Source of the DNA: Sinomonas sp. P10A9
Lineage (GTDB): Bacteria > Actinomycetota > Actinomycetes > Actinomycetales > Micrococcaceae
Reading direction: 5' to 3'
Assembly: GCF_041022165.1 (NCBI RefSeq)
Contig: NZ_CP163302.1
Span: 3,410,001-3,474,000 of the forward strand
Length of the DNA: 64,000 bases
Position 1 is the first letter of the stretch. The number at the start of each line of letters is the position of its first letter. The notes below the pieces were generated by a model. It was not told the origin of the DNA and ran no database searches. It was given only the letters and a program-made list of their open reading frames with translations. Shown in pieces: positions 1 to 64,000 of the stretch. Made by a program: the position numbers and the translations under genes.

Positions 1-2
1 CT

Positions 3-524
3 TCCAACCGGAAGCCCCTCCCCGACCGAGTGGACCTCGACTGGCGGCGCCTCTTCACGGGCTTCGGGTCCGCTGGCTGGATCGACCTGACCAACCGGTC
101 CCAGTCGGTGAATCTGGGCGGGGTGCGCTTCGACTTCTCGGGCGTCGACGATCCGCACCTCAAGCGTGAGCGCTACGCCGACTGGCCCCGCGGGGCGTCG
201 GGCCACGAGGAGAGGCCCCACGTCAAGGTCGCCGTCATCCATGCCCCCTACCAGCGAGTCCTGGACCACTTCACGGATGCCGACGCAGATCTGATCCTCG
301 CGGGCCACACGCACGGCGGCCAGATCTGCCTCCCGGGCTACGGCGCCCTCGTGTCCAACTGCGACCTGCCGACGTGGCGGGCCAAAGGCCTCACGCAGTG
401 GGAGAACGCGGGCCGCTCGGTCCAGCTCAATGTCTCAGGCGGCATCGGCACGTCCCGCTTCGCACCCATCCGCATCGCGTGCCGGCCCGAGGCCGTCCTG
501 CTCACGCTCACGCCGAGGGTGTGA
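3..524 (+). CDS. metallophosphoesterase, C-terminal part (cut by window edge)
   Basis: The frame is open from the left edge, so only the last ~173 residues are present. The motif GHTHGGQ near position 300 is the C-terminal metal-binding block of calcineurin-like phosphoesterases of the YkuE type, and an upstream His in VAVIHAPYQR fits the preceding metal ligand. Such proteins hydrolyse phosphoesters with a dinuclear metal centre, and many are membrane-anchored; the N-terminal anchor would lie outside the window. The stop is followed by 64 bp before the ABC transporter gene. The family call is firm; the substrate cannot be told. Confidence 0.85.
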   Translation, partial: SNRKPLPDRVDLDWRRLFTGFGSAGWIDLTNRSQSVNLGGVRFDFSGVDDPHLKRERYADWPRGASGHEERPHVKVAVIHAPYQRVLDHFTDADADLILAGHTHGGQICLPGYGALVSNCDLPTWRAKGLTQWENAGRSVQLNVSGGIGTSRFAPIRIACRPEAVLLTLTPRV

Positions 525-588
525 TCCACAGCCCGGCACGCAGGCGTAGGGTAGTTGCCACCGCTAACTACTTCCTACCCCGAGGTGT

Positions 589-2544
589 GTGAGCCCCGGC
601 ATGCCACAGCACGCCCCCGTCGACCCCAAGCCTGCTTCCTCCCACAGATCAGGCCCCCAGCAGACCCCGTACTGGGCCTCGATCGCGCGCCTCGGCCCGA
701 TCGTGCGGCCCATCGTGCCGCGCCTCCTCGTAGGCCTCGTTGTCGCCCTTGCGGCGTCCGCCCTTGCCCTTGCGGTGCCGCAGGTGCTGCGCCTTGTCAT
801 CGACGAACTCGTGCACAGCGGAACCCAGCCGTCGGCCGTGTGGGGAGCGGCCGGCGTCGTACTTCTCCTCGGCGTGCTCGAGGCGACCATGATCTACCTG
901 CGGCGCGTGCTCGTGATCGAGCCGAGCATCGGACTCGAGCGGCAGATGCGCGTTACCATGTACGACCACCTGCAGGACCTCCCCGTCTCATTCCACGACC
1001 GCTGGGGCTCAGGCCAGCTGCTCTCGCGCTCGATCGCGGACCTCGCGTTCCTGCGGCGCTGGCTCGCGTTCGGCGCGATCTTCCTCGTGGTCTCGCTCAG
1101 CACCGTGACGCTCGGCGTGGTCCTGCTGTTCACTCTCTCGTGGCAGCTCGCACTCATCTTCCTCGCGGCGGCCGTGCCGATCATGGTGTACGGCGCGATC
1201 TTCCGGCGCCGCTTCTCCCTTGCCACGCGGCGCAGCCAGGACCAGGCCGGCGACCTCGCCACCACGGTCGAGGAGTCCGTCCACGGCATCCGCGTCCTCA
1301 AGGCCTTCGGCCGCGCGCGCGAGGCCCTCGAGGGCTTCACCGAGCAGGCCCAGCAGCTGCGCGAGACCGAAGTGGCAAAGGCGAGGCACCAGGCCCTGTT
1401 CAGCCTCGTCGTGACCCTGCTGCCGGAACTCGCCCTCGGCACGGGACTCGTGACCGGGATATGGCTTGCCGCGTCGGGGCAGCTGAGCCTCGGATCCCTC
1501 GCGGCCTTCTTCGCGACCTCGGCCGCCGTGGCGCAGTTCGTCGAGGCGAGCGGCATGCTCGTGGGCATGGCCCTGACGGCGAAGACGGCGGTCGACCGCC
1601 ACTTCGAGGTCATGGACGCCCGCAACACCATCACCGATCCTGAGTCGCCGCGGCACGTCACCGCCCCGCGCGGTGCGCTGGCCTTCCGCGACGTCCGGTT
1701 CGCGTTCAACGCAGCCGCGCACGACGCCGCGAGCTCGGCTCGCGCTGCAGCCCCGTCCACCGCGTCGCGACCAGCAGACCCGCCGCGCGACGTCCTGCGC
1801 GGCGTGACGCTGGACATCCGACCCGGCGAGACCATGGCGCTCGTCGGCGCGACGGGCTCGGGAAAGACGACGCTCCTGCAGCTCGTCTCACGCCTCTATG
1901 ACGTCTCGGGCGGGGCGGTCGAGATCGACGGGATCGATGTCCGCGATCTACCCCTCGCTGAGCTGCGCCGGCTCGTCGCGGTCGCGTTCGAAGACACGAC
2001 GCTGTTCTCGTCCTCGGTGCGCGAGAACGTCCTGCTCGGCGCGCCCGTGCAGGAGGGCGCGGAGGCCGATCGCCTGCTCGAAGAAGCGCTCGACGTTGCA
2101 CAGGCCCACTTCGCGCGCTCTCTGCCCGACGGCCTCGACACGACGATCGGTGAGGAGGGCCTGAGCCTCTCCGGCGGGCAGCGGCAGCGCATCGCGCTCG
2201 CACGCGCCATCGCGGCGCGGCCCTCCGTGCTGATCCTCGACGATCCCCTCTCCGCGCTCGACATCGCGACGGAGGAGCGCGTGTCCGAGCGGCTCGGCGA
2301 CGCGCTCGCGCACACCACGACGCTCATCGTGGCGCACCGCCCCTCGACCGTGGCTCTCGCGGACCGGGTCGCGCTCCTGCGGGACGGCGTCGTGGAGGAC
2401 GTCGGAACGCACGCCGAGCTGCTCGCGCGCAGCGAGCACTATCGCTGGGTCATCGCGAGCCTCCCCGAGGAGCCGAGCGACCTCGACAGGGAGCACGAAC
2501 CCGATCTGGACGATTTCCTGCCCGAGGAGGCCGAGTCCCGGTGA
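589..2544 (+). CDS. ABC exporter half-transporter, subunit 1 (degenerate Walker B)
   Basis: A 651-aa fused membrane plus ATPase half-transporter. The N-terminal ~330 residues carry the six-helix exporter domain. The nucleotide-binding domain has Walker A GATGSGKT (420-427), signature LSGGQ (527-531), Walker B ILDDP and H-loop His583. The catalytic glutamate after Walker B is replaced by Asp552. Known heterodimeric exporters of the TM287/288, BmrCD and LmrCD type have this same change in one subunit, giving one non-hydrolysing ATP site. The gene overlaps the next by 4 bp, so the two are translationally coupled. The start is GTG at 589 with a short-spaced GAGG; ATG 601 is the alternative. Substrate unknown, probably drug or lipid efflux. 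Confidence 0.9.
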
Positions 2545-4688
2545 GCCAGCGTCCCACCCGGCCCGGCGGCGGCGTGCGTCGCAACGGCGACCGCAAGAAT
2601 TCCGGCAGCAGCCCCCAGCCAACCCGCCCCCAGGGCGAACGTGGCACGCGCGGCGAGGACGCCGTCGACCTCACGTGGGAGGCGAGCCGCACCGTGCGGC
2701 GTCGCTCGCTCACACTCCTCGGCAACCTCCTGCGGCCGGTGCGCGCAAGGCTGTGGGCCACGCTCGCGATGGTGGTCGTCTCGCAGGCCACCCGCGCCGC
2801 CGGCCCGGCGATCATCGCGTTCGGGATCGACCGGGCGCTGCCCGCGTTCGCGTCCGGCGATCCGGCGCTCACGTGGCTCGCCGGCGGCGGGTACCTGGCT
2901 GCGGCTCTCATCACGGCCCTGCTGACGGCCGGGTATGTGACCTCCACGGCGAAGCTGAGCCAGGCGATGCTCCTTGACCTGCGGGTCTGGGTCTTCCGGC
3001 ACACGCAGAGGCTCAGCCTCGACTTCCATGAGACGTACACATCGGGGCGCATCATCTCGCGGCAGACCTCGGACCTCGAGGCGCTGCGCGAACTGCTGGA
3101 CTCGGGCGTGAGCTCACTCGCGTCCGGCCTGCTGTTCATGGCGTTCACGGCGATCACGGTGTTCGCGCTCGACTGGCCGTCGGGGCTCATCATGCTCGCC
3201 GCGGCCGTGCCGATGACGCTGATCGCGCGCTGGTACCAGATACGGTCGCAGCGGGCCTTCAGGGCCTCACGCGTGGTGTCAGCCCGGCTCATCGTGCACT
3301 TCGTCGAGACGATGACAGGCATCCGCGCGGTCAAGGCGTTCCGCAAGGAACGCGCCAACAGCGCCGCTTACGGCAAGCTCGCCGACGACTACGCCGTGGC
3401 GACCTATCGGTCCGTCATGCTCAACGGCGTGTTCCAGCCGGGACTCGTGCTCACGGGAAACGTGACCGTGGCCGTGATCCTGCTCGTCGCCTCGTTCCGC
3501 GTCCTTGAGGGGAATCTGGCAGTCGGCGTCCTGCTCGCCGTCGTGCTCTCCACCAAACGGTTCTTCAGTCCGCTCGAGACGATCGCCATGTTCTACAACT
3601 CGTTCCAGAGCGCCCAGGCGGCGCTCGAGAAGGTCTCCGGCCTGCTCGAGGAGGTTCCCACCGTCCAGCCGCCGCGCAACCCGGTGCCGCTCCCGGCGGC
3701 ACGGGGCGAGGTGACGTTCGAGTCAGTGGCCTTCTCGTATGGATCCGGGCCAGAGGTGCTGCCCGAGTTCACGCTCCGGATTCCGGCAGGTCAGACGGTT
3801 GCGCTCGTCGGGGCGACCGGTGCCGGGAAGTCGACGCTCGCGAAGCTCGTGGCGCGGTTCTACGACCCCTCAGCGGGCGCAGTGAGGCTCGACGGCGTCG
3901 ACCTCCGCGAGCTCTCGACCGCGGACCTGCGGCGCGCCATCGTGATGGTCACGCAGGAGGCGTTCCTGTTCTCCGGGTCCGTGGCGGACAACATTGCCCT
4001 CGGGCGGCCGGACGCCTCCCGCGCTGAGATCCAGGCCGCGGCGCGGTCTGTCGGCGCGCACGAGTTCATCTCAGCGCTGCCGGACGGCTACGACACCGAT
4101 GTGACAAAACGCGGCGGCCGCGTCTCGGCGGGCCAGCGTCAGCTCATCTCCTTTGCGCGGGCGGTGCTGGCGGCCCCGGCGGTGCTCATCCTCGACGAGG
4201 CCACGAGCTCGCTGGACATCCCCTCGGAGCGGCTCGTCCAGACGGGCCTCGCGCGACTCCTGGGCGGGACTGCCGTCGGCTCTGCCCGAGACACTGCCGG
4301 CGACACTCACGCACGCGGGCGTGCGGACGACGGCGGCGGGGCGCCTCAGGGTGGACCGCCGCCACGGGTGGCTGGTCGGGACGAGCAGGACAGCCGTCCC
4401 AGCGCACCTGCGGATCACCGTGGCGTGGCCGCTTCCGCACCTCGCCCGACTGACGGACAGGAGGCTCGACCCGGCGTTCAGGGTGGTCGCCCTGGCGCCC
4501 AGTCAACTAGCTCCGACGCGCGGACGGCGATCATCATCGCCCACCGGCTGTCAACGGTCGAGATCGCTGACCGTGTGCTCGTCGTGGACGGCGGGCGCAT
4601 CGTCGAGGACGGGACACCTGCGGAACTCTTGGCCGGCGGAGGACGCTTCGCTGCCCTGCATGGAGCGTGGCGCGACTCGCTCGTCTAG
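2541..4688 (+). CDS. ABC exporter half-transporter, subunit 2, with 84-aa insert in the ATPase domain
   Basis: Partner of the preceding gene; its GTG start lies inside that gene's stop. Motifs: Walker A GATGAGKS (424-431), Walker B LDE with catalytic Glu553, H-loop His668. Its signature is VSAGQ (528-532), not LSGGQ, which would complete the degenerate composite site formed with subunit 1. Between the D-loop and H-loop lie 114 residues, against 30 in subunit 1. The excess is an 84-residue Gly/Pro/Ala/Arg-rich stretch at about 577-660 (nt 4269-4520) that looks disordered. The frame is intact on both sides, so it is an in-frame insertion, not a frameshift. Function: ATP-driven export as a heterodimer. 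Confidence 0.9.
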
Positions 4689-4772
4689 CCTGCGTGCGGT
4701 CGAGTCGCTCCCGTCTGGGTTCTTCCCTCTCTCCTCTTCCGCTCGAGCGTCTGGCAACCTATGATGGGAATA

Positions 4773-4813
4773 TATTTTCGAATCATTAGAAGATTTACTG
4801 TATGTATTTTCGA
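4773..4813. repeat. AT-rich upstream region with TATTTTCGA direct repeat
   Basis: The stretch before the DUF222 gene is strikingly AT-rich for this window. TATTTTCGA occurs at 4773-4781 and again at 4805-4813, 32 bp (about three helical turns) apart. This may be the promoter or operator of the downstream gene. The observation is direct; the role is inferred. Confidence 0.5.
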
Positions 4814-4837
4814 TAGAGTCGAGGGGATGAAACGACC

Positions 4838-6757
4838 ATGACGACAGTGCCCAGCACCGCAGACCTGCACGATCGGCCCTCGGACTTCATGGCGTTTGCC
4901 CCACGCAGTTCCTCTGGGATCCGCGGGCGCCTCTGGACCGTTGACCCGTCCCTGATGGACCACCGCATCGCTGCTGAGATCCTCGCAGAGGTCCCCCGGC
5001 TCATCGCCTACGCAACGGCATTGCAGGCCACGGCCGTCGAACGCGTCCGGGAGGGCATCGCGAACGAGCCGCTCCCGGTGCGCGACGGCCAGCCCACCCG
5101 GCTCGACGGGAATTTGGCGCATGGGCTCGCCGTAACCGAGATTGCGACCATTCAGGAGACGAGCGAGTCGGCAGCCGCCAGGCTCCTCAACGTCTCTGAG
5201 GCCCTGTGCGCCACCCACCTCGGCGTTCTCGAAGCGCTCGAGTCGGGCGACATCCATGAGCACCATGCCCGGACCATCGTGGATCAGGCTGGGACGCTTC
5301 CCGAGATCGTCGCCGAGCCCTTCGGCCTTCAGGCTCTCGGGAAGGCCCGCACTGCATCCGGTCGCCTGCGGACACCTGCGGAGTTCCGCAGAGCGGTCCG
5401 GGACCTTCGCGAGAAGCTGCACCCAGAGAGCATCGCCGTCCGGAAACGCGCTGCGGCCTCGGAGCGAGGTGTGTGGTGTGCGCCCGAGCAGGACGGCATG
5501 ATGTCGCTCACGGCCCTCATGCCTGCTGAGACTGGCCTCTCGATGTACAAGCGGATCGACTCCATCGCGCGGGCGGCCCACCGCGCACCCGCCGAGCATC
5601 GCACACTCCCCCAGCTTCGGCACGATGTCCTCGCCTCCCTTGGCCTCACCGGGACGATCAGCACCTCTCGGGCAGACACCGGCAGCCAGTCCGACGAGCC
5701 CGACCAGTCCGACCACACCAGCCGGCACGACAACGCCGCCCAGCCCGAGGCCGAGCACACCGGCCAGCGCGACAATATCGACCAGTTCCGATACGCCGAC
5801 CAGACCCGAGCCGACACCGTCACAGGCATCGAGGCCGCCGACGTTCTCGGGCTTCCGGACCCGATCGATGTTCCAGAGGATCTCATCTCGTCGATCAAGG
5901 CCGAGATTGTGGTGCACTTGGCCTCGTCGAGCCTCCCTGCCGCTCATGCATCCAGTGACGAGGCATGCACATCAGGCACTGGGGGCGTCACCGATCCGGA
6001 CACCGCCTACCTCGAGGGATTTGGGGTGATCGACGCAGCCACCGCGCGTTCCCTGGCTGCCTCTGCGCCAGCGTGGCGCAGGCTGTGGACAGACAGCGAG
6101 GGAACGCCGCTCCGGCTCGGGCGCACCACGTACCGACCGCCCGAAGCACTGCGTCTCTTCCTCAAGTATCGCGATGGAACCTGCACCTTCCCGGGCTGCA
6201 CGCGCCCCGCTGAAAGTGCTGAGCTCGATCACACGCATGAATGGCAGGACGGGGGCGCAACGGACGCCGACAACTTGGCACACCTGTGCCGCAAACACCA
6301 TGCCCTGAAGTCGGTGGCACTGGTCCAGGCGCGCCAGCAGGCCGCGCAGGCCGCATTCGATACCGACTCCCAGTATGCGGAGCCCACAGGGACAATGATC
6401 TTCACGACAATGCTCGGATATGAGCGGACAACCACCCCGAGCGATCGCGATCGGCTCCTCGGCATCGTCTACGACCCTCTGGCCCCTCAAACGATGACGG
6501 TGCCCCATGTGCAGGTCCCGATATCGTCGGGGGCCGTCAAGCCGGCAACGACACCGACCATTGGTTCGATCCCCACAGAACACACCGAGGGCGCACGGCG
6601 TCCCACGAAGCCAGATCGACCGTCGACGGCCGTGCAGAACAACGCGCACCCATCCAACGCACACCCGTCTGACGCGCAACCGCCCGTTCAGATCGACGGA
6701 CCACCACCTGCCGGGCCACCACCCGCCGGGCGCGAGGAAGAACCCCCGCCATTCTGA
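4838..6757 (+). CDS. DUF222 / HNH endonuclease domain protein
   Basis: A 639-aa protein of the 13E12-repeat/DUF222 family common in Actinobacteria, usually in several copies per genome. The N-terminal two thirds is DUF222-like. The HNH nuclease core follows: CTFPGC from Cys449, then the ELDHTHEW block and HLCRKHH. These give the paired Cys and His ligands and the catalytic His of an HNH fold. A His/Asp/Gln-rich linker (about residues 275-320) and a Pro-rich tail flank the domains. The start ATG follows GAGGGG by 9 nt. It stands alone between the ABC pair and the tRNA. Its role is unproven; restriction-like or mobile-element functions have been suggested for the family. Confidence 0.88.
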   Translation: MTTVPSTADLHDRPSDFMAFAPRSSSGIRGRLWTVDPSLMDHRIAAEILAEVPRLIAYATALQATAVERVREGIANEPLPVRDGQPTRLDGNLAHGLAVTEIATIQETSESAAARLLNVSEALCATHLGVLEALESGDIHEHHARTIVDQAGTLPEIVAEPFGLQALGKARTASGRLRTPAEFRRAVRDLREKLHPESIAVRKRAAASERGVWCAPEQDGMMSLTALMPAETGLSMYKRIDSIARAAHRAPAEHRTLPQLRHDVLASLGLTGTISTSRADTGSQSDEPDQSDHTSRHDNAAQPEAEHTGQRDNIDQFRYADQTRADTVTGIEAADVLGLPDPIDVPEDLISSIKAEIVVHLASSSLPAAHASSDEACTSGTGGVTDPDTAYLEGFGVIDAATARSLAASAPAWRRLWTDSEGTPLRLGRTTYRPPEALRLFLKYRDGTCTFPGCTRPAESAELDHTHEWQDGGATDADNLAHLCRKHHALKSVALVQARQQAAQAAFDTDSQYAEPTGTMIFTTMLGYERTTTPSDRDRLLGIVYDPLAPQTMTVPHVQVPISSGAVKPATTPTIGSIPTEHTEGARRPTKPDRPSTAVQNNAHPSNAHPSDAQPPVQIDGPPPAGPPPAGREEEPPPF

Positions 6758-6921
6758 CCATCTGGGCGCTCCTGCTACCGTGCCCGCCGCGATCGCCATC
6801 ATTCAGCGTCACCGCGGTCTGGGTGCGTGGGTTCGGATGCGGTGGTCCGGATGCCGTGGATCGGGGGCGTTGCGCAGTGGTTCGAGCCCGCTGCTCGGCC
6901 CGAAGCGGGCCGCTTTCCGAT

Positions 6922-6951
6922 TTCACGATCACGGAGCGAATCGGGTACTCT
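6922..6951 (+). promoter_or_regulatory. putative promoter of tRNA-Pro
   Basis: TTCACG (6922-6927) and TACTCT (6946-6951) are separated by 18 bp and lie 35 bp before the tRNA. They are a moderate match to housekeeping sigma elements. The preceding 6758-6921 stretch shows nothing recognisable. Confidence 0.45.
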
Positions 6952-6986
6952 AGATGAGTTGCTCCGGGGAGACCCAAGCGACGGAT

Positions 6987-7063
<77 letters not shown>

Positions 7064-7070
7064 GACAAGA

Positions 7071-7100
7071 GCCCCGCGGCCGTAGCCGCGGGGCTTTCTT
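7071..7100 (+). terminator. intrinsic terminator after tRNA-Pro
   Basis: Perfect 10-bp stem GCCCCGCGGC / GCCGCGGGGC with a CGTA loop, followed by TTTCTT. Classic Rho-independent shape. Confidence 0.92.
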
Positions 7101-7222
7101 CATTGTCGGGGATGCTCATTCGACACTGTCCGGACGCCAGCGTCGTGGCGACGGGTCAGCCGTACAGAAAGCTCAGCGGCGCAGAAAGCCAATGGTGCAG
7201 AAGGCCCAGTTGCACAGAATGC

Positions 7223-10090
7223 TCAGTGATGCGGAAGCACGGGGTGCGTGCGACCCCGCCCGAGTCGGTGCCGGAGCGCCTTGTGCAGCGCGTCCCCGAT
7301 GACGACGCCTGGGATTGCCAGCGCGGCAAGGACAAAACCCTCGAGTGGCGGCGGCCCCTGGCCGAGAAGCCTGGCCACCGGTCCGACGAACAAGAACAGG
7401 GCAAGCAGTCCAAGCTCGACGACGATGGCCCACAGGAGCATCCGATTGCTCCCCCAGGACAGCCTCCAAGCGGGCCAGCTCGCGCTGCGGCATGCATAGG
7501 CGTTGGCAAGCTGCCCCAGGACGACCGCGGTGAAGGCTGCGCCCGACGCCGCGGCGACAACACCGGCCGAGGGCAGGTCGCCGCCCGGCCGCCATCCTCC
7601 GAGCCAGAGGACCACGGCGAACGCGGTCATCTCGAACACCACCTCGACGGGTCCGAGGACCGCGAAGACCCGGAACATCAGGCTCCCGTCCATGAGGTGC
7701 CGACGCTCGGGTGGCCGCTTGAGAACGCCCAAGCTGGGCTTCTCACCGCCGAGTGCGAGCGCGGGCAGGAGGTCCGTCCCGATGTCGAGGAACAGGATCT
7801 GAAGCACTCCAAGCGCGAGGGGGAAGTGCCCCGCAGAGAGGGCCCACACGACGAAAGGCGTCAGCTCGGCCACGTTGTCGGTGAGGTGGTACGTGAGGAA
7901 CCGCCGGATGTTCGCGTAGGTCGCGCGCCCCTGTTCCACCGCGACGATGATCGTCGCGAAGTCGTCATCGAGCAAGACGAGGTCCGCAGCGTTCCGCGCC
8001 ACGTCTGTCCCGCTTCGGCCCATCGCCACACCAATGTCCGCAGCCTCGAGCGCGGGACCGTCGTTGACGCCGTCGCCCGTCATCGCCACGCAGTGGCCGC
8101 GGCCCTGCAACGCGTGGGCCACCCGCAGCTTCTGCTCCGGGGTGACGCGCGAGATGACGACGCCGTCGCGGTCCAGGAGCGCGCCGAGCACCTGGAGGTC
8201 CTCGGGAAGGCTCGCACCCTCAAGAACAGCCCCCGAGCCGCTCTTGTGGTCACCACTGTTGCGGTCAATCAGTCCGATCTCCCGGGCGATGGCGGCCGCG
8301 GTCGCCGGGTGGTCGCCCGTCACCATCGCGATCCGGATGCCTGCCTCGCGCGCCTGCCGGATCGCGCCCTCGACGGCAGGCCGAGGGGGATCGTGCAGCC
8401 CGATAAGGCCCCGCAGCACCAGTCCCTGTTCGAGCACGACGGCGCTGGCCTCACCGCGTGCTGCCGCCTCGGCCTCCGCCGGGGCAAGGCTGCGCGACGC
8501 CACAGCGAGGACTCTCAGGCCCCGCGCAGCGAGTTCCTCGAGCACAGCACCCGCTCTCGTGCGCCACGCGTCGTCTCCCCTGCGATCCCCGGCCGAACCG
8601 CCACCGTCCTCGAACACGCCAGCGCCGTGCCCGGCCGAACGCGCGCTGGCCTGAGTGCCGCCCGGCGTGGTGCGGGCCCGATCTCCGAGGCATAAGTCGA
8701 ACAGCACCTCCGGCGCTCCCTTGACCCACAGCTCCGGGGGTGTCGCCGGCACGGTTCCCGGCACCTGCTGGGCCTCCGCCCCGGGCCCGGAGGAGTCGCC
8801 ATCGAGCACAACGCTCTGCCGCTTGCGTTCGCCGTCGAACGCAAAGCTCGCCAGCGGAATAGGCCCCTCGGCTGCACCGCCAAGTCTGCGGTCGAGGGCC
8901 GCGAGCGCGGCTTCCATGGGATCGCCCACAGCGCGCCACTCGCCGTCATGCTCCTCGATGTCGCCCTGCGACGCCGCGTGTGCCCCGGTCGCCAGCTGCG
9001 CGGCCGCGACAAGGGCCTCGGGAGGGCCGTCGAGCGCGGCCTCGGGCGCGTACCCGTGTCCCTCGATGGTCGCGGATCCGGCGGGAGTCCAGACCTCCAC
9101 GGCGCTCATGCGGTTCTGCGTGAGCGTGCCCGTCTTGTCAGTGCAGATGAAGGTGGTCGAGCCGAGCGTCTCAACGGCCTCGAGGTTGCGCACGAGCGCG
9201 TGGCGACGGCTCATCCGCTGGGCGCCCATGGCGAGGGAGAGCGTGACGGTGGGCAGCAGGCCCTCGGGTACTAGCGCCACGGTGACCCCGATGGCAAAGA
9301 GGAACGCACCGGTCAGCGGGTTGCCGATGAGCAGGGAGACCAGGAAGAACACGGCCCCGACCGTCACCGCGACGACCGCGATGATCTTCACGATCCGCTT
9401 GAGCTCAAGGTCCAGCGGACTCGGCGGCGGGACCGCCCGCGTGGTGAGGCGGGCGATCTCTGCGAGGCGGGTCGCCGACCCAGTCGCCGTGACGCGGCCG
9501 ACGGCGTCCCCCACCGCGACGAACGTCCCCCCGGATGCGGCGTCGCCCGCCCCGCGCGGCACCGGAAGACTCTCTCCGGTCAGCATCGACTCATCGATCG
9601 ACACTCCTGATGCCTGCAGGAAGTCGAGGTCCGCGGGCACGCGATCGCCTGCCGTGAGCAGTACGACGTCGCCAGGGACGAGGTCCACGGCACCGACGAC
9701 GGTCGTCCGCCCGTCCCGGCGGACCTGGACGTTGCTGGGCAGTAGCTCCCGCAGCTTCGCCGAGGCACGTTCGGCGCGCGCTTCCTGGAAGAACGCGAAG
9801 AGTCCGTTGACCACCACCACAGCGGCGATCGCCCAGCCGAGCTCGGGCATGCCGGCAATGAACGCCAGAGCCGACGCTGCCCAGAGCATGAGTGCGAAGA
9901 AGTGCCCGAGTTCGGCGGCAAGGCGGAGCCACCACGGACGTGGTCTCTCGCGGGGAAGGCTGTTGGGACCGAAACGCTCGCTGAGCTCTTCGACCTGACC
10001 GCTGTCAAGGCCCTCCGGCAGGGTCATACCGGGCGCATGCGGTCTCGACGGTCCGATCGGAACTCGCGAGGAGACGCTCACGGACGCCAT
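7223..10090 (-). CDS. P2-type cation-transporting ATPase
   Basis: A ~955-aa P-type ATPase. Visible blocks: actuator loop TGES; the PEGLLPTV motif in M4; phosphorylation site DKTGTLTQN; hinge [11 protein letters not shown]; and a six-helix C-terminal bundle containing [16 protein letters not shown]. The PEGLL and IGTD motifs are closer to the Na,K-ATPase/IIC-like branch than to heavy-metal P1B pumps, and no CPC or N-terminal metal-binding CxxC is seen. It probably exports a cation (Na, Ca or Mg class), using ATP, in the cytoplasmic membrane. An Ala/Gly-rich stretch interrupts the nucleotide-binding domain. The start is uncertain: ATG 10090 is chosen, with ATG 10027 as alternative; neither has a strong ribosome site. 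About 15-nt imperfect CAGAAAGCTCAG-like repeats lie just beyond its stop (7160-7222). Confidence 0.9.
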
Positions 10091-10161
10091 TCTTGCCGCC
10101 CGCGCGCCCTCCCGGAAGGGACCAACGGACCTGCTTGGGAGGGATGCCCAGGCGCACCGGG

Positions 10162-10214
10162 CATCGGAGATCAGGCACCGGGCACCGGAGATCAGGCAGC
10201 GGGCACCGGGGCCA
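10162..10214. repeat. 21-nt tandem repeat upstream of the ATPase gene
   Basis: Two and a half units of a 21-nt repeat built on GGCACCGGAGATCAG, starting at 10162, 10183 and 10204. It lies between the ATPase start and the peptide-gene terminator. It does not match the GGGGTGACCTC repeats elsewhere but shares their period. Confidence 0.7.
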
Positions 10215-10238
10215 TGCACCGTACGACAGCACAGAGAT

Positions 10239-10262
10239 GCCCCGGACCATCAGGTCCGGGGC
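10239..10262 (-). terminator. hairpin terminator downstream of the repeat-peptide gene
   Basis: Perfect 10-bp stem GCCCCGGACC / GGTCCGGGGC with an ATCA loop, 107 bp past the peptide stop. On the minus strand it is followed by ATCTCTGTGC, a weak U tract. It would separate the peptide gene from the ATPase gene. Confidence 0.65.
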
Positions 10263-10368
10263 ACACGCCCAGCCTGTGTCAGCGCTCCCCCACAGCTAGC
10301 GTTCTCGCGCTGACACGGTTGTTGAGTTTGTCGTTCAGACTGGACGTGCAGACCGCGACGGGCTCCCC

Positions 10369-10569
10369 TCAGAAGCCAGCGGCGTTGACCTTCATGGGAT
10401 CAGGCCAGTTGCCGATGGCGACGGGAGCCTGCATCGGATCGGGCCAGTTGCCGATCGCGCTCACCTTCATGGGGTCGGGCCAGTTGCCGATCGCCGTCGG
10501 GGTGCCGGCAACGCCGCTGATGGCAAGGGCTCCCCCGAGCGCGACGGTGGCAATCAGTTTCTTCAGCAT
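10369..10569 (-). CDS. exported small precursor with three AIGNWPDPM repeats (candidate signal peptide precursor)
   Basis: A 66-aa protein starting MLKKLIATVALGG, a Sec signal peptide with Lys-rich n-region and a hydrophobic core ending near SGVAG. The rest is three copies of the nonapeptide AIGNWPDPM, separated by KVS and QAPV and ended by KVNAAGF. The DNA copies differ at four codons (Ala1, Pro6, Asp7, Pro8), always at third positions, so the peptide is conserved while the DNA drifted. ATG 10569 is preferred because AAAGGA sits 7 nt upstream; ATG 10575 is only 1 nt away from it. A consensus-like promoter lies upstream and a hairpin downstream. The gene is divergent from an XRE/TPR regulator. 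By analogy with Gram-positive pheromone precursors it may release a nonapeptide signal; that is inference. A multi-core modified peptide is the alternative, but no modifying enzyme is adjacent. Confidence 0.85.
   Translation of the reverse strand: MLKKLIATVALGGALAISGVAGTPTAIGNWPDPMKVSAIGNWPDPMQAPVAIGNWPDPMKVNAAGF
10393..10494 (-). repeat. three coding repeats for AIGNWPDPM
   Basis: Repeat units at 10468-10494, 10432-10458 and 10393-10419, 27 nt each, with starts 36 and 39 nt apart. Substitutions between copies are all synonymous. Confidence 0.95.
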
Positions 10570-10641
10570 CTTCATGTCCTTTGAGAGTCGGTCCCGATGT
10601 CTTGCACGGGACGGGGTGCGTCCGCTGGGGCAGAGCGTGCT

Positions 10642-10669
10642 TTGTCATGATTGACATGCCCAGTAAAAT
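10642..10669 (+). promoter_or_regulatory. promoter of the XRE/TPR regulator, overlapping the peptide promoter
   Basis: TTGTCA (10642-10647), a 16-bp spacer and TAAAAT (10664-10669) on the plus strand. Its -10 shares four base pairs (10664-10667) with the -10 of the opposing peptide promoter, so the two promoters should exclude each other. The predicted leader to the GTG start is about 110 nt. Confidence 0.6.
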
Positions 10670-10730
10670 GGGTTCCACATGGCCTGTCAAGGAAGACCGT
10701 CGACCACAGACGCTCCATGATGGACATGAC
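10644..10730. promoter_or_regulatory. two operator-like direct repeats flanking the divergent promoters
   Basis: Copies at 10644-10660 and 10714-10730 share the core CATGAT(T/G)GACATG and 13 of 17 bases, 70 bp apart (about seven turns). The first also contains TGTCA-TGAT-TGACA and covers the predicted peptide transcription start. The second lies upstream of the peptide -35. They are likely binding sites for the adjacent regulator (inference). Confidence 0.55.
10662..10690 (-). promoter_or_regulatory. promoter of the repeat-peptide gene
   Basis: On the minus strand: TTGACA (10690-10685), a 17-bp spacer and TTTACT (10667-10662). Perfect -35, fair -10. Transcription would start near 10655, about 85 nt before the ATG. 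Confidence 0.7.
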
Positions 10731-10742
10731 GCATGCGTAAAA

Positions 10743-10766
10743 GCCCGGGTTCACGATGTCCCGGGC
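10743..10766 (+). other. hairpin in the regulator leader
   Basis: GCCCGGG (10743-10749) pairs perfectly with CCCGGGC (10760-10766) over a 10-nt loop, ending 7 nt before the AGGAGG of the regulator. It could affect translation start; it is not followed by a U tract. Confidence 0.5.
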
Positions 10767-10784
10767 GGGGGCCAGGAGGTCAGA

Positions 10785-12068
10785 GTGGGCAGTGGATTCG
10801 GCGAAAAGCTGCGGGCCGAGAGGCTGGATCGCGGGCTGACACAGGCGGAGCTGGGCAAGGACCTGTACTCACCCAGCTACATCTCCCTGCTCGAGACCGG
10901 ACGCCGCGAACCGACCGCCGAGGTCATCCAAGAACTCGCCCGTCGCCTCCAGCTGGCGCCCAAGGCCCTCGAGGCCTGGAGCCAGCCGGTGAGCGCCAAT
11001 GATGCCGAGTACGTGCTCGCAGGGCTCTACGCCCGCCAGGCGTGGGACCTGCGTGACTACGCCCAGGCGGCCAGCCACGCCGCGACCGCAGCACAGTTCG
11101 CGCTCGAGGGCAAGAACAACAGCGCGTGGTGGAACATGACGTACATGCAGGCCGAGTGCCTCATGAAGCAGGGCGAGCTCGCCGAATGCCAGCGGATCGT
11201 CCAGCATCTGCTCGAGCATCCCATCGTGGCGGAATCAGCCGGGCTTGCCGTGCGTGCGCGGCAGATGCTCGCTGCGGTGTGCCACGGTCTCGGCCAACTC
11301 GGAGCGGCGGTCGAGCATGCACGTGAGGCCGTGCGCCTCGGTGCCCAGCTTCCCGCGGGATCCACCATCTACATCGGCGCCCTCCGCGCCCTCATTGCAG
11401 CCCTCGCAGAAAGCGGCCGCCTCGAGGAGGCCTGGGACCAATGCCGCATCCTCGCGACGCTCATCGACGAGGACTCGATGGGACAGCTCGCGGGCGAGGT
11501 CGAATGGGTGATCGGCAACGTCGCATTCATGCGCGCCGACTACGAGGAGGGTGTCAAGCACCACGAACGGGCCGCCAAGCTCCTCTCCCCAGCCAACGAC
11601 ATCGAGCTGTGGGCACGGTTCAACAAGGCCTCCGCGGCAGTGAGGCTCTCGGGCGGGATCGTGGAGCCCGAGACGCTCGCCGCGATCGAACGCGCCGAGC
11701 TCGCCCTGAGCATTGTGGGCGGATCCCGTTCCGAGCAGCTCGAGGTGCATTTCATCCGCGCACGGTGGCTCTATCTCAACGGCCAGATCCCCGAAGCCAT
11801 TGAGCTGCTTCGCACGATCCACGCCGAGAAGGGCGCGCTGGGACGCCACACCGCAGGCGAGGTCGCGCTGCTCTACGGTCGCGCACTCAAGGCACTCGGC
11901 GAGGACGAGCAAGCCCTCGAACTCCTCAAGGACGCGCGCGAGCAGTTCAGCTACGCGGGCGCTGCCGACAAGGTCCAGCAGACCATGGACGCGATCCTCG
12001 AGATCCGTCTGGCCGCCCAGCGCGCCGAAAGGACGGCGGAGCAGGGCACCGCGACCCACAGAAGCTGA
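10785..12068 (+). CDS. XRE-family HTH / TPR regulator (RRNPP-like)
   Basis: A 427-aa protein. Residues ~5-60 form an XRE/HTH_3 domain (GLTQAELGKDLYSPSYIS followed by LETGRREP). The rest, ~75-420, is a series of tetratricopeptide-like helical pairs such as YARQAWDLRDYAQAASHA and GRALKALGEDEQALELL. This architecture is that of Rgg, PlcR, PrgX, NprR and related receptors, which bind an imported oligopeptide in the TPR groove and change DNA binding. Start GTG 10785 is chosen because AGGAGG lies 5 nt upstream; the open frame extends further left without support. The divergent neighbour encodes an exported repeat peptide, the obvious candidate ligand. The architecture is seen directly; the pairing is inferred. 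No oligopeptide permease is in the window. Confidence 0.85.
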   Translation: MGSGFGEKLRAERLDRGLTQAELGKDLYSPSYISLLETGRREPTAEVIQELARRLQLAPKALEAWSQPVSANDAEYVLAGLYARQAWDLRDYAQAASHAATAAQFALEGKNNSAWWNMTYMQAECLMKQGELAECQRIVQHLLEHPIVAESAGLAVRARQMLAAVCHGLGQLGAAVEHAREAVRLGAQLPAGSTIYIGALRALIAALAESGRLEEAWDQCRILATLIDEDSMGQLAGEVEWVIGNVAFMRADYEEGVKHHERAAKLLSPANDIELWARFNKASAAVRLSGGIVEPETLAAIERAELALSIVGGSRSEQLEVHFIRARWLYLNGQIPEAIELLRTIHAEKGALGRHTAGEVALLYGRALKALGEDEQALELLKDAREQFSYAGAADKVQQTMDAILEIRLAAQRAERTAEQGTATHRS

Positions 12069-12106
12069 GCTGGGCGGAGTCGATGGGTTCGACTCGGCCC
12101 AACCAG

Positions 12107-13099
12107 TCAGGCGAACGTTCGGCCGGTGAGCCGCTCGTAGGCCTCGACGTAGCGGGCGCGGGTGCGCTCAACGACGTCGGTGGGCAGTGCGGGCGGCTCC
12201 CCGCCCGCGGCGCGGTCCCAGCCGGACTCGGCCGAGGTCAGCCAGTCACGGACAAACTGCTTGTCGAACGAGGGCTGGGCGTGCCCGGGCTCCCACGTCT
12301 CAACGTCCCAGAAGCGCGACGAGTCGGGCGTGAGCACCTCGTCGCCCAGGGTGATGTAGCCGGTGGTCGAATCGACGCCGAACTCGACCTTCGTGTCCGC
12401 GAGGATGATGCCGCGCGCTCGCGCGATCCCCTCGGCCTCGCGGTACAGCTCGAGCGTCAGGTCCCGCAGCTGGGCGGCGGCGTCGTCCCCCACCATGCCG
12501 GTGACGTCCTCGTAGGTGATGTTCTCGTCGTGCTCGCCGTACTCCGCCTTGGCGGAGGGCGTGAAGATCGCCTCGGGCAGACGCGAGCCGTCCACGAGCC
12601 CCTCGGGCAGCGGGATCTCGCACACGGTACCCGACTCCCGGTACTCGGCGAGTCCGGAACCGGTGAGGTAGCCGCGGGCGATGCACTCGACGGGGTACAT
12701 CTCGAGGCGGCGGCAGATCATGGCACGGCCCGCGACCTCGGCGGGGACACCGTCGTCGACCGTCGAACCGAGCACGTGGTTCGGCACGTTGAGCTGCTCG
12801 AACCACCACAGGCTCAGCTGGGTGAGGATGCGGCCCTTGTCCGGGATGGTGCTGGAGAGGACGTAGTCGTAGGCGGAGATGCGGTCGCTCGCGACGACGA
12901 GGACTTCACTGGACTCGCCGGGCTCGGCCTCAGCGGGCTCGTAGAGGTCACGGACCTTGCCTGAGTAGATGTGCCGCCACCCCGGCAGCTCGACGGCCTC
13001 GGCCTGGTACCCCTTGCTGCCGACGTTCTCGAGGTTACTGACGTTGCCGACGTTACTGACGTTCTCGAGGTTACCGACGTTCTCGACGCTGTCCATCAT
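12107..13099 (-). CDS. purC: phosphoribosylaminoimidazole-succinocarboxamide synthase
   Basis: SAICAR synthase joins aspartate to CAIR with ATP in de novo purine synthesis. The core starts at GWRHIYSGKVRDLYE and contains SDRISAYDYVL and the conserved EFGVDSTTG region. The ATG overlaps the purD stop (ATGA), so purD and purC are one coupled operon. That supports the upstream start and with it an unusual ~30-residue N-terminal tail made of NVGNLENV-like repeats, encoded by GAGGTTACTGACGTT-type ~18-nt DNA repeats (13020-13085). Such a tail is not usual for the family, which normally begins close to the LPGW motif. The gene converges with the XRE/TPR regulator, 38 bp apart. Confidence 0.95.
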   Translation of the reverse strand: MMDSVENVGNLENVSNVGNVSNLENVGSKGYQAEAVELPGWRHIYSGKVRDLYEPAEAEPGESSEVLVVASDRISAYDYVLSSTIPDKGRILTQLSLWWFEQLNVPNHVLGSTVDDGVPAEVAGRAMICRRLEMYPVECIARGYLTGSGLAEYRESGTVCEIPLPEGLVDGSRLPEAIFTPSAKAEYGEHDENITYEDVTGMVGDDAAAQLRDLTLELYREAEGIARARGIILADTKVEFGVDSTTGYITLGDEVLTPDSSRFWDVETWEPGHAQPSFDKQFVRDWLTSAESGWDRAAGGEPPALPTDVVERTRARYVEAYERLTGRTFA

Positions 13100-14415
13100 T
13101 CTGCTCCCGTTCCGGCGCTGTTCCTGATTCCCGGCAGAATGCCCGGCAGACTGATCTCGCCGCGCGCGGCCTTGGCGGCGATGTCCCGCCTGTACTGCCC
13201 GCCGTCGAGCTCAATGAGTCCGATGCCCGCGTAGGCCCGCTCGCGTGCCTGGGTCAGGTCATCTCCGAGGCCCACGACGGCGAGGACCCGCCCACCCGCG
13301 GAGAGCACCTTCCCGTCGTCGGACAGCGCGGTGCCCGCGTGCAGGACGTGGACGCCGTCGAGGGCGTTGGCCTTCTTGAGCCCCCGGATGCGGTCCCCGG
13401 TGCGCGGGACGTCGGGGTAGTTGTGGGACGCGAGGACGACGGCGACGGCGGTCTCCGGCGCCCACCGCAGGTCCTCGGCGTGGTCGAGACGGCCGGTCGC
13501 AGCGGCGAGGAGGAGCCCCCCGAGGGGTGTCCTGAGCCGGGCCAGGACGGCCTGGGTCTCGGGATCGCCGAAGCGGGCGTTGAACTCGATCACGCGCGTG
13601 CCGCGGGAGGTCAGCGCGAGCCCGCAGTACAGCACACCGACAAACGGCGTGCCGCGCTGCGCCATCGCGTCGATGGTTGGCTTGGCGACCCGCTCGATCA
13701 CCTCGTCGACGAGGCCCGCCGGCGCCCACTCGAGCGGGCTGTAGGCGCCCATGCCGCCGGTGTTGGGGCCCTCGTCATTGTCGAAGATGCGCTTGAAGTC
13801 CTGCGCGGGCGCAAGCGGCACCACGGTGCGGCCGTCCGAGAGGACGAAGAGGGAGACTTCCGGGCCGTCGAGGAATTCCTCGATCACCACCGTCCCGCCC
13901 GCGCCGAAGCAGGCCTGGGCGTGCGCGAGGGCCGCGTCGCGGTCCGAGGTCACGACGACGCCCTTGCCGGCCGCGAGCCCGTCATCCTTGACCACGTAAG
14001 GGGCACCGAAGGCATCGAGGGCATCCGCGGCCTCCTCTGCGTTCTCGGCGACACGGGCCATCGCGGTGGGCACGCCGGCCTCGGCCATGACCTGCTTCGC
14101 GAACGCCTTCGACGCCTCGAGCTGTGCCGCCGCCCTGCTCGGGCCGAACACGGGAATCCCGGCCGCGCGGACGGCGTCGGACACTCCAGCCGCAAGCGGC
14201 GCCTCCGGACCGACCACCACGAGGTCCACCCCCAGCGCCGTGGCGAGCGCGGTGACCGCCTCCGGATCGCTCGCGTTGACTGCATGGGTGGGAACCAGCT
14301 GGGCGATGCCGGCGTTGCCCGGGGCCGCATGCACCTCGGTGACGCCCGGATCGGCGAGGAGGGAGCGGACGAGAGCGTGTTCGCGGCCGCCGGGGCCGAT
14401 CACGAGAACCTTCAC
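13096..14415 (-). CDS. purD: phosphoribosylamine-glycine ligase
   Basis: GAR synthetase, an ATP-grasp enzyme that joins glycine to phosphoribosylamine. It begins VKVLVIGPGGREHAL, and the ATP-grasp region includes YVVKDDGLAAGKGVVV and GPEVSLFVLSDG; metal-binding residues follow in IEFNARFGDPETQ. GTG 14415 is chosen because the family normally starts at this motif, although the frame is open further upstream. The length, 439 aa, is typical. It is the first gene of the purD-purC operon and divergent from the asparaginase gene with 83 bp between. Confidence 0.96.
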   Translation of the reverse strand: MKVLVIGPGGREHALVRSLLADPGVTEVHAAPGNAGIAQLVPTHAVNASDPEAVTALATALGVDLVVVGPEAPLAAGVSDAVRAAGIPVFGPSRAAAQLEASKAFAKQVMAEAGVPTAMARVAENAEEAADALDAFGAPYVVKDDGLAAGKGVVVTSDRDAALAHAQACFGAGGTVVIEEFLDGPEVSLFVLSDGRTVVPLAPAQDFKRIFDNDEGPNTGGMGAYSPLEWAPAGLVDEVIERVAKPTIDAMAQRGTPFVGVLYCGLALTSRGTRVIEFNARFGDPETQAVLARLRTPLGGLLLAAATGRLDHAEDLRWAPETAVAVVLASHNYPDVPRTGDRIRGLKKANALDGVHVLHAGTALSDDGKVLSAGGRVLAVVGLGDDLTQARERAYAGIGLIELDGGQYRRDIAAKAARGEISLPGILPGIRNSAGTGAE

Positions 14416-14498
14416 GCCCCCAAGGGTATCGGGATGGCCCCGCGCGGCACACCGCCCGCTGAACCGTTCGTGCGCGTGTGCCCCCATAAACTAGCGTC

Positions 14499-15506
14499 AT
14501 GGCCCACGCAACCTTCACGGCAGACGACGCCGTCGAGCTCGCCGTGATCGAGCGCAGCGGCTTCATCGAGTCCCGTCATCTGGGCTCCGCCGTCGTCCTG
14601 GCCGGGGACGGTTCCGTGGTGACCGAGCTCGGCGACATCCACACGCCGGTCTTCGCGCGGTCAACGCTCAAGCCGTTCCAGGCGCTCGCCTCCATGCAGG
14701 CGGGCGTGCCGCTGAGGGGAACCCAGGTCGCACTCGCGTGCGCGTCCCACACGGGGTCGCTGGATCACATGGACGTCGTCGAGGGCATGCTCCACGCCGC
14801 CGGCCTGCGCGAAGAGGACCTCCTGTGCCCGCCCGACTGGCCCGCGGACGAGAACGCCCTCGCGTGGCTCATCCGCTCGGGCCGCGGGAAGAGCCGGCTC
14901 GCCTACAACTGCTCCGGGAAGCACGCCGCGTTCCTGTGGGCGTGCGTCGAGAACGGGTGGGACCGACGCAGCTACCTCGAGCCCAACCATCCGCTGCAGC
15001 ACCGCGTGCGCACGACGATCGAGGAGTACGCCGAGGAGCTCATCGCGCACCTCGGGATCGACGGCTGCGGCGCCCCCGTCGCCGCGGTGTCGCTGCGGGG
15101 CCTGGCCCGCGCGTTCTCGCGCCTCGCAAAGTCTCCGGGGGACCACAGCTCGAACGCGCGCGCCGCGACCGTCGCGACGTCGATGCTCGACTACCCGTGG
15201 GCCGTCCAGGGCCGGGACCGGGCGAACACGATCGTCATGGAGGAGCTCGGGATCCTGGCCAAGGTCGGCGCCGAGGGTCTGCTCGTCCTCGCCACGCCGC
15301 AGGGGGCCACGGCCGCAGTCAAAGTCCTCGACGGCAACGTCCGCGCCACGACCCTCGTGGGGCTGACCATGCTCGCAGCCGCCGATGCGGTGGACGTGGC
15401 GGACGTCGCGCGAGTCCTCGAGCGCGTGGTCGAGCCGGTCATGGGCGGTGGCAGGCAGGTCGGCCGCATCCGCCTCGGCCGTGCCGTCTCGGCACTGCTC
15501 GACTAG
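14499..15506 (+). CDS. L-asparaginase II family protein
   Basis: A 335-aa protein of the Asparaginase_II family (Rhizobium etli AnsA type, unrelated to E. coli AnsB). Typical blocks are [22 protein letters not shown] and [14 protein letters not shown]. Members hydrolyse asparagine to aspartate and ammonia. A TAAACT -10-like hexamer (14487-14492) ends 7 nt before the ATG and there is no ribosome site, so the mRNA is probably leaderless. The downstream sterol-carrier-like gene is 25 bp away and likely cotranscribed. Confidence 0.88.
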
Positions 15507-15531
15507 TCGCAAAGACCCCCTGGAGGCACCC

Positions 15532-15957
15532 ATGGCTGTCCGCCGCAGGATCGCGCACGACGACGGCCGCGCGGCTGTCGCTTCCTGGCGCGCCGCGCGC
15601 TCTGGTGACGTCGCCCGCCCAACTGACCAGAGCGCCGTCGTGCGGTCAGAGACGCCGCCCAGGGCCGATCTTCCGCGCCAGACGCTCGCCACCGCGGTGC
15701 GCTACCTCCTCGAGGAGCTCGCGGACCGCGCGCCGGGGAACTCGGTCGAGGTGCGGGTGCCGCCGTTCGGGGTGGCCCAGTGCGTCGAGGGGCCGCGCCA
15801 CACCCGCGGGACCCCGCCCAACGTCGTCGAGACGGACGCCGAGACGTGGCTGGCCCTCGCAACCGGGCGGCTCGCGTGGCCAGACGCGCTCACGTCGGGC
15901 AGGCTCAATGCGTCGGGGATCCGGACAGACCTGAGCGAGTTCCTCCCGCTCGCCTGA
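15532..15957 (+). CDS. sterol carrier family protein
   Basis: A 141-aa protein whose C-terminal half resembles the actinobacterial sterol-carrier (SCP-3) family: [20 protein letters not shown], then [15 protein letters not shown] and [19 protein letters not shown]. Such proteins are thought to bind lipids but are not well studied. ATG 15532 is preferred over the longer frame because TGGAGG sits 6-7 nt upstream. It follows asparaginase on the same strand. Confidence 0.75.
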
Positions 15958-16017
15958 GCGGACGCCAGCGCGTCGAACCGCCGTCCTCGACCGACGTGCG
16001 GCTCCCCAGCCGGGCTG

Positions 16018-16851
16018 CTATCCGCGGCCCACAAAGGGCATGCCGGCGGCAGTGATGAGCAGGCTGCCCACGCTCGCCTCGCGAGGCAGGGACGCCATGA
16101 AGGCGACGGCGTTCGCGGCCTCCGCGACGTCGAACGTCGGCTCGACCCGGCGCGACCCGTCCGCCTGGAGCGCGCCGACGCCGACGCCGATCCCGTGCAT
16201 CATCTCGGTCCGCGTGTTCCCGATGTCGATCTGGCCCGCAGTGATGCCGTACGGGCGCCCGTCGAGCTCGATGCTCTTCGTCAGGCCCGTGATGGCGTGT
16301 TTCGTCGTCGTGTAGACGACCGATTTGGGCCGCGGAGTGTGAGCCGAGATGGAGCCGTTGTTGATGATGCGCCCGCCCTGCGGATCCTGCGCCTTCATCG
16401 CGCGGAACGCGGCCGCTGCGCACAAGAAGCTCCCCGTGAGGTTCACCGCGACCGTCGCCTCCCAGCCGGCCACGTCGATCTCGCCGACATCACCCGCTGG
16501 CCCGAAGGTGCCCGCGTTGTTGAAGAGCACATCGATGCGCCCGAACGTCCGGAGCGTCTCGGCGAAGAGACGTTCGACGTCGTCGGGTCGGGTGACGTCG
16601 CACGGCACCACGAGCGCGGGGCCACCCGCGCGAGGGGCTTCGCCAGCCGTCGCCGGCACTGCCTCCTGCCCTGCCTCGCGCCACGTCTCGCGCCCTGCCT
16701 CCTGCGCTGTCTCCCGCAGTGGCTCCTCGCGGCGGCCGGCAAGGGCCACGCTCCAGCCGTCGGCGAGCAGCTTCCGGGCCACTGCCCGGCCGATCCCGCT
16801 GCCGGCGCCCGTCACAACGGCAACGCGGGGCGTCATCCCGATCTCACCCAT
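16018..16851 (-). CDS. short-chain dehydrogenase/reductase
   Basis: A classical SDR: nucleotide motif TGAGSGIG near the N-terminus, NNAG, catalytic Ser in NNGSISAH and YTTTK (Tyr and Lys of the YxxxK motif). It would oxidise or reduce an alcohol/ketone with NAD(P). A ~30-residue insertion after the second strand (around residues 45-75) is rich in Glu, Ala and Arg with imperfect QEAGRET repeats. The start ATG has AAGGAGG at ideal distance. It is divergent from aceE, 154 bp apart. Substrate unknown. Confidence 0.9.
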
Positions 16852-16920
16852 GAAGCCTCCTTCGCCTCACGTCACGGTATCCCAGAACTTGACGCAGCTC
16901 ACGTCCGCACGGCAGGCTAG

Positions 16921-16956
16921 TTTCACATTACAGTATTTAGTTTCCATATTACGGAA
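16921..16956 (+). promoter_or_regulatory. paired IclR-type boxes before aceE
   Basis: Strong box TTCCATATTACGGAA (16942-16956), an imperfect palindrome TTCC-N7-GGAA. A weaker TTTCACATTACAGTA lies exactly 21 bp upstream (16921-16935). TTGACG at 16889-16894 may be the -35. The same paired layout precedes the malic enzyme, hyi, uraD and iclR genes. Confidence 0.65.
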
Positions 16957-17005
16957 GCAATAGTTCCCGGCGTGCAGCGAACCTGCACGCGGAAGGAGGA
17001 CGGCC

Positions 17006-19789
17006 GTGCTCATTGGAGGGCCTACCCAGCAGTTCCTCGGCAGCCAGGCCCTCGGCAGCGGTGCCCCCATGGACCGCGACCCTGAGGAGACCGCCGAGTG
17101 GATCGAGTCCTTCGACTCGCTCGTGGAACGGCAGGGCACGCAGCGTGCCCAGTTCATGGTCCAGAGCATCCTGCAGCGGGCCGGTGCGCAGAGCGTCGGC
17201 GTGCCGATGGTCCACACCACCGACTACGTGAACACGATCGCCGCCGACCAAGAGCCCGAGTACCCGGGCGACGAGGACGTCGAGCGCCGGTTCCGGGCGT
17301 GGATGCGCTGGAACGCCGCGGTGCTCGTCCATCGCGCGCAGCGGCCCGGCGTCGGCGTCGGCGGCCACATCTCGACCTACGCGGGAGCGGCGACGCTCTA
17401 CGAGGTGGGCTTCAACCACTTCTTCCGCGGCAAGGACCACCCAGGCGGCGGCGACCAGGTCTTCTTCCAGGGCCATGCCTCCCCGGGCATGTACGCCCGC
17501 GCCTTCATGGAGGGCCGGCTCACCGAGGAGGATCTCGACGGGTTCAGGCAGGAGAAGTCCAAGGAAGGCCACGCCCTCTCCTCATACCCGCACCCACGGC
17601 TCATGCCCGAATTCTGGGAGTTCCCGACCGTATCCATGGGCATCGGGCCCATGAACGCCATCTACCAGGCCCAGTCCAACCGCTATCTGCACAACCGCGG
17701 GATCAAGGACACCTCGGACCAGCACGTGTGGGCGTTCCTCGGCGACGGCGAGATGGACGAGCCCGAGAGCCGCGGCCTGCTCCAGCTCGCGGCCAACGAG
17801 AACCTCGACAACCTCACGTTCGTGATCAACTGCAACCTCCAGCGCCTCGACGGCCCGGTGCGCGGCAACGGCAAGATCATCCAGGAACTCGAGGCCTTCT
17901 TCCGGGGCGCGGGGTGGAACGTCATCAAGGTGGTGTGGGGCAGGGAGTGGGACTCGCTGCTCGAGCGGGACCGCGCGGGGCATCTCATCCGGCTCATGAA
18001 CGAGACGCTCGACGGCGACTACCAGACCTACAAGACCGAGAATGGTGGATTCGTCCGCGACCACTTCTTCGGCAGGATGCCCGAGACCAAGGAGCTCGTC
18101 GCGGACTACACCGACGAGCAGATCTGGAACCTCAAGCGCGGCGGCCACGACTACCACAAGGTCTTCGCGGCGTACCGCGCGGCGGTGTCCCATCAGGGCC
18201 AGCCCACCGTGATCCTCGCGAAGACCGTCAAGGGGTACGGCCTGGGTCCGCACTTCGAGGGCCGCAACGCGACCCACCAGATGAAGAAGATGACCCTGCA
18301 GGACCTCAAGGACTTCCGCGACCACCTGCGAATCCCGATCACTGATGGACAGCTCGAGGCCGATCCATACCTCCCGCCGTACTACCACCCCGGTCCGGAC
18401 GCCCCCGAGATCCGGTACCTCCTCGAGCGCCGTGCTGCGCTCGGCGGCGCGGTGCCGGAACGGCGGAAGGCGCACCGCGCCGTCGTGCTTCCGGCCTCGA
18501 AGTCCTACGAGGTGGCCAAGCGCGGCTCTGGGAAGCAGCAGGCCGCGACGACGATGTCCTTCGTGCGGCTGCTCAAGGACCTCCTGCGGGATGCGGAGTT
18601 CGGGAGGCGCATCGTGCCGATCGTCCCGGACGAGAGCCGCACCTTCGGGATGGACGCGTTCTTCCCGACCGCGAAGATCTACAACCCCAAGGGCCAGAAC
18701 TACCTGTCCGTGGACCGCGACCTCGTCCTCGCGTACAAGGAATCGCCAGAGGGGCAGATCCTCCACGCCGGCATCAACGAGGCGGGCTCCATCGCGGCGT
18801 TCACCGCGGCCGGAACCTCGTACGCGACGCACGGCGAGCCGCTCGTTCCGGTGTACGTGTTCTACTCCATGTTCGGCTTCCAGCGCACGGGCGACTCCTT
18901 CTGGGCCGCCGGCGACCAGATGGCCCGCGGATTCATCATCGGCGCAACCGCCGGCCGCACCACCCTGACCGGCGAGGGCCTCCAGCATGCCGACGGCCAC
19001 TCTCCCCTGCTCGCGGCGACCAACCCCGCCGTCGTGACCTACGATCCCGCCTACGGGTACGAGATCGGCCACATTGTGCGGGCCGGGCTCGAGCGCATGT
19101 ATGGCGGTTCCGCTGCTGATCCGAACGTCATGTACTACCTGACCGTCTACAACGAGCCGATCGTCCAGCCCGCCGAGCCGGAAGGGCTCGATGTGGAAGC
19201 GCTGCTGAAGGGGATGTACCGGCTTCCCGCTCCCACGGTCGACGACGTGCCCGCCTTCGCTCGCCTCGGCGCCGATGCTCCCCGCGCGCAGCTGCTCGCG
19301 TCGGGCGTCGCGGTGCCGTGGGCCCTCGAGGCGCGCCGGATCCTCGCCGAGGACTGGAGCGTGGCCGCGGACGTGTGGAGCGTGACGTCGTGGACGGAGC
19401 TGCGCCGCGAGGGGCTCTCGGCCGAGGAACACTCGTTCGTGCACCCCGAGCTCGAGGCCCCGGTCCCCTTCGTGACGCAGCAGCTTGCGGACGCCCGCGG
19501 GCCCGTCGTGGCCGTGAGCGACTACAACAAGTCCGTGCCGGACCAGATCAGGCAGTTCGTGCCCCGCGACTACGCGGTACTCGGCGCTGATGGCTTCGGA
19601 TTCTCCGATACCCGCGCCGCGGCGCGCCGGTTCTTCAGGATCGACGCGCATTCCGTGGTGGTCCGGGCCCTCCAGGAGCTCGCCCGCCGCGGTGAGGTGC
19701 GGGCCGACGCCCCGCGGGAGGCGATCGCCATGTACCGGCTGCTCGAGATCACCGCCGGCACGACAGGTACCACGGGCGGCGACCGCTAG
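17006..19789 (+). CDS. aceE: pyruvate dehydrogenase E1 component (homodimeric)
   Basis: A 927-aa thiamine-diphosphate enzyme that decarboxylates pyruvate and acetylates the lipoyl E2 of the pyruvate dehydrogenase complex. The ThDP motif runs from [10 protein letters not shown] to [11 protein letters not shown]; the N-terminal [17 protein letters not shown] and [13 protein letters not shown] are family hallmarks. The start is GTG 17006 with GGAAGGAGG upstream; the first ~20 residues differ from usual family members. It is monocistronic here, and E2/E3 genes are elsewhere. Two operator-like boxes shared with the purine/glyoxylate genes lie upstream, suggesting a link between purine-derived pyruvate and acetyl-CoA production. 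Confidence 0.97.
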
Positions 19790-19857
19790 CGCTGTTCCTT
19801 CCGCCCGCTGTTCCTTCCCGCACAGCCCCTTCCACGCCCAGCTCCCCATCGCGCATT

Positions 19858-19884
19858 GAGGGCCCTGCTCCAGGCGGGGCCCTC
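19858..19884 (+). terminator. hairpin between aceE and the convergent membrane protein gene
   Basis: GAGGGCCC (19858-19865) pairs with GGGCCCTC (19877-19884) over an 11-nt loop, without a U tract, between two convergent genes. Weak intrinsic terminator, possibly bidirectional. Confidence 0.5.
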
Positions 19885-19920
19885 CGTGGAGTGACGGTCA
19901 GCTGCGAGCTGCGCTCGTAC

Positions 19921-20355
19921 TCAGCTGCGCTTGCCGAGTCCGGCGGCGGCGCGGCCGAGCGCGACGATCTGGGCGATGATGCCGATGAACGAGCCCGCGA
20001 TGCCGATCACGAGCAGGATCCTCGCGACGAGCGCCCAGTCGAACGAGCTGCCCGAGAAGTCGAACGGGAAGACGTCCCAGATGCGGAACGCGGCCACAAT
20101 CCCGAAGATGAGCACCACGATCTCGCCGAGTGCTCTCAGGAGCGGCATGCCGGCGATCAGATAGACCGCGTTGGCCGCGAGGCCCGCGATCCACGCCGCA
20201 TTGACGGCTCCCATGACCTGGGATGTGCTCGGGGTCAGGAACGGCACTATCGACCAGCCCGGCCACACGTTGGCCAAGTAGAGCAGCGCCGCGTTGACGA
20301 TGATCCCCGGTACCGCACCCTCGCGCCCCGTGCGCACCCGTTGCCTGCGTGCCAT
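19921..20355 (-). CDS. small four-helix membrane protein, unknown
   Basis: A 144-aa hydrophobic protein with about four membrane segments: GIIVNAALLYLANVWPGW, the NAAWIAGLAANAVYLIAGM area, EIVVLIFGIVAAFRIW, and LLVIGIAGSFIGIIAQIVAL. I do not recognise a named family; it resembles conserved actinobacterial membrane proteins of unknown role. Start ATG 20355 follows GGAGG very closely (1 nt), so translation could begin elsewhere; GTG 20442 is an alternative. It converges with aceE. Confidence 0.7.
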   Translation of the reverse strand: MARRQRVRTGREGAVPGIIVNAALLYLANVWPGWSIVPFLTPSTSQVMGAVNAAWIAGLAANAVYLIAGMPLLRALGEIVVLIFGIVAAFRIWDVFPFDFSGSSFDWALVARILLVIGIAGSFIGIIAQIVALGRAAAGLGKRS

Positions 20356-20490
20356 GCCTCCATGACACACGTCCGGGGGCCGCCTCCGCGAGAGCCTTTC
20401 GTCCCGCGTGCGCGAGAAGCGACGACGGCCCCGCCTCCTCACGGAGTCGGGACCGTCGGTGCCGTACCGGCCGGAGGCCGGTCTCTGGGG

Positions 20491-20682
20491 TCAGCGGGCG
20501 ATGAACCAGTTCAGCACGGGGATGCGGGCTGCCCAGCCGCCTCGGTTCTCGTGGCGATCGGCGCGGACGGCGAAGTCGGGGTCGATGTGGGTGACCTTCG
20601 GGATGTAGCGTTCGGCTGGCGGCTGCGGGAGGACCGAGGCCTCCCCTGCGGATGGACGCGTGCTGGTCTTGGTGATGGACAT
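20491..20682 (-). CDS. 63-aa hypothetical protein
   Basis: A short soluble protein starting MSITKTSTRPSAGE and ending VLNWFIAR, with several charged and Trp residues and no membrane segment or signal peptide. The start has AAAGGGGAG 4 nt upstream. A promoter with TTGACC / TAGAAT and an inverted repeat lies 95-130 bp upstream. It is downstream of the MarR gene on the same strand but has its own promoter. No family recognised; the ribosome site and promoter support a real gene. Confidence 0.65.
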   Translation of the reverse strand: MSITKTSTRPSAGEASVLPQPPAERYIPKVTHIDPDFAVRADRHENRGGWAARIPVLNWFIAR

Positions 20683-20776
20683 CTCTCTCCCCTTTCCGGG
20701 CGCTTCACGAAGTGGTCATTCTCATCAAGGATCCGTTTGCATTTCGCAGAACGGAAAAACTTTCTTGATATATGAA

Positions 20777-20813
20777 ATTCTAAAGGGATACCAAGCTGAC
20801 GGTCAAGGGTATC
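20777..20813 (-). promoter_or_regulatory. promoter and inverted repeat before the 63-aa gene
   Basis: Minus strand TTGACC (20806-20801), 18-bp spacer, TAGAAT (20782-20777). GATACC (20787-20792) and GGTATC (20808-20813) form a 6-bp inverted repeat straddling the -35, a possible regulator site. The surrounding sequence is unusually AT-rich. Confidence 0.5.
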
Positions 20814-20880
20814 GTCGACACGTGCCGGTGGTAGAGAAGCAGCAGGAAGCGGCCACGAAGGCCGCTTGCCCGGCGGAGTC

Positions 20881-21390
20881 CTAGTCTTCGGCGCGCTTGG
20901 CGGAGAAGCGGCGCTCGAGGACCTCGGCGCTCGGCGTTCCGGCAAGGTACTTGCGGAGGGCGCGGCCGAGGACTGCCTGTTCTTCCCCGGTGAGGAGGGA
21001 CGTCGCGTAGGAGTCCAGGTTCTCCTCGACGGCACGGAGCTGCGGGATGAGCTGCTTGGCCTCGGCGGCGACTCCCAGCTGGACCGCGCGCCGGTCGTGA
21101 GGAGACGACGACCGCTCGATGAGCCCGCGCTGGACGAGGACCTCCACGATCCGGCTCGGGCTTCCCGCCTCGCAGACGATGAGCTCACCGAGCGCACGCA
21201 GCGTCACAGGGCCGTACTCGTCCAGGACAAGCAGGATCTCCGCCTGCGACGGCGTCAGCTGGAGGTCCGCGAGCAGCCTCACCAGGGCTCGATTGCCTTC
21301 GCGCTGGGCAGCCAAGACGAGGTACCTGAGTTCCGTGGGAGCCAGGGCCGAGGCGTGGTCGCGTGGCGGTCGTCTGACGGTCGTCGTCAT
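20881..21390 (-). CDS. MarR-family transcriptional regulator
   Basis: A 169-aa winged-helix protein: LQLTPSQAEILLVLDEYGPVTLRALGELIV forms the helix-turn-helix in two runs, LIERSSSPHDRRAVQL is the wing with the MarR DRR signature. MarR dimers usually repress efflux or catabolic genes and release DNA on ligand binding. It lies 198 bp downstream of the MMPL gene on the same strand. The MMPL and ribB promoters carry a common 26-bp operator, and this protein is the nearest candidate to bind it. An AGGA lies 7 nt before the ATG. Confidence 0.9.
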   Translation of the reverse strand: MTTTVRRPPRDHASALAPTELRYLVLAAQREGNRALVRLLADLQLTPSQAEILLVLDEYGPVTLRALGELIVCEAGSPSRIVEVLVQRGLIERSSSPHDRRAVQLGVAAEAKQLIPQLRAVEENLDSYATSLLTGEEQAVLGRALRKYLAGTPSAEVLERRFSAKRAED

Positions 21391-21588
21391 GGGAGGTCCT
21401 GCAGGGTCAGGGGCCGGACCGGGCCGGCGCGGTATGGGGCGGACGTTGTCGAGAACGATAGCATGTCATCGGTTTCGGGACTGGGTGCCGCGCCCGCGGT
21501 TATCGGCTGTCGGTGGGGGCAGGGACGGCTTTCGCCCTCCCCGCCCCTCCGTCGTCGCGCCCTTGTCAGGTGCCCGATGCGCCGGACG

Positions 21589-23778
21589 TCAGCGAGCGCC
21601 TGCAAGCTCCGGCGCCGGAGCGCCGTCGTGCGCTGGATGGCCGGCCGGGGCGCGCCCCAGGACGCGAGGCCCGACGACGCGCAGGATCGCGGGCATGATG
21701 AACATCCGCACCACGAGGGCGTCGAGGATGACCGCAATCGCCAGGCCGAAGCCGATCTCCCGGACGATGCTGATCTGCGCCGAGGAGAACGATACGAACA
21801 CCGCGACCATGATCACGGCGGCGCTGTTGATCATCGATCGTGTTGCCCGAACACCGGTGGTCACGGCTTCGTGGAAGGCGATGCCGCTCCGGTAGGCCTC
21901 GACGATGCGCGAGATGATGATGACCATGTAGTCCATCGACAGCCCGAACATCACCGCGAACAGCAGAATCGGCGTGACAGAGTTCAACGGTGCGCTCCCG
22001 CCGAGGGAGAGCAGACCTGTCAGCAGGCCCAGCGACGCGAGCACGACGAGCGAGTTGAAGCCGAGCGCGAGCAGCGGCAGCAGGAAGGACCGGAAGGCGA
22101 ACGCCAGCATCACGAAGGTCAGGATCACGACGAGGCCTGCGATGAGCGGGATGGAGCTCACGAGGGTCTGGTCGAAGTCGAAGCCCTGGGCCGTGGCCCC
22201 CGTGACGCGGACTGTGTAGGGGGCGGGGGCCGCGGCACCGTCGGCCCTGAAGTCCTTCACCAGCTCGTGCGCGCGGACGGAGTCCGGGCCCTCGACCGTA
22301 TCAACGAGGATCCGCGTGGTGATCTGGCCGTCCCGCTCGCTCCAGAGGCTCTTGAGGGCCGCGGCCGCGGTCGGGTCGGAGAGTGCCGCCTTGACCTGGG
22401 CCGGGGTGGCCCCCGTCGAGGTCACCGAGGTGACGCTCGCAACACCGGCCTTCGCCTTGGCCGACGACGTCAGGCTCTCGACGCGCTCAGCCACTGCCTG
22501 CGTCCCCGTTCCGGACGGTGCGTTCACGACGATCTGGATCGGGAAGAGGCCCTCATGCCCGATGTTGCGGTCGATGACCTCGAGCCCCTGGCGCGCGGGA
22601 TCACTCGCGGGGAGAATCGTCGCGCTGGCCACGGGGGACTGCAGGGAGATGCTCAGGACGGGCAGGGCGGCCAGGAGCATGGCAGCCACGCCGACGAGTC
22701 CTACGAGGCCGGGACGACGGCCGCCGGCGAGGGTCCGACGACCGGCAGGGGCCGCAGCCGGGCGTCCCCAGCCGAAGGGCAGCTTGATCGTGCCCCAGTT
22801 GATCCGGCCCCCGAGGAGCTTCAGTGCCGCGGGAAGGACCGTGACGCTCAGGCCGATGGCCACGAGCGTCACGAGGACGCCGCCGAGCGCGATGCTCGTG
22901 AAGGCCATGACGTTCGGGATGAAGAGGGCTACGAGCGCCACAGCGACCGCGATACCGCTGAAGACAACGCTGCGACCGGCCGTCTGCGTCGCCGTCTCGA
23001 GTGCGGCGACGGTGTCCTTGCCGGCGGAGAGTTCGTCGCGGTACCGCTTGATGATGAACAACGAGTAGTCGACGGCGACCGCGAGGCCAATCATCGAGAC
23101 GATGTTCGAGTAGAGGATCGAGATGTCGGTGAAGCGCGTCGCCACGTATCCGAGGGCGCTCGCGACCGCGAGGGCGGTTCCCGCCATGAGCAGCGGAACG
23201 AGCGTAGCGACGATGGACCGGAACACGAGAAGCAGGACGATGATGAGGAACGGGAAGACGATCATCTCCGCCCGCGTGGCGTCCTCCTTCGAGTGCACAT
23301 TGAGCTGGTAGTCGAGCGCGGGCTGGCCCGTCACATAGACCTGGGTGCCAGCGAGCTTGCCGTCAAGCGAGCGCTGCAGATCGGGGACCTTGTTCTGAAC
23401 CGTCGTGTTGTCGCCCCCGAAGCCCGCGACGATGACCGCGGTCTTCCGGTCACCCGAGAGGAACTTGGGGTTCTGGGCCGGTCCAGTGACCGTGGACGCG
23501 CCGGCATCCTCGAGCACGGTGACGAGCGGAGCGAGGCTGCCAGCGTCCTGGGCCGCCTTCGAGTCGACGGCCACGATGACCTGGTTCGGGCGATCGCCGA
23601 ACGCCTTCTCGACGTCGGCCTGGGTCGTGAGTGCCTCGGCGCGCGGGTTGGTGAACCCACCGGCCGAAAGGGCGCCGTCAAGCTGGATGGCGCCGGCCGC
23701 GGAGAGGAGGAAGACGATGATCCAGCCTGTGATGACCGTCCACGGACGGGCGATGGAAAAGCGGGTGACACGGTTCAT
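21589..23778 (-). CDS. MMPL/RND-family membrane transporter
   Basis: A 729-aa protein with the MMPL layout: one N-terminal helix (WTVITGWIIVFLLSAAG), an extracytoplasmic domain to ~residue 170, a helix bundle with the SMIGLAVAVDYSLFIIKRYRDEL motif, a second soluble domain and a second bundle with the FGLSMDYMVIIISRIVEAY repeat. The two Asp-Tyr pairs are the proton-relay residues of MMPL pumps. These export lipids or hydrophobic compounds using the proton gradient. The start ATG lies 35 bp from a 26-bp operator also found before ribB. MarR follows downstream. Substrate unknown. Confidence 0.9.
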   Translation of the reverse strand: MNRVTRFSIARPWTVITGWIIVFLLSAAGAIQLDGALSAGGFTNPRAEALTTQADVEKAFGDRPNQVIVAVDSKAAQDAGSLAPLVTVLEDAGASTVTGPAQNPKFLSGDRKTAVIVAGFGGDNTTVQNKVPDLQRSLDGKLAGTQVYVTGQPALDYQLNVHSKEDATRAEMIVFPFLIIVLLLVFRSIVATLVPLLMAGTALAVASALGYVATRFTDISILYSNIVSMIGLAVAVDYSLFIIKRYRDELSAGKDTVAALETATQTAGRSVVFSGIAVAVALVALFIPNVMAFTSIALGGVLVTLVAIGLSVTVLPAALKLLGGRINWGTIKLPFGWGRPAAAPAGRRTLAGGRRPGLVGLVGVAAMLLAALPVLSISLQSPVASATILPASDPARQGLEVIDRNIGHEGLFPIQIVVNAPSGTGTQAVAERVESLTSSAKAKAGVASVTSVTSTGATPAQVKAALSDPTAAAALKSLWSERDGQITTRILVDTVEGPDSVRAHELVKDFRADGAAAPAPYTVRVTGATAQGFDFDQTLVSSIPLIAGLVVILTFVMLAFAFRSFLLPLLALGFNSLVVLASLGLLTGLLSLGGSAPLNSVTPILLFAVMFGLSMDYMVIIISRIVEAYRSGIAFHEAVTTGVRATRSMINSAAVIMVAVFVSFSSAQISIVREIGFGLAIAVILDALVVRMFIMPAILRVVGPRVLGRAPAGHPAHDGAPAPELAGAR

Positions 23779-23812
23779 GTGAGTGGCCTGTCGATGGTCG
23801 GGACCAGATTAG

Positions 23813-23856
23813 GTAACACGACATGCATGTTGCATCATCTATCAGCCCGGCGTCAA
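23813..23856 (-). promoter_or_regulatory. MMPL promoter with 26-bp operator
   Basis: Minus strand TTGACG (23856-23851), 16-bp spacer, TGCAAC (23834-23829). The operator at 23813-23838 has halves GTAACACGACAT and ATGTTGCATCAT in plus-strand reading, with an ACATGCATGT palindrome at the centre. It matches the ribB operator at 19 of 26 positions and begins 13 bp past the -35, exactly as there. Confidence 0.65.
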
Positions 23857-24058
23857 CCGTCGTGGATCAGTCCGGGCACGGCCCACGGCCGCGCCAAAAC
23901 CCTTCGCGCCCTGCATCACGGGAGCCCTGCACAAATAAGCCGGGCTGCGCGGAGAGAATTGTGGCGCAATTCACATTTCGACCCGAGTGCAAATTCCGGG
24001 GTCTCGCAACGAAGGGGCAAGGACTCGGTGAACCGTACGTGAAGGTTTTCCTCCAGCG
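23857..24058. other. intergenic between the MMPL and ribB promoters
   Basis: About 200 bp between the divergent promoters. I see no gene here and no convincing FMN riboswitch: the RFN consensus blocks are absent. Confidence 0.5.
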
Positions 24059-24102
24059 TTGACAGGGACAATTCGCGTGATACAACATCAATGTTGGATC
24101 AC
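24059..24102 (+). promoter_or_regulatory. ribB promoter with 26-bp palindromic operator
   Basis: TTGACA (24059-24064), 16-bp spacer, TACAAC (24081-24086). The operator 24077-24102 is a near-perfect palindrome: GTGATACAACAT, centre CA, ATGTTGGATCAC (11 of 12 arm positions). It covers the -10, so it should repress. The same element precedes the MMPL gene. Confidence 0.7.
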
Positions 24103-24184
24103 CTAGTGGTCCCGCCCGGTTTTCCGGCGTTGATGTTACCCCTGCCGTGCATGATCCGGGTTCCCCAGACCGAAGGAATTTGCC

Positions 24185-24826
24185 GTGACGCTTTACGCTG
24201 ACTCTCCCACCAGCACCATTACCCTCGCATCCGCCGAGGCCGCCATCAATGCCATTTCCCGCGGGGAAATGGTGGTGGTTGTGGATGACGAGAATCGCGA
24301 AAATGAAGGCGATCTTGTCGTAGCGGCCGAATACGCAACTGCAAATGTCATCAATTTCATGATCACGCACGGAAGGGGCCTCGTCTGCATGTCCGTGACC
24401 CCCGAGCGTGCGGCCTCACTCGCCCTCCCGCCCATGGTGGAGCGCAACGAGGACTCGATGGGCACAGCGTTCACGGTCAGCATCGACGGCACCCGCGCCA
24501 ACGGCGTCACAACGGGCATCTCGGCCCCCGAGCGCGCCCGGACGATCGAACTCGCGCTCACCGGCAAGGCCGGCGACCTTGTCCGCCCGGGACACGTCTT
24601 CCCCCTCATCGCCCGTCCGGGCGGAGTCCTCGAGCGCCAGGGCCACACCGAGGCCTCTGTCGACCTCGCGCGGCTCGCGGGGTGCCGCCCGGCCGGCGTC
24701 ATCGTCGAGATCATCGGCGACGACGGCGAGATGCTCCGCCTTGCGGACCTCGTCGAATTCTCCGCGAAGCACGGGCTCCTCCTCACAAGCATCGAACTCC
24801 TTCACGACTACCTCGCGGGGGCGTAG
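24185..24826 (+). CDS. ribB: 3,4-dihydroxy-2-butanone-4-phosphate synthase (stand-alone)
   Basis: Converts ribulose-5-phosphate to dihydroxybutanone phosphate for riboflavin synthesis. Visible blocks: DDENRENEGDL (acidic metal-binding loop), MVERNEDSMGTAFTVSID and ERQGHTEASVDLARLAG. At 213 aa it is the DHBP domain alone; the GTP cyclohydrolase II domain usual in actinobacterial RibBA is absent. GTG 24185 has AAGGA 8 nt upstream. It heads an operon with a PlsC-like acyltransferase (TAGTG overlap) and two further genes, away from other rib genes, under an operator shared with an MMPL exporter. The biochemical role is secure; its role in this operon is unclear. Confidence 0.93.
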   Translation: MTLYADSPTSTITLASAEAAINAISRGEMVVVVDDENRENEGDLVVAAEYATANVINFMITHGRGLVCMSVTPERAASLALPPMVERNEDSMGTAFTVSIDGTRANGVTTGISAPERARTIELALTGKAGDLVRPGHVFPLIARPGGVLERQGHTEASVDLARLAGCRPAGVIVEIIGDDGEMLRLADLVEFSAKHGLLLTSIELLHDYLAGA

Positions 24827-26058
24827 TGGAGGCGAGAACCGCTATCCGCGCCCTGACGTTCACGTGGGGTGAGCGCCAGGTCCTCAAACGCATGGGCTCC
24901 ATCGAAGGCCTCGAGAACATTCCGGCAAGCGGGCCGTTTGTCCTCGCTCCCAACCATTCAAGCTACTTTGACCATTACGTCGTCGAGTTCCTGGTCAATG
25001 CCGTTCGCGGCAACCCCACCTGGTTCCTCACGAAGGCCGAGAGCTTCGAGCGGCCGCTGAGCAGAGTCTGGACCGAGGCATGGTACGGGATCCCGGTCGA
25101 CCGCGACCGGCCGAGCCCCACGACGATCCGCGAGGTGCAGCGCGTGCTCTCGCACGGTCACTGCCTCTGCGTGTACCCGGAAGGGACGAGGGGCGACGGC
25201 GTCGAGCTGCTCCCGTTCAAGGCCGGAGCCTTCCGCTTCGCCCTGAGCGCGGGGGTACCCGTGGTCCCCCTCGGCATGGTCGGGACGAGTTCGGTACTGC
25301 CGCGCGGTGCTCGGCGCCTCCGGAACACCCAGGTGCATGTGGCGTTCGGCCGTCCTCTCGAGCAGGCCACCGAAGGGACAAAGCAGGCGCGGTCCGAGCA
25401 GCTCGCCATCTCCTCGCGTGAGGCCATCGAGGAGCTGATCGGCCGGGCGGCGGCGAACGCCTCCGGTGCCCGGGACACCGAGCTAGCCGCGCGCGGCGCT
25501 GCACTCGTCGATGCCCTCATCACCGACGGCTTCGACACCGCCGGGCGGCTCGCCGCCGGGCGGCTCGCCGCCGGGACGCGCCGGCGTCTTACGTACCTCA
25601 CGGCGCTCTACCGACGAACGGCACCCGACCATCCGGACCTCAACGCGCAACGCGTCCGCCTTCTCGGCCTCTCGGCGCTCGAAGCCCCTCTGCCCCTCAA
25701 GCTCGGCTACGCGATGCAAGTTCGTCGCGGCGCCGAGCATGTGCTGACCAGCGTGCCGACCCACAAGGATGCGCACTACCTCATGGGACGCTGGCACCTC
25801 GGCTCCCCTGGCCTGCTCGGCGGGAGCACCTCGGCAGCCATCCAGCACTTCCAGGCTTCCGACGCGAGCTCACCTGAAGGCGACACGCGCGCGGTCGCTG
25901 CCCTGGGGGACGCGCTGGCCGCCGCGGGTCGCGACGCCGAGGCGGGCGAGGCCTACCGCCGAGTGCTCGCCGAGACCCCAGAAGATCACGCGCGCGCGGC
26001 CGGAAGGATCATGCGGGCGACGGAGTATCTTGGCCGGGCGAAGGAATTGGTGGCATAG
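24826..26058 (+). CDS. PlsC-type acyltransferase with C-terminal TPR-like region
   Basis: A 410-aa protein. The N-terminal ~200 residues are a 1-acylglycerol-phosphate acyltransferase domain: NHSSYFDH (HX4D catalytic motif), FLTKAESF, and CVYPEGTRGDG (substrate-binding block). The C-terminal half is Ala-rich and helical; YLMGRWHLGSPGLLGGSTSA and GDALAAAGRDAEAGEAYRRV look like TPR/Sel1 helices. GTG 24826 overlaps the ribB stop. The usual reaction is transfer of an acyl chain from acyl-CoA or acyl-ACP to a glycerophosphate; another lipid acceptor is possible. The fusion to helical repeats is unusual. Confidence 0.85.
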   Translation: MEARTAIRALTFTWGERQVLKRMGSIEGLENIPASGPFVLAPNHSSYFDHYVVEFLVNAVRGNPTWFLTKAESFERPLSRVWTEAWYGIPVDRDRPSPTTIREVQRVLSHGHCLCVYPEGTRGDGVELLPFKAGAFRFALSAGVPVVPLGMVGTSSVLPRGARRLRNTQVHVAFGRPLEQATEGTKQARSEQLAISSREAIEELIGRAAANASGARDTELAARGAALVDALITDGFDTAGRLAAGRLAAGTRRRLTYLTALYRRTAPDHPDLNAQRVRLLGLSALEAPLPLKLGYAMQVRRGAEHVLTSVPTHKDAHYLMGRWHLGSPGLLGGSTSAAIQHFQASDASSPEGDTRAVAALGDALAAAGRDAEAGEAYRRVLAETPEDHARAAGRIMRATEYLGRAKELVA

Positions 26059-26688
26059 GTGACCGCAATCCTGAAGACGTCGAGCGGCCACCTCATCGTG
26101 ACCGAAGGCGCGGCGCGGCTGCTGTGGAGCCGCCGGGCGGACGGATCATGGCGACTTGCCCGGATCTGGCCGGACCGGCAGGAAAAGCAGGACATACTGC
26201 GGCACCTCGACGATGGGGGGTGCCTCCTGGTCCTCCTGGATGCCACGCCGACCGTGCTCACCGCCTTCCCGGACGAGCTCGACGACGTCGCGCTGGTCCG
26301 GGGCGACCGTGCCGACGAGTCCCTCGTCGACATCGCTGTCCCGTTCCTCGACTGGCTGCCCGAGCGCTACCGGCAGGAGGCGCGGAGATTCCAGGCCATC
26401 GCCGAGGCTCGGTCGGCAGAGGCGCCCGCCGTCCTGCAGGCGCCCCTCGCGGTGAGCCCGGAGTCCGCCTCCTACCCTACGGTGCGCTTCGCGGTGCGCA
26501 GCCGGGCCTACAGCGGGCACACGCCAGAGCAGCTGGCGGAGCTCGCGGACCACGTGTTCGGAGGACAGACCGACGACGCGGACCCGCGGGCCGCGCATTG
26601 GCTGACCCGTCTCATGCCGCTGCCCTGGGAGCGCACAGCCCGCTCGCTGCTAGGCACCCGTTCGATCGTAGGAGGAAGCCGTGTATAG
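26059..26688 (+). CDS. hypothetical protein in the ribB operon
   Basis: A 209-aa soluble protein starting with GTG directly after the previous stop. It begins VTAILKTSSGHLIVTEGAARLLW and has a middle stretch LDWLPERYRQEARRFQAI and an end LTRLMPLPWERTARSLLG. No signal peptide, membrane helix or recognised motif is visible. It overlaps the following SRPBCC gene by 8 nt, so it belongs to a tightly coupled operon. Function unknown. Confidence 0.75.
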   Translation: MTAILKTSSGHLIVTEGAARLLWSRRADGSWRLARIWPDRQEKQDILRHLDDGGCLLVLLDATPTVLTAFPDELDDVALVRGDRADESLVDIAVPFLDWLPERYRQEARRFQAIAEARSAEAPAVLQAPLAVSPESASYPTVRFAVRSRAYSGHTPEQLAELADHVFGGQTDDADPRAAHWLTRLMPLPWERTARSLLGTRSIVGGSRV

Positions 26689-27100
26689 CGGTCACATCAC
26701 CATCGCCCATGACGCTGCGCCGATCCTTTCCGTGCTCACGGAGACATCGCGGATCGCTGCGTGGAACCCTGCCTTCAGCAGCTTCGAGGGTTCTGGACCG
26801 GCGGTTCTGGGCCATCCCTACCGGGTGATGGTCCGGGGCATCGCGAAGGCCGTCCTCCACTACACGCAGCTCGATCCGAACAGTGTCCGGTACACGATCT
26901 CGGGGATGGGCTCCACGGAAGAGGGAGAGTGGACGCTCGAGTCCGCTGACGGGGAAACTGCCGTCACCCACACGTTCAAGCACTCGGGTCCAATCCTGAT
27001 GCTCATGCAGCCGGCGTTCACGCATGTGGCCGACTGGCGGCTTGAGCGGCTGCGGGACGAGGTGGAGAGGGCCTCGGCCGTCGGCGGCGCGACGTCCTGA
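26681..27100 (+). CDS. SRPBCC (START-like) family protein
   Basis: A 139-aa protein resembling polyketide cyclase/dehydrase-type lipid-binding proteins: ILSVLTETSRIAAWNPAFSSF at the start and VTHTFKHSGPILMLMQPAF near the end, with the alternating beta pattern of the helix-grip fold. GTG 26681 follows GGAGG by 6 nt and overlaps the previous stop. It is the last gene of the ribB operon; a strong hairpin follows at 27121. It would bind a hydrophobic ligand; the ligand is unknown. Confidence 0.78.
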   Translation: MYSGHITIAHDAAPILSVLTETSRIAAWNPAFSSFEGSGPAVLGHPYRVMVRGIAKAVLHYTQLDPNSVRYTISGMGSTEEGEWTLESADGETAVTHTFKHSGPILMLMQPAFTHVADWRLERLRDEVERASAVGGATS

Positions 27101-27120
27101 CTGGACGCCCTCGAAAGGAT

Positions 27121-27149
27121 GTGGCCGCCCTGCTCTCCAGGGCGGCCAC
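27121..27149 (+). terminator. hairpin after the ribB operon
   Basis: GTGGCCGCCCTG (27121-27132) pairs perfectly with CAGGGCGGCCAC (27138-27149) over a 5-nt loop. No U tract, but the position 20 bp after the last gene fits a terminator. Confidence 0.65.
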
Positions 27150-27265
27150 GCCTGCCTGTGCCTGCGGCCACGCCTGAACCCAACGGCCACGGCCTCAGGG
27201 GGAGACGTGAGGCCCGCGCCGGAAGCACGAGACCCCCCTCCTGCCGCCGACGTCGGGCCGTGTCG

Positions 27266-27391
27266 CGCCACACGGGGTGACCTCGGCGCCACACGGGGTG
27301 ACCTCGGCGCCACACGGGGCGACCTCGACGCCACACGGGGCGACCTCGACGCCACACGGGGTGACCTCGGCGCCACACGGGGTGACCTCGA
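27266..27391. repeat. six 21-nt tandem repeats, GGGGTGACCTC family
   Basis: Units of form CGCCACACGGGGTGACCTCGG begin at 27266, 27287, 27308, 27329, 27350 and 27371. They fill the gap between the convergent SRPBCC and iclR genes and stop 7 bp before the iclR stop codon. No spacers, so not CRISPR. Confidence 0.93.
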
Positions 27392-27398
27392 CGAAGGG

Positions 27399-28154
27399 TC
27401 AGGCGCGGTTGAGTTCTGCCGAGATGTTGGCCGCGGCCTCGCGCAGGAGCGGGACTGCTCGTTCGCCGAAGGCCTCGTCGACGCGCGAGACGGGCCCCGA
27501 GACCGAGATTGCCGTGGGCGTCGGGGCGCCCGGCACGGCCATGGAGAAGCAGCGCACGCCGATCTCCTGCTCCTGCTCGTCGATCGCGTAGCCGCGCGCG
27601 CGGATCTTGTCGAGGTCGGACAGGAGCGAATCAATGTCGCCGATGCTGTAGGGGGTCGGAGTCGGCATGCCCTGGCGTGCCACGATCGAGCGGACCTGCT
27701 CGTCCTCGAGCTGGGCCAGGATCGCCTTGCCGACGCCGGTGTCGTGGGTGTGGGCGCGCCGCCCCACCTCGGTGAACATCCGCATCGCGTGGGGCGAGGG
27801 AACCTGGGCCACGTAGATGACCATGTCCGAGTCCAGGACCGCCATGTTGGACGTCTCCCCGAGCCGATCGACGAGCATCGTGAGCTGCGGCCGCGCTACC
27901 GCCCCGAGCTGCTTGTTCGCACCTTCGCCCAGACGGATGAGGCGGGGTCCCAGAGCGTAGCGGCGGTTCGGCAGCTGGCGCACGTAGCCGAGCGTGACGA
28001 GCGTCCGCAGGAGCCGGTGGATCGTGGGCAGCGGCAGTTCCGTCGAGGACGAGAGCTCGCTCAGAGTGACGTCACCGCCCGCGTCGGTGATGAGCTCGAG
28101 GAGCTCGAACACCCGCTCGACGGACTGGACGCCGCCCGATGACTTCTCTGCCAT
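27399..28154 (-). CDS. IclR-family regulator of the purine/glyoxylate genes
   Basis: A 251-aa protein. The N-terminal winged helix includes SVERVFELLELI, TLSELSSSTELPLPTIHRLLRTL and LGYV. The C-terminal effector domain has THDTGVGKAILAQL, GYAIDEQEQEIGVRCFSMAV and ISVSGPVSRV, as in AllR/IclR. These bind small acids such as glyoxylate or pyruvate. ATG 28154 has AGGAGG 4 nt upstream; the longer frame lacks support. It is divergent from malic enzyme; paired boxes in the shared gap suggest that it represses both. E. coli AllR, a homologue by architecture, controls allantoin and glyoxylate genes. Confidence 0.92.
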   Translation of the reverse strand: MAEKSSGGVQSVERVFELLELITDAGGDVTLSELSSSTELPLPTIHRLLRTLVTLGYVRQLPNRRYALGPRLIRLGEGANKQLGAVARPQLTMLVDRLGETSNMAVLDSDMVIYVAQVPSPHAMRMFTEVGRRAHTHDTGVGKAILAQLEDEQVRSIVARQGMPTPTPYSIGDIDSLLSDLDKIRARGYAIDEQEQEIGVRCFSMAVPGAPTPTAISVSGPVSRVDEAFGERAVPLLREAAANISAELNRA

Positions 28155-28179
28155 GTTCCCTCCTGAGGGGTTCCGCCGA

Positions 28180-28215
28180 GGCCGTACTTCGGCAAAAATT
28201 ATCCGCATCCCGGAA
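28180..28215 (-). promoter_or_regulatory. paired boxes near the iclR start (autoregulation)
   Basis: ATCCGCATCCCGGAA (28201-28215) and GGCCGTACTTCGGCA (28180-28194) share a CC-N7-GG core and are exactly 21 bp apart. They sit 25-60 bp upstream of the iclR ATG. Confidence 0.5.
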
Positions 28216-28280
28216 ACTAGCGGCATCCTCACGATACCGCAGCATGGGCGTCGCCGATAGACTCTCCCCGGCGGTTGTTT

Positions 28281-28316
28281 TTCCAAGATACAGAGAATAA
28301 TATCCGTAGTACGGAA
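28281..28316 (+). promoter_or_regulatory. paired IclR-type boxes before malic enzyme
   Basis: ATCCGTAGTACGGAA (28302-28316) contains the perfect palindrome TCCGTA-G-TACGGA. TTCCAAGATACAGAG (28281-28295) lies exactly 21 bp upstream. TAGACT at 28257-28262 may be the -10. Confidence 0.65.
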
Positions 28317-28357
28317 ACTTGATCGAGGCGGACGCCTCCCGACCCAAGGACGATTCA

Positions 28358-29740
28358 ATGGCGAGTCCCAGCCCAGGCAACTCCATCACCCTCCGCGTCG
28401 GAGCCCCGAGCCGCATCAGCATCACGAGCGAGCTCGCGGCCGCGGTGTCTGCCGCCGGCGCCCCCGTCACGGCGCTGGATGTGAGCGAGTCGCACCACGA
28501 CGAGCTCGTCGTCGACATCACGTGCAACACGACGTCCGAGCAGCACGCCGAGGAGGTGGCTGCCGCCCTCGAAGCACTCGAGGGCGTGACCGTCCGCAAG
28601 GTCTCCGACCGCACCTTCCTCATGCACCTGGGCGGAAAGCTCGAAGTCGTCCCGAAGGTTCCCCTGCGCAACCGGGACGACCTCTCGCGCGCCTACACCC
28701 CCGGCGTCGCCCGCGTATGCCTCGCGATCGCCGCGAATCCCGAAGATGCCCGCCGCCTCACGGTCAAGCGCAACACCGTCGCCGTGGTCACCGACGGCAC
28801 GGCGGTGCTCGGCCTCGGCGACATCGGGCCGGCCGCGGCGCTGCCCGTCATGGAAGGCAAGGCCGCGCTGTTCAAGCAGTTCGCCAACGTCGACGCGTGG
28901 CCGGTCTGCCTCGACACCAAGGACACCGAGGAGATCATCAGGATCGTCAAGGCGATCGCACCGGTCTACGGCGGGGTCAACCTCGAGGACATCGCGGCGC
29001 CGCGCTGCTTCGAGATCGAGGCCCGCCTGCGCGAGGAACTCGACATCCCGGTCTTCCATGACGACCAGCACGGCACGGCCATCGTGACCCTCGCCGCCCT
29101 CGTGAACGCGCTCAAGCTCGTGGGCAAGAAGATCGAGGACGTGCGCATCGTCGTCTCCGGCGTCGGCGCCGCGGGCAACGCGATCATCCAGCTCCTGCAG
29201 GCCCAGGGCGCGACAAACATCATCGCGTGCGACCGCAGGGGTGCGATTCACCGGGGCCAGGAGCTCACGGACGCACACCGCATCTGGATCGCGGAGAACA
29301 CGAACCCCGAGGGGTTCTCCGGCACGCTCGTCGAGGCACTGAAGGGCTCGGACGTGTTCATCGGCGTCTCGGCCCCGAATCTCTTCGGGCCCGACGCGGT
29401 GGCCACGATGGCCGAGGACTCGATCGTCTTCGCCATGGCGAACCCCGATCCGGAGACGGACCCCGTCGCCGCCGCGGACCACGCCGCAGTCGTCGCCACG
29501 GGGCGAAGTGACTTCCCGAACCAGATCAACAACGTCCTCGCGTTCCCCGGGGTCTTCCGTGGCCTGCTCGACGCTGGCGTGGCTGACATCACGCCTGCGA
29601 TGCTGGTGGCCGCAGCCCGGGCCATCGCCTCCCGCGTCTCCGACGAGGAGCTCAATGCGAGCTTCATCGTCCCGAGCGTCTTCGACCCGCACGTCGCCCA
29701 GGACGTGGCCGCGGCGATCGTGGCCGCGGCCAACGCCTAG
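28358..29740 (+). CDS. NAD-dependent malic enzyme with N-terminal ACT domain
   Basis: Oxidatively decarboxylates malate to pyruvate. Residues ~5-85 form an ACT-like regulatory domain; catalytic blocks are [40 protein letters not shown] (metal site) and [12 protein letters not shown] (nucleotide fold). 460 aa from ATG 28358, which has AAGGA 7 nt upstream. First gene of an operon with malate synthase, a DUF6986 protein and ureidoglycine aminohydrolase, so malate made from glyoxylate can be turned into pyruvate. Paired IclR-type boxes lie 42 bp upstream. Confidence 0.95.
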
Positions 29741-29807
29741 ACCCGACAGAGTGACACCAGGCCCAGGGAGACCTCGGGCGTCCTGGAGAAGAAGGAGAGT
29801 GAGCACC

Positions 29808-31406
29808 ATGGCCATCACTGTGACCGACAAAGCGCCCATCGGGCGCGCCGACGAGATCCTCACCGACGAGGCGCTCGCCTTCGTCGAGGCCCTCCACGAG
29901 CGCTTCGCAGCGGAGCGCAACGCCCGGCTCGCGGCCCGCAAGGCCCGCCGCGACGAGGCGGCAAGCACGGGCAGGCTCGACTTCCTTCCCGAGACTGCGG
30001 ACATCCGCGCGGGCGACTGGAAGGTCGCCGAGGCCCCGGAGCCCCTCCTCGACCGCCGCGTGGAGATGACGGGCCCCGCGAGCCCGGCCAAGATGGCCAT
30101 CAATGCCCTCAACTCGGGCGCCAAGGTGTGGCTCGCCGACATGGAGGACGCCTCGAGCCCGCACTGGGCCAACGTGGTCGACTCCGTGCTCAACCTGCGC
30201 GACGCCGCGAAGGGCACGCTCTCGTACACCTCGCCCGAGGGCAAGGAGTACACGCTGCGCACGGACGCGCCGCTCGCCGTCGTGGTCACCCGCCCACGCG
30301 GCTGGCACATGGAGGAGCGCCACGTGACGGTCGACGGCGCGCCCGCCGTAGGCGCGCTCGTGGACTTCGGGCTGCACTTCTTCCACGTGGCCAAGCCCCT
30401 CATCGAGTCCGGCCGCGGCCCGTACTACTACCTCCCGAAGATGGAGAACCACCTCGAGGCGCGCCTCTGGAACGAGGTCTTCGTGTTCGCCCAGGACTAC
30501 CTCGGCATCCCCCAGGGGTCCGTGCGTGCCACGGTGCTCATCGAGACGATCCCCGCCGCATTCGAGATGGACGAGATCCTCTACGAGCTCCGCGACCACG
30601 CCTCGGGCCTCAACGCCGGCCGCTGGGACTACCTCTTCAGCATCATCAAGTTCTTCCGCGATGCGGGCGAGAAGTTCACCCTCCCCGACCGTGCCTCAGT
30701 AGCCATGACGGCTCCGTTCATGCGCGCCTACACCGAGCTCCTCGTCAAGACGTGCCACCACCGCGGAGCATTCGCGATGGGCGGCATGGCCGCGTTCATC
30801 CCGAACCGCAAGGAGCCCGAGATCACGGCCGCCGCGATCGAGAAGATCCGCGCCGACAAGACCCGCGAGGCCACGGACGGCTTCGACGGCTCGTGGGTGG
30901 CTCACCCGGACCTCGTGGCGACGTGCCGGGAGGTCTTCGACGCAGTCCTCGGCACCAGGCCGAACCAGGTGGACCGCCAGCGCCCCGAGGTCACCGTGAC
31001 GGCGGACCAGCTCCTGGACATCTCCTCCGCCGAGGGTCAGGCCACCGAGTCCGGCCTGCACCTCAACCTCTACGTCGCCGTCGCGTACACGGCCGTGTGG
31101 CTCTCGGGCAACGGTGCCGTCGCGATCCACAACCTCATGGAGGATGCCGCGACCGCGGAAATCTCGCGCTCCCAGGTGTGGCAGCAGATCAACAACCGGG
31201 TGGTCCTCACCGACACGGGCAACACCGTGACGCGCGAGCTCGTCGGGCAGATCCTCTCCGAAGAGACCGAGCGTCTGCGCGGCGAGGTCGACCCGACGGC
31301 GTTCTCGACGTTCTACGAGCCGGCGAGCCGCCTCATCGCGGACATCGTGCTCTCCGAGGACTACACGGACTTCCTCACCACCCCGGCCTACGAGCTGGTG
31401 GGCTGA
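29808..31406 (+). CDS. aceB: malate synthase A
   Basis: Condenses glyoxylate with acetyl-CoA to malate. At 532 aa it has the length of the A isoform. Hallmarks: GPASPAKMAINALNSGAKVW, LADMEDASSPHW (catalytic acid and metal site), LPKMENHLEARLW, KTCHHRGAFAMGGMAAFIP. Start ATG has GAAGGAGAG upstream. No isocitrate lyase is adjacent; the partners are purine-catabolic genes, so the glyoxylate probably comes from ureidoglycolate. The stop overlaps the next ATG. Confidence 0.96.
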   Translation: MAITVTDKAPIGRADEILTDEALAFVEALHERFAAERNARLAARKARRDEAASTGRLDFLPETADIRAGDWKVAEAPEPLLDRRVEMTGPASPAKMAINALNSGAKVWLADMEDASSPHWANVVDSVLNLRDAAKGTLSYTSPEGKEYTLRTDAPLAVVVTRPRGWHMEERHVTVDGAPAVGALVDFGLHFFHVAKPLIESGRGPYYYLPKMENHLEARLWNEVFVFAQDYLGIPQGSVRATVLIETIPAAFEMDEILYELRDHASGLNAGRWDYLFSIIKFFRDAGEKFTLPDRASVAMTAPFMRAYTELLVKTCHHRGAFAMGGMAAFIPNRKEPEITAAAIEKIRADKTREATDGFDGSWVAHPDLVATCREVFDAVLGTRPNQVDRQRPEVTVTADQLLDISSAEGQATESGLHLNLYVAVAYTAVWLSGNGAVAIHNLMEDAATAEISRSQVWQQINNRVVLTDTGNTVTRELVGQILSEETERLRGEVDPTAFSTFYEPASRLIADIVLSEDYTDFLTTPAYELVG

Positions 31407-32743
31407 TGAGCGCGCCCCACGCGGAAATGGGTCCGCCGGCCAGCGTGTTCGGCGACGCCGACCTCGCCCGCATCGATGCCAGCCTCGCCGACACCGACCG
31501 GCTCCTCGCCGACGGGTACCCCGGCGATGCGGGGACACGCCAGCCCATCCACACGGTCTACGTGCCCGCGGACCGCTTCAGCCCGCAGCTCGCTGCGGAC
31601 TGGGGCTCCGCGGCGCTCGCTGCCGCGGACGAAGCCGGCGGCATCGAGGCGCTGGCCCGCCGCGTGGGACTCGCCCCCGACCTTGCGGCGCAGGTCGCCC
31701 CACGCGTCGAGGCGAAACTGCGGCTCGAACCGATCGAGGACCTTCGCATCGACTTCGAGGACGGCTACCTCGCCCCGGGCAAGGCGGCCAGGTCAGGGGG
31801 TGACCCTGACGCCGTCGAGGACGCCGAGGCGGTCCTCGCCGCTGACCGGGTCCTCGCCGCCGCTGACGCCGGGAGCACGACGCCGTTCATCGGCATCCGC
31901 TTCAAGTGCTTCGAGGAGCCCACGCGTCGCCGTGGCCTCCGCACGCTCGAGCTCTTCGTGTCCCGGCTCGTCCAACGGCTCGGCCCAGCAGGCCTCCCGA
32001 AGGGCCTCATCCTCACGCTGCCCAAGGTCACCACGGTCGATCAGGTCAAGGCGATGGTGTTCGCCGTCGAACGCCTCGAATCCTCCTTGGGGCTGGCCCC
32101 GGGCCGTCTCGGCTTCGAGGTCCAGGTCGAGACGCCGCAGATCATCATCGGTCCCGACGGAACCCACCCCGTGGCCCAGCTCCCCCACATCGCGGACCAG
32201 CGCATCACCGCCCTGCACTACGGTACGTACGACTACTCGGCCTCGCTGCAGATCGCCGCGGCGTACCAGTCGATGGAACACCCCGCGGCAGACTTCGCCA
32301 AGGAAGTCATGCAGCTGGCCGTGGCCGGGACGGGCATCCGCCTCTCGGACGGCTCCACCAATGTGGTCCCGCTCGGCGACGCCGCCCAGCGCGAGGCTGC
32401 ATGGGAGCTGCATGCCCGGCTCGTGCGCCGCTCCCTCGAGCGCGGTTACTACCAGGGCTGGGACCTGCACGCGCACCAGCTGCCCACCCGGTACATCGCC
32501 ACGTACGCGTTCTACCGCGAGGGCCTCGGGGCCGCGACGACGCGCCTGCGCAACTACGTGGACCAGACCGTGGGCGCCGTCCTCGACGAGCCGGCCACGG
32601 CCCGCGCACTCGCCGCCTTCGTGCTGCGCGGCGTCCAATGCGGTGCGGTCGGTGCGGATGAGGTCCTCGCCTCAACCGGGCTCGGTGAGCCCGAGCTCAC
32701 CCGCCTCGCCCACCCGCGCCTCGCGCACAGCACCCCGAACTGA
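31406..32743 (+). CDS. DUF6986 / HpcH-HpaI aldolase-like protein
   Basis: A 445-aa protein with a TIM-barrel pattern like citrate lyase beta-chain and HpcH/HpaI aldolases: EDLRIDFEDGYLAPG (acidic metal-binding residues), IGIRFKCFEEPTRRR, LPKGLILTLPKVTTV, GFEVQVETPQIII and ALHYGTYDYSASL. Its ATG overlaps the malate synthase stop (TGATG), and ureidoglycine aminohydrolase follows 15 bp later. A divalent-metal lyase or aldolase on a glyoxylate- or pyruvate-like acid is likely. It could supply a step of allantoin or glyoxylate breakdown for which no gene is recognised here; that is speculation. Confidence 0.8.
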   Translation: MSAPHAEMGPPASVFGDADLARIDASLADTDRLLADGYPGDAGTRQPIHTVYVPADRFSPQLAADWGSAALAAADEAGGIEALARRVGLAPDLAAQVAPRVEAKLRLEPIEDLRIDFEDGYLAPGKAARSGGDPDAVEDAEAVLAADRVLAAADAGSTTPFIGIRFKCFEEPTRRRGLRTLELFVSRLVQRLGPAGLPKGLILTLPKVTTVDQVKAMVFAVERLESSLGLAPGRLGFEVQVETPQIIIGPDGTHPVAQLPHIADQRITALHYGTYDYSASLQIAAAYQSMEHPAADFAKEVMQLAVAGTGIRLSDGSTNVVPLGDAAQREAAWELHARLVRRSLERGYYQGWDLHAHQLPTRYIATYAFYREGLGAATTRLRNYVDQTVGAVLDEPATARALAAFVLRGVQCGAVGADEVLASTGLGEPELTRLAHPRLAHSTPN

Positions 32744-32758
32744 TCTAGGAGTCCCCCC

Positions 32759-33589
32759 ATGGACAAGTACTACTACCCTGAAGGCGGCTTGCCGCCCCAG
32801 ACGCACCTCACCACCGAGCGCGCCATCGTGACCGAGGCGTACACCGTCATCCCCAAGGGCGTCCTGACGGACATCGTCACGTCCAACCTGCCGGGCTTTA
32901 CGAAGACGCGCTCCTGGATCATCGCCCGTCCCATCTCCGGGTTCGCCACGACGTTCTCCCAGCTCATCGTCGAGATCGCCCCCGGGGGCGGGGCCCCGAA
33001 GGCGGAGTTCGAGGCCGGCGTCGAAGGCGTCGTGTTCGTCGTCAAGGGCACCGTCAACCTGACCCTCAACGGCGAGCTTCACGAGCTCGGGGAGGGCGGC
33101 TACGCCTACCTCGCCGCGGGCGACGAGTGGGGCCTCGCGAACGTCTCCGACGAGATCGTCTCCTTCCACTGGATCCGGAAGGCCTACGAGCGGCTCCCGG
33201 GCTACGAGGCCAAGAGCTTCGTCACATCCGACGCCGAAGTGGCCCCGCGCGAGATGCCGGACGTCAACGGCGTCTGGAAGACCACGCGGTTCGCTGACCC
33301 CGACGACCTCGCGCACGACATGCACGTGAACATCGTGACGTTCCAGCCCGGCGGGGTCATTCCGTTCCCGGAGACCCACGTCATGGAGCACGGCCTGTAC
33401 GTGCTGTCCGGCAAGGCCATGTACCTGCTCAACAACGACTGGGTCGAGGTCGAGGCCGGCGACTTCATGTGGCTGCGGGCCTTCTGTCCCCAGGCCTGCT
33501 ACGCGGGCGGCCCCGGCGAGTTCCGCTACCTCCTCTACAAGGACGTCAACCGCCAGGTGAAGCTCACGGGGCAACCGCTCTCAGGGTGA
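32759..33589 (+). CDS. allE: (S)-ureidoglycine aminohydrolase
   Basis: A 276-aa bicupin that releases ammonia from (S)-ureidoglycine to give (S)-ureidoglycolate in allantoin degradation. N-terminal cupin: GVEGVVFVVKGTVNLTLNG. C-terminal cupin: FPETHVMEHGLYVLSGKAM (Glu and His metal ligands), DFMWLRAFCPQACYAGG, FRYLLYKDVNRQVKL at the end, as in E. coli YlbA/AllE. Start ATG with CTAGGAG upstream. Last gene of the malic-enzyme operon. An allantoate-hydrolysing enzyme making its substrate is not seen in the window. Confidence 0.93.
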   Translation: MDKYYYPEGGLPPQTHLTTERAIVTEAYTVIPKGVLTDIVTSNLPGFTKTRSWIIARPISGFATTFSQLIVEIAPGGGAPKAEFEAGVEGVVFVVKGTVNLTLNGELHELGEGGYAYLAAGDEWGLANVSDEIVSFHWIRKAYERLPGYEAKSFVTSDAEVAPREMPDVNGVWKTTRFADPDDLAHDMHVNIVTFQPGGVIPFPETHVMEHGLYVLSGKAMYLLNNDWVEVEAGDFMWLRAFCPQACYAGGPGEFRYLLYKDVNRQVKLTGQPLSG

Positions 33590-33602
33590 CCCGCGCGTTG
33601 GC

Positions 33603-34103
33603 TCACCGCGCACGACGGCGCGCACTCGCCGTCGTGCGCCCGTCCGCGCTCGCCTCGAGAACGCTCAGGCCCCGCCCGAACGACTGCGCGACCGGCCTCC
33701 CTCCGCTCCTACGGACCATCGCGCAGATCAGCCGCCCCATGAAGCCGCTGCCCACACGGTTCCACGCGATGTGGACGATGCTCCCGGCACCCTCCGGGCT
33801 GATCGTGGCGCTGACGTAGCTGCCCGGCTCCGAGAAATTGCTCGCCCTGACCGTCCAGCGCACGGTGTGCGGATCCGAGAAGTCGTACTCCTCGCGTGCC
33901 CACACCCTTCCTCCAGGGCCTTTGCTGCCCTCGCGGATCTCGGCGCACGTCGCTCCGACCGAGTAGACCTCGTAGAGCGACGGCTCGATCGCAGGCCACA
34001 GCTCGGGGCGGCGGGGCGAGAAGTCGAGGAGCGCGCTGCGGACGCTCTCGGGTGCCGCGGTGGTGTGGAGGTCGAATTCGACGGGTGCTGGGTCGGTGTT
34101 CAT
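33603..34103 (-). CDS. SRPBCC family protein
   Basis: A 166-aa protein with the START-like pattern: VEFDLHTTAAPESVRSALLDF, WPAIEPSLYEVYSVG, VRWTVRASNFSEPGSYV and IVHIAWNRVGSGFMGRLI. It probably binds a hydrophobic ligand. Start ATG 34103 is chosen because the fold begins right after; ATG 34139 is possible; neither has a clear ribosome site. Its last codons contain the ACGACGGCG hairpin that may terminate the convergent allE operon, whose stop is only 13 bp away. Confidence 0.72.
   Translation of the reverse strand: MNTDPAPVEFDLHTTAAPESVRSALLDFSPRRPELWPAIEPSLYEVYSVGATCAEIREGSKGPGGRVWAREEYDFSDPHTVRWTVRASNFSEPGSYVSATISPEGAGSIVHIAWNRVGSGFMGRLICAMVRRSGGRPVAQSFGRGLSVLEASADGRTTASARRRAR
33608..33639. 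terminator. ACGACGGCG hairpin, copy 1
   Basis: Perfect 13-bp stem GCGCACGACGGCG / CGCCGTCGTGCGC with a CGCACT loop, inside the 3' coding end of the SRPBCC gene and just after allE. The same hairpin recurs at 39551, 46997 and 49173. Confidence 0.75.
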
Positions 34104-34148
34104 GAGTCCAGAATCCGTCGCCGGCCGGGGACTCGGCATCGCGCGATC

Positions 34149-34223
34149 GCGCTATCATTCAGTCCCGGTCATTCAGTCCTGGTCATTCAGTTCCGGTCAT
34201 TCAGTCCCGAGACTTGATAGCGC
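34149..34223. repeat. four 14-bp iterons flanked by 8-bp inverted repeats
   Basis: TCATTCAGTCCCGG-type units at 34155, 34169, 34183 and 34197, exactly 14 bp each. They are enclosed by GCGCTATC (34149-34156) and GATAGCGC (34216-34223), a perfect inverted pair. Located between the SRPBCC start and the PaiB-like stop. Confidence 0.9.
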
Positions 34224-34231
34224 AGCCCCCA

Positions 34232-34837
34232 TCAGCGTTCCGGGTACACGCGCCGCATCTCGCCCGCGAGCGCGGGATTAGTCTCCTCGAGGTGGTCGAT
34301 CACGTTCCGCACCACCTCGGGGTTCTTGTTCTGGCTGAGCTTGGCGCGCGCGTCGAACCGGGTCACACGGACGCGCAGCCCCGCAGTGCCCCTCGCGATC
34401 CGGCGCGTTCCGGCCTCGTCCTCGCCCAGATGCCGACCGCCCGCCCGGTGCTGCTCGAAGTGGTCGGTGAGCCGGCCGAGCATCTCGTAGTTCTCGTCGT
34501 CGGTGAGGATCTCGGGGACGCCGTAGAGGTGGGCCGTGACGTGGTTCCACGTCGGCACGAGGTCGCCCGGTGCGTACCAGCTGGGCGAGACGTAGTCGTG
34601 CGGGCCCTGGATGACGACGAGGATCTCGTGCTGCCCGAGCTCGTGGAGCTCGTCGTCGGGCCTGCCGAAGTGGCTCAGGATCGTGATGTCCTCCGCGTCC
34701 TCGTCCAGGAGCACGGGGTAGTGCGACGCGACGAGGCCGTTGCCCGTGGCCGAGACGAAGGTTGCCCAGGGGTGGTGCCGGATGAGGCGTTTGACCTCGT
34801 CCGGGTCTGTCATGAGGTAGCGCGGGGTGTATCGCAT
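34232..34837 (-). CDS. PaiB-type FMN-binding protein
   Basis: A 201-aa FMN_bind_2 family protein: MRYTPRYLMTDPDEVKRLI, HPWATFVSATGNGLVASHYP, GPHDYVSPSWYAPGDLVPTWNHVTAHLYG in two runs, and a C-terminal KLSQNKNPEVVRNVIDHL. Homologues include B. subtilis PaiB, linked to negative control of sporulation and protease genes; a flavin-dependent enzymatic role is also possible. The ATG overlaps the EamA stop (TGATG), so the two are one operon. Confidence 0.88.
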   Translation of the reverse strand: MRYTPRYLMTDPDEVKRLIRHHPWATFVSATGNGLVASHYPVLLDEDAEDITILSHFGRPDDELHELGQHEILVVIQGPHDYVSPSWYAPGDLVPTWNHVTAHLYGVPEILTDDENYEMLGRLTDHFEQHRAGGRHLGEDEAGTRRIARGTAGLRVRVTRFDARAKLSQNKNPEVVRNVIDHLEETNPALAGEMRRVYPER

Positions 34838-35763
34838 CAGGAGGGATCCCTTCGGCCGAGGCGGGTGCGGACGGCGAGTGCCGCGCACAGGATGACGGCA
34901 AGGCCGCCCATGACGGTGGCGGGCGTCAGCTGCTCGCCGAGGATCAGCGCGGCCCACAGGATGCTGAGCACCGGCTGGACGAGCTGGATCTGGCTCACCC
35001 GTGTCATCGGGCCGATCGCGAGGCCGCGGTACCACGCGAAGAAGCCCAGGAACATGCTGACGACCGCGAGGTAGGCGAAGGCAAGCCACTGGATCCCGGA
35101 GGCATTCGGCGGGTGCTCGGCCACCGAGACGGCGGTGAACACGGCCATGGGCGGTGCAGCCAGGACCAGCGCCCACGAGACGGTCTGCCACGAGCCTAGC
35201 TCGCGGGCGAGAATGCCTCCCTCGGCGTACCCGATCGCGGCGGCGGCCACGGCCCCGAAGAGCAGCAGGTCCGCCACGGTGAGCCCTCCGAGGCCGCGGC
35301 CTGTCAGCGCCGCGAAGACGACCGTAACCGCGGCGCCGAGGGCTGCGAGGACCCAGAACGACCGCGCGGGACGCTCTCGGCCGCGGAGCACCGCGGCGAC
35401 GGCCGTCGCCGCCGGAAGCAGGCCGATGACGACGGCGCCGTGGCTCGCGGGCGCCGTCGTGAGCGCGTAGGAGCTCAGCAGCGGAAACCCGACGACGACG
35501 CCCGCAGCCACCACCAGCAGCCGCGCCCACTGCACCCCGGATGGCCAGCGCTCGCGGGCCATGAGGAGCGCGACTCCCGCGAGCGCCGCCGCGAGGACGG
35601 CCCGCGCCGACCCGATGAACAGGGGCGCGAGCGAACCGGCTGCGAGGCGGGTGAAGGGGACAGTGAAGGAGAAGGCGACGACGCCGATGGCGCCCCATCC
35701 CAAGCCCGATCGGGAGGGTAACGCTTGGCGATCCTTTACGATAACGCTACTATGTCCTGTCAT
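34837..35763 (-). CDS. EamA/DMT-family transporter
   Basis: A ~308-aa protein with ten hydrophobic segments in two repeated halves, including WGAIGVVAFSFTVPFTRLAAG at the start and PVLSILWAALILGEQLTPATV near the end, the usual EamA closing helix. Drug/metabolite exporters of this type move amino acids or small metabolites. ATG 35763 overlaps the ATG of the divergent MocR gene within the tetranucleotide CATG. No ribosome site is visible, so a leaderless mRNA or a later start is possible. Confidence 0.85.
   Translation of the reverse strand: MTGHSSVIVKDRQALPSRSGLGWGAIGVVAFSFTVPFTRLAAGSLAPLFIGSARAVLAAALAGVALLMARERWPSGVQWARLLVVAAGVVVGFPLLSSYALTTAPASHGAVVIGLLPAATAVAAVLRGRERPARSFWVLAALGAAVTVVFAALTGRGLGGLTVADLLLFGAVAAAAIGYAEGGILARELGSWQTVSWALVLAAPPMAVFTAVSVAEHPPNASGIQWLAFAYLAVVSMFLGFFAWYRGLAIGPMTRVSQIQLVQPVLSILWAALILGEQLTPATVMGGLAVILCAALAVRTRLGRRDPS
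35725..35753 (+). promoter_or_regulatory. leaderless promoter of the MocR-type gene
   Basis: TTGGCG (35725-35730), 17-bp spacer, TACTAT (35748-35753). Transcription would begin at about 35760-35762, on the ATG itself. The related strings ATAACGCTA (35741-35749) and AACGATAG (on either side of the start) may be MocR sites. Confidence 0.6.
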
Positions 35764-37171
35764 GATCAACGATAGCACCGAGCGCATTGCGGCGGAATTG
35801 CGCACGTGGATCTCCAAGGCACCGGCAGGTGCCCGCGTCCCGTCGAACCGCGCGCTCTCGGCGCAGTACGGGGCAAGCCCTGTGACCGTCCAGAAGGCCA
35901 TGAGCCGGCTCGCCTCCGCGGGCCTCATCGAGAGCCGCCCCGGGGTGGGGACGTTCGTGCGCGCCGCGCGCACAGTCCGTCCAGCCGACTACTCCTGGCA
36001 GACGGCGGCGCTCGGCGCACCGCCGTCGCGGATCCCCACGCTGTCCTCGACGCAGCGCGCCGTTGCCCCGGACGCGATCGCGCTGCACTCCGGCTACCCC
36101 GCGCGGGAGCTCCTTCCCGAGCGGCTCGTGCGCTCCGCGCTCGCCCGGGCGGCGCGGACCGACGCGGCGATGACACGCTCCCCCGCCGCAGGGATGCCGC
36201 AGCTCCAAGAATGGTTCGCTGGCGAGCTCGCGGAGGCGGGTCCGGTCGGCATTGCTCCCCCGACGGCGCGCGACGTCCTGATCCTCTCCGGCAGCCAGAG
36301 CGGGCTCAGCTCGATCTTCCGCGCGATCGTGGGACCGGGCCAGCCGCTGCTCATCGAGTCCCCGACGTATTGGGGCGCGATCCTCGCCGCAGCCCAGGCG
36401 GGGGTCACACTCGTCCCGATCCCGTCCGGGCCGGAGGGTCCCGCGGTTGACGACGTCGTGCGGGCATTCGACGAGACCGGGGCGAGGGCCTTCTACGCCC
36501 AGCCGACCTATGCCAACCCGAATGGTGCCCAGTGGCGGCCCGAACTCGGGCGCGCGGTGCTCGATGCCGTCCGCGAGCGCGGCGCCTTCCTCATCGAAGA
36601 CGACTGGGCGCATGACCTGTCCATCGACTCGGACCCGCACCCGATCGCCGCCCGTGACGACGATGGCCACGTGGTATACCTCCGCTCGCTCACGAAGAGC
36701 GTCTCGCCCGCCCTGCGGGTCGCCGCGGCAGTGGCGAGGGGCCCGGCGCGCGAACGCATCCTCGCGGACCGCGCGGCGGAGTCCATGTACGTGTCCGGCC
36801 TGCTCCAGGCCGCAGCGCTTGACGTCGTGACCCAGCCCGCGTGGCACACGCACCTCCGTCGACTCCGCGATCAGCTCCGTGGCCGCCGCGACCTCCTGCT
36901 CGGCAGCCTCCAGCGCGAGGCACCCGAGGCTTATGTGGAGCGGACGCCCCTCGGCGGGCTGAACCTGTGGGCGCGGCTCCCGGACGGCACCGATGCCGAT
37001 CTGTTGGCCAGGGTGTGCGAGACGCGGGGGCTGATCGTGGCGCCGGGCGCGGAATGGTTCCCGGGGGAGCCATCGGGCCCCCACATCCGGCTCAACTACT
37101 CGGGGCCGAACGCCGAGCGGTTCCCCGAGGCCGCCCGCATCCTCGGGGACGCGCTGCGCAGCCTCGGGTGA
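35762..37171 (+). CDS. MocR-type GntR/aminotransferase regulator
   Basis: A 469-aa fusion of an N-terminal GntR winged helix (PSNRALSAQYGASPVTVQKA, then SRPGVGTFV) and a fold-type I PLP aminotransferase domain with GSQSGLSSIFRAIVGPG, YAQPTYANPNGAQW and the Lys in RSLTKSVSPALR. PdxR, GabR and TauR are examples; the PLP domain senses an amine or vitamin. The start codon overlaps that of the divergent EamA exporter, so it probably regulates that gene and itself. No ribosome site precedes the ATG; the -10 position implies a leaderless transcript. Confidence 0.93.
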   Translation: MINDSTERIAAELRTWISKAPAGARVPSNRALSAQYGASPVTVQKAMSRLASAGLIESRPGVGTFVRAARTVRPADYSWQTAALGAPPSRIPTLSSTQRAVAPDAIALHSGYPARELLPERLVRSALARAARTDAAMTRSPAAGMPQLQEWFAGELAEAGPVGIAPPTARDVLILSGSQSGLSSIFRAIVGPGQPLLIESPTYWGAILAAAQAGVTLVPIPSGPEGPAVDDVVRAFDETGARAFYAQPTYANPNGAQWRPELGRAVLDAVRERGAFLIEDDWAHDLSIDSDPHPIAARDDDGHVVYLRSLTKSVSPALRVAAAVARGPARERILADRAAESMYVSGLLQAAALDVVTQPAWHTHLRRLRDQLRGRRDLLLGSLQREAPEAYVERTPLGGLNLWARLPDGTDADLLARVCETRGLIVAPGAEWFPGEPSGPHIRLNYSGPNAERFPEAARILGDALRSLG

Positions 37172-37257
37172 TTTCCTCGGTCCCCGTCTGCGGGTTCGCT
37201 TGACCATGGGCACAGGATTGCGGCGCCGCCTGCGCGTGGCGGGCCGTCCCAACACGC

Positions 37258-37299
37258 GCGATGCGGGGTCACCTCCCCGCGATGCGGAGTCAGCCGCCC
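37258..37299. repeat. two 21-nt degenerate repeats of the GGGGTCA type
   Basis: GCGATGCGGGGTCACCTCCC and GCGATGCGGAGTCAGCCGCC begin at 37258 and 37279, period 21, in the convergent gap and into the 3' end of the next minus-strand gene. Confidence 0.6.
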
Positions 37300-37616
37300 C
37301 GGCCAGACCCCTCGACGAGTTCTTCTGCCCCGTCATCTGCTGGGGCCGCGAGCGCAGCGTCGTCGACGGATTTCTCCCCGCTCCCGGTCGGCGCATCATG
37401 CTGGTTCTGGGGCCGCCAGCTCAAGTGGACTGCCACGCCGTCTGCCTGGCTCTCGCACCTCATCACGATGTCCTGCCCCAGCAGATGCTGGTGTTCAAGG
37501 TAGTCCCTGTCGAGCTTGGCGGCCTCGAGGAGGCGGTTGAGGGCGACGGCCATGGCGCGACCCCAGTCGTGCGGGTCCTTGCTCGAGGCATGCTCCGTCG
37601 CGGTGTAGGTCGTCAT
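37290..37616 (-). CDS. hypothetical protein
   Basis: A 108-aa protein starting MTTYTATEHASSKDPHDWG, with a helical middle (RAMAVALNRLLEAAKLDRDYL) and an acidic, Ala-rich end. No family recognised. GGAG lies 2 nt before the ATG and the gene is divergent from hyi with a plausible promoter space. Codon third positions are GC-rich as in neighbours. It may be a real small gene; certainty is moderate. Confidence 0.55.
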   Translation of the reverse strand: MTTYTATEHASSKDPHDWGRAMAVALNRLLEAAKLDRDYLEHQHLLGQDIVMRCESQADGVAVHLSWRPQNQHDAPTGSGEKSVDDAALAAPADDGAEELVEGSGRGG

Positions 37617-37689
37617 GGCTCCATACTGCCCAACTTGGGCGGACTCAACCAGAGTCCAGAGTCCCGGACGGTTTGGTATCCAATCTGGG

Positions 37690-37719
37690 TTGACCCAGCT
37701 CACACTCTGCCGCTAGACT
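37690..37719 (+). promoter_or_regulatory. promoter of the hyi-garR-gcl operon
   Basis: TTGACC (37690-37695), 18-bp spacer, TAGACT (37714-37719). The -35 lies inside a CTGGGT-TG-ACCCAG palindrome (37685-37698). The IclR-type boxes begin at the end of the -10. Confidence 0.6.
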
Positions 37720-37754
37720 TTCATTCAGAGAGAATTTTATTCCACTATTCGAAA
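37719..37754 (+). promoter_or_regulatory. paired IclR-type boxes before hyi
   Basis: TTCCACTATTCGAAA (37740-37754) with a weaker TTTCATTCAGAGAGA exactly 21 bp upstream (37719-37733). They cover the predicted transcription start, fitting repression. Confidence 0.6.
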
Positions 37755-37772
37755 TTTGAAGGGAAGCCGACC

Positions 37773-38564
37773 ATGACGTTCACGGTGAACTGTTCCATCC
37801 TCCTCACCGAGCTGCCGCTGCTCGAGCGCCCGGCGGCGGCGAAGGCCGCGGGTTTCGACGCGGTCGAGTTCTGGTGGCCGTTTGCGGAGGCCGTGCCCGC
37901 AGACAAGCATGTCGACGCGTTCGTCTCCGCGATCCGGGACGCCGGCGTCCAGCTCTCGGGCCTGAACTTCTTTGCCGGCGACATGCCGGCCGGGGACCGA
38001 GGCCTCGTCTCATGGACCGGCCGCGAGCGCGAGTTCCTGGACAACATCGACGTCGTCGTGGGCATCGCCGAGCGCACGGGCACCAAGGCCTTCAACGCCC
38101 TGTACGGCAACCGCCTCGACGGCGTGGCGCCCGGGGAGCAGGACGAGCTCGGCGTCGCCAACCTCGTCGCAGCGGCAGAGGGTGTGGGGCGGATCGGCGG
38201 CACCGTGCTGCTCGAGCCGGTCTCCGGCACTCCGGCCTACCCGCTCACGACGGCGGCGGACGCCCTCGCGGTCATCGCCAAGACCCAGGCGGCCGGCGTG
38301 GACAACGTCAAGCTCCTCGCCGACTTCTACCACCTCGCGGTCAACGGCGACGACGTCGCGGCCGTGATCGAGGAGCACGCCAAGGACTTCGGCCACATCC
38401 AGATCGCGGACAACCCCGGGCGCGGCGCTCCCGGCACCGGCACGCTCCCCCTCGGCGAGTGGATCTCCCGCTCGCGCGAGCTCGGCTACACGGGCTACAT
38501 CGGCCTCGAATACAAGGCCCCCGCCGCCGACGCCTTCAACTGGGCCATCCGCCCCGTCGCCTGA
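37773..38564 (+). CDS. hyi: hydroxypyruvate isomerase
   Basis: A 263-aa TIM-barrel sugar-phosphate-isomerase-like protein that interconverts hydroxypyruvate and tartronate semialdehyde. It begins MTFTVNCSILLTELPLLER and has FDAVEFWWPF, VGRIGGTVLLEPVSG, KLLADFYHLAVNGDD and FGHIQIADNPGRGAPGTG, all close to E. coli Hyi. First gene of the glyoxylate-to-glycerate operon. AAGGGAAG lies upstream of the ATG. The longer open frame to the left runs through promoter elements and is not coding. Confidence 0.94.
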   Translation: MTFTVNCSILLTELPLLERPAAAKAAGFDAVEFWWPFAEAVPADKHVDAFVSAIRDAGVQLSGLNFFAGDMPAGDRGLVSWTGREREFLDNIDVVVGIAERTGTKAFNALYGNRLDGVAPGEQDELGVANLVAAAEGVGRIGGTVLLEPVSGTPAYPLTTAADALAVIAKTQAAGVDNVKLLADFYHLAVNGDDVAAVIEEHAKDFGHIQIADNPGRGAPGTGTLPLGEWISRSRELGYTGYIGLEYKAPAADAFNWAIRPVA

Positions 38565-38609
38565 GCACCAAGCACCAGCACGTACCCCAGCATTTCCCCA
38601 GGAGGACCA

Positions 38610-39524
38610 ATGAGCAACGCATCCGCCAAGACCAACGCATCCGCCCAGACCAACGTTGCAGTCATCGGCCTCGGCATCATGGGCCTGCCCATGGCCGTCA
38701 ACCTGGTCGAGGCCGGCCACACCGTCACGGGCTACAACCGCAGCGAGGACAAGGTCACCAAGCTCGTCGCGGAGGGCGGCCGGGGCGCATCGAGCATCGC
38801 CGACGCCGTCAAAGACGCCGAAGTCGTCATCACGATGGTCCCGGACTCCCCTGACGTCGAGGGCGTCGTCACCGGCAAGGACGGCGTGTTCGCCAACGCC
38901 CCGAAGGGCGCCGTGTGGATCGACGCGTCCTCGATCCGCCCGGACGTGGCGGTCCGTCTGGCCTCCCAGGCCCGCGAGGCGGGCCTCCGCCCGCTGGACG
39001 CCCCGGTCTCGGGCGGCGAGCAGGGCGCGATCGACGCGGTCCTGTCCATCATGGTCGGCGGCGAGAAGGCAGACTTCGACGACGCGCTCCCCATCCTCCA
39101 GGCGGTCGGCAAGACCATCGTGCACGTGGGACCCTCTGGCTCCGGCCAGACCGTCAAGGCCGCGAACCAGCTCATCGTCGCCGTCAACATCCAGGCGCTC
39201 TCCGAGGCGATCGTCTTCCTCGAAGCCTACGGCGTCGACACTGACGCAGCCCTCACGGTCCTCGGCGGCGGCCTCGCCGGCTCCAAGGTCCTGGACCAGA
39301 AGGGCCAGAAGATGCTCGACCGCAACTTCGACCCCGGCTTCCGCCTGGCCCTGCACAACAAGGACCTCGGCATCGTCACTTCCGCCGCCCGAGAGGCCGG
39401 CGTCGTGGTCCCGCTGGGCGCGGCGGTCGCCCAGCTCGTCACCGCCCTCGTCGCCCGCGGCGACGGCGGCCTCGACCACTCCGGCCTGTTCAAGCTCACC
39501 GCCGAGCTCTCCGGCAAGAACTAG
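38610..39524 (+). CDS. garR: 2-hydroxy-3-oxopropionate (tartronate semialdehyde) reductase
   Basis: Reduces tartronate semialdehyde to D-glycerate with NAD(P)H. The ~304-aa beta-hydroxyacid dehydrogenase has the Rossmann motif VIGLGIMGLPMAVNL, the substrate loop APVSGGEQGA and GPSGSGQTVKAANQ with the catalytic Lys. The first ~13 residues are an Ala/Asn-rich extension. AGGAGG lies 7 nt before the ATG. Located 45 bp after hyi, in operon with gcl. Confidence 0.93.
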   Translation: MSNASAKTNASAQTNVAVIGLGIMGLPMAVNLVEAGHTVTGYNRSEDKVTKLVAEGGRGASSIADAVKDAEVVITMVPDSPDVEGVVTGKDGVFANAPKGAVWIDASSIRPDVAVRLASQAREAGLRPLDAPVSGGEQGAIDAVLSIMVGGEKADFDDALPILQAVGKTIVHVGPSGSGQTVKAANQLIVAVNIQALSEAIVFLEAYGVDTDAALTVLGGGLAGSKVLDQKGQKMLDRNFDPGFRLALHNKDLGIVTSAAREAGVVVPLGAAVAQLVTALVARGDGGLDHSGLFKLTAELSGKN

Positions 39525-39550
39525 CCTTCCGGCAAAAACTAGCCTTCGAC

Positions 39551-39578
39551 GCACGACGGCGACCACTCGCCGTCGTGC
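39551..39578. terminator. ACGACGGCG hairpin, copy 2 (garR-gcl gap)
   Basis: Perfect 12-bp stem GCACGACGGCGA / TCGCCGTCGTGC with CCAC loop, 27 bp after garR. It may partly terminate or stabilise the upstream mRNA within the operon. Confidence 0.7.
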
Positions 39579-39729
39579 GCCCCGCACCACTCACGCTGAA
39601 CACACCTGCGGCGAGAGTGCCCACCCCACAGACAGCCGGCCCCGGGCGCGCAACCCCGGGGCCGGCCCACCACTTCCTCCGGCGACCCCTGCACCTGCAC
39701 GGCGCCACCCTTTCTAAGGAGCATTCGAC

Positions 39730-41520
<1,791 letters not shown>

Positions 41521-41530
41521 GGCACGACCG

Positions 41531-42724
41531 ATGAAGATCGTCCTCGCCCCGGACAAGTTCAAGGGCTCCCTCACCGCGGCGGAGGTCGCCGAGGCGCTCG
41601 CTGCGGGCCTGGCCGAGGCACTCCCGGGGGCGGAACTCGTCCTGGTGCCCGTGGCCGACGGCGGCGAGGGCACCGTGAACGCGGCGCTCGGCGCGGGATT
41701 CGCCCCGCGCCAGGCGGCCGTGGCCGGCCCGACCGGCCAGACTCTCATCGCAGAGTTCGCTGTCTCTTCCGGACCCGAGCCCCTAGCAGGAGACGGCCCA
41801 GGGACCGCGGTCATCGAGATGGCCGCCGCCTCGGGTCTCGATGTGCTCCCCGGAGGCGTCCTCGACCCCCTCGGCGCCACGAGCCTCGGCACGGGCCAGC
41901 TCATCCGCGCGGCGCTCGATGCGGGCTGCAGCGAGATCGTCCTCGGCGTCGGCGGGAGCGCGTGCACCGACGGCGGCGCAGGAATGCTCGCGGGCCTCGG
42001 CGCCCGGTTCACGGACGACGCCGGCCGCGACCTTCCGCTCGGGGGCGCGGCTCTCGCCCGCATCGCCGCAGCGGACCTCTCCGGCCTCGACGCCCGGCTC
42101 GCCGGTGCGGGCGGATCCGCCAGGCTCACCCTCGCCGCCGACGTGGGCAATCCACTTCTGGGGCCGAGAGGAGCGGCTGCCGTGTTCGGCCCGCAGAAGG
42201 GGGCGTCGCCGTCGGACGTCCCGGAACTCGACGCCGCGCTCGCCCGCTTCGCCGGAGTCCTCGGCGCAGCGATAGGCCCGGCGGCGGCCGTGGCGAAGGA
42301 CTTGCCGGGCGCCGGTGCGGCCGGCGGCGTGGGCTATGCGGCGCTCGCCCTGGGCGCCGCGCGGAGGAAGGGGATCGACGTCGTCGTCGAGTTCACCGGC
42401 CTGCGCGGGAAGCTCATCGGGGCGGACCTGGTCATCACGGGCGAGGGTAGCCTCGACGCGCAGTCCCTTTCCGGGAAGGCACCCGTGGGCGTGGCCGCCG
42501 AGGCCGCGGCCCTCGGGATCCCGGTCGTCGCGGTGTGCGGGCGCAGCCAGCTCGACCCCGCGTCCCGCGCCCGCGCGGGGTTCCGATCGGTGCACGCGCT
42601 GACCGACATCGAGAGTGATGTCGCCACGTGCATGACGGAGGCCGCGCGCCTCCTGCGGCGGATCGGGAGAGATCTCGCCGCCTCCATCGTTGAGAACACG
42701 GACAGTAAGGAGCCTGTGCGGTGA
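41531..42724 (+). CDS. glycerate kinase
   Basis: Phosphorylates glycerate to a phosphoglycerate, closing the glyoxylate-to-glycolysis route. The ~397-aa GarK/GlxK-type protein starts MKIVLAPDKFKGSLTAAEVA and contains VPVADGGEGTVNAAL, GGSACTDGGAGMLAGLGARF and LVITGEGSLDAQSLSGKAP. It is longer than E. coli GlxK by an Ala/Gly-rich region around residues 70-95. ATG 41531 follows gcl by 10 bp; the stop overlaps the next GTG. 2- or 3-phosphoglycerate as product cannot be decided. Confidence 0.93.
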   Translation: MKIVLAPDKFKGSLTAAEVAEALAAGLAEALPGAELVLVPVADGGEGTVNAALGAGFAPRQAAVAGPTGQTLIAEFAVSSGPEPLAGDGPGTAVIEMAAASGLDVLPGGVLDPLGATSLGTGQLIRAALDAGCSEIVLGVGGSACTDGGAGMLAGLGARFTDDAGRDLPLGGAALARIAAADLSGLDARLAGAGGSARLTLAADVGNPLLGPRGAAAVFGPQKGASPSDVPELDAALARFAGVLGAAIGPAAAVAKDLPGAGAAGGVGYAALALGAARRKGIDVVVEFTGLRGKLIGADLVITGEGSLDAQSLSGKAPVGVAAEAAALGIPVVAVCGRSQLDPASRARAGFRSVHALTDIESDVATCMTEAARLLRRIGRDLAASIVENTDSKEPVR

Positions 42725-44061
42725 CTACCGAATACGACCTCGTGATCCGAGGGCAGAAGGTCCTCACGACCGCGGGCATCGTTGCCCGGGAAGTGGGCAT
42801 CATCGACGGGCGCATCGTTGCGCTCGAGCCCCTCGGCAATGCCCTGGTGGGCCGCGAGACCATCGAGCTCGCCGAGGACGAGACCCTCATCCCCGGCCTC
42901 GTCGACACCCACGTGCACGTGAACGAGCCCGGCCGCACCGAGTGGGAGGGCTTCGCCTCCGCGACCAAGGCCGCCGCGGCCGGCGGCGTCACGACCATCA
43001 TCGACATGCCGCTCAACTCCATCCCGCCGACCACGAACGTCGAGGCGCTCAAGCTCAAGCGGGCCGCGGCCCAGACCCAGTCGTTCGTCGACGTCGGCTT
43101 CTGGGGTGGCGCGATCCCGGGCAACACGGGAGACCTGCGCGCGCTCCACGACGAGGGCGTCTTCGGATTCAAGTGCTTCCTCCTCCACTCGGGCGTGGAC
43201 GAGTTCCCGCATCTGGACGAGGACGAGCTCGAGAAGGACCTCGGCGAGATCGCCGGGTTCGACGGGCTCATGATCGTCCACGCCGAGGATTCCCGCGCGA
43301 TCGACCACGCACCCAACCCCGAAGGCGATGTCTACGAGAGCTTCCTGCACTCCCGGCCCCGCGGCGCCGAGAACGTCGCGATCGCCCAGGTCATCGAGCG
43401 GGCCCGCTGGACCGGTGCGCGGGCGCACATCCTGCACCTCTCGTCGTCGGACGCCCTCGCGATGATCGCCTCCGCGAAGCACGACGGCGTCAAGCTCACC
43501 GTCGAGACGTGCCCGCACTACCTCACGCTCCTGGCCGAGGAGATCCCCAACGGTGCGACCGCATTCAAGTGCTGCCCGCCGATCCGCGAGGCCGCCAACC
43601 GCGAGCTGCTCTGGAAGGGCCTCGAGGACGGCGTCATCGACTGCATCGTCTCGGACCACTCGCCGTCGACCATCGAGCTCAAGGACCTCGAGAACGGGGA
43701 CTTCGGCGTCGCGTGGGGCGGCGTCGCGTCGCTCCAGCTCGGCCTCCCGCTCATCTGGACCGAGGCACGGCAGCGCGGGATCCCGCTCGAGCGCGTCGTG
43801 GAGTGGATGGGCCAGAGGCCCGCCGAGCTCGCGCGCCTGCAGCGCAAGGGCGTCCTCGCGCCGGGCTACGATGCTGACCTGGCGATCTTCGCCGCGGACG
43901 AGACGTTCATCGTCGACGCCGAGAAGCTGCACCACAAGAACCACATCACGCCGTACCAGGGCAAACCGCTCTCAGGCGTGGTGCGTCGCACCTTCGTGCG
44001 CGGAACCGAGGTGGGCTACACCGAGCCCACTGGCCAGCTGATCCGCCGCGGGACGGCGTGA
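42721..44061 (+). CDS. allB: allantoinase
   Basis: Opens the hydantoin ring of allantoin to allantoate. A 446-aa amidohydrolase with the zinc motif DTHVHVNEPGRTEWEGF, the Lys in GFKCFLLHSGVDEF (carboxylated metal bridge), His ligands in HAED and HILHLSSSDAL, and DHSPST near the active site. GTG 42721 overlaps the glycerate kinase stop. Placement in the glyoxylate operon links allantoin to glyoxylate use. Confidence 0.95.
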   Translation: MTTEYDLVIRGQKVLTTAGIVAREVGIIDGRIVALEPLGNALVGRETIELAEDETLIPGLVDTHVHVNEPGRTEWEGFASATKAAAAGGVTTIIDMPLNSIPPTTNVEALKLKRAAAQTQSFVDVGFWGGAIPGNTGDLRALHDEGVFGFKCFLLHSGVDEFPHLDEDELEKDLGEIAGFDGLMIVHAEDSRAIDHAPNPEGDVYESFLHSRPRGAENVAIAQVIERARWTGARAHILHLSSSDALAMIASAKHDGVKLTVETCPHYLTLLAEEIPNGATAFKCCPPIREAANRELLWKGLEDGVIDCIVSDHSPSTIELKDLENGDFGVAWGGVASLQLGLPLIWTEARQRGIPLERVVEWMGQRPAELARLQRKGVLAPGYDADLAIFAADETFIVDAEKLHHKNHITPYQGKPLSGVVRRTFVRGTEVGYTEPTGQLIRRGTA

Positions 44062-44095
44062 CAGCTCGCTTTCTGATGGATCCACAGGAGGAACT

Positions 44096-44569
44096 ATGAC
44101 AGCACTGACGAAGCTCGCCGCTGGCCAGCAGGCCCCCGATTTCACGCTCCCGGACGCCTCCGGGCACGAGGTCTCGCTCGCGGACTTCCGCGGCCGCCGC
44201 GTGGTCGTGTACTTCTACCCGAAGGCCGCGACGCCCGGCTGCACCACGGAAGCCTGCGACTTCCGCGACAGCCTCGACGCGCTCAACGCGGCAGGCGTCA
44301 GCGTCATCGGCATCTCGCCGGATCCTGTGGAGGACATCGCCTCGTTCGCCGAGGACTTCTCACTCACCTTCCCGCTCCTCTCGGACGACGGCGCGCAGGT
44401 GGCCCGCGAGTGGGGCGCCTGGGGCGAGAAGATCGTCAACGGCGAGGTGCGCGAGGGCATCCTGCGCTCGACCGCGGTCGTCTCCCCCGAGGGCGAGGTC
44501 GAGACGATCGACTACGGCGTCACGGCCGACGGCCACGTTGCCGCGCTGCGCACGAGGCTCGGCCTCTGA
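44096..44569 (+). CDS. bcp: thioredoxin-dependent peroxiredoxin (BCP type)
   Basis: A 157-aa thiol peroxidase: APDFTLPDASGHEVSLADF, then YFYPKAATPGCTTEACDFRD with the peroxidatic Cys and a second Cys five residues on, the atypical 2-Cys BCP arrangement. It reduces peroxides with thioredoxin. ACAGGAGG precedes the ATG and the gene follows allB by 34 bp, so it may be cotranscribed. Uricase makes hydrogen peroxide, which gives a possible reason for the location. Confidence 0.93.
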   Translation: MTALTKLAAGQQAPDFTLPDASGHEVSLADFRGRRVVVYFYPKAATPGCTTEACDFRDSLDALNAAGVSVIGISPDPVEDIASFAEDFSLTFPLLSDDGAQVAREWGAWGEKIVNGEVREGILRSTAVVSPEGEVETIDYGVTADGHVAALRTRLGL

Positions 44570-44688
44570 GCCGTGCCGGCTGAGCTCAGCCGCCGCGGTG
44601 GTTGAGCGACGTCGAAACCAGGGCCCCGGGCCAGTTCACGGACGATGAACTGGACCGGGGCTCTCCTGCGTTCCCCTCCGGATCCGCC

Positions 44689-44793
44689 GAAGTCACCCCT
44701 CCCAACGCCGAGATCACCCCGTGCATTGCCGAGATCACCCCATCCCACTCCGAGATCACCGCGTGTGAACGCGAGATCACCGCGTGTGAGGCC
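44689..44793. repeat. five 21-nt repeats, GAGATCACCCC orientation
   Basis: Units of form GAGATCACCCCGTGCATTGCC start at 44689, 44710, 44731, 44752 and 44773. They are the reverse complement of the GGGGTGACCTC repeats, and inverted copies follow at 44871-44935, so the RNA can fold into a long stem. Confidence 0.9.
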
Positions 44794-44870
44794 GTGGACG
44801 GGGCGACGGCACCATGCCGGGCGTCCGGCGACATGCCCGTGGCTGGCCACCCCCGATGACCCAGGCAACC

Positions 44871-44935
44871 CACGCGGTGATCTCACGCGCGGACGGGGTG
44901 ACCTCAGTGCCACACGGGGTGACCTCGGCAAGGGG
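44871..44935. repeat. three inverted 21-nt repeats, GGGGTGACCTC orientation
   Basis: GGTGA cores at 44876, 44897 and 44918, period 21, opposite in direction to the 44689-44793 array. Confidence 0.85.
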
Positions 44936-44988
44936 TGAGAGTTCGGCGAGGGGTGAGACGATTGTGTATCCCAAATCACGCGGATGTG

Positions 44989-45017
44989 TTGACAGTCACA
45001 GCACGATGAGCAAGAAT
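44989..45017 (+). promoter_or_regulatory. promoter of the urate operon
   Basis: TTGACA (44989-44994), 17-bp spacer, AAGAAT (45012-45017). The IclR-type boxes start 3 bp downstream, as at hyi. Confidence 0.55.
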
Positions 45018-45019
45018 AA

Positions 45020-45055
45020 TTGCACGTGCTGAAATAACAGTTCCACGATACGAAA
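45020..45055 (+). promoter_or_regulatory. paired IclR-type boxes before uraD
   Basis: TTCCACGATACGAAA (45041-45055) and TTGCACGTGCTGAAA (45020-45034), exactly 21 bp apart, covering the predicted transcription start. Confidence 0.6.
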
Positions 45056-45137
45056 CCCAGACGATGATCTGGACACCGATGTTCCGTATAGCCGTCACCG
45101 TGGATGCCAGCACTGAGCCGTTGAGGACCAGACAAGC

Positions 45138-45665
45138 ATGCTGCTTGATCAGTTCAATGCCGCCCCCGCCGAGAAGGCAAGAGAGCTCCTGAAGCCTTGC
45201 CTCGACGTCGACCGCTGGGTCACAGAAATCGTCGATGCCCGCCCCTATGCGCGTCTCGACGATCTCCTGACCACCGCACGGGGCGCGGCCCATCCATTCA
45301 CCGACCAAGAGCTCGAGGCCGCACTCGCCCACCACCCCCGCATCGGGGACCGGGCAGAAGGCGCGAGCACCGAGGCGGGGATGTCCCGCAGCGAGCAGGC
45401 CGGCGTCGACCCTGCGGACCACGCGACCTCCGCGGCGCTCGCCGAGGGGAACCTGGCCTACGAGGAGAAGTTCGGCCGGGTCTTCCTGATCCGCGCAGCC
45501 GGCCGCACCTCCGAGGACATCCTCAAGGCCCTCCGCGAGCGCCTGGGCCATACACCCGGGCAGGAGGACCCCGTCGTTGCCGAGCAGCTCCGCGAGATCG
45601 CCGTGCTGCGTCTGCAGCAGAGCGTCCAACACAGCCCGCGGGCCCTCACCGAGCAAGGAGCCTGA
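45138..45665 (+). CDS. uraD: 2-oxo-4-hydroxy-4-carboxy-5-ureidoimidazoline decarboxylase
   Basis: Decarboxylates OHCU to (S)-allantoin, the third step from urate. The 175-aa helical protein has FNAAPAEKARELLKPC near the start and the catalytic His in AALAHHPRIGDR, then SRSEQAG and GNLAYEEKFGRVFLIRAAGR, all family hallmarks. First gene of the operon uraD-uraH-uricase-permease. GAGGA lies 12 nt before the ATG, a long spacing, so initiation may be modest. Confidence 0.94.
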   Translation: MLLDQFNAAPAEKARELLKPCLDVDRWVTEIVDARPYARLDDLLTTARGAAHPFTDQELEAALAHHPRIGDRAEGASTEAGMSRSEQAGVDPADHATSAALAEGNLAYEEKFGRVFLIRAAGRTSEDILKALRERLGHTPGQEDPVVAEQLREIAVLRLQQSVQHSPRALTEQGA

Positions 45666-45669
45666 GCGA

Positions 45670-46011
45670 ATGAGCGCCTCACATGTGACCACCCACATTC
45701 TGGATACCGCGGCTGGGAAGCCGGCCGCAGGTGTCGCCGTCGAACTCTACGCCCGCGACGGCGAGGCATGGTCCCAGATTGGCACGGGCACCACCGATGC
45801 TGACGGGCGGGTGAAAGACCTTGGCCCCGAGCGGCTGGCGAGCGGCGAATACCGCCTCCAGTTCGCCACCGGAGCCTACTTCGCCGGCATCGGGCAGGAC
45901 ACCTTCTTCCCGGAGGTATCGCTGACCTTCACGGTCAACGGCGCAGACGCGCACTACCACGTGCCGCTCCTGCTGAGTCCTTTCGCCTATTCCACCTACC
46001 GAGGGAGCTGA
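45670..46011 (+). CDS. uraH: 5-hydroxyisourate hydrolase (transthyretin-like)
   Basis: A 113-aa transthyretin-related protein that hydrolyses HIU to OHCU. It has the N-terminal THILDTAAGKPAAGVAVEL motif and the C-terminal YRGS signature that marks HIU hydrolases. ATG 45670 lies 4 bp after the uraD stop. Uricase follows 6 bp downstream. Confidence 0.96.
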   Translation: MSASHVTTHILDTAAGKPAAGVAVELYARDGEAWSQIGTGTTDADGRVKDLGPERLASGEYRLQFATGAYFAGIGQDTFFPEVSLTFTVNGADAHYHVPLLLSPFAYSTYRGS

Positions 46012-46017
46012 CCCGCC

Positions 46018-46947
46018 ATGACTCCGAACAACGAGAACACCAGCAGGATCGTCCTGGGCAAGAACCAGTACGGCAAGGCCGAGGTCCGAGTCGTCAAGAT
46101 CACCCGCGACACGGACCGCCACGAGATCGAGGACCTCAACGTCACCTCGCAGCTGCGCGGTGACTTCGACGCCGCGCACTTCGACGGCGACAACGCCCAC
46201 GTGGTCCCGACGGACACCCAGAAGAACACCGTGTACGGCCTGGCCAGGGACGGCGTGGGCTCCCCTGAGGAGTTCCTCCTCCGCCTCGCGAACCATTTCA
46301 CATCGGAGTTCGGCTGGGTCACCGGCGGGCGCTGGGAAGCCGAGCAGTACGCGTGGGAGCGCATCGTCTCCCACGGGGAGGAGCACGGCCACTCGTTCGT
46401 CCGCAGGGGCCAGGAGGTCCGCAACGCAGTGGTCGTGAAGGACGGAGGCGCGGTCCAGGTCATCTCGGGCCTGAACGGCCTCACCGTCCTCAAGTCGACG
46501 CAGTCGGGCTTTGTGGGCTACCCGCAAGACCGCTTCACCACCCTGCAGGAGACCACGGACCGCATCCTCGCCACGGATGTGTCGGCCCGCTGGCGCTACA
46601 GCACGGAAGCGATCGCGAACGGCGCGGTGGACTTCAACAAGTCCTACGACGACGTCAGGGCGCTCCTGCTCGAGGGCTTCGCCGAGGAGTACTCCTACGC
46701 GCTCCAGCAGACGCTCTTCCAGATGGCCCAGAAGGTCCTGGACGCCCACCCCGAGATTGATGAGCTGCGCTTCTCGACCCCGAACAAGCACCACTTCCTC
46801 GTGGACCTCACGCCGTTCGGCCTCGACAACCCGAACGAGGTCTTCTACGCGGCAGACCGCCCGTACGGCCTCATCGAGGCGAACTTCCGGCGCGAGACCG
46901 TCACGGACGACAACAACGCGTGGGACGGGATCGCCGGCTTCTGCTGA
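46018..46947 (+). CDS. factor-independent urate hydroxylase (uricase)
   Basis: Oxidises urate to 5-hydroxyisourate with oxygen, releasing hydrogen peroxide. The ~309-aa protein has KNQYGKAEVRVVKI (catalytic Lys), VVPTDTQKNTVYGLA (catalytic Thr), and LVDLTPFGLDNPNEVFYAADRPYG in two runs. The C-terminus ends IAGFC; no peroxisomal signal, as expected in bacteria. Tightly spaced after uraH. Three hairpins follow before the permease gene. Confidence 0.96.
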   Translation: MTPNNENTSRIVLGKNQYGKAEVRVVKITRDTDRHEIEDLNVTSQLRGDFDAAHFDGDNAHVVPTDTQKNTVYGLARDGVGSPEEFLLRLANHFTSEFGWVTGGRWEAEQYAWERIVSHGEEHGHSFVRRGQEVRNAVVVKDGGAVQVISGLNGLTVLKSTQSGFVGYPQDRFTTLQETTDRILATDVSARWRYSTEAIANGAVDFNKSYDDVRALLLEGFAEEYSYALQQTLFQMAQKVLDAHPEIDELRFSTPNKHHFLVDLTPFGLDNPNEVFYAADRPYGLIEANFRRETVTDDNNAWDGIAGFC

Positions 46948-46996
46948 GCCTCCCTGGGCTCTCATGCCAGCATTCCCGCCCCTACGGAAGGCGCGC

Positions 46997-47104
46997 ACGA
47001 CGGCGGTGATCTCCGGCCGCCGTCGTCCTCCTTCCCTTCGCCTCACCTGAGGCGAGCCAGACCGCCGCGGGCGGCCCGCACTCCCTGGGCCGGCCGCCCG
47101 CGGC
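46997..47104 (+). terminator. three consecutive hairpins between uricase and permease
   Basis: Stem 1 ACGACGGCGG / CCGCCGTCGT (46997-47026, hairpin copy 3). Stem 2 TCGCCTCA / TGAGGCGA (47038-47055, 2-nt loop). Stem 3 GCCGCGGGCGGCC / GGCCGCCCGCGGC (47064-47104). None is followed by U residues. Likely partial terminators or mRNA stabilisers separating uricase from the permease. Confidence 0.65.
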
Positions 47105-47171
47105 ACCCATCCCCCATCAACCCCGTTCCCCGTTGCGCACTCGGAATATCCAGCTGACAAGGAGGTCCGCT

Positions 47172-48671
47172 ATGTCCCGAAACCATGCGCCCGCACCCGG
47201 CTCCCAGAGCGCCGAGGCGGTCCGCCCCGAGGATCAGAAGCTGCCCATCGGCACCGCGTTTGCCTACGGCTTCCAGCACGTCCTGACGATGTACGGCGGC
47301 ATCATCGCGCCGCCGCTCATCATCGGATCGGCGGCCGGCCTCAAGGGGCCGGACATCGCGCTCCTCATCACGTCCTGCCTGTTCGTGGGCGGCCTCGCGA
47401 CGCTCCTGCAGACGCTCGGCGTCAAGTGGTTCGGCTCGCAGCTGCCGCTCGTCCAGGGCACCTCGTTCGCCTCGGTCGCGACGATGCTCGCAATCGTGAG
47501 CGGCGGAGGAGGGATCCAGGCGGTCTTCGGCGCCGTGATCGCGGCCTCGCTCATCGGCCTCATCGTCGCCCCGTTCTTCGCGAAGGTCATCCACTTCTTC
47601 CCGCCGGTCGTGACGGGGGTCGTCATCACGACGATCGGCCTCTCGCTCACGCCCGTCGCCGCGAACTGGGCCCTGGGCGGGAACGCCAAGGCGCCGAACT
47701 ACGGCGACCCGGCCAACATCGGGCTCGCGGGGCTCACGCTCCTGGTGATCATGCTCCTGAGCAAGCTCGGCAGCGCCGTCATCTCGCGCCTGTCGATCCT
47801 CCTGGCGATCGTCATCGGCACGATCGTCGCGGCGTTCATCGGCATGGCCGACTTCTCCAAGGTCGGCACCGGGGCGATCTTCGAGCTGCCCCGACCGTTC
47901 GCGTTCGGTCTGCCCACGTTCGAGCCTGCCGCGATCATCTCGATGGTGATCGTGATCCTCGTGATCCTGACGGAGACCACCGCGGACATCCTCGCCGTCG
48001 GCGAGATCGCCGGCTCGAAGATCGACTCGAAGCGCATTGCGAACGGCCTCCGCGCGGACATGCTCTCCTCGGCCGTCGCGCCCGTCTTCAACACGTTCAC
48101 CCAGAGCGCGTTCGCCCAGAACGTCGGCCTGGTCGCCGTGACCGGCATCAAGTCCCGGTTCGCGGTCGCGGCCGGCGGCGGCGTCCTGGTGCTGCTCGGG
48201 CTCCTGCCCGTCCTCGGGCGGGTCGTAGCGGCCGTGCCGACGCCCGTGCTCGGCGGCGCGGGGATCGTCCTCTTCGGCACGGTCGCCGCCTCGGGCATCC
48301 GGACCCTGTCGAAGGTCGACTACAAGGACAGCATGAACCTGATCATCGTCGCGACGTCCATCGCGTTCGGCATGGTCCCGGTCATCAATCCCGCCTTCTA
48401 CGGGCACTTCCCCGCGTGGTTCCAGGTGATCTTCGACTCGGGCATCAGCTCGGCGGCAATCATGGCGATCCTGCTGAATATCGTCTTCAACGTGGTCAAG
48501 CGCGGCACCCCGCACAACCCGTCGGTGTTCGGTGCCGCCCCCGTGCGCATCGTCCCCGAGGAGGTCCTCGAGTGCCTTGAGGACGGCGACCGCTGCGAGA
48601 ACGGCAAGATCTTGGACAAGGACGGCAACGAGGTCCCGGTGAGGGCCGCGAAGGGAGCCCACGGCCACTGA
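47172..48671 (+). CDS. NCS2-family purine (urate/xanthine) permease
   Basis: A 499-aa membrane protein with ~12-14 hydrophobic segments. LPLVQGTSFASVATM and the NCS2 signature QNVGLVAVTGIKSR are present, together with LTETTADILAVGEI carrying the conserved acidic residue. NCS2 carriers import uracil, xanthine or urate with protons or sodium; position after uricase favours urate or xanthine. AGGAGG precedes the ATG. The hydrophilic tail (~45 residues) contains Cys-rich ECLEDGDRCENG. A 15-bp hairpin follows. Confidence 0.94.
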   Translation: MSRNHAPAPGSQSAEAVRPEDQKLPIGTAFAYGFQHVLTMYGGIIAPPLIIGSAAGLKGPDIALLITSCLFVGGLATLLQTLGVKWFGSQLPLVQGTSFASVATMLAIVSGGGGIQAVFGAVIAASLIGLIVAPFFAKVIHFFPPVVTGVVITTIGLSLTPVAANWALGGNAKAPNYGDPANIGLAGLTLLVIMLLSKLGSAVISRLSILLAIVIGTIVAAFIGMADFSKVGTGAIFELPRPFAFGLPTFEPAAIISMVIVILVILTETTADILAVGEIAGSKIDSKRIANGLRADMLSSAVAPVFNTFTQSAFAQNVGLVAVTGIKSRFAVAAGGGVLVLLGLLPVLGRVVAAVPTPVLGGAGIVLFGTVAASGIRTLSKVDYKDSMNLIIVATSIAFGMVPVINPAFYGHFPAWFQVIFDSGISSAAIMAILLNIVFNVVKRGTPHNPSVFGAAPVRIVPEEVLECLEDGDRCENGKILDKDGNEVPVRAAKGAHGH

Positions 48672-48701
48672 GCCGAGCGCCAGGGACCCCGCAAGCGCTC
48701 G

Positions 48702-48806
48702 CCAGAGACCCCACAACCCCCTCGTTGTGGGGTCTCTGGCGGGGCTTTGCGGGATCTCTGGCGGGGCTTTGCGGGGTCTCTGGCGTGGCGTTGTGGGGTC
48801 TCTGGT
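48702..48806. repeat. 15-bp hairpin and 22-nt tandem repeats after the permease
   Basis: CCAGAGACCCCACAA (48702-48716) pairs perfectly with TTGTGGGGTCTCTGG (48725-48739). The right arm is then repeated with TCTCTGG cores at 48733, 48755, 48777 and 48799, period 22. The right arm can therefore pair in several registers. Confidence 0.88.
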
Positions 48807-48856
48807 CACCTCACACGGGGTCAGCACCCCATGGACCCGCCCGGTAGGCTTGTCCT

Positions 48857-49279
48857 ATGCCCACCCAGCGCCAGATCACCGTTCGCCGCGCACCCAAGTA
48901 CGTCCCATTCCTCGTCGCGGGCGGCGTCCTGGGCGTCCTCGTCGCGGCGATCACCTCCTTCTCGGTCCCGGCCCCGAAGGACTACACGCAGGGCTCGGTC
49001 TTCGGGTACTTCATGATCCTCTTCGCCGCGGGAGGACTGCTCCTCGGCGGTGTGGTCGCCCTCGTCCTCGACCGCATCTCACTGCGCCGTTCGCAGCGCG
49101 CAACGGTCGAGGAAGTCGACGAGCCGGCGGAAATCGACGAGCCGGCCGAGGTCCCGGCTGCTGCCGACCCGCACGACGGCTACCACGCGCCGTCGTCCGA
49201 AACCGGCACCGAGGCGGGCGCGCAAGCCACCGGAACCACGTCGGAAGGCAACGGCGCGGACCCTGCCCCCGCTCCGTGA
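48857..49279 (+). CDS. small membrane protein upstream of purF
   Basis: A 140-aa protein with two membrane helices (YVPFLVAGGVLGVLVAAI and YFMILFAAGGLLLGGVVALV) and an acidic, Ala/Glu/Thr-rich cytoplasmic tail containing a DEPAE repeat. Its position before purF recalls actinobacterial gene neighbours; function unknown. TAGGCT (48845-48850) ends 7 bp before the ATG, suggesting a leaderless transcript. The ACGACGGC hairpin (49173-49196) lies within its coding end. Confidence 0.75.
   Translation: MPTQRQITVRRAPKYVPFLVAGGVLGVLVAAITSFSVPAPKDYTQGSVFGYFMILFAAGGLLLGGVVALVLDRISLRRSQRATVEEVDEPAEIDEPAEVPAAADPHDGYHAPSSETGTEAGAQATGTTSEGNGADPAPAP
49173..49196. other. ACGACGGC hairpin, copy 4 (inside coding sequence)
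   Basis: ACGACGGC (49173-49180) and GCCGTCGT (49189-49196) with an 8-nt loop, within the tail of the small membrane protein gene. Confidence 0.6.
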
Positions 49280-49291
49280 GACAATCAACCA

Positions 49292-50926
49292 GTGGTACGT
49301 GGTGACGGACTCCTCTCCCTTGATCTAGACCCCCTCGACAAAGGCCCCCAGGACGCCTGTGGCGTCTTCGGCGTGTGGGCGCCCGGCGAAGAAGTCGCCA
49401 AGCTGACCTACTACGGGCTGTACGCGCTGCAGCACCGCGGCCAGGAGTCGGCGGGCATTGCGACGAGCGACGGCGCGCGCATCAACGTGTACAAGGACAT
49501 GGGCCTTGTCTCCCAGGTCTTCGACGAGTCGACCCTGAACACGCTCACGGGCCACCTGGCCGTCGGCCACTGCCGCTACTCGACGACCGGTGCGAGCCAC
49601 TGGGCCAACGCCCAGCCGACGCTCGGCGCAACGGCCAACGGCACCGTGGCCCTCGCCCACAACGGCAACCTGACCAACACCGCCGAGCTCCGCGACATGA
49701 TCGAGGAGCTCACGGGCGGCGAGCTCACGGGCGAGATGAAGCAGGGCAACACCTCGGACACCGCGCTCGTCACGGCGCTCCTGCAGGGCCAGAAGGGCCA
49801 GACGCTCGAGGACACGGCGATGGAGCTGCTCCCCAAGATCCGGGGCGGCTTCTGCTTCGTGTTCATGGACGAGTCCACGATCTACGCCGCGCGCGACACC
49901 TACGGCATCCGCCCACTGTGCCTCGGCCGGCTCGAGCGCGGCTGGGTCGTCGCGTCCGAGCAGTCCGCCCTCGCGACGGTCGGCGCGAGCTTCATCCGCG
50001 AGATCGAGCCGGGCGAGTTCATCGCCATCGATGAGAACGGCGTGCGCTCGCAGCGCTTCGGGAAGCCGACACCGGCCGGCTGCGTCTTCGAGTACGTCTA
50101 CCTCGCGCGCCCCGACGCCGCGATCAACGGCCGCTCGGTGTACGAGTCGCGCGTCGAGATGGGCCGACAGCTCGCCCGGGAGAACCAGCACGACGCCGAC
50201 ATCGTCATCCCCGTGCCCGAGTCCGGGACGCCCGCCGCGGTCGGCTACGCCGAGGAGTCCGGCATCCCCTTCGCGCACGGCTTCGTCAAGAACGCCTACG
50301 TGGGGCGCACCTTCATCCAGCCCTCGCAGACCCTGCGTCAGCTCGGCATCAGGCTCAAGCTCAACGCCCTCGAATCCGTGATCCGGGGCAAGCGGGTGGT
50401 GGTCGTGGACGACTCGATCGTGCGCGGGAACACCCAGCGGGCCATCGTGCGCATGCTGCGCGAGGCCGGGGCCAAGGAGGTCCACATCAAGATCTCCTCG
50501 CCACCGGTGAAGTGGCCGTGCTTCTACGGCATCGACTTCGCCTCGCGCGCCGAGCTCATCGCGAACGGCGCGACGATCGACGAGATCGCCCAGGCGATCG
50601 GCGCCGACTCCCTCGGGTACATCTCCGAGGACGGCATGATCAACGCGACTCTGCAGCCGCGCGAGCGCCTGTGCACGGCGTGCTTCACGGGGACGTACCC
50701 GATCGAGCTGCCGAGCGCGGACAAGCTCGGCAAGAACCTCCTCGAACTCCGCGACGGCACGCAGGCTTCCGGCGAGGACGGCACGGACGACGGCGCCGCC
50801 CACCTCGACCCGGTGGGCGACACCGAGACGGGTGGTCACGCCGGCTCGACGGGCTGCGACCCGGGCCCAGACGCCGAATTCGAGCCCCTGCTGACCGAGG
50901 CCGACAGGAAAGAGACGATCGCATGA
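49292..50926 (+). CDS. purF: amidophosphoribosyltransferase
   Basis: First step of de novo purine synthesis: PRPP plus glutamine to phosphoribosylamine. Cys23 in DACGVFGVW is the N-terminal nucleophile after propeptide removal. The PRPP loop is VVVVDDSIVRGNTQ. Cysteines in PAGCVFEYV, WPCFYGIDF and LCTACFTG fit the iron-sulfur type of B. subtilis PurF. 544 aa; the last ~45 residues form a Gly/Asp-rich tail. GTG 49292 is 13 bp after the previous stop; purM overlaps the end (ATGA). Confidence 0.96.
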   Translation: MVRGDGLLSLDLDPLDKGPQDACGVFGVWAPGEEVAKLTYYGLYALQHRGQESAGIATSDGARINVYKDMGLVSQVFDESTLNTLTGHLAVGHCRYSTTGASHWANAQPTLGATANGTVALAHNGNLTNTAELRDMIEELTGGELTGEMKQGNTSDTALVTALLQGQKGQTLEDTAMELLPKIRGGFCFVFMDESTIYAARDTYGIRPLCLGRLERGWVVASEQSALATVGASFIREIEPGEFIAIDENGVRSQRFGKPTPAGCVFEYVYLARPDAAINGRSVYESRVEMGRQLARENQHDADIVIPVPESGTPAAVGYAEESGIPFAHGFVKNAYVGRTFIQPSQTLRQLGIRLKLNALESVIRGKRVVVVDDSIVRGNTQRAIVRMLREAGAKEVHIKISSPPVKWPCFYGIDFASRAELIANGATIDEIAQAIGADSLGYISEDGMINATLQPRERLCTACFTGTYPIELPSADKLGKNLLELRDGTQASGEDGTDDGAAHLDPVGDTETGGHAGSTGCDPGPDAEFEPLLTEADRKETIA

Positions 50927-52137
50927 CCGCCCGCACCCCGCAGCCGACCCCTTCGAACTCCGCTTCGTCCGGCGCGGCCGGCATGACCTACCCTGCGATC
51001 ACCTACGCTGACGCTGGCGTCGATGTCGAGGCCGGCGATCGCGCCGTCGAGCTCATGAAGGACGCCGTCAAGGCAACCCACAGCGCCTCGGTCCTGGGCG
51101 GCGTCGGCGGCTTCGCCGGGCTGTTCGACGTCTCGCGGCTCCTCACGTACAAGCGCCCCCTGCTCGCGACCTCGACAGATGGCGTGGGCACCAAGGTCGC
51201 GATCGCGCAGGCCATGGACGTTCACGACACGATCGGTTTCGACCTCGTTGGCATGGTCGTGGACGACATCGTCGTGGTCGGCGCCGAGCCGCTCTACATG
51301 ACGGACTACATCGCGTGCGGCAAGGTCGTCCCCGAGCGGATCGCAGACATCGTGCGAGGCATCGCGGCGGCCTGCTCGGTCGCGGGAACCGCGCTCGTGG
51401 GCGGCGAGACCGCCGAGCATCCGGGCCTACTGGGTGAGAGTGAGTACGACGTCGCCGGCGCCGCCACCGGCGTTGTCGAGGCCGACGCACTGCTCGGCCC
51501 CGAACGGGTCCGTGCGGGCGATGTCGTGATCGGCATGGCGTCCTCGGGCATCCACTCGAACGGCTACTCGCTCGTGCGCCGCGTCATCAACCACGCGGGC
51601 TGGGCGCTGGACCGCCAGGTCTCCGAGCTCGGACGCACACTCGGCGAGGAGCTCCTCGAGCCCACACGGGTGTACGCGGCCGACTGCCTCGACCTCGTGC
51701 GCGCCCTGAACGGCGCCGGCGGATCAGGCTCTGGCGGTGAGCTGGCACCTGTACTGCCACTTCGCGGCTTCTCCCACGTGACGGGCGGCGGCCTCGCCGC
51801 CAACCTCGCGCGCGTCCTCCCCAAGGGCCTCCTCGCGACCGTGGACCGCTCCACGTGGGAACTCCCGGCGATCTTCAAGGTGGTCGCGGAGCTCGGCAAC
51901 GTGCCGCAGGCCGACCTCGAGCGGACCCTCAACCTCGGTGTGGGCATGGTTGCGATCGTCGCGCCCGACGCCGCCGATGCCACCCTCGCGCGTCTCGCCG
52001 AGCGCGGACTCCCGTCCTGGGTCATGGGCCAGGTGTCGGAGGACGCGGAGACGGGGACCGCCGGGGACCCGGACTACGTCCAGGGCGCCAAGGGAGTCGA
52101 CGGCGGCGCCGTCAGGCTCGTGAACGCCTACGCCTGA
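50923..52137 (+). CDS. purM: phosphoribosylformylglycinamidine cyclo-ligase
   Basis: AIR synthetase, closing the imidazole ring with ATP. 404 aa with TYADAGVDVEAGDRAVELMK, TSTDGVGTKVAIAQ, DIVVVGAEPLYMTDYIA and GGETAEHPGLLGESEYDVAG. The ATG overlaps the purF stop, so the pair is coupled. The first ~20 residues (Ser/Thr/Ala/Pro-rich) are an extension. The core is standard. Confidence 0.96.
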   Translation: MTARTPQPTPSNSASSGAAGMTYPAITYADAGVDVEAGDRAVELMKDAVKATHSASVLGGVGGFAGLFDVSRLLTYKRPLLATSTDGVGTKVAIAQAMDVHDTIGFDLVGMVVDDIVVVGAEPLYMTDYIACGKVVPERIADIVRGIAAACSVAGTALVGGETAEHPGLLGESEYDVAGAATGVVEADALLGPERVRAGDVVIGMASSGIHSNGYSLVRRVINHAGWALDRQVSELGRTLGEELLEPTRVYAADCLDLVRALNGAGGSGSGGELAPVLPLRGFSHVTGGGLAANLARVLPKGLLATVDRSTWELPAIFKVVAELGNVPQADLERTLNLGVGMVAIVAPDAADATLARLAERGLPSWVMGQVSEDAETGTAGDPDYVQGAKGVDGGAVRLVNAYA

Positions 52138-52242
52138 CCCACCCCCCGTCGGGGAACCCATCCTCGGCGTCGATGAGCCCGGAGGCCTAAGCCCGGCGAC
52201 CCGGTCCTTCCCCCTGCCCGATGCATCTGGCACGGTTGTGCC

Positions 52243-53439
52243 ATGGAGGAGACAACCGTGGACGCAGACGTTGAAGCAGCCCCCACCGCCGACTGGAACC
52301 CACGGGCCGCAGACGTCCAGGCAGACCAGATCGCGGCGTACGACGGCATGCGCGCCAGATGCCCCGTGGCCCTGGGCGAGCAAGGGAACTGGGCCGTCTT
52401 CGGGCACGCCGACAACCGGAGGATCCTCAACGATCCCAGGACGTTCTCCAACGTCGTCTCAACCCATCTGACCGTCCCGAACGGGATGGACCCGCCCGAG
52501 CACGGGCCGTTCCGCGCGATCGTGGACAAGTACTACACGCCGTGGCGCATGCACGCGTTCGAGCCGGCCTGCCGCGCCATCGCGAGCCGGCTCGTCGCCG
52601 CGCTCCCCCGGCAGGCCGACGTCGAGGTCATGGCGGACCTCGCCGAGCCCTTTGCCAACGAGGTCCAGTGTGCGTTCATGGGCTGGCCTGAGACCCTCCA
52701 CGGGCCTCTGCGCGAGTGGACCCGGAAGAACCACGCCGCCACACTGAGCATGGACCGGGCAGCAATGTCCGCGATCGCGCTCGAGTTCGACGGGTACATC
52801 CGCGAGCAGCTCGACCTGCGGCGCGACCGTGCGCGCCTTCCCAGCGGCGGCACGCCCGACGCCACCTCCGAGCTCCTGGCCGAGGAGGTCGGCGGCCGGC
52901 TGCTGACCGACGAGGAGATCGTCTCGATCGTGCGCAACTGGACGGTCGGCGAGCTCGGAACGATCGCCGCGAGCGTCGGGTCCATCGCGAAGTTCCTCGC
53001 CGACCATCCGGACATCCAGGCCGACTTGCGCTCGCGGAGGCACGACGGCGGCCTGCTGGCCCGGGCGAGCGACGAGATCCTGCGCCTCGACGCACCGCTC
53101 ATCGCGAATCGCCGTCGCACGAAGGCCAGCGTCGAGATCGGCGGCCGGACCATCCCAGCGGGCGAACGCGTGGTGGTGCTCTGGGCCTCGGCCAACCGGG
53201 ACGAACGGGTATTCCCAGACCCCGACGAGTTCAGGCTCGACCGCAATCCGGCCGACAACCTGCTCTATGGGGAGGGCATCCATGCGTGTCCGGGCGCACC
53301 GCTTGCCCGGCTCGAGCTGAGTGTGCTCATGCAGGAACTGCTCGGCGCCACAACGTCGATCGAGCTGGCGTCCAACGCGCCGGTGCGGGCCACGTATCCA
53401 TCCGGCGGATGGAACAGCGTGTCGGTACGCATCGCCTGA
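52243..53439 (+). CDS. cytochrome P450
   Basis: A 398-aa bacterial P450. The haem loop is YGEGIHACPGAPLARLE, with the Cys thiolate, but Tyr replaces the usual first Phe of FGxGxHxCxG. ExxR is EILR. The I-helix region NWTVGELGTIAASVG has Glu and Thr near the positions of the usual acid-alcohol pair, but not the common AGxDT spelling. These are monooxygenases needing ferredoxin partners, which are not nearby. The start ATG lacks a clear ribosome site. Substrate unknown. Confidence 0.9.
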   Translation: MEETTVDADVEAAPTADWNPRAADVQADQIAAYDGMRARCPVALGEQGNWAVFGHADNRRILNDPRTFSNVVSTHLTVPNGMDPPEHGPFRAIVDKYYTPWRMHAFEPACRAIASRLVAALPRQADVEVMADLAEPFANEVQCAFMGWPETLHGPLREWTRKNHAATLSMDRAAMSAIALEFDGYIREQLDLRRDRARLPSGGTPDATSELLAEEVGGRLLTDEEIVSIVRNWTVGELGTIAASVGSIAKFLADHPDIQADLRSRRHDGGLLARASDEILRLDAPLIANRRRTKASVEIGGRTIPAGERVVVLWASANRDERVFPDPDEFRLDRNPADNLLYGEGIHACPGAPLARLELSVLMQELLGATTSIELASNAPVRATYPSGGWNSVSVRIA

Positions 53440-53506
53440 CCAGCCCGAGGGTGCGCCCCCTTCGAGCGAACCTGACGGCCCGTGCGTCGCGGCCCATGCC
53501 TCGCGG

Positions 53507-54367
53507 TCAGAGTGCCGCGGAGAGCTCCCCGAGCGCCTCGCCGACGTCAGCACGCCACCGCCAGTCGGCGCGGGAGTCACCGCGCGTGGGGCCCTGGTTC
53601 ACGATGCCCACGGGCTTGCCCTCGTGCACTGCGTCGAGGACAAACCGGAAGCCGCTCATGACCGCAAGGGATGACCCCAGCACGAGGAGGCTGCGCGCAG
53701 AGGCGAGCATCGCCGTCGCCCGCTGCTTGCGTTCGAGCGGGACGCTCTCGCCGAAGTACACGACGTCGGGCTTGAGCGCGTCTGAGCCGCAGACGAGGCA
53801 CGGGACCATGACGAACCGGCCGACCCAATGCTCGTCGAGCTCGACGTCTCCGTCGGGGTTGACTGCCGCGGGATCGTGCGAGACGGCCTCGGAGTAGCCT
53901 GGGTTGGCCTCGGAGAGGCGCGCGTCGAGGCTCCTCCGTGCTTCGAGGTTGCCGCAGTTGAGGCACACGACCCTGTCGAGGTCGCCATGCAACGTCACGA
54001 GGTTGTTGGTCCCCGCCGCAGCGTGCAGGCCGTCCACGTTCTGGGTCACGACGCCGGCAATGTACCCTCGCCGCTCGAGGTCGGCGATGATCCGGTGCGC
54101 CCGGTTCGGCTCGGCACGGTTGAGGTGCCGCCAGCCGATGAAGCTGCGCGCCCAGTAACGGTGCCGCGCCGCCGGATCGTGGCGGAACTCCTGATAGGTC
54201 ATGGGCCGGTGCTTGCGCCACGACCCCTGCGGGCCGCGGTAGTCCGGGATGCCCGATGCCGTGGAGACCCCCGCGCCGGTCACGACGAGCACGGCCCGTT
54301 CACCGAGCATTCCGAGGATGCCTTTGCGGGCGACGCCGGGGGGCTGGGGTTCGGCGGTCTCCGTCAC
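53507..54367 (-). CDS. Sir2-family NAD-dependent protein deacylase
   Basis: A sirtuin: VVTGAGVSTASGIPDYRG (NAD site), TQNVDGLHAAAG, catalytic His in TLHGD, four zinc Cys in CLNCG and CLVCG, and LVLGSSLAVMSGF. It removes acyl groups from lysines with NAD. GTG 54367 gives 286 aa and keeps the gene clear of the DUF3073 gene upstream; TTG 54388 is another option. The open frame continues through DUF3073 on the same strand but that part is unlike sirtuins. Confidence 0.88.
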   Translation of the reverse strand: MTETAEPQPPGVARKGILGMLGERAVLVVTGAGVSTASGIPDYRGPQGSWRKHRPMTYQEFRHDPAARHRYWARSFIGWRHLNRAEPNRAHRIIADLERRGYIAGVVTQNVDGLHAAAGTNNLVTLHGDLDRVVCLNCGNLEARRSLDARLSEANPGYSEAVSHDPAAVNPDGDVELDEHWVGRFVMVPCLVCGSDALKPDVVYFGESVPLERKQRATAMLASARSLLVLGSSLAVMSGFRFVLDAVHEGKPVGIVNQGPTRGDSRADWRWRADVGEALGELSAAL

Positions 54368-54440
54368 CTCACGCGCAATAGACCGCAAGGCAGCTGCATG
54401 CGCTCCTGCGATGGCGGGGTGCTGTAACGAGTTCAGGGCC

Positions 54441-54659
54441 TCAACCGATCCGGCGAGAGTCCTCGTCCTCGTCCTCGCCTCCAAATTGATCCGCGTACTC
54501 CGAGTCGTCCTGCTCGGGTTCCTCAGCATATCGATGAGAAGTATGGCCGGTCTGTGAGCCCAGTTCCCGCTCGAGAGCCGCGTAGTCAGTGCTCGGGCTG
54601 TAGTACTTGATGTCCCGAGCCTGCTTGGTTGCCTTAGCCTTTTGACGGCCGCGCCCCAT
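54441..54659 (-). CDS. DUF3073 protein
   Basis: A 72-aa actinobacterial protein: MGRGRQKAKATKQARDIKYY, then SPSTDYAALEREL and an acidic tail. The basic N-terminus suggests nucleic-acid or ribosome contact, but function is unknown. It is regularly found near purM in relatives. It lies upstream of the sirtuin on the same strand. Confidence 0.88.
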   Translation of the reverse strand: MGRGRQKAKATKQARDIKYYSPSTDYAALERELGSQTGHTSHRYAEEPEQDDSEYADQFGGEDEDEDSRRIG

Positions 54660-54844
54660 GGCGTGACCCCCTTTTTGCGTCGTTCCGGAGGTTGTCGCGA
54701 AGGCACGTTCGCGAGGCCCCAGAGTGTCTGATCAATTTGTCGTAGGTCTAGACTACATGTAATTCCAGCCGACCGCGCATCCGCGCAGCGATGGCTACTG
54801 GATGGCCACTGGCCGTGTGAGCTACAAGGAAGCGAGCCCAGTGC

Positions 54845-55522
54845 ATGAGCACGTCCTACCCCCCTGGGGCACCACGACGGGGTAATTTTCCGCCCCCTCC
54901 CCCGCGACCCACGAGGTCACCGCTCGGCGCCGGCCCGACCCCGCCGGACCCCGCCGCGCCCGCGCGCCCAGCCGCTGCGAAGCGCCGCCCCTCTCTCGGC
55001 AAGGGAGCCCGGAGCGTCCGGAAGCCAAAGGCGGCTCCGGCCAGCCCGGTCGGGACGAGGCGTGAGCAGCGTAGGCGCCGCAAGCGCCGCGGTCCCCTCT
55101 TCGTGATCACGGCGCTCGTGGCGGTGGGGCTAGTCATCTGGGGCATCTCGGCCTTCGCCAGCGCGGGGAGGCCCAAGACGGCAGTCGAGTCCACGGCGTA
55201 CGCGAAGGGCGACTGTTTCGCCGACTTCGACGCCGCCGCGAACTCGGGCGACAAGGTGACCTGCACCGACCCGCATTCCGCACAGCTCGTCGGCGTCGAG
55301 AACGCCGGCGACGCCGAGGCCTACCCCGGGCGCGATGCCCTAGAACAGCGCGCCAGCCAGCTGTGCAAAGCCCCGAACATCGTGCTGCCCGGGGACACCA
55401 GCAACCTCAAGCAGCGGTCGGCCTATCCGAGCCAAGACGGCTGGAAGGGCGGCGACCGCCGCATGGACTGCTACATCCTGAGCACGAACGGGAACACACT
55501 CACCGCATCATTCCTCCACTGA
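54845..55522 (+). CDS. septum-formation-like membrane protein
   Basis: A 225-aa protein: a Pro-rich cytoplasmic region, a very basic stretch (REQRRRRKRRG), one membrane helix (FVITALVAVGLVIWGISAF) and an extracytoplasmic domain with CFADFDAAANSG, VTCTDPHSAQLVG and RMDCYILS. The Cys pattern matches the actinobacterial septum formation family, whose role in division is not proven. ATG 54845 is used. It converges with clpB across a repeat array. Confidence 0.78.
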   Translation: MSTSYPPGAPRRGNFPPPPPRPTRSPLGAGPTPPDPAAPARPAAAKRRPSLGKGARSVRKPKAAPASPVGTRREQRRRRKRRGPLFVITALVAVGLVIWGISAFASAGRPKTAVESTAYAKGDCFADFDAAANSGDKVTCTDPHSAQLVGVENAGDAEAYPGRDALEQRASQLCKAPNIVLPGDTSNLKQRSAYPSQDGWKGGDRRMDCYILSTNGNTLTASFLH

Positions 55523-55531
55523 CCCCCCGCC

Positions 55532-55750
55532 GAGGTCACCCCATGTGAGCGCGAGGTCACCCCGTGCGAGCGCGAGATCACCCCGTGCGAGCGCGAGATC
55601 ACCCCGTGCGAGCCCGAGATCACCCCGTCTCAGCGCGAGATCACCCCGCGTAACGTCGACATCGCGCCCGAGAATCCGACCTCGGCGCCACCCGGGGTGA
55701 CCTCGGCGCCACCCGGGGTGACCTCGGCGCCACCCGGGGTGACCTCGGCG
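55532..55750. repeat. 21-nt repeat array with opposing arms between convergent genes
   Basis: Six left units (GAGGTCACCCCGTGCGAGCGC type) start at 55532 and repeat every 21 nt to 55657. Three right units GACCTCGGCGCCACCCGGGG T-type start at 55678, 55699 and 55720, plus a partial unit to 55750. The arms are complementary, so transcripts from either side form a long imperfect stem. It ends 2 bp before the clpB stop. Confidence 0.93.
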
Positions 55751-55751
55751 G

Positions 55752-58415
55752 CTACTGGACCGCGGGTACCTTGCGCCTGACGCTCAGGCCGCTCGTCGCA
55801 CCGGTGAGGTCCTTGAGATCCACCTCGACGTCGGCAACGTCGACGAGGACCGTGTCGCCGTCGACAATCTCCCCGGCGAGGATCTCCTTGGCGAGCCTGT
55901 CACCGATCTCGCGCTGCACAAGGCGCCGCAGCGGCCTCGCACCGTAGGCCGGGTCGTAGCCGGTCATCGCGAGCCACGCGCGGGCGCCGTCGGTGACCTC
56001 GAGCGTGAGCCGGCGCTCCGTGAGGCGGGCCTGGAGCGAGGCAACCTGCAGCTCGACAATCCTGGACAGTTCGTCGACGGAGAGCGCGTCGAACATGATC
56101 ACGTCGTCGAGCCGGTTGAGGAACTCCGGCTTGAACGAGGCATTGACCACGCTCATGACGGCATCCCGCTTCGAGCCCTCGCTCAGTGAGGGGTCCACGA
56201 GGAACTGGCTCCCGAGGTTCGAGGTCAGCACGAGGATCACGTTGCGGAAGTCCACGGTGCGGCCCTGGCCGTCCGTGAGCCGCCCGTCGTCGAGGACCTG
56301 CAGCAGGATGTCGAAGACCTCGGGGTGGGCCTTCTCGACCTCGTCGAGGAGGATCACCGAATACGGCCGACGCCGCACTGCCTCGGTGAGCTGCCCGCCC
56401 TCCTCGTAGCCGACGTACCCGGGAGGGGCTCCGACGAGGCGCGCCACGCTGTGCTTCTCCGAGTACTCGCTCATATCGATGCGCACCATGGCGCGCTCGT
56501 CGTCGAACAGGAAGTCCGCGAGCGCCTTGGCGAGCTCGGTCTTGCCAACACCCGTCGGGCCGAGGAACAGGAACGAGCCCGTGGGGCGGTTCGGGTCGCT
56601 GATCCCCGCGCGGGCGCGCCGCACGGCGTCCGAGACCGCACTGACCGCCTTCGCCTGGCCGATGAGCCGCTTGCCGAGCTCCGCCTCCATGTGCAGCAGC
56701 TTCTGACTCTCGCCCTGGAGCATGCGCCCTGCGGGGATGCCGGTCCACGCTGAGATGACCTCGGCGATGTCGTCCGCCGTGACATCCTCGGCGACCATCT
56801 TCTTGCCTGCGCCCCGCTCGCGCCCCCCGGTGCCCTCGGCGGCTTCCGCCTCGGTCGCGGCTGTTGCCTCTGAGAGTTCGTGCTCGAACGTCGGGATCTC
56901 GCCGTAGAGGATGCGGGAGGCCTCGCCGAGGTCGCCCTCGCGCTGGGCCTTGTCAGCGAGGGAACGGAGCTCGTCGAGCTTCGACTTGAGCTCGCCGACG
57001 CGGTTGAGGCCGGTCTTCTCGGCTTCCCAGCGCGCGTTGAGGGCGGCGAGCTCCTCCTTCTTGTCCGCCATGTCCTCCCGGAGCGCGGCCAGCCGCTCGA
57101 TGCTCGCGGCGTCCGCCTCGCCGTCGAGCGCCATCTCCTCCATCGTGAGACGGTCGACGGCGCGGCGCAGCTGGTCGATCTCCTCCGGTGCCGAATCGAT
57201 CTCCATCCGCAGGCGGGAGGCGGCCTCATCGACAAGATCGATGGCCTTGTCCGGGAGCTGGCGTCCGGAGATGTACCGGTTGGACAGCGTTGCTGCCGCG
57301 ACGAGCGCGGAGTCGGCGATGGCCACCTTGTGGTGCGCCTCGTAGCGCTCCTTGAGCCCGCGGAGGATCGCGATCGTGTCGTCCACGCTCGGCTCGCCCA
57401 CGAACACCTGCTGGAAGCGGCGCTCGAGCGCCGCGTCCTTCTCGATGTTCTGGCGGTATTCGTCGAGGGTCGTCGCGCCGATGAGGCGCAGCTCGCCGCG
57501 GGCCAGCATGGGCTTGAGCATGTTGCCGGCGTCCATCGAGGAATCGCCGGTAGCGCCCGCGCCGACCACCGTGTGGATCTCGTCGATGAACGTGACGATC
57601 TGGCCCTCGGAGGCCTTGATCTCCTCGAGGACAGCCTTGAGCCGCTCCTCGAACTCGCCACGGTACTTGGCTCCGGCCACCATGGACCCGAGGTCAAGTG
57701 AGATGAGGGTCTTCCCGCGCAGGCTCTCCGGGACGTCGCCCGCCACCATGCGCTGGGCGAGGCCTTCGACGACGGCGGTCTTGCCGACGCCCGGCTCGCC
57801 GATCAGCACGGGGTTGTTCTTGGTGCGGCGCGAAAGGACCTGGATGACCCGGCGGATCTCCGAGTCGCGCCCGATCACCGGGTCGAGCTTGCCGGAGCGT
57901 GCGATGGCTGTGAGGTCCGTCCCGTACTTCTCGAGCGCCTGGAACGTGCCCTCGGGGTCCGGGGAGTCCACCTTGCGGTCGCCGCGGACGCCGGGCAGGG
58001 CGGCCTTGAGTGACTCGAGGGCGGCGCCGTTGTCACGCAGCGCCTTGCCGACCGCACCGCCGTCGGCCGCCAGCCCGAGGAGGAGGTGTTCGGTCGAGAC
58101 GAAGGAGTCGCCCATCTGCTCGGCCTGCTGCTGCGCGGCGCTGATGACCTGCAGCCCCTGACGGCTGAGCTGGGCCTGCGCCACCGTGGTTCCTGAGCTC
58201 GAGGGGAGCGCCTTGATGGCAGTGCTCGCGGCGACACTCACGGCGTCCGGGTCCGCTCCCGTGGCCCGCAGGAGGGCGACGGCGACGCCCTCGCGCTGGT
58301 CCATGAGCGCCTTGAGGAGGTGCGCCGGTTCGATCTGAGGGTTGCCCGCCGTCGACGCGTTCATCGCGGCGGCCGACAGCGCCTCCTGGCTCTTGGTAGT
58401 GAATTTGACGTCCAA
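55752..58415 (-). CDS. clpB: ATP-dependent chaperone ClpB
   Basis: An 887-aa Hsp100 disaggregase: N-domain ([18 protein letters not shown]), first AAA+ module with [13 protein letters not shown], coiled-coil M-domain (~400-540), second AAA+ with [15 protein letters not shown]. It rescues aggregated protein with DnaK. The start is TTG 58415, with GGAAGGGAG 8 nt upstream. An HspR-type inverted repeat lies 72 bp upstream, so the gene is probably heat-shock controlled. The M-domain has an extra Ala/Glu/Gly-rich stretch around residues 520-540. Confidence 0.97.
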
Positions 58416-58486
58416 AACGAGCTCCCTTCCACGCAGCTTCCAGACCCATCCAACCGCGCTGACCTCACTCAGGTCAACGCATCTAA

Positions 58487-58507
58487 GTTGAGTGTAGATG
58501 ACTCAGG
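58487..58507 (-). promoter_or_regulatory. HAIR-like HspR operator before clpB
   Basis: GTTGAGT-N7-ACTCAGG (58487-58507) matches the HAIR consensus CTTGAGT-N7-ACTCAAG at 12 of 14 fixed positions. A GACCT-GAGTG-AGGTC palindrome (minus-strand reading) lies alongside at 58461-58475. Confidence 0.75.
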
Positions 58508-58593
58508 TCTGGAGAACAAAAGCCGACGGGCAGGGAATTGCCCCTGCGGGACGAAGTCACACGGACCGGGCATCCGGTGGCATGCTGGTGCGC

Positions 58594-59514
58594 ATGGCGA
58601 TCCTCATCGATTCCCCTATCTGGCCCGCCCACGGGACGGTGTTCGCCCATCTCATCTCGGACACCTCGCTCGCGGAGCTGCATGCCTTCGCGGCCGCAGC
58701 AGAGATTCCCGAACGCGCCTTCGACGAGGACCACTACGACGTCCCCGAGCGCCGCCACCACGAACTCGTAGCGCTCGGAGCCCACGAGGTCTCTGGCAGG
58801 CATCTGGCCCGCACGCTCATCGCGTCGGGCCTGCGCATCCCCGCACGCGAGCGCGCGAAGGCCCTCGAACTGCCCCTGCTCCAGCGGTGGGACGCCGCAC
58901 TCCCCGGGCGCGGGGACCTCGGCCGCGAGCTTCTGGACCGCTGGGCCGAGCCGCACCGCCGCTACCACACGCGCGCCCATCTCTTCGCGGTCCTGACGTC
59001 CCTGGAGGTGATCGCCGACGGGGGCGCGTCCCCGCGAGAGGTACCGCGCGCCGTCGTCCTCGCGGCGTGGTTCCACGACGCCGTGTACCGGGCTGGCCTC
59101 GGCGGTGCTGCGCCCGCTTCCGACGAGGAGGAATCTGCGCTGCTGGCCGAGGACCGTCTCTCCGCTGCGGGCCTGTCCGACGCCGAGATCGGCGAAGTGG
59201 GCCGGCTCGTCCGGCTCACCGCTGGGCACTCCCCCGAGACGCACGACGCCGCGGGGCAGCTCCTGTGCGACGCCGACCTCGCGGTACTGGGCCGCGACCA
59301 GAACGGGTACCGCCGGTATGCGGGACAGGTCCGGGCCGAGTTCGCCCATGTCCCGGACAACGCCTTCCGCGCGGGCCGCGCCGCGGTCCTCAATCAGCTG
59401 CTCGGGCTGGATCCGCTGTTCCACACAACCGCCGGGCGCTCGCTGTGGGACGCCCGCGCGCGTGAGAACCTGCGGACGGAGCTCGCCGCAGGCTCCTGGC
59501 TCGCCCAGTACTGA
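58594..59514 (+). CDS. DUF4031 and HD-domain fusion protein
   Basis: A 306-aa protein. The first ~85 residues (MAILIDSPIWPAHGTVFAHL, then FDEDHYDVPERRHHELVALG) match DUF4031. The rest looks like an HD-type metal phosphohydrolase: RRYHTRAHLFAVL, VVLAAWFHDAVYR, TAGHSPETHD and CDADLAVLG supply His/Asp ligands. It may hydrolyse a nucleotide or other phosphoester. ATG 58594 starts at the DUF4031 consensus; ATG 58582 is 4 codons earlier. Divergent from clpB. Confidence 0.78.
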   Translation: MAILIDSPIWPAHGTVFAHLISDTSLAELHAFAAAAEIPERAFDEDHYDVPERRHHELVALGAHEVSGRHLARTLIASGLRIPARERAKALELPLLQRWDAALPGRGDLGRELLDRWAEPHRRYHTRAHLFAVLTSLEVIADGGASPREVPRAVVLAAWFHDAVYRAGLGGAAPASDEEESALLAEDRLSAAGLSDAEIGEVGRLVRLTAGHSPETHDAAGQLLCDADLAVLGRDQNGYRRYAGQVRAEFAHVPDNAFRAGRAAVLNQLLGLDPLFHTTAGRSLWDARARENLRTELAAGSWLAQY

Positions 59515-59530
59515 GGGCTCTCCCTAAGCA

Positions 59531-59563
59531 CGCGGGGTCACATTCCAACGACCCGGGGTCAGC
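59531..59563. repeat. two degenerate 21-nt repeats of the GGGGTCA type
   Basis: GGGGTCA at 59534-59540 and 59555-59561, 21 nt apart, between convergent genes. A minimal member of the intergenic repeat family. Confidence 0.5.
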
Positions 59564-60065
59564 CGGCGTCCGATGTGCCCTCGCCCCACTCCCCGATCGG
59601 CATGCGCCACTCGGCGTCCCCGTCCGGGGCCATGTCCACGAGCGACACGCCGCCAAGGAGGACCGTCTGCCCCGGGTGGACGCGTCGCTCGCCCTGAACG
59701 GACACGTGCGGCCGGAAGCCCCGGCCGGTGTGATGGGGGCTGTGAATGCGCCCCCCGCCCGCGGCCACCGCCTTGAGGATCCGCTCGTGCAGGGCCTGCA
59801 GGCCGGCGTCGTGCTCCACGAGCGAGACCTGCACCCGGCCTCGATAGCCGAAGGCGGCGTCGTGCCCGATCCGGACGCGGAGAGGCTCACAGCACGAAAA
59901 AGCCCCGGACGCCGCCGTCAGGGCGGCCTCCGGGGCCATATCGAAGCGCAGGAGCGTCACGTGCAGCGGCCAGTGCCGCTTTCCGAACCGCTGCCCGACA
60001 CCCGTGGCCTCGACGAACGCCACCGCCACGAACGGGTGGAGGCCTTCCTCTGGTTCATCCGCCAC
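59559..60065 (-). CDS. 2'-5' RNA ligase / 2H phosphoesterase family protein
   Basis: A ~168-aa protein with two HxT/S motifs, WPLHVTLLRF and GFRPHVSVQ, the active-site pair of 2H phosphoesterases (LigT-like). Members hydrolyse cyclic phosphates or join RNA ends; some act on NAD or sugar cyclic phosphates. The GTG start at 60065 lacks a good ribosome site, and the true start may be a few codons later. Confidence 0.8.
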   Translation of the reverse strand: MADEPEEGLHPFVAVAFVEATGVGQRFGKRHWPLHVTLLRFDMAPEAALTAASGAFSCCEPLRVRIGHDAAFGYRGRVQVSLVEHDAGLQALHERILKAVAAGGGRIHSPHHTGRGFRPHVSVQGERRVHPGQTVLLGGVSLVDMAPDGDAEWRMPIGEWGEGTSDAG

Positions 60066-60083
60066 GGGAGGTGGAACGGATGA

Positions 60084-60680
60084 TCAGTCGTGATCGGGCT
60101 TCTCGTTGCTGTCGTCGTCGCCGTCGCTGTCAGTAGACTTGATCGCTGAGATCTCGAACTCGAGCAGGATGCGGTCGGAGACCAGCACGCCGCCCGAATC
60201 GAGGCCAGCGTTCCAGTTGACACCGAAGTCCTTGCGGTCGATGCGGCGTGATCCCTCGAAGCCGGCGCGCATGTTGCCGAACGGGTCGGTCTCTATGCCG
60301 ATGAACTCGATCGGAACCGCGATCTCCTTCGTCACGCCGCGGATCGTCAGGTCGCCGTTGACGATGAAGCTATTCTCCTCGACCTGGTCAATTCGCTTCG
60401 AGACGAACGTGATCTCCGGATGGTGCGGCGCATCGAAGAAGTCATTGGTCCGAAGGTGCTCGTCACGCTGTGCATTGCGGGTGTCGATGCTCTTCACCTG
60501 GATGACGACGTTGACGGACGAGTTGGTCGGCTCGTCGACGTCCACGTTGATGACGCCTTCGACGTCGTTGAACGCGCCGCGTACCTTGGTGACCATCGCA
60601 TGGCGCGTCGAGAAGCCGAGTCGCGTGTGTGCGGGGTCGAACTTCCACTCGCCGGCAAGTGAACTATCGAGTTCGGGCAT
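60084..60680 (-). CDS. YceI family protein
   Basis: A 198-aa lipocalin-like protein: GEWKFDPAHTRLGFSTRHAM at the start, SVNVVIQVKSIDTRNAQRDEHL and HHPEITFVSKRI, NGDLTIRGVTKEIAVP, and FGVNWNAGLDSGGVLVSD. The family binds isoprenoids or other amphipathic molecules. No signal peptide, so cytoplasmic. An acidic tail (DSDGDDDSNE) closes it. AAGGAGG lies 6 nt before the ATG. Confidence 0.93.
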   Translation of the reverse strand: MPELDSSLAGEWKFDPAHTRLGFSTRHAMVTKVRGAFNDVEGVINVDVDEPTNSSVNVVIQVKSIDTRNAQRDEHLRTNDFFDAPHHPEITFVSKRIDQVEENSFIVNGDLTIRGVTKEIAVPIEFIGIETDPFGNMRAGFEGSRRIDRKDFGVNWNAGLDSGGVLVSDRILLEFEISAIKSTDSDGDDDSNEKPDHD

Positions 60681-60760
60681 TCGTGCCTCCTTATCAGACC
60701 AAACCTATAGTGCGCTCAGGCACGTGTCCAAGAGCGCTGCAACCGGTTCGACGCGCCGGG

Positions 60761-61162
60761 TCAGCGCCCGAAGCCTGCGAGAAGGCGGTCGGTGGGCACG
60801 ATTTCCTTGCCGAGCGGCATGAGCGAGACCGGAATGAGCTTGAGGTTTGCGATCGCGAGGGGGATGCCGATGATCGTCGTGGCCATGGCGATGGCCGTCG
60901 CGACGTGGCCGATGGCAATCCAGATTCCTGCCACGAGGAGCCAGATGATGTTCCCGATCATCGAGGCCGTTCCGACGCGTCCGCCCTTGTCCACGATCGT
61001 GCGGCCGAACGGCCACAGGGCGTAGGAGGCGATGCGGAACGACGCTATGCCCCACGGGATGGTGACGATGAGGGCGCAGCAGATCAGTCCCGCGAGGAAG
61101 TAGCCGAGGGCCAGGACGAAGCCGCCGAAGATGAACCAGATGAGATTCAGAAGAGTCTTCAT
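60761..61162 (-). CDS. YccF domain protein
   Basis: A 133-aa inner-membrane protein of the YccF/DUF307 family: MKTLLNLIWFIFGGFVLALG, CALIVTIPWGIASFRIASYALWP and IGIPLAIANLKLIPVSLMPLG, duplicated halves typical of the family. Function unknown. ATG 61162 starts at the family consensus. The next 247 bp upstream hold nothing I can name. Confidence 0.88.
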   Translation of the reverse strand: MKTLLNLIWFIFGGFVLALGYFLAGLICCALIVTIPWGIASFRIASYALWPFGRTIVDKGGRVGTASMIGNIIWLLVAGIWIAIGHVATAIAMATTIIGIPLAIANLKLIPVSLMPLGKEIVPTDRLLAGFGR

Positions 61163-61409
61163 GCATACCAGTCTGCCCTGCCGGACGGGATCCACAGAGT
61201 TCTCCGACGCGGTCTACTGCTCCGCCGGGTGGGGCCACGATTCGTGTGGACCTCCCACCCGGTTCAGAGTCGCGTGCACGGCCGGACTCACGGCGGTGGG
61301 CTAACCATGCGGTGTGCGGGTCGGGTTCGGCGTCTCGCTGGCGTTGGTAGGGCGCATGACGCCGGTGAGTCGGGTGACGCCGCACCGCCCGATGGAGCTC
61401 GGCTGGGTG

Positions 61410-61895
61410 CTACTCGCCCGAGGCCCGAGGGCCGCCCATGAACTGGGAGGCCCAGTGACCCGGGTCCGCAACCAAGAACTGACGACCGGTGATCTCGGAC
61501 GGCACGATCCGCACGAAGAACGCCTTCTCCCCCGACTGCCACGGGAACAGCGGCAGCGCGACAGCGTCGACGATCTCTTCGGTGTTGAGCACGGGCTCGA
61601 GGACACCATGGATGACGACCGACCAGGCCTCGCGGACGTCGGCCTCGTAGCCGTCGACCTCGAAGGCGACCTTGAGCCGGCCCATCGACGCCGCGAGCTT
61701 TGTGCCCGGGGCTGTGCGGAAGAGCACAGTCCCGCGGTCCACGAGGTAATTGATCGGGAAGAGCTCGAGGCGCTCGCCGCTGCTGAAGGCCAGCCGGCCC
61801 ACAACCATGGTTCGGGCCCGTTCCCAGGCATCCTCGGGCGAGAGGGTGCGGACGCCCTCAGACTGGGTGGGATTCGGGGTCTCGTGCTTGGCCAT
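61410..61895 (-). CDS. pyridoxamine 5'-phosphate oxidase-fold flavin-binding protein
   Basis: A 161-aa split-barrel protein: GRLAFSSGERLELFPINYLVDRG, LFRTAPGTKLAASM, KVAFEVDGYEADVREAWSV and VIHGVLEPV. Such proteins bind FMN, F420 or haem; the ligand is not decided. The ATG has no ribosome site but TACACT sits 6 nt upstream, so the mRNA may be leaderless. It lies downstream of the helicase gene on the same strand. Confidence 0.85.
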   Translation of the reverse strand: MAKHETPNPTQSEGVRTLSPEDAWERARTMVVGRLAFSSGERLELFPINYLVDRGTVLFRTAPGTKLAASMGRLKVAFEVDGYEADVREAWSVVIHGVLEPVLNTEEIVDAVALPLFPWQSGEKAFFVRIVPSEITGRQFLVADPGHWASQFMGGPRASGE

Positions 61896-61915
61896 GCAGC
61901 CAGTGTATGGCGTGC

Positions 61916-61932
61916 TGAGGCGAAGCCTCAGG
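61916..61932 (-). terminator. short hairpin between helicase and PPOX-fold genes
   Basis: CTGAGGC-GAA-GCCTCAG, 7-bp perfect stem with a 3-nt loop, 42 bp after the helicase stop. No U tract; weak terminator. Confidence 0.45.
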
Positions 61933-61973
61933 GCCGTACGACCCGACGTCAGCTCACGGACGAGTGGGGTGGG

Positions 61974-63689
61974 TCAGCGGGCGTTGGAGGCCGGCGCGCC
62001 TGCCCGGCGCGGACCACGGCCGCGCCCCTGGCTGCCGCGCTGGCCCTGGCCACCCTGGCTGCCCTGGCCACGCTGGCCCCCGGAACCCGAACCGCCGGAG
62101 TAGCTGCCGCCGGAGGTTCCGCCGGTCGTCGAGCTCCACACGGCTGCGCTCCCTCCGCGGGTCTGCTCGCCGCCCGTCCGCTCGCCGCGCTGCTGCCCTC
62201 GCTGCTGCTGACCGCGAACAGGCGCCGAGCCCTCAGCACGGGTCCGCGAGCCCCGGCCCTGCCGAGAATCCTGGCCGCCCTGCGAGGAGCGTGCGGTCTG
62301 GCCCTTCGCGGCCGGAGCGTCGTTGCGGTGTCCCTCGCCGCCGGCGCCGCCACGTCCGCGGCGAGCTACGTCGTCGCGCGTGCCCTGGCCTGCACCGGGG
62401 CCGCGGCGTGAGCGCTTGCGCTGCGCGTTGGCGCCGGTGGACGTGCCGCCGCCCTGCTGCGGCATCTTCGCGGCCACGGCCGCGGCGCGCACCTCCGGAT
62501 CAACGTACTCGGCACGCTCGCCGACGAGCGCTGCGACCTCGGACGAGGACGACGTCACAGGCGTGATCTCGACCTTGACGCCGGCGTCGCGCAGCAGCTT
62601 GCGGACATCGTGCTTCTGCTCGGGCAGGACGATCGTCACAACGGTGCCGTCCGAGCCCGCACGGGCCGTGCGGCCTGAGCGGTGCAGGTACGCCTTGTGC
62701 TCGGCCGGCGGGTCGACGTGGACCACGAGCTCGACGTCGTCCACGTGCACGCCGCGGGCGGCGACGTCGGTGGCGACGAGCACGCGCACCGCACCGGATG
62801 CGAAGTCCGCGAGATTGCGGTCGCGGGCGTTCTGGGACAGGTTGCCGTGGAGGTCGACGGCGGGGATGCCGGACTTCGTGAGCTGCTGGGCCAGGCGCTT
62901 GGCGTGGTGCTTGGTGCGCATGAACAGCACGCGACGGCCCTGGCCGGACGCGAGCGCCTCGATGAGGTTCTTCTTGCTCGTGGCGTCCTGGGTGAGCAGG
63001 ACGTGGTGCTCCATGGTGCTCACCGCGGCCTGCGGTGCGTCGACCGAGTGGGTGAGCGGCTCGTGCAGGTAGCGCGTGACGATCTTGTCCACGCCATTGT
63101 CCAGGGTCGCCGAGAAGAGCAGGCGCTGGCCGTTCTTCGGGGTCTGGTCGAGGAGGCGCTTGACCACGGGCAGGAAGCCGAGGTCCGCCATGTGGTCGGC
63201 CTCGTCGAGGACGGTGACCTCGATGTCGTTCAGGTTCACGATGCCCTGGCGGCCGAGATCCTCGAGCCGGCCGGGGCACGCGATGATGATGTCGACGCCG
63301 CCGCCGAGCGCACGCTCCTGGCGGGCCTGGGAGACGCCGCCGTAGATCACCGTGGTGTTCAGCCCCATGGAGGCAGCGAGCGGGGCGACCGTCGCATCGA
63401 TCTGAGTGGCGAGCTCACGGGTCGGGGCGAGCACGAGCCCGAGCGGGCGGCCCGGACGACGGCGCCCCGAGCCTGCGCGGCCCGATTCGGCGAGGCGTGC
63501 CACGAGCGGGAGCGCGAAGGCGATGGTCTTGCCCGAGCCGGTGCGGCCGCGGCCGAGGACGTCTCGGCCCGACAGGGTGTCGGGAAGGGTCTTGGTCTGG
63601 ATGGGGAACGGCGACTCGATGCCCTGGTCCGCAAGGATGCGGGACAGGGGCGTGGGCACGCCAAGGGAAACGAAGGTCTGATCAGCCAT
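61974..63689 (-). CDS. DEAD-box RNA helicase with RGG/Q-rich tail
   Basis: A 571-aa superfamily 2 helicase: Q-motif FVSLGVPTPLSRILADQGIE with PFPIQ, motif I GRTGSGKT, motif Ia PTRELATQ, VLDEADHMADLGF (DEAD), FSATL (SAT), and HRSGRTARAG (motif VI). The tail from ~residue 395 is rich in Gly, Arg, Gln and Ser, typical of RNA-binding low-complexity ends. RhlE/CsdA-like helicases act in ribosome assembly and RNA decay, often in the cold. ATG 63689 begins at the Q-motif consensus; a ~190-nt leader precedes it. Confidence 0.94.
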   Translation of the reverse strand: MADQTFVSLGVPTPLSRILADQGIESPFPIQTKTLPDTLSGRDVLGRGRTGSGKTIAFALPLVARLAESGRAGSGRRRPGRPLGLVLAPTRELATQIDATVAPLAASMGLNTTVIYGGVSQARQERALGGGVDIIIACPGRLEDLGRQGIVNLNDIEVTVLDEADHMADLGFLPVVKRLLDQTPKNGQRLLFSATLDNGVDKIVTRYLHEPLTHSVDAPQAAVSTMEHHVLLTQDATSKKNLIEALASGQGRRVLFMRTKHHAKRLAQQLTKSGIPAVDLHGNLSQNARDRNLADFASGAVRVLVATDVAARGVHVDDVELVVHVDPPAEHKAYLHRSGRTARAGSDGTVVTIVLPEQKHDVRKLLRDAGVKVEITPVTSSSSEVAALVGERAEYVDPEVRAAAVAAKMPQQGGGTSTGANAQRKRSRRGPGAGQGTRDDVARRGRGGAGGEGHRNDAPAAKGQTARSSQGGQDSRQGRGSRTRAEGSAPVRGQQQRGQQRGERTGGEQTRGGSAAVWSSTTGGTSGGSYSGGSGSGGQRGQGSQGGQGQRGSQGRGRGPRRAGAPASNAR

Positions 63690-64000
63690 GGCTGTAGGAA
63701 CTCCAGCGTCGGATCGGCCCCACAGGCCAAAGCGGCCCACAGGGTTCGCCGAGGAAAGGGAGCCTGGCCTCACCGCTGCCCGCCCTCGAGGGTCGGGGCT
63801 GCGGGGCCTGGAAACGCGTTCATCGACGCAGGCCGCGCGGCGCTCGGTTCCGGGAATCCCGGCCGGGCACGGCGACCTAAATATCTATACTAGCAGGGAC
63901 TGCGAGGCCTTCCCGCATGCCAGCGCAGACACCACCAGCCAGACTGCGCGCACGCCTCAGTCCAGACCGGCCGGGATGGCCGCCGGAGCAAGGTCCACGC
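63690..64000 (-). other. leader and promoter region of the helicase gene
   Basis: No gene is seen. On the minus strand an AT-rich TAGTATAGATATTTAG at about 63877-63892 may hold the -10, giving a leader of roughly 185 nt, GC-rich and able to fold. Sequence beyond 63895 shows nothing recognisable. Confidence 0.45.

Follow-up and report, generated by a model that had tools for sequence, protein, structure and literature searches.

A putative peptide-pheromone system of RRNPP working type in Sinomonas, Arthrobacter and relatives, with leaderless copies of the peptide in chromosomes and phages

A small gene for a triple-repeat peptide and a divergent gene for a helix-turn-helix (HTH) TPR protein lie side by side in Sinomonas sp. 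P10A9 and probably form a peptide-pheromone system of the RRNPP working type, here in Actinomycetota. An earlier note on this DNA had read the pair as a peptide-signalling locus; the co-occurrence of peptide and receptor, the conserved peptide core and the RRNPP signature support this reading within the limits of sequence evidence, and the system extends beyond what that first reading could see. Positions refer to the window, the whole stretch of 64,000 nucleotides that was analysed. We describe the anatomy of the pair, its co-occurrence and its conservation, and propose a route of putative export, processing, import, binding and regulation. The precursor would be exported by Sec and cleaved outside the cell to short peptides ending in Met, which would re-enter through oligopeptide permeases and bind the HTH-TPR protein at its TPR groove. 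The bound receptor would then alter transcription at the intergenic element, including that of its own gene and of the propeptide gene (autoregulation). Leaderless versions of the peptide in chromosomes and phages would be ligand made directly in the cytoplasm.

Propeptide, receptor and intergenic element

The propeptide gene lies on the reverse strand (10369..10569) and encodes 66 residues from the second ATG of its ORF (10567-10569, MLKK...), the start used in most relatives; translation from the ATG at 10573-10575 (ORF 10369-10575) would give 68. Its K-rich, then hydrophobic N-terminus (10495..10575, reverse strand) is a predicted Sec-type signal region by sequence and a hydropathy rule. 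The 68-residue form reads MKMLKKLIATVALGGALAISGVAGTPT-AIGNWPDPM-KVS-AIGNWPDPM-QAPV-AIGNWPDPM-KVNAAGF, with the three copies at 10468..10494, 10432..10458 and 10393..10419 (all reverse strand). Codon comparison finds synonymous third positions as the sole differences among the three 27-mers, a count that is conditioned on identical peptides and speaks for the age of the copies, not by itself for selection. The 66-residue exported-type precursor with three synonymous copies, as claimed earlier, is thus confirmed by ORF, coordinates and codons, and by hydropathy as regards export. TRF picks up the repeat with a period of 36 bp and 2.8 copies.

As a query against its own genome (4.29 Mb, one contig) the precursor finds itself and weak matches from E 0.009. 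A homologue search returned 28 proteins, all 28 containing IGNWPDPM, and the named ones come from Sinomonas and Arthrobacter. The GNWPDPM DNA pattern occurs in 73 of 395 Micrococcaceae genomes (2 of 32 genera) and the reversed pattern has no matches, so the occurrence is beyond chance. Among 260 copies selected by (G/W)-x-Trp-Pro, where Trp-Pro is fixed by the search itself, 258 have the leading Gly, the residue after this first position is N, D, I, E or W, and in 73 copies the stop codon comes directly after the seventh residue. Across precursors the core is kept and the linkers vary. RiPPs include multi-core precursors whose near-identical repeats are separated by short linkers, and the repeats here might be cores of a modified natural product; we regard this as extremely improbable, because no modifying enzyme was seen by eye among the window ORFs from 5000 to 18000 and three distinct phage ORFs encode only M-R-IGNWPDPM, with no leader.

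The start codon of the receptor gene (10785..12068, forward strand, 427 residues) lies about 210 bp from that of the propeptide gene. Pfam, homologue searches and an AlphaFold2 model (single chain, 54 sequences, mean pLDDT 89.6) bear out the earlier description of a divergent HTH-TPR protein. The HTH domain occupies residues 5-64 (10797..10976, forward strand; HTH_3, 5.5e-11, and HTH_31). Eight TPR-like helix pairs, a count read manually from the model helices and accompanied by matches to several Pfam TPR models, span residues 71-391 (10995..11957, forward strand) and would form the putative peptide groove. Similarity to PlcR is confined to the HTH part (profile match at residues 4-57, E 3e-5), and no NCBIfam model of a named RRNPP subfamily matches the receptor up to E 1. 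The fold matches NprR, Rap and PlcR, yet also many other TPR proteins, and the match is not specific; a search of a viral structure library gave general TPR and repeat proteins. As a query against its own genome the receptor matches only itself. Six SBP_bac_5 proteins are encoded in this genome, compatible with peptide import but generic.

Positions 2, 5, 9, 12 and 13 of TPR helix A have a mean entropy of 0.83 in 25 chosen receptors, with the helix-A register set by hand, against 1.19 for helix positions (p 0.0035, 10,000 draws); this supports a groove without establishing it, because helix-A packing positions are similar (0.86). The groove residues invariant in these receptors are R84, N117, E209, W241, N245, F248, K281, A284 and E320. 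Receptors paired with GNWPDPA (11, from two clades), GNWPDPV (three) and the N/Y forms (four) were compared with 50 GNWPDPM receptors of the Arthrobacter group (g9). The two GNWPDPA clades have five recurring columns in common, none of them clearly decisive in a comparison that ignores phylogeny.

Between the two genes lies a conserved element, TTGACA..AGTAAAAT..TGTCAAG, with inverted TTGACA/TGTCAA arms (10651..10691, no strand assigned), recognised as a pattern in upstream regions. Its form across loci is TTGACA-(N)-TTGTAAAaT-(N)-TGTCAAG, and a loose pattern of its left part is present in 96 of 118 receptor upstream regions, at least one of these (L213) being spurious. Towards the receptor a sigma-70-like match, TTGTCA-16-TAAAAT (10642..10669, forward strand), was found once against a mean of 0.1 in shuffles, as a match to consensus only; towards the peptide gene the element offers, by eye, TTGACA-17-TTTACT. 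The element is probably a promoter plus a putative operator. Its left part has one exact copy in the genome; a second site, with two mismatches, was discounted.

Co-occurrence and variation of the pair

Of the 395 Micrococcaceae genomes sampled, 214, from 17 of 32 genera, encode the receptor (E up to 1e-30). All 15 Sinomonas genomes possess the receptor, exact GNWPDPM and a peptide adjoining the receptor, and Sinomonas sp. ASV486 (L117) has a nearly identical locus. The Arthrobacter group has the receptor in 77 of 77 genomes and exact GNWPDPM sites in 58; the remaining 19 carry GNWPDPA (12), GNWPDPV (three), GNWPNPM (two), GNWPYPM (one) or GNWPYPV (one), each beside the receptor.

By a single rule that includes hydropathy, an exported Trp-Pro peptide is adjacent to and divergent from the receptor in 88 of 116 receptor loci; the co-occurrence of repeat peptide and regulator, which the earlier note had put forward as a check, is thus wide in Micrococcaceae. 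Elsewhere the rule is passed three times in 1.2 million strand-bases, and two of the three are adjacent peptides (L164, L165) where the receptor start is misplaced. The 116 comprise 56 loci found by peptide (54 pass) and 60 found by receptor (34 pass). Loci found through the peptide motif (L010-L124) cannot test the direction from receptor to peptide; the receptor-first sets, L155-L214 (60 loci) and L215-L234 (20), were selected non-randomly, to cover clades and second copies. The count leaves out thirteen exported-precursor loci (L013, L016, L018, L034, L046, L047, L051, L056, L057, L058, L083, L084, L115) and the 3-kb loci L125-L154, all of which stop short of a readable receptor.

On reading, 40 loci of the first receptor-first set have a Trp-Pro peptide, six of them beyond the rule (L164, L165, L172, L174, L209, L211); L209 and L211 have one C-terminal Trp-Pro copy with no clear signal. 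An adjacent peptide is absent in the other 20 (ten g24 receptors, eight Sinomonas paralogues, L208 and L212), several of which also have no intergenic element. The second set has a peptide on reading in 12 of 20 loci, a doubtful case in L229 and none in seven, including HTH-bearing receptors of g31 and g32 (L223, L232, L233). Relatives that keep the regulator without a repeat peptide had been named as evidence against the signalling reading, and this evidence exists in part: most relatives have the peptide adjacent, but it is missing in these 20 of 60 and seven of 20 loci. The g24 receptors (L187-L193, L206, L207, L210), with no adjacent peptide and mostly no element, form a natural loss series.

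Within the same order, family f17 has relatives of the L216 receptor in five of 149 genomes, two with VGGSWPT repeats and three with no such peptide; a further f17 genome has SDTWPA (L218). A class-wide scan was positive in six of 394 genomes, all within f1 and f17.

Among receptor loci of 5 kb or more, purC is present in 53 of 56 and purD in 45 of 56, which looks like an old chromosomal locus. In the window, the N-terminus of purC (13022-13086) contains 18-bp tandem repeats that yield a VENVGNLENVSNVGNV-type stretch. An extracellular effector (a bacteriocin, cell-surface or matrix peptide), its gene merely regulated by an HTH-TPR protein that does not bind it, would fit the export signal, the repeats and the lack of an adjacent import partner, and a neighbouring regulator is common for effectors. 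We consider an effector unlikely: the recurring neighbours are purC and purD, variant motifs remain beside the receptor, and leaderless chromosomal and near-minimal phage ORFs are best understood if the peptide acts within the cell.

These variant motifs fit the pheromone reading. The divergent exported peptides of other genera have the cores VGNWPDPS/A/T/F, KFVGNWPDAV, RVGNWPDAS, VGIWPNS, TGNWPNV, PGNWPDS, PGIWPDS, VWIWPDS and VGEWPH, V-G-D/N-WPH (for example VGDWPH) in six to eight copies and, in one genus, several copies of VGNWPDRFYS (L230). The distribution of the variants agrees with the receptor tree. A minimum of 16 changes accounts for the peptide labels on its 93 labelled rows, and four account for presence or absence on 113 rows, with the labels of five loci assigned by hand and short or duplicate receptors (L165, L213, L214 and L009 among them) left out. 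A nonapeptide unconserved in orthologues would have told against signalling; the core is conserved as a unit and tracks the receptor tree, while its sequence drifts between genera. An apparent second GNWPYP site in one genome (G391), which would have meant correlated change at two loci, lies on translation inside a RibD/DHFR-like ORF and was rejected.

TPR paralogues of about 350 residues stand beside their own exported peptides, with IGWWPN, VGWWPH, RVGYWPF, VNNWPG, VNNWPY, IDDWPH, KVGNWPG (twice), VNWWPD (twice), VGWWPN and MGNWPH. A scan of seven such paralogues gave no match to an HTH model, and weak TPR-type matches in four. Paralogues with no recognisable HTH occur in L213, L214, L221, L222, L224-L228, L231 and L234, and every one has a divergent exported Trp-Pro peptide of its own; L221 has two paralogue-peptide pairs in a row.

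Leaderless copies in chromosomes and phages

Elsewhere in Arthrobacter genomes, leaderless ORFs carry IGNWPDPM one to four times (L035, L044, L050, L059, L061, L070, L076, L091, L103, L111 and others). Several add an IGWWP motif (IGWWPN in some), for example in L035, L050, L061 and L070, and the joining of IGNWPDPM and IGWWP in one ORF suggests that both may be ligands met in the cytoplasm. Their neighbours are glycosyltransferase, UDP-glucose dehydrogenase, MarR, ammonium transporter and DUF2382 genes. In 18 of 28 leaderless loci a Pro-rich protein ending DPGSSPD, DPGSRPD or DPGSTPD stops 102-189 nt before the motif, and the intergenic element is present in none of the 28. A further leaderless ORF, with two copies of VGNWPDPM (L024, 2728-2925), lies on a contig binned as Candidatus Saccharimonadia (GC 0.48) that may be misbinned.

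A cytoplasmic receptor is the best explanation of the leaderless IGNWPDPM ORFs, chromosomal and phage-borne. Their existence, with a receptor predicted to be cytoplasmic, would also suit a small autoregulatory or toxin-like protein that acts solely within the cell that makes it and is exported incidentally; this seems highly unlikely, since 88 of 116 receptor loci retain a precursor passing the export rule and the core is preserved across varying linkers. The signalling reading of the pair is also favoured by the variant motifs in the same divergent layout, the TPR paralogues with peptides, and the leaderless ORFs of chromosomes and phages.

Ten IMG/VR contigs code for GNWPDPM, eight of them ending exactly at Met-stop; removal of identical or half-shared contigs leaves five distinct. 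Four of these five have leaderless ORFs, three encoding MRIGNWPDPM and one MMSTIGNWPDPM (L316:5129-5161, L319:1970-2002, L322:2202-2234 and, on the reverse strand, L318 about 2415-2447); in the fifth (L325) GNWPDPM follows a hydrophobic stretch. Shine-Dalgarno-like sequences precede the mini-ORF starts, for example AGGAGGCGCCATG in L316. Phage families (exonuclease, DNA polymerase exonuclease subunit, terminase large subunit) are present on L316, L318 and L322, and tRNA genes share the loci with the mini-ORFs in L316, L319 and L322. L316 and L322 share short stretches with Arthrobacter phages, but also with phages of other actinobacteria, many via tRNA genes, so that Arthrobacter is a likely host and not a proven one.

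No receptor relative was found in 50,697 phage records at E 1e-5, nor in an IMG/VR scan with six short patterns, whose reach is close relatives. Widened phage patterns gave only chance-like ORFs, L330 excepted; this viral contig has a possible mini-ORF (14340-14363) for MMNDGNWPDPS, a variant seen beside g19 receptors, which may be chance. The Arthrobacter phages Anekin, Persistence, Isolde, Hestia and Faja have no GNWPDP ORF in the stretches read, one frame in Isolde being chance-like.

From the sequence of the mini-ORFs we infer that they may encode a phage-made ligand for the host receptor. On balance we lean towards a wider picture, a Trp-Pro pheromone language of Micrococcaceae that has its own radiation of receptors, both HTH-TPR and TPR-only, each kind paired with exported peptides of its own. 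Leaderless, sometimes two-signal, versions would act in the cytoplasm, and phages with leaderless ORFs of 10-12 residues (such as MRIGNWPDPM) would set the host receptor from inside during infection, with no receptor of their own.

Comparison with known systems

In the accessible portions of the sources, RRNPP signalling is described for Firmicutes (PMC9765709), and a large RRNPP survey scanned Firmicutes and viruses only (PMC10075063). The remark in the earlier note on the lack of a described actinobacterial counterpart with this sequence agrees with the literature searched, which held few subscription journals and preprints and where no actinobacterial RRNPP system was found; an earlier description is possible. 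NWPDP appears there in one unrelated sensor paper.

The same survey, in the part accessible, gives as signature a Sec-secreted propeptide of 10-100 residues, a receptor of 250-500 residues with peptide-recognising TPRs, and genes that are direct neighbours (PMC10075063). The propeptide here has 66-68 residues and, by hydropathy only, a Sec-type signal (K-rich start and hydrophobic core); the receptor has 427 residues and TPRs (Pfam and AlphaFold2 model) with a putative groove role in peptide recognition; and the genes are neighbours, divergent in 88 of 116 loci by rule. As in the RRNPP(A) systems of Firmicutes (Rap-Phr, NprR-NprX, PlcR-PapR, Rgg/ComR, PrgX, AimR), a small Sec-type propeptide lies beside a TPR receptor of 250-500 residues, here with an HTH. 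Unlike these, the present system belongs to another phylum, matches no NCBIfam RRNPP subfamily and has a Trp-Pro core, mostly Gly-x-Trp-Pro, with up to eight repeats per precursor.

Several pheromone copies per exported propeptide are also found in the tandem Phr peptides (Phr3T, Phr105), which, in the portion of that paper available, are freed by extracellular proteases; identical repeats are a minority there and pseudo-repeats common (PMC11343458), whereas here the copies are mostly exact in amino acids with synonymous drift. The leaderless ORFs resemble the leaderless communication peptides of RopB, which, as far as the available text of that source goes (PMC10518010), come from tiny ORFs that encode the mature signal; the ORFs described here differ in being extra copies, phage or chromosomal, of a pheromone for which there is an exported precursor as well.

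Kept beside purC in Sinomonas, Arthrobacter and relatives, the pair would offer a first entry point to linear-peptide quorum sensing in these bacteria, and its many natural peptide-receptor pairs would make specificity directly readable. Phages that appear to speak the host pheromone are a sharp, testable case of signal hijack. In Arbitrium (AimP-AimR) the phage encodes both an RRNPP-type peptide and its receptor. The mini-ORFs described here share with Arbitrium a phage-encoded peptide of RRNPP type; in contrast to it, the viral sequences searched (50,697 phage records at E 1e-5, and IMG/VR for close relatives) gave the peptide without the receptor, and the phage peptide is identical to the presumed signal of the host.
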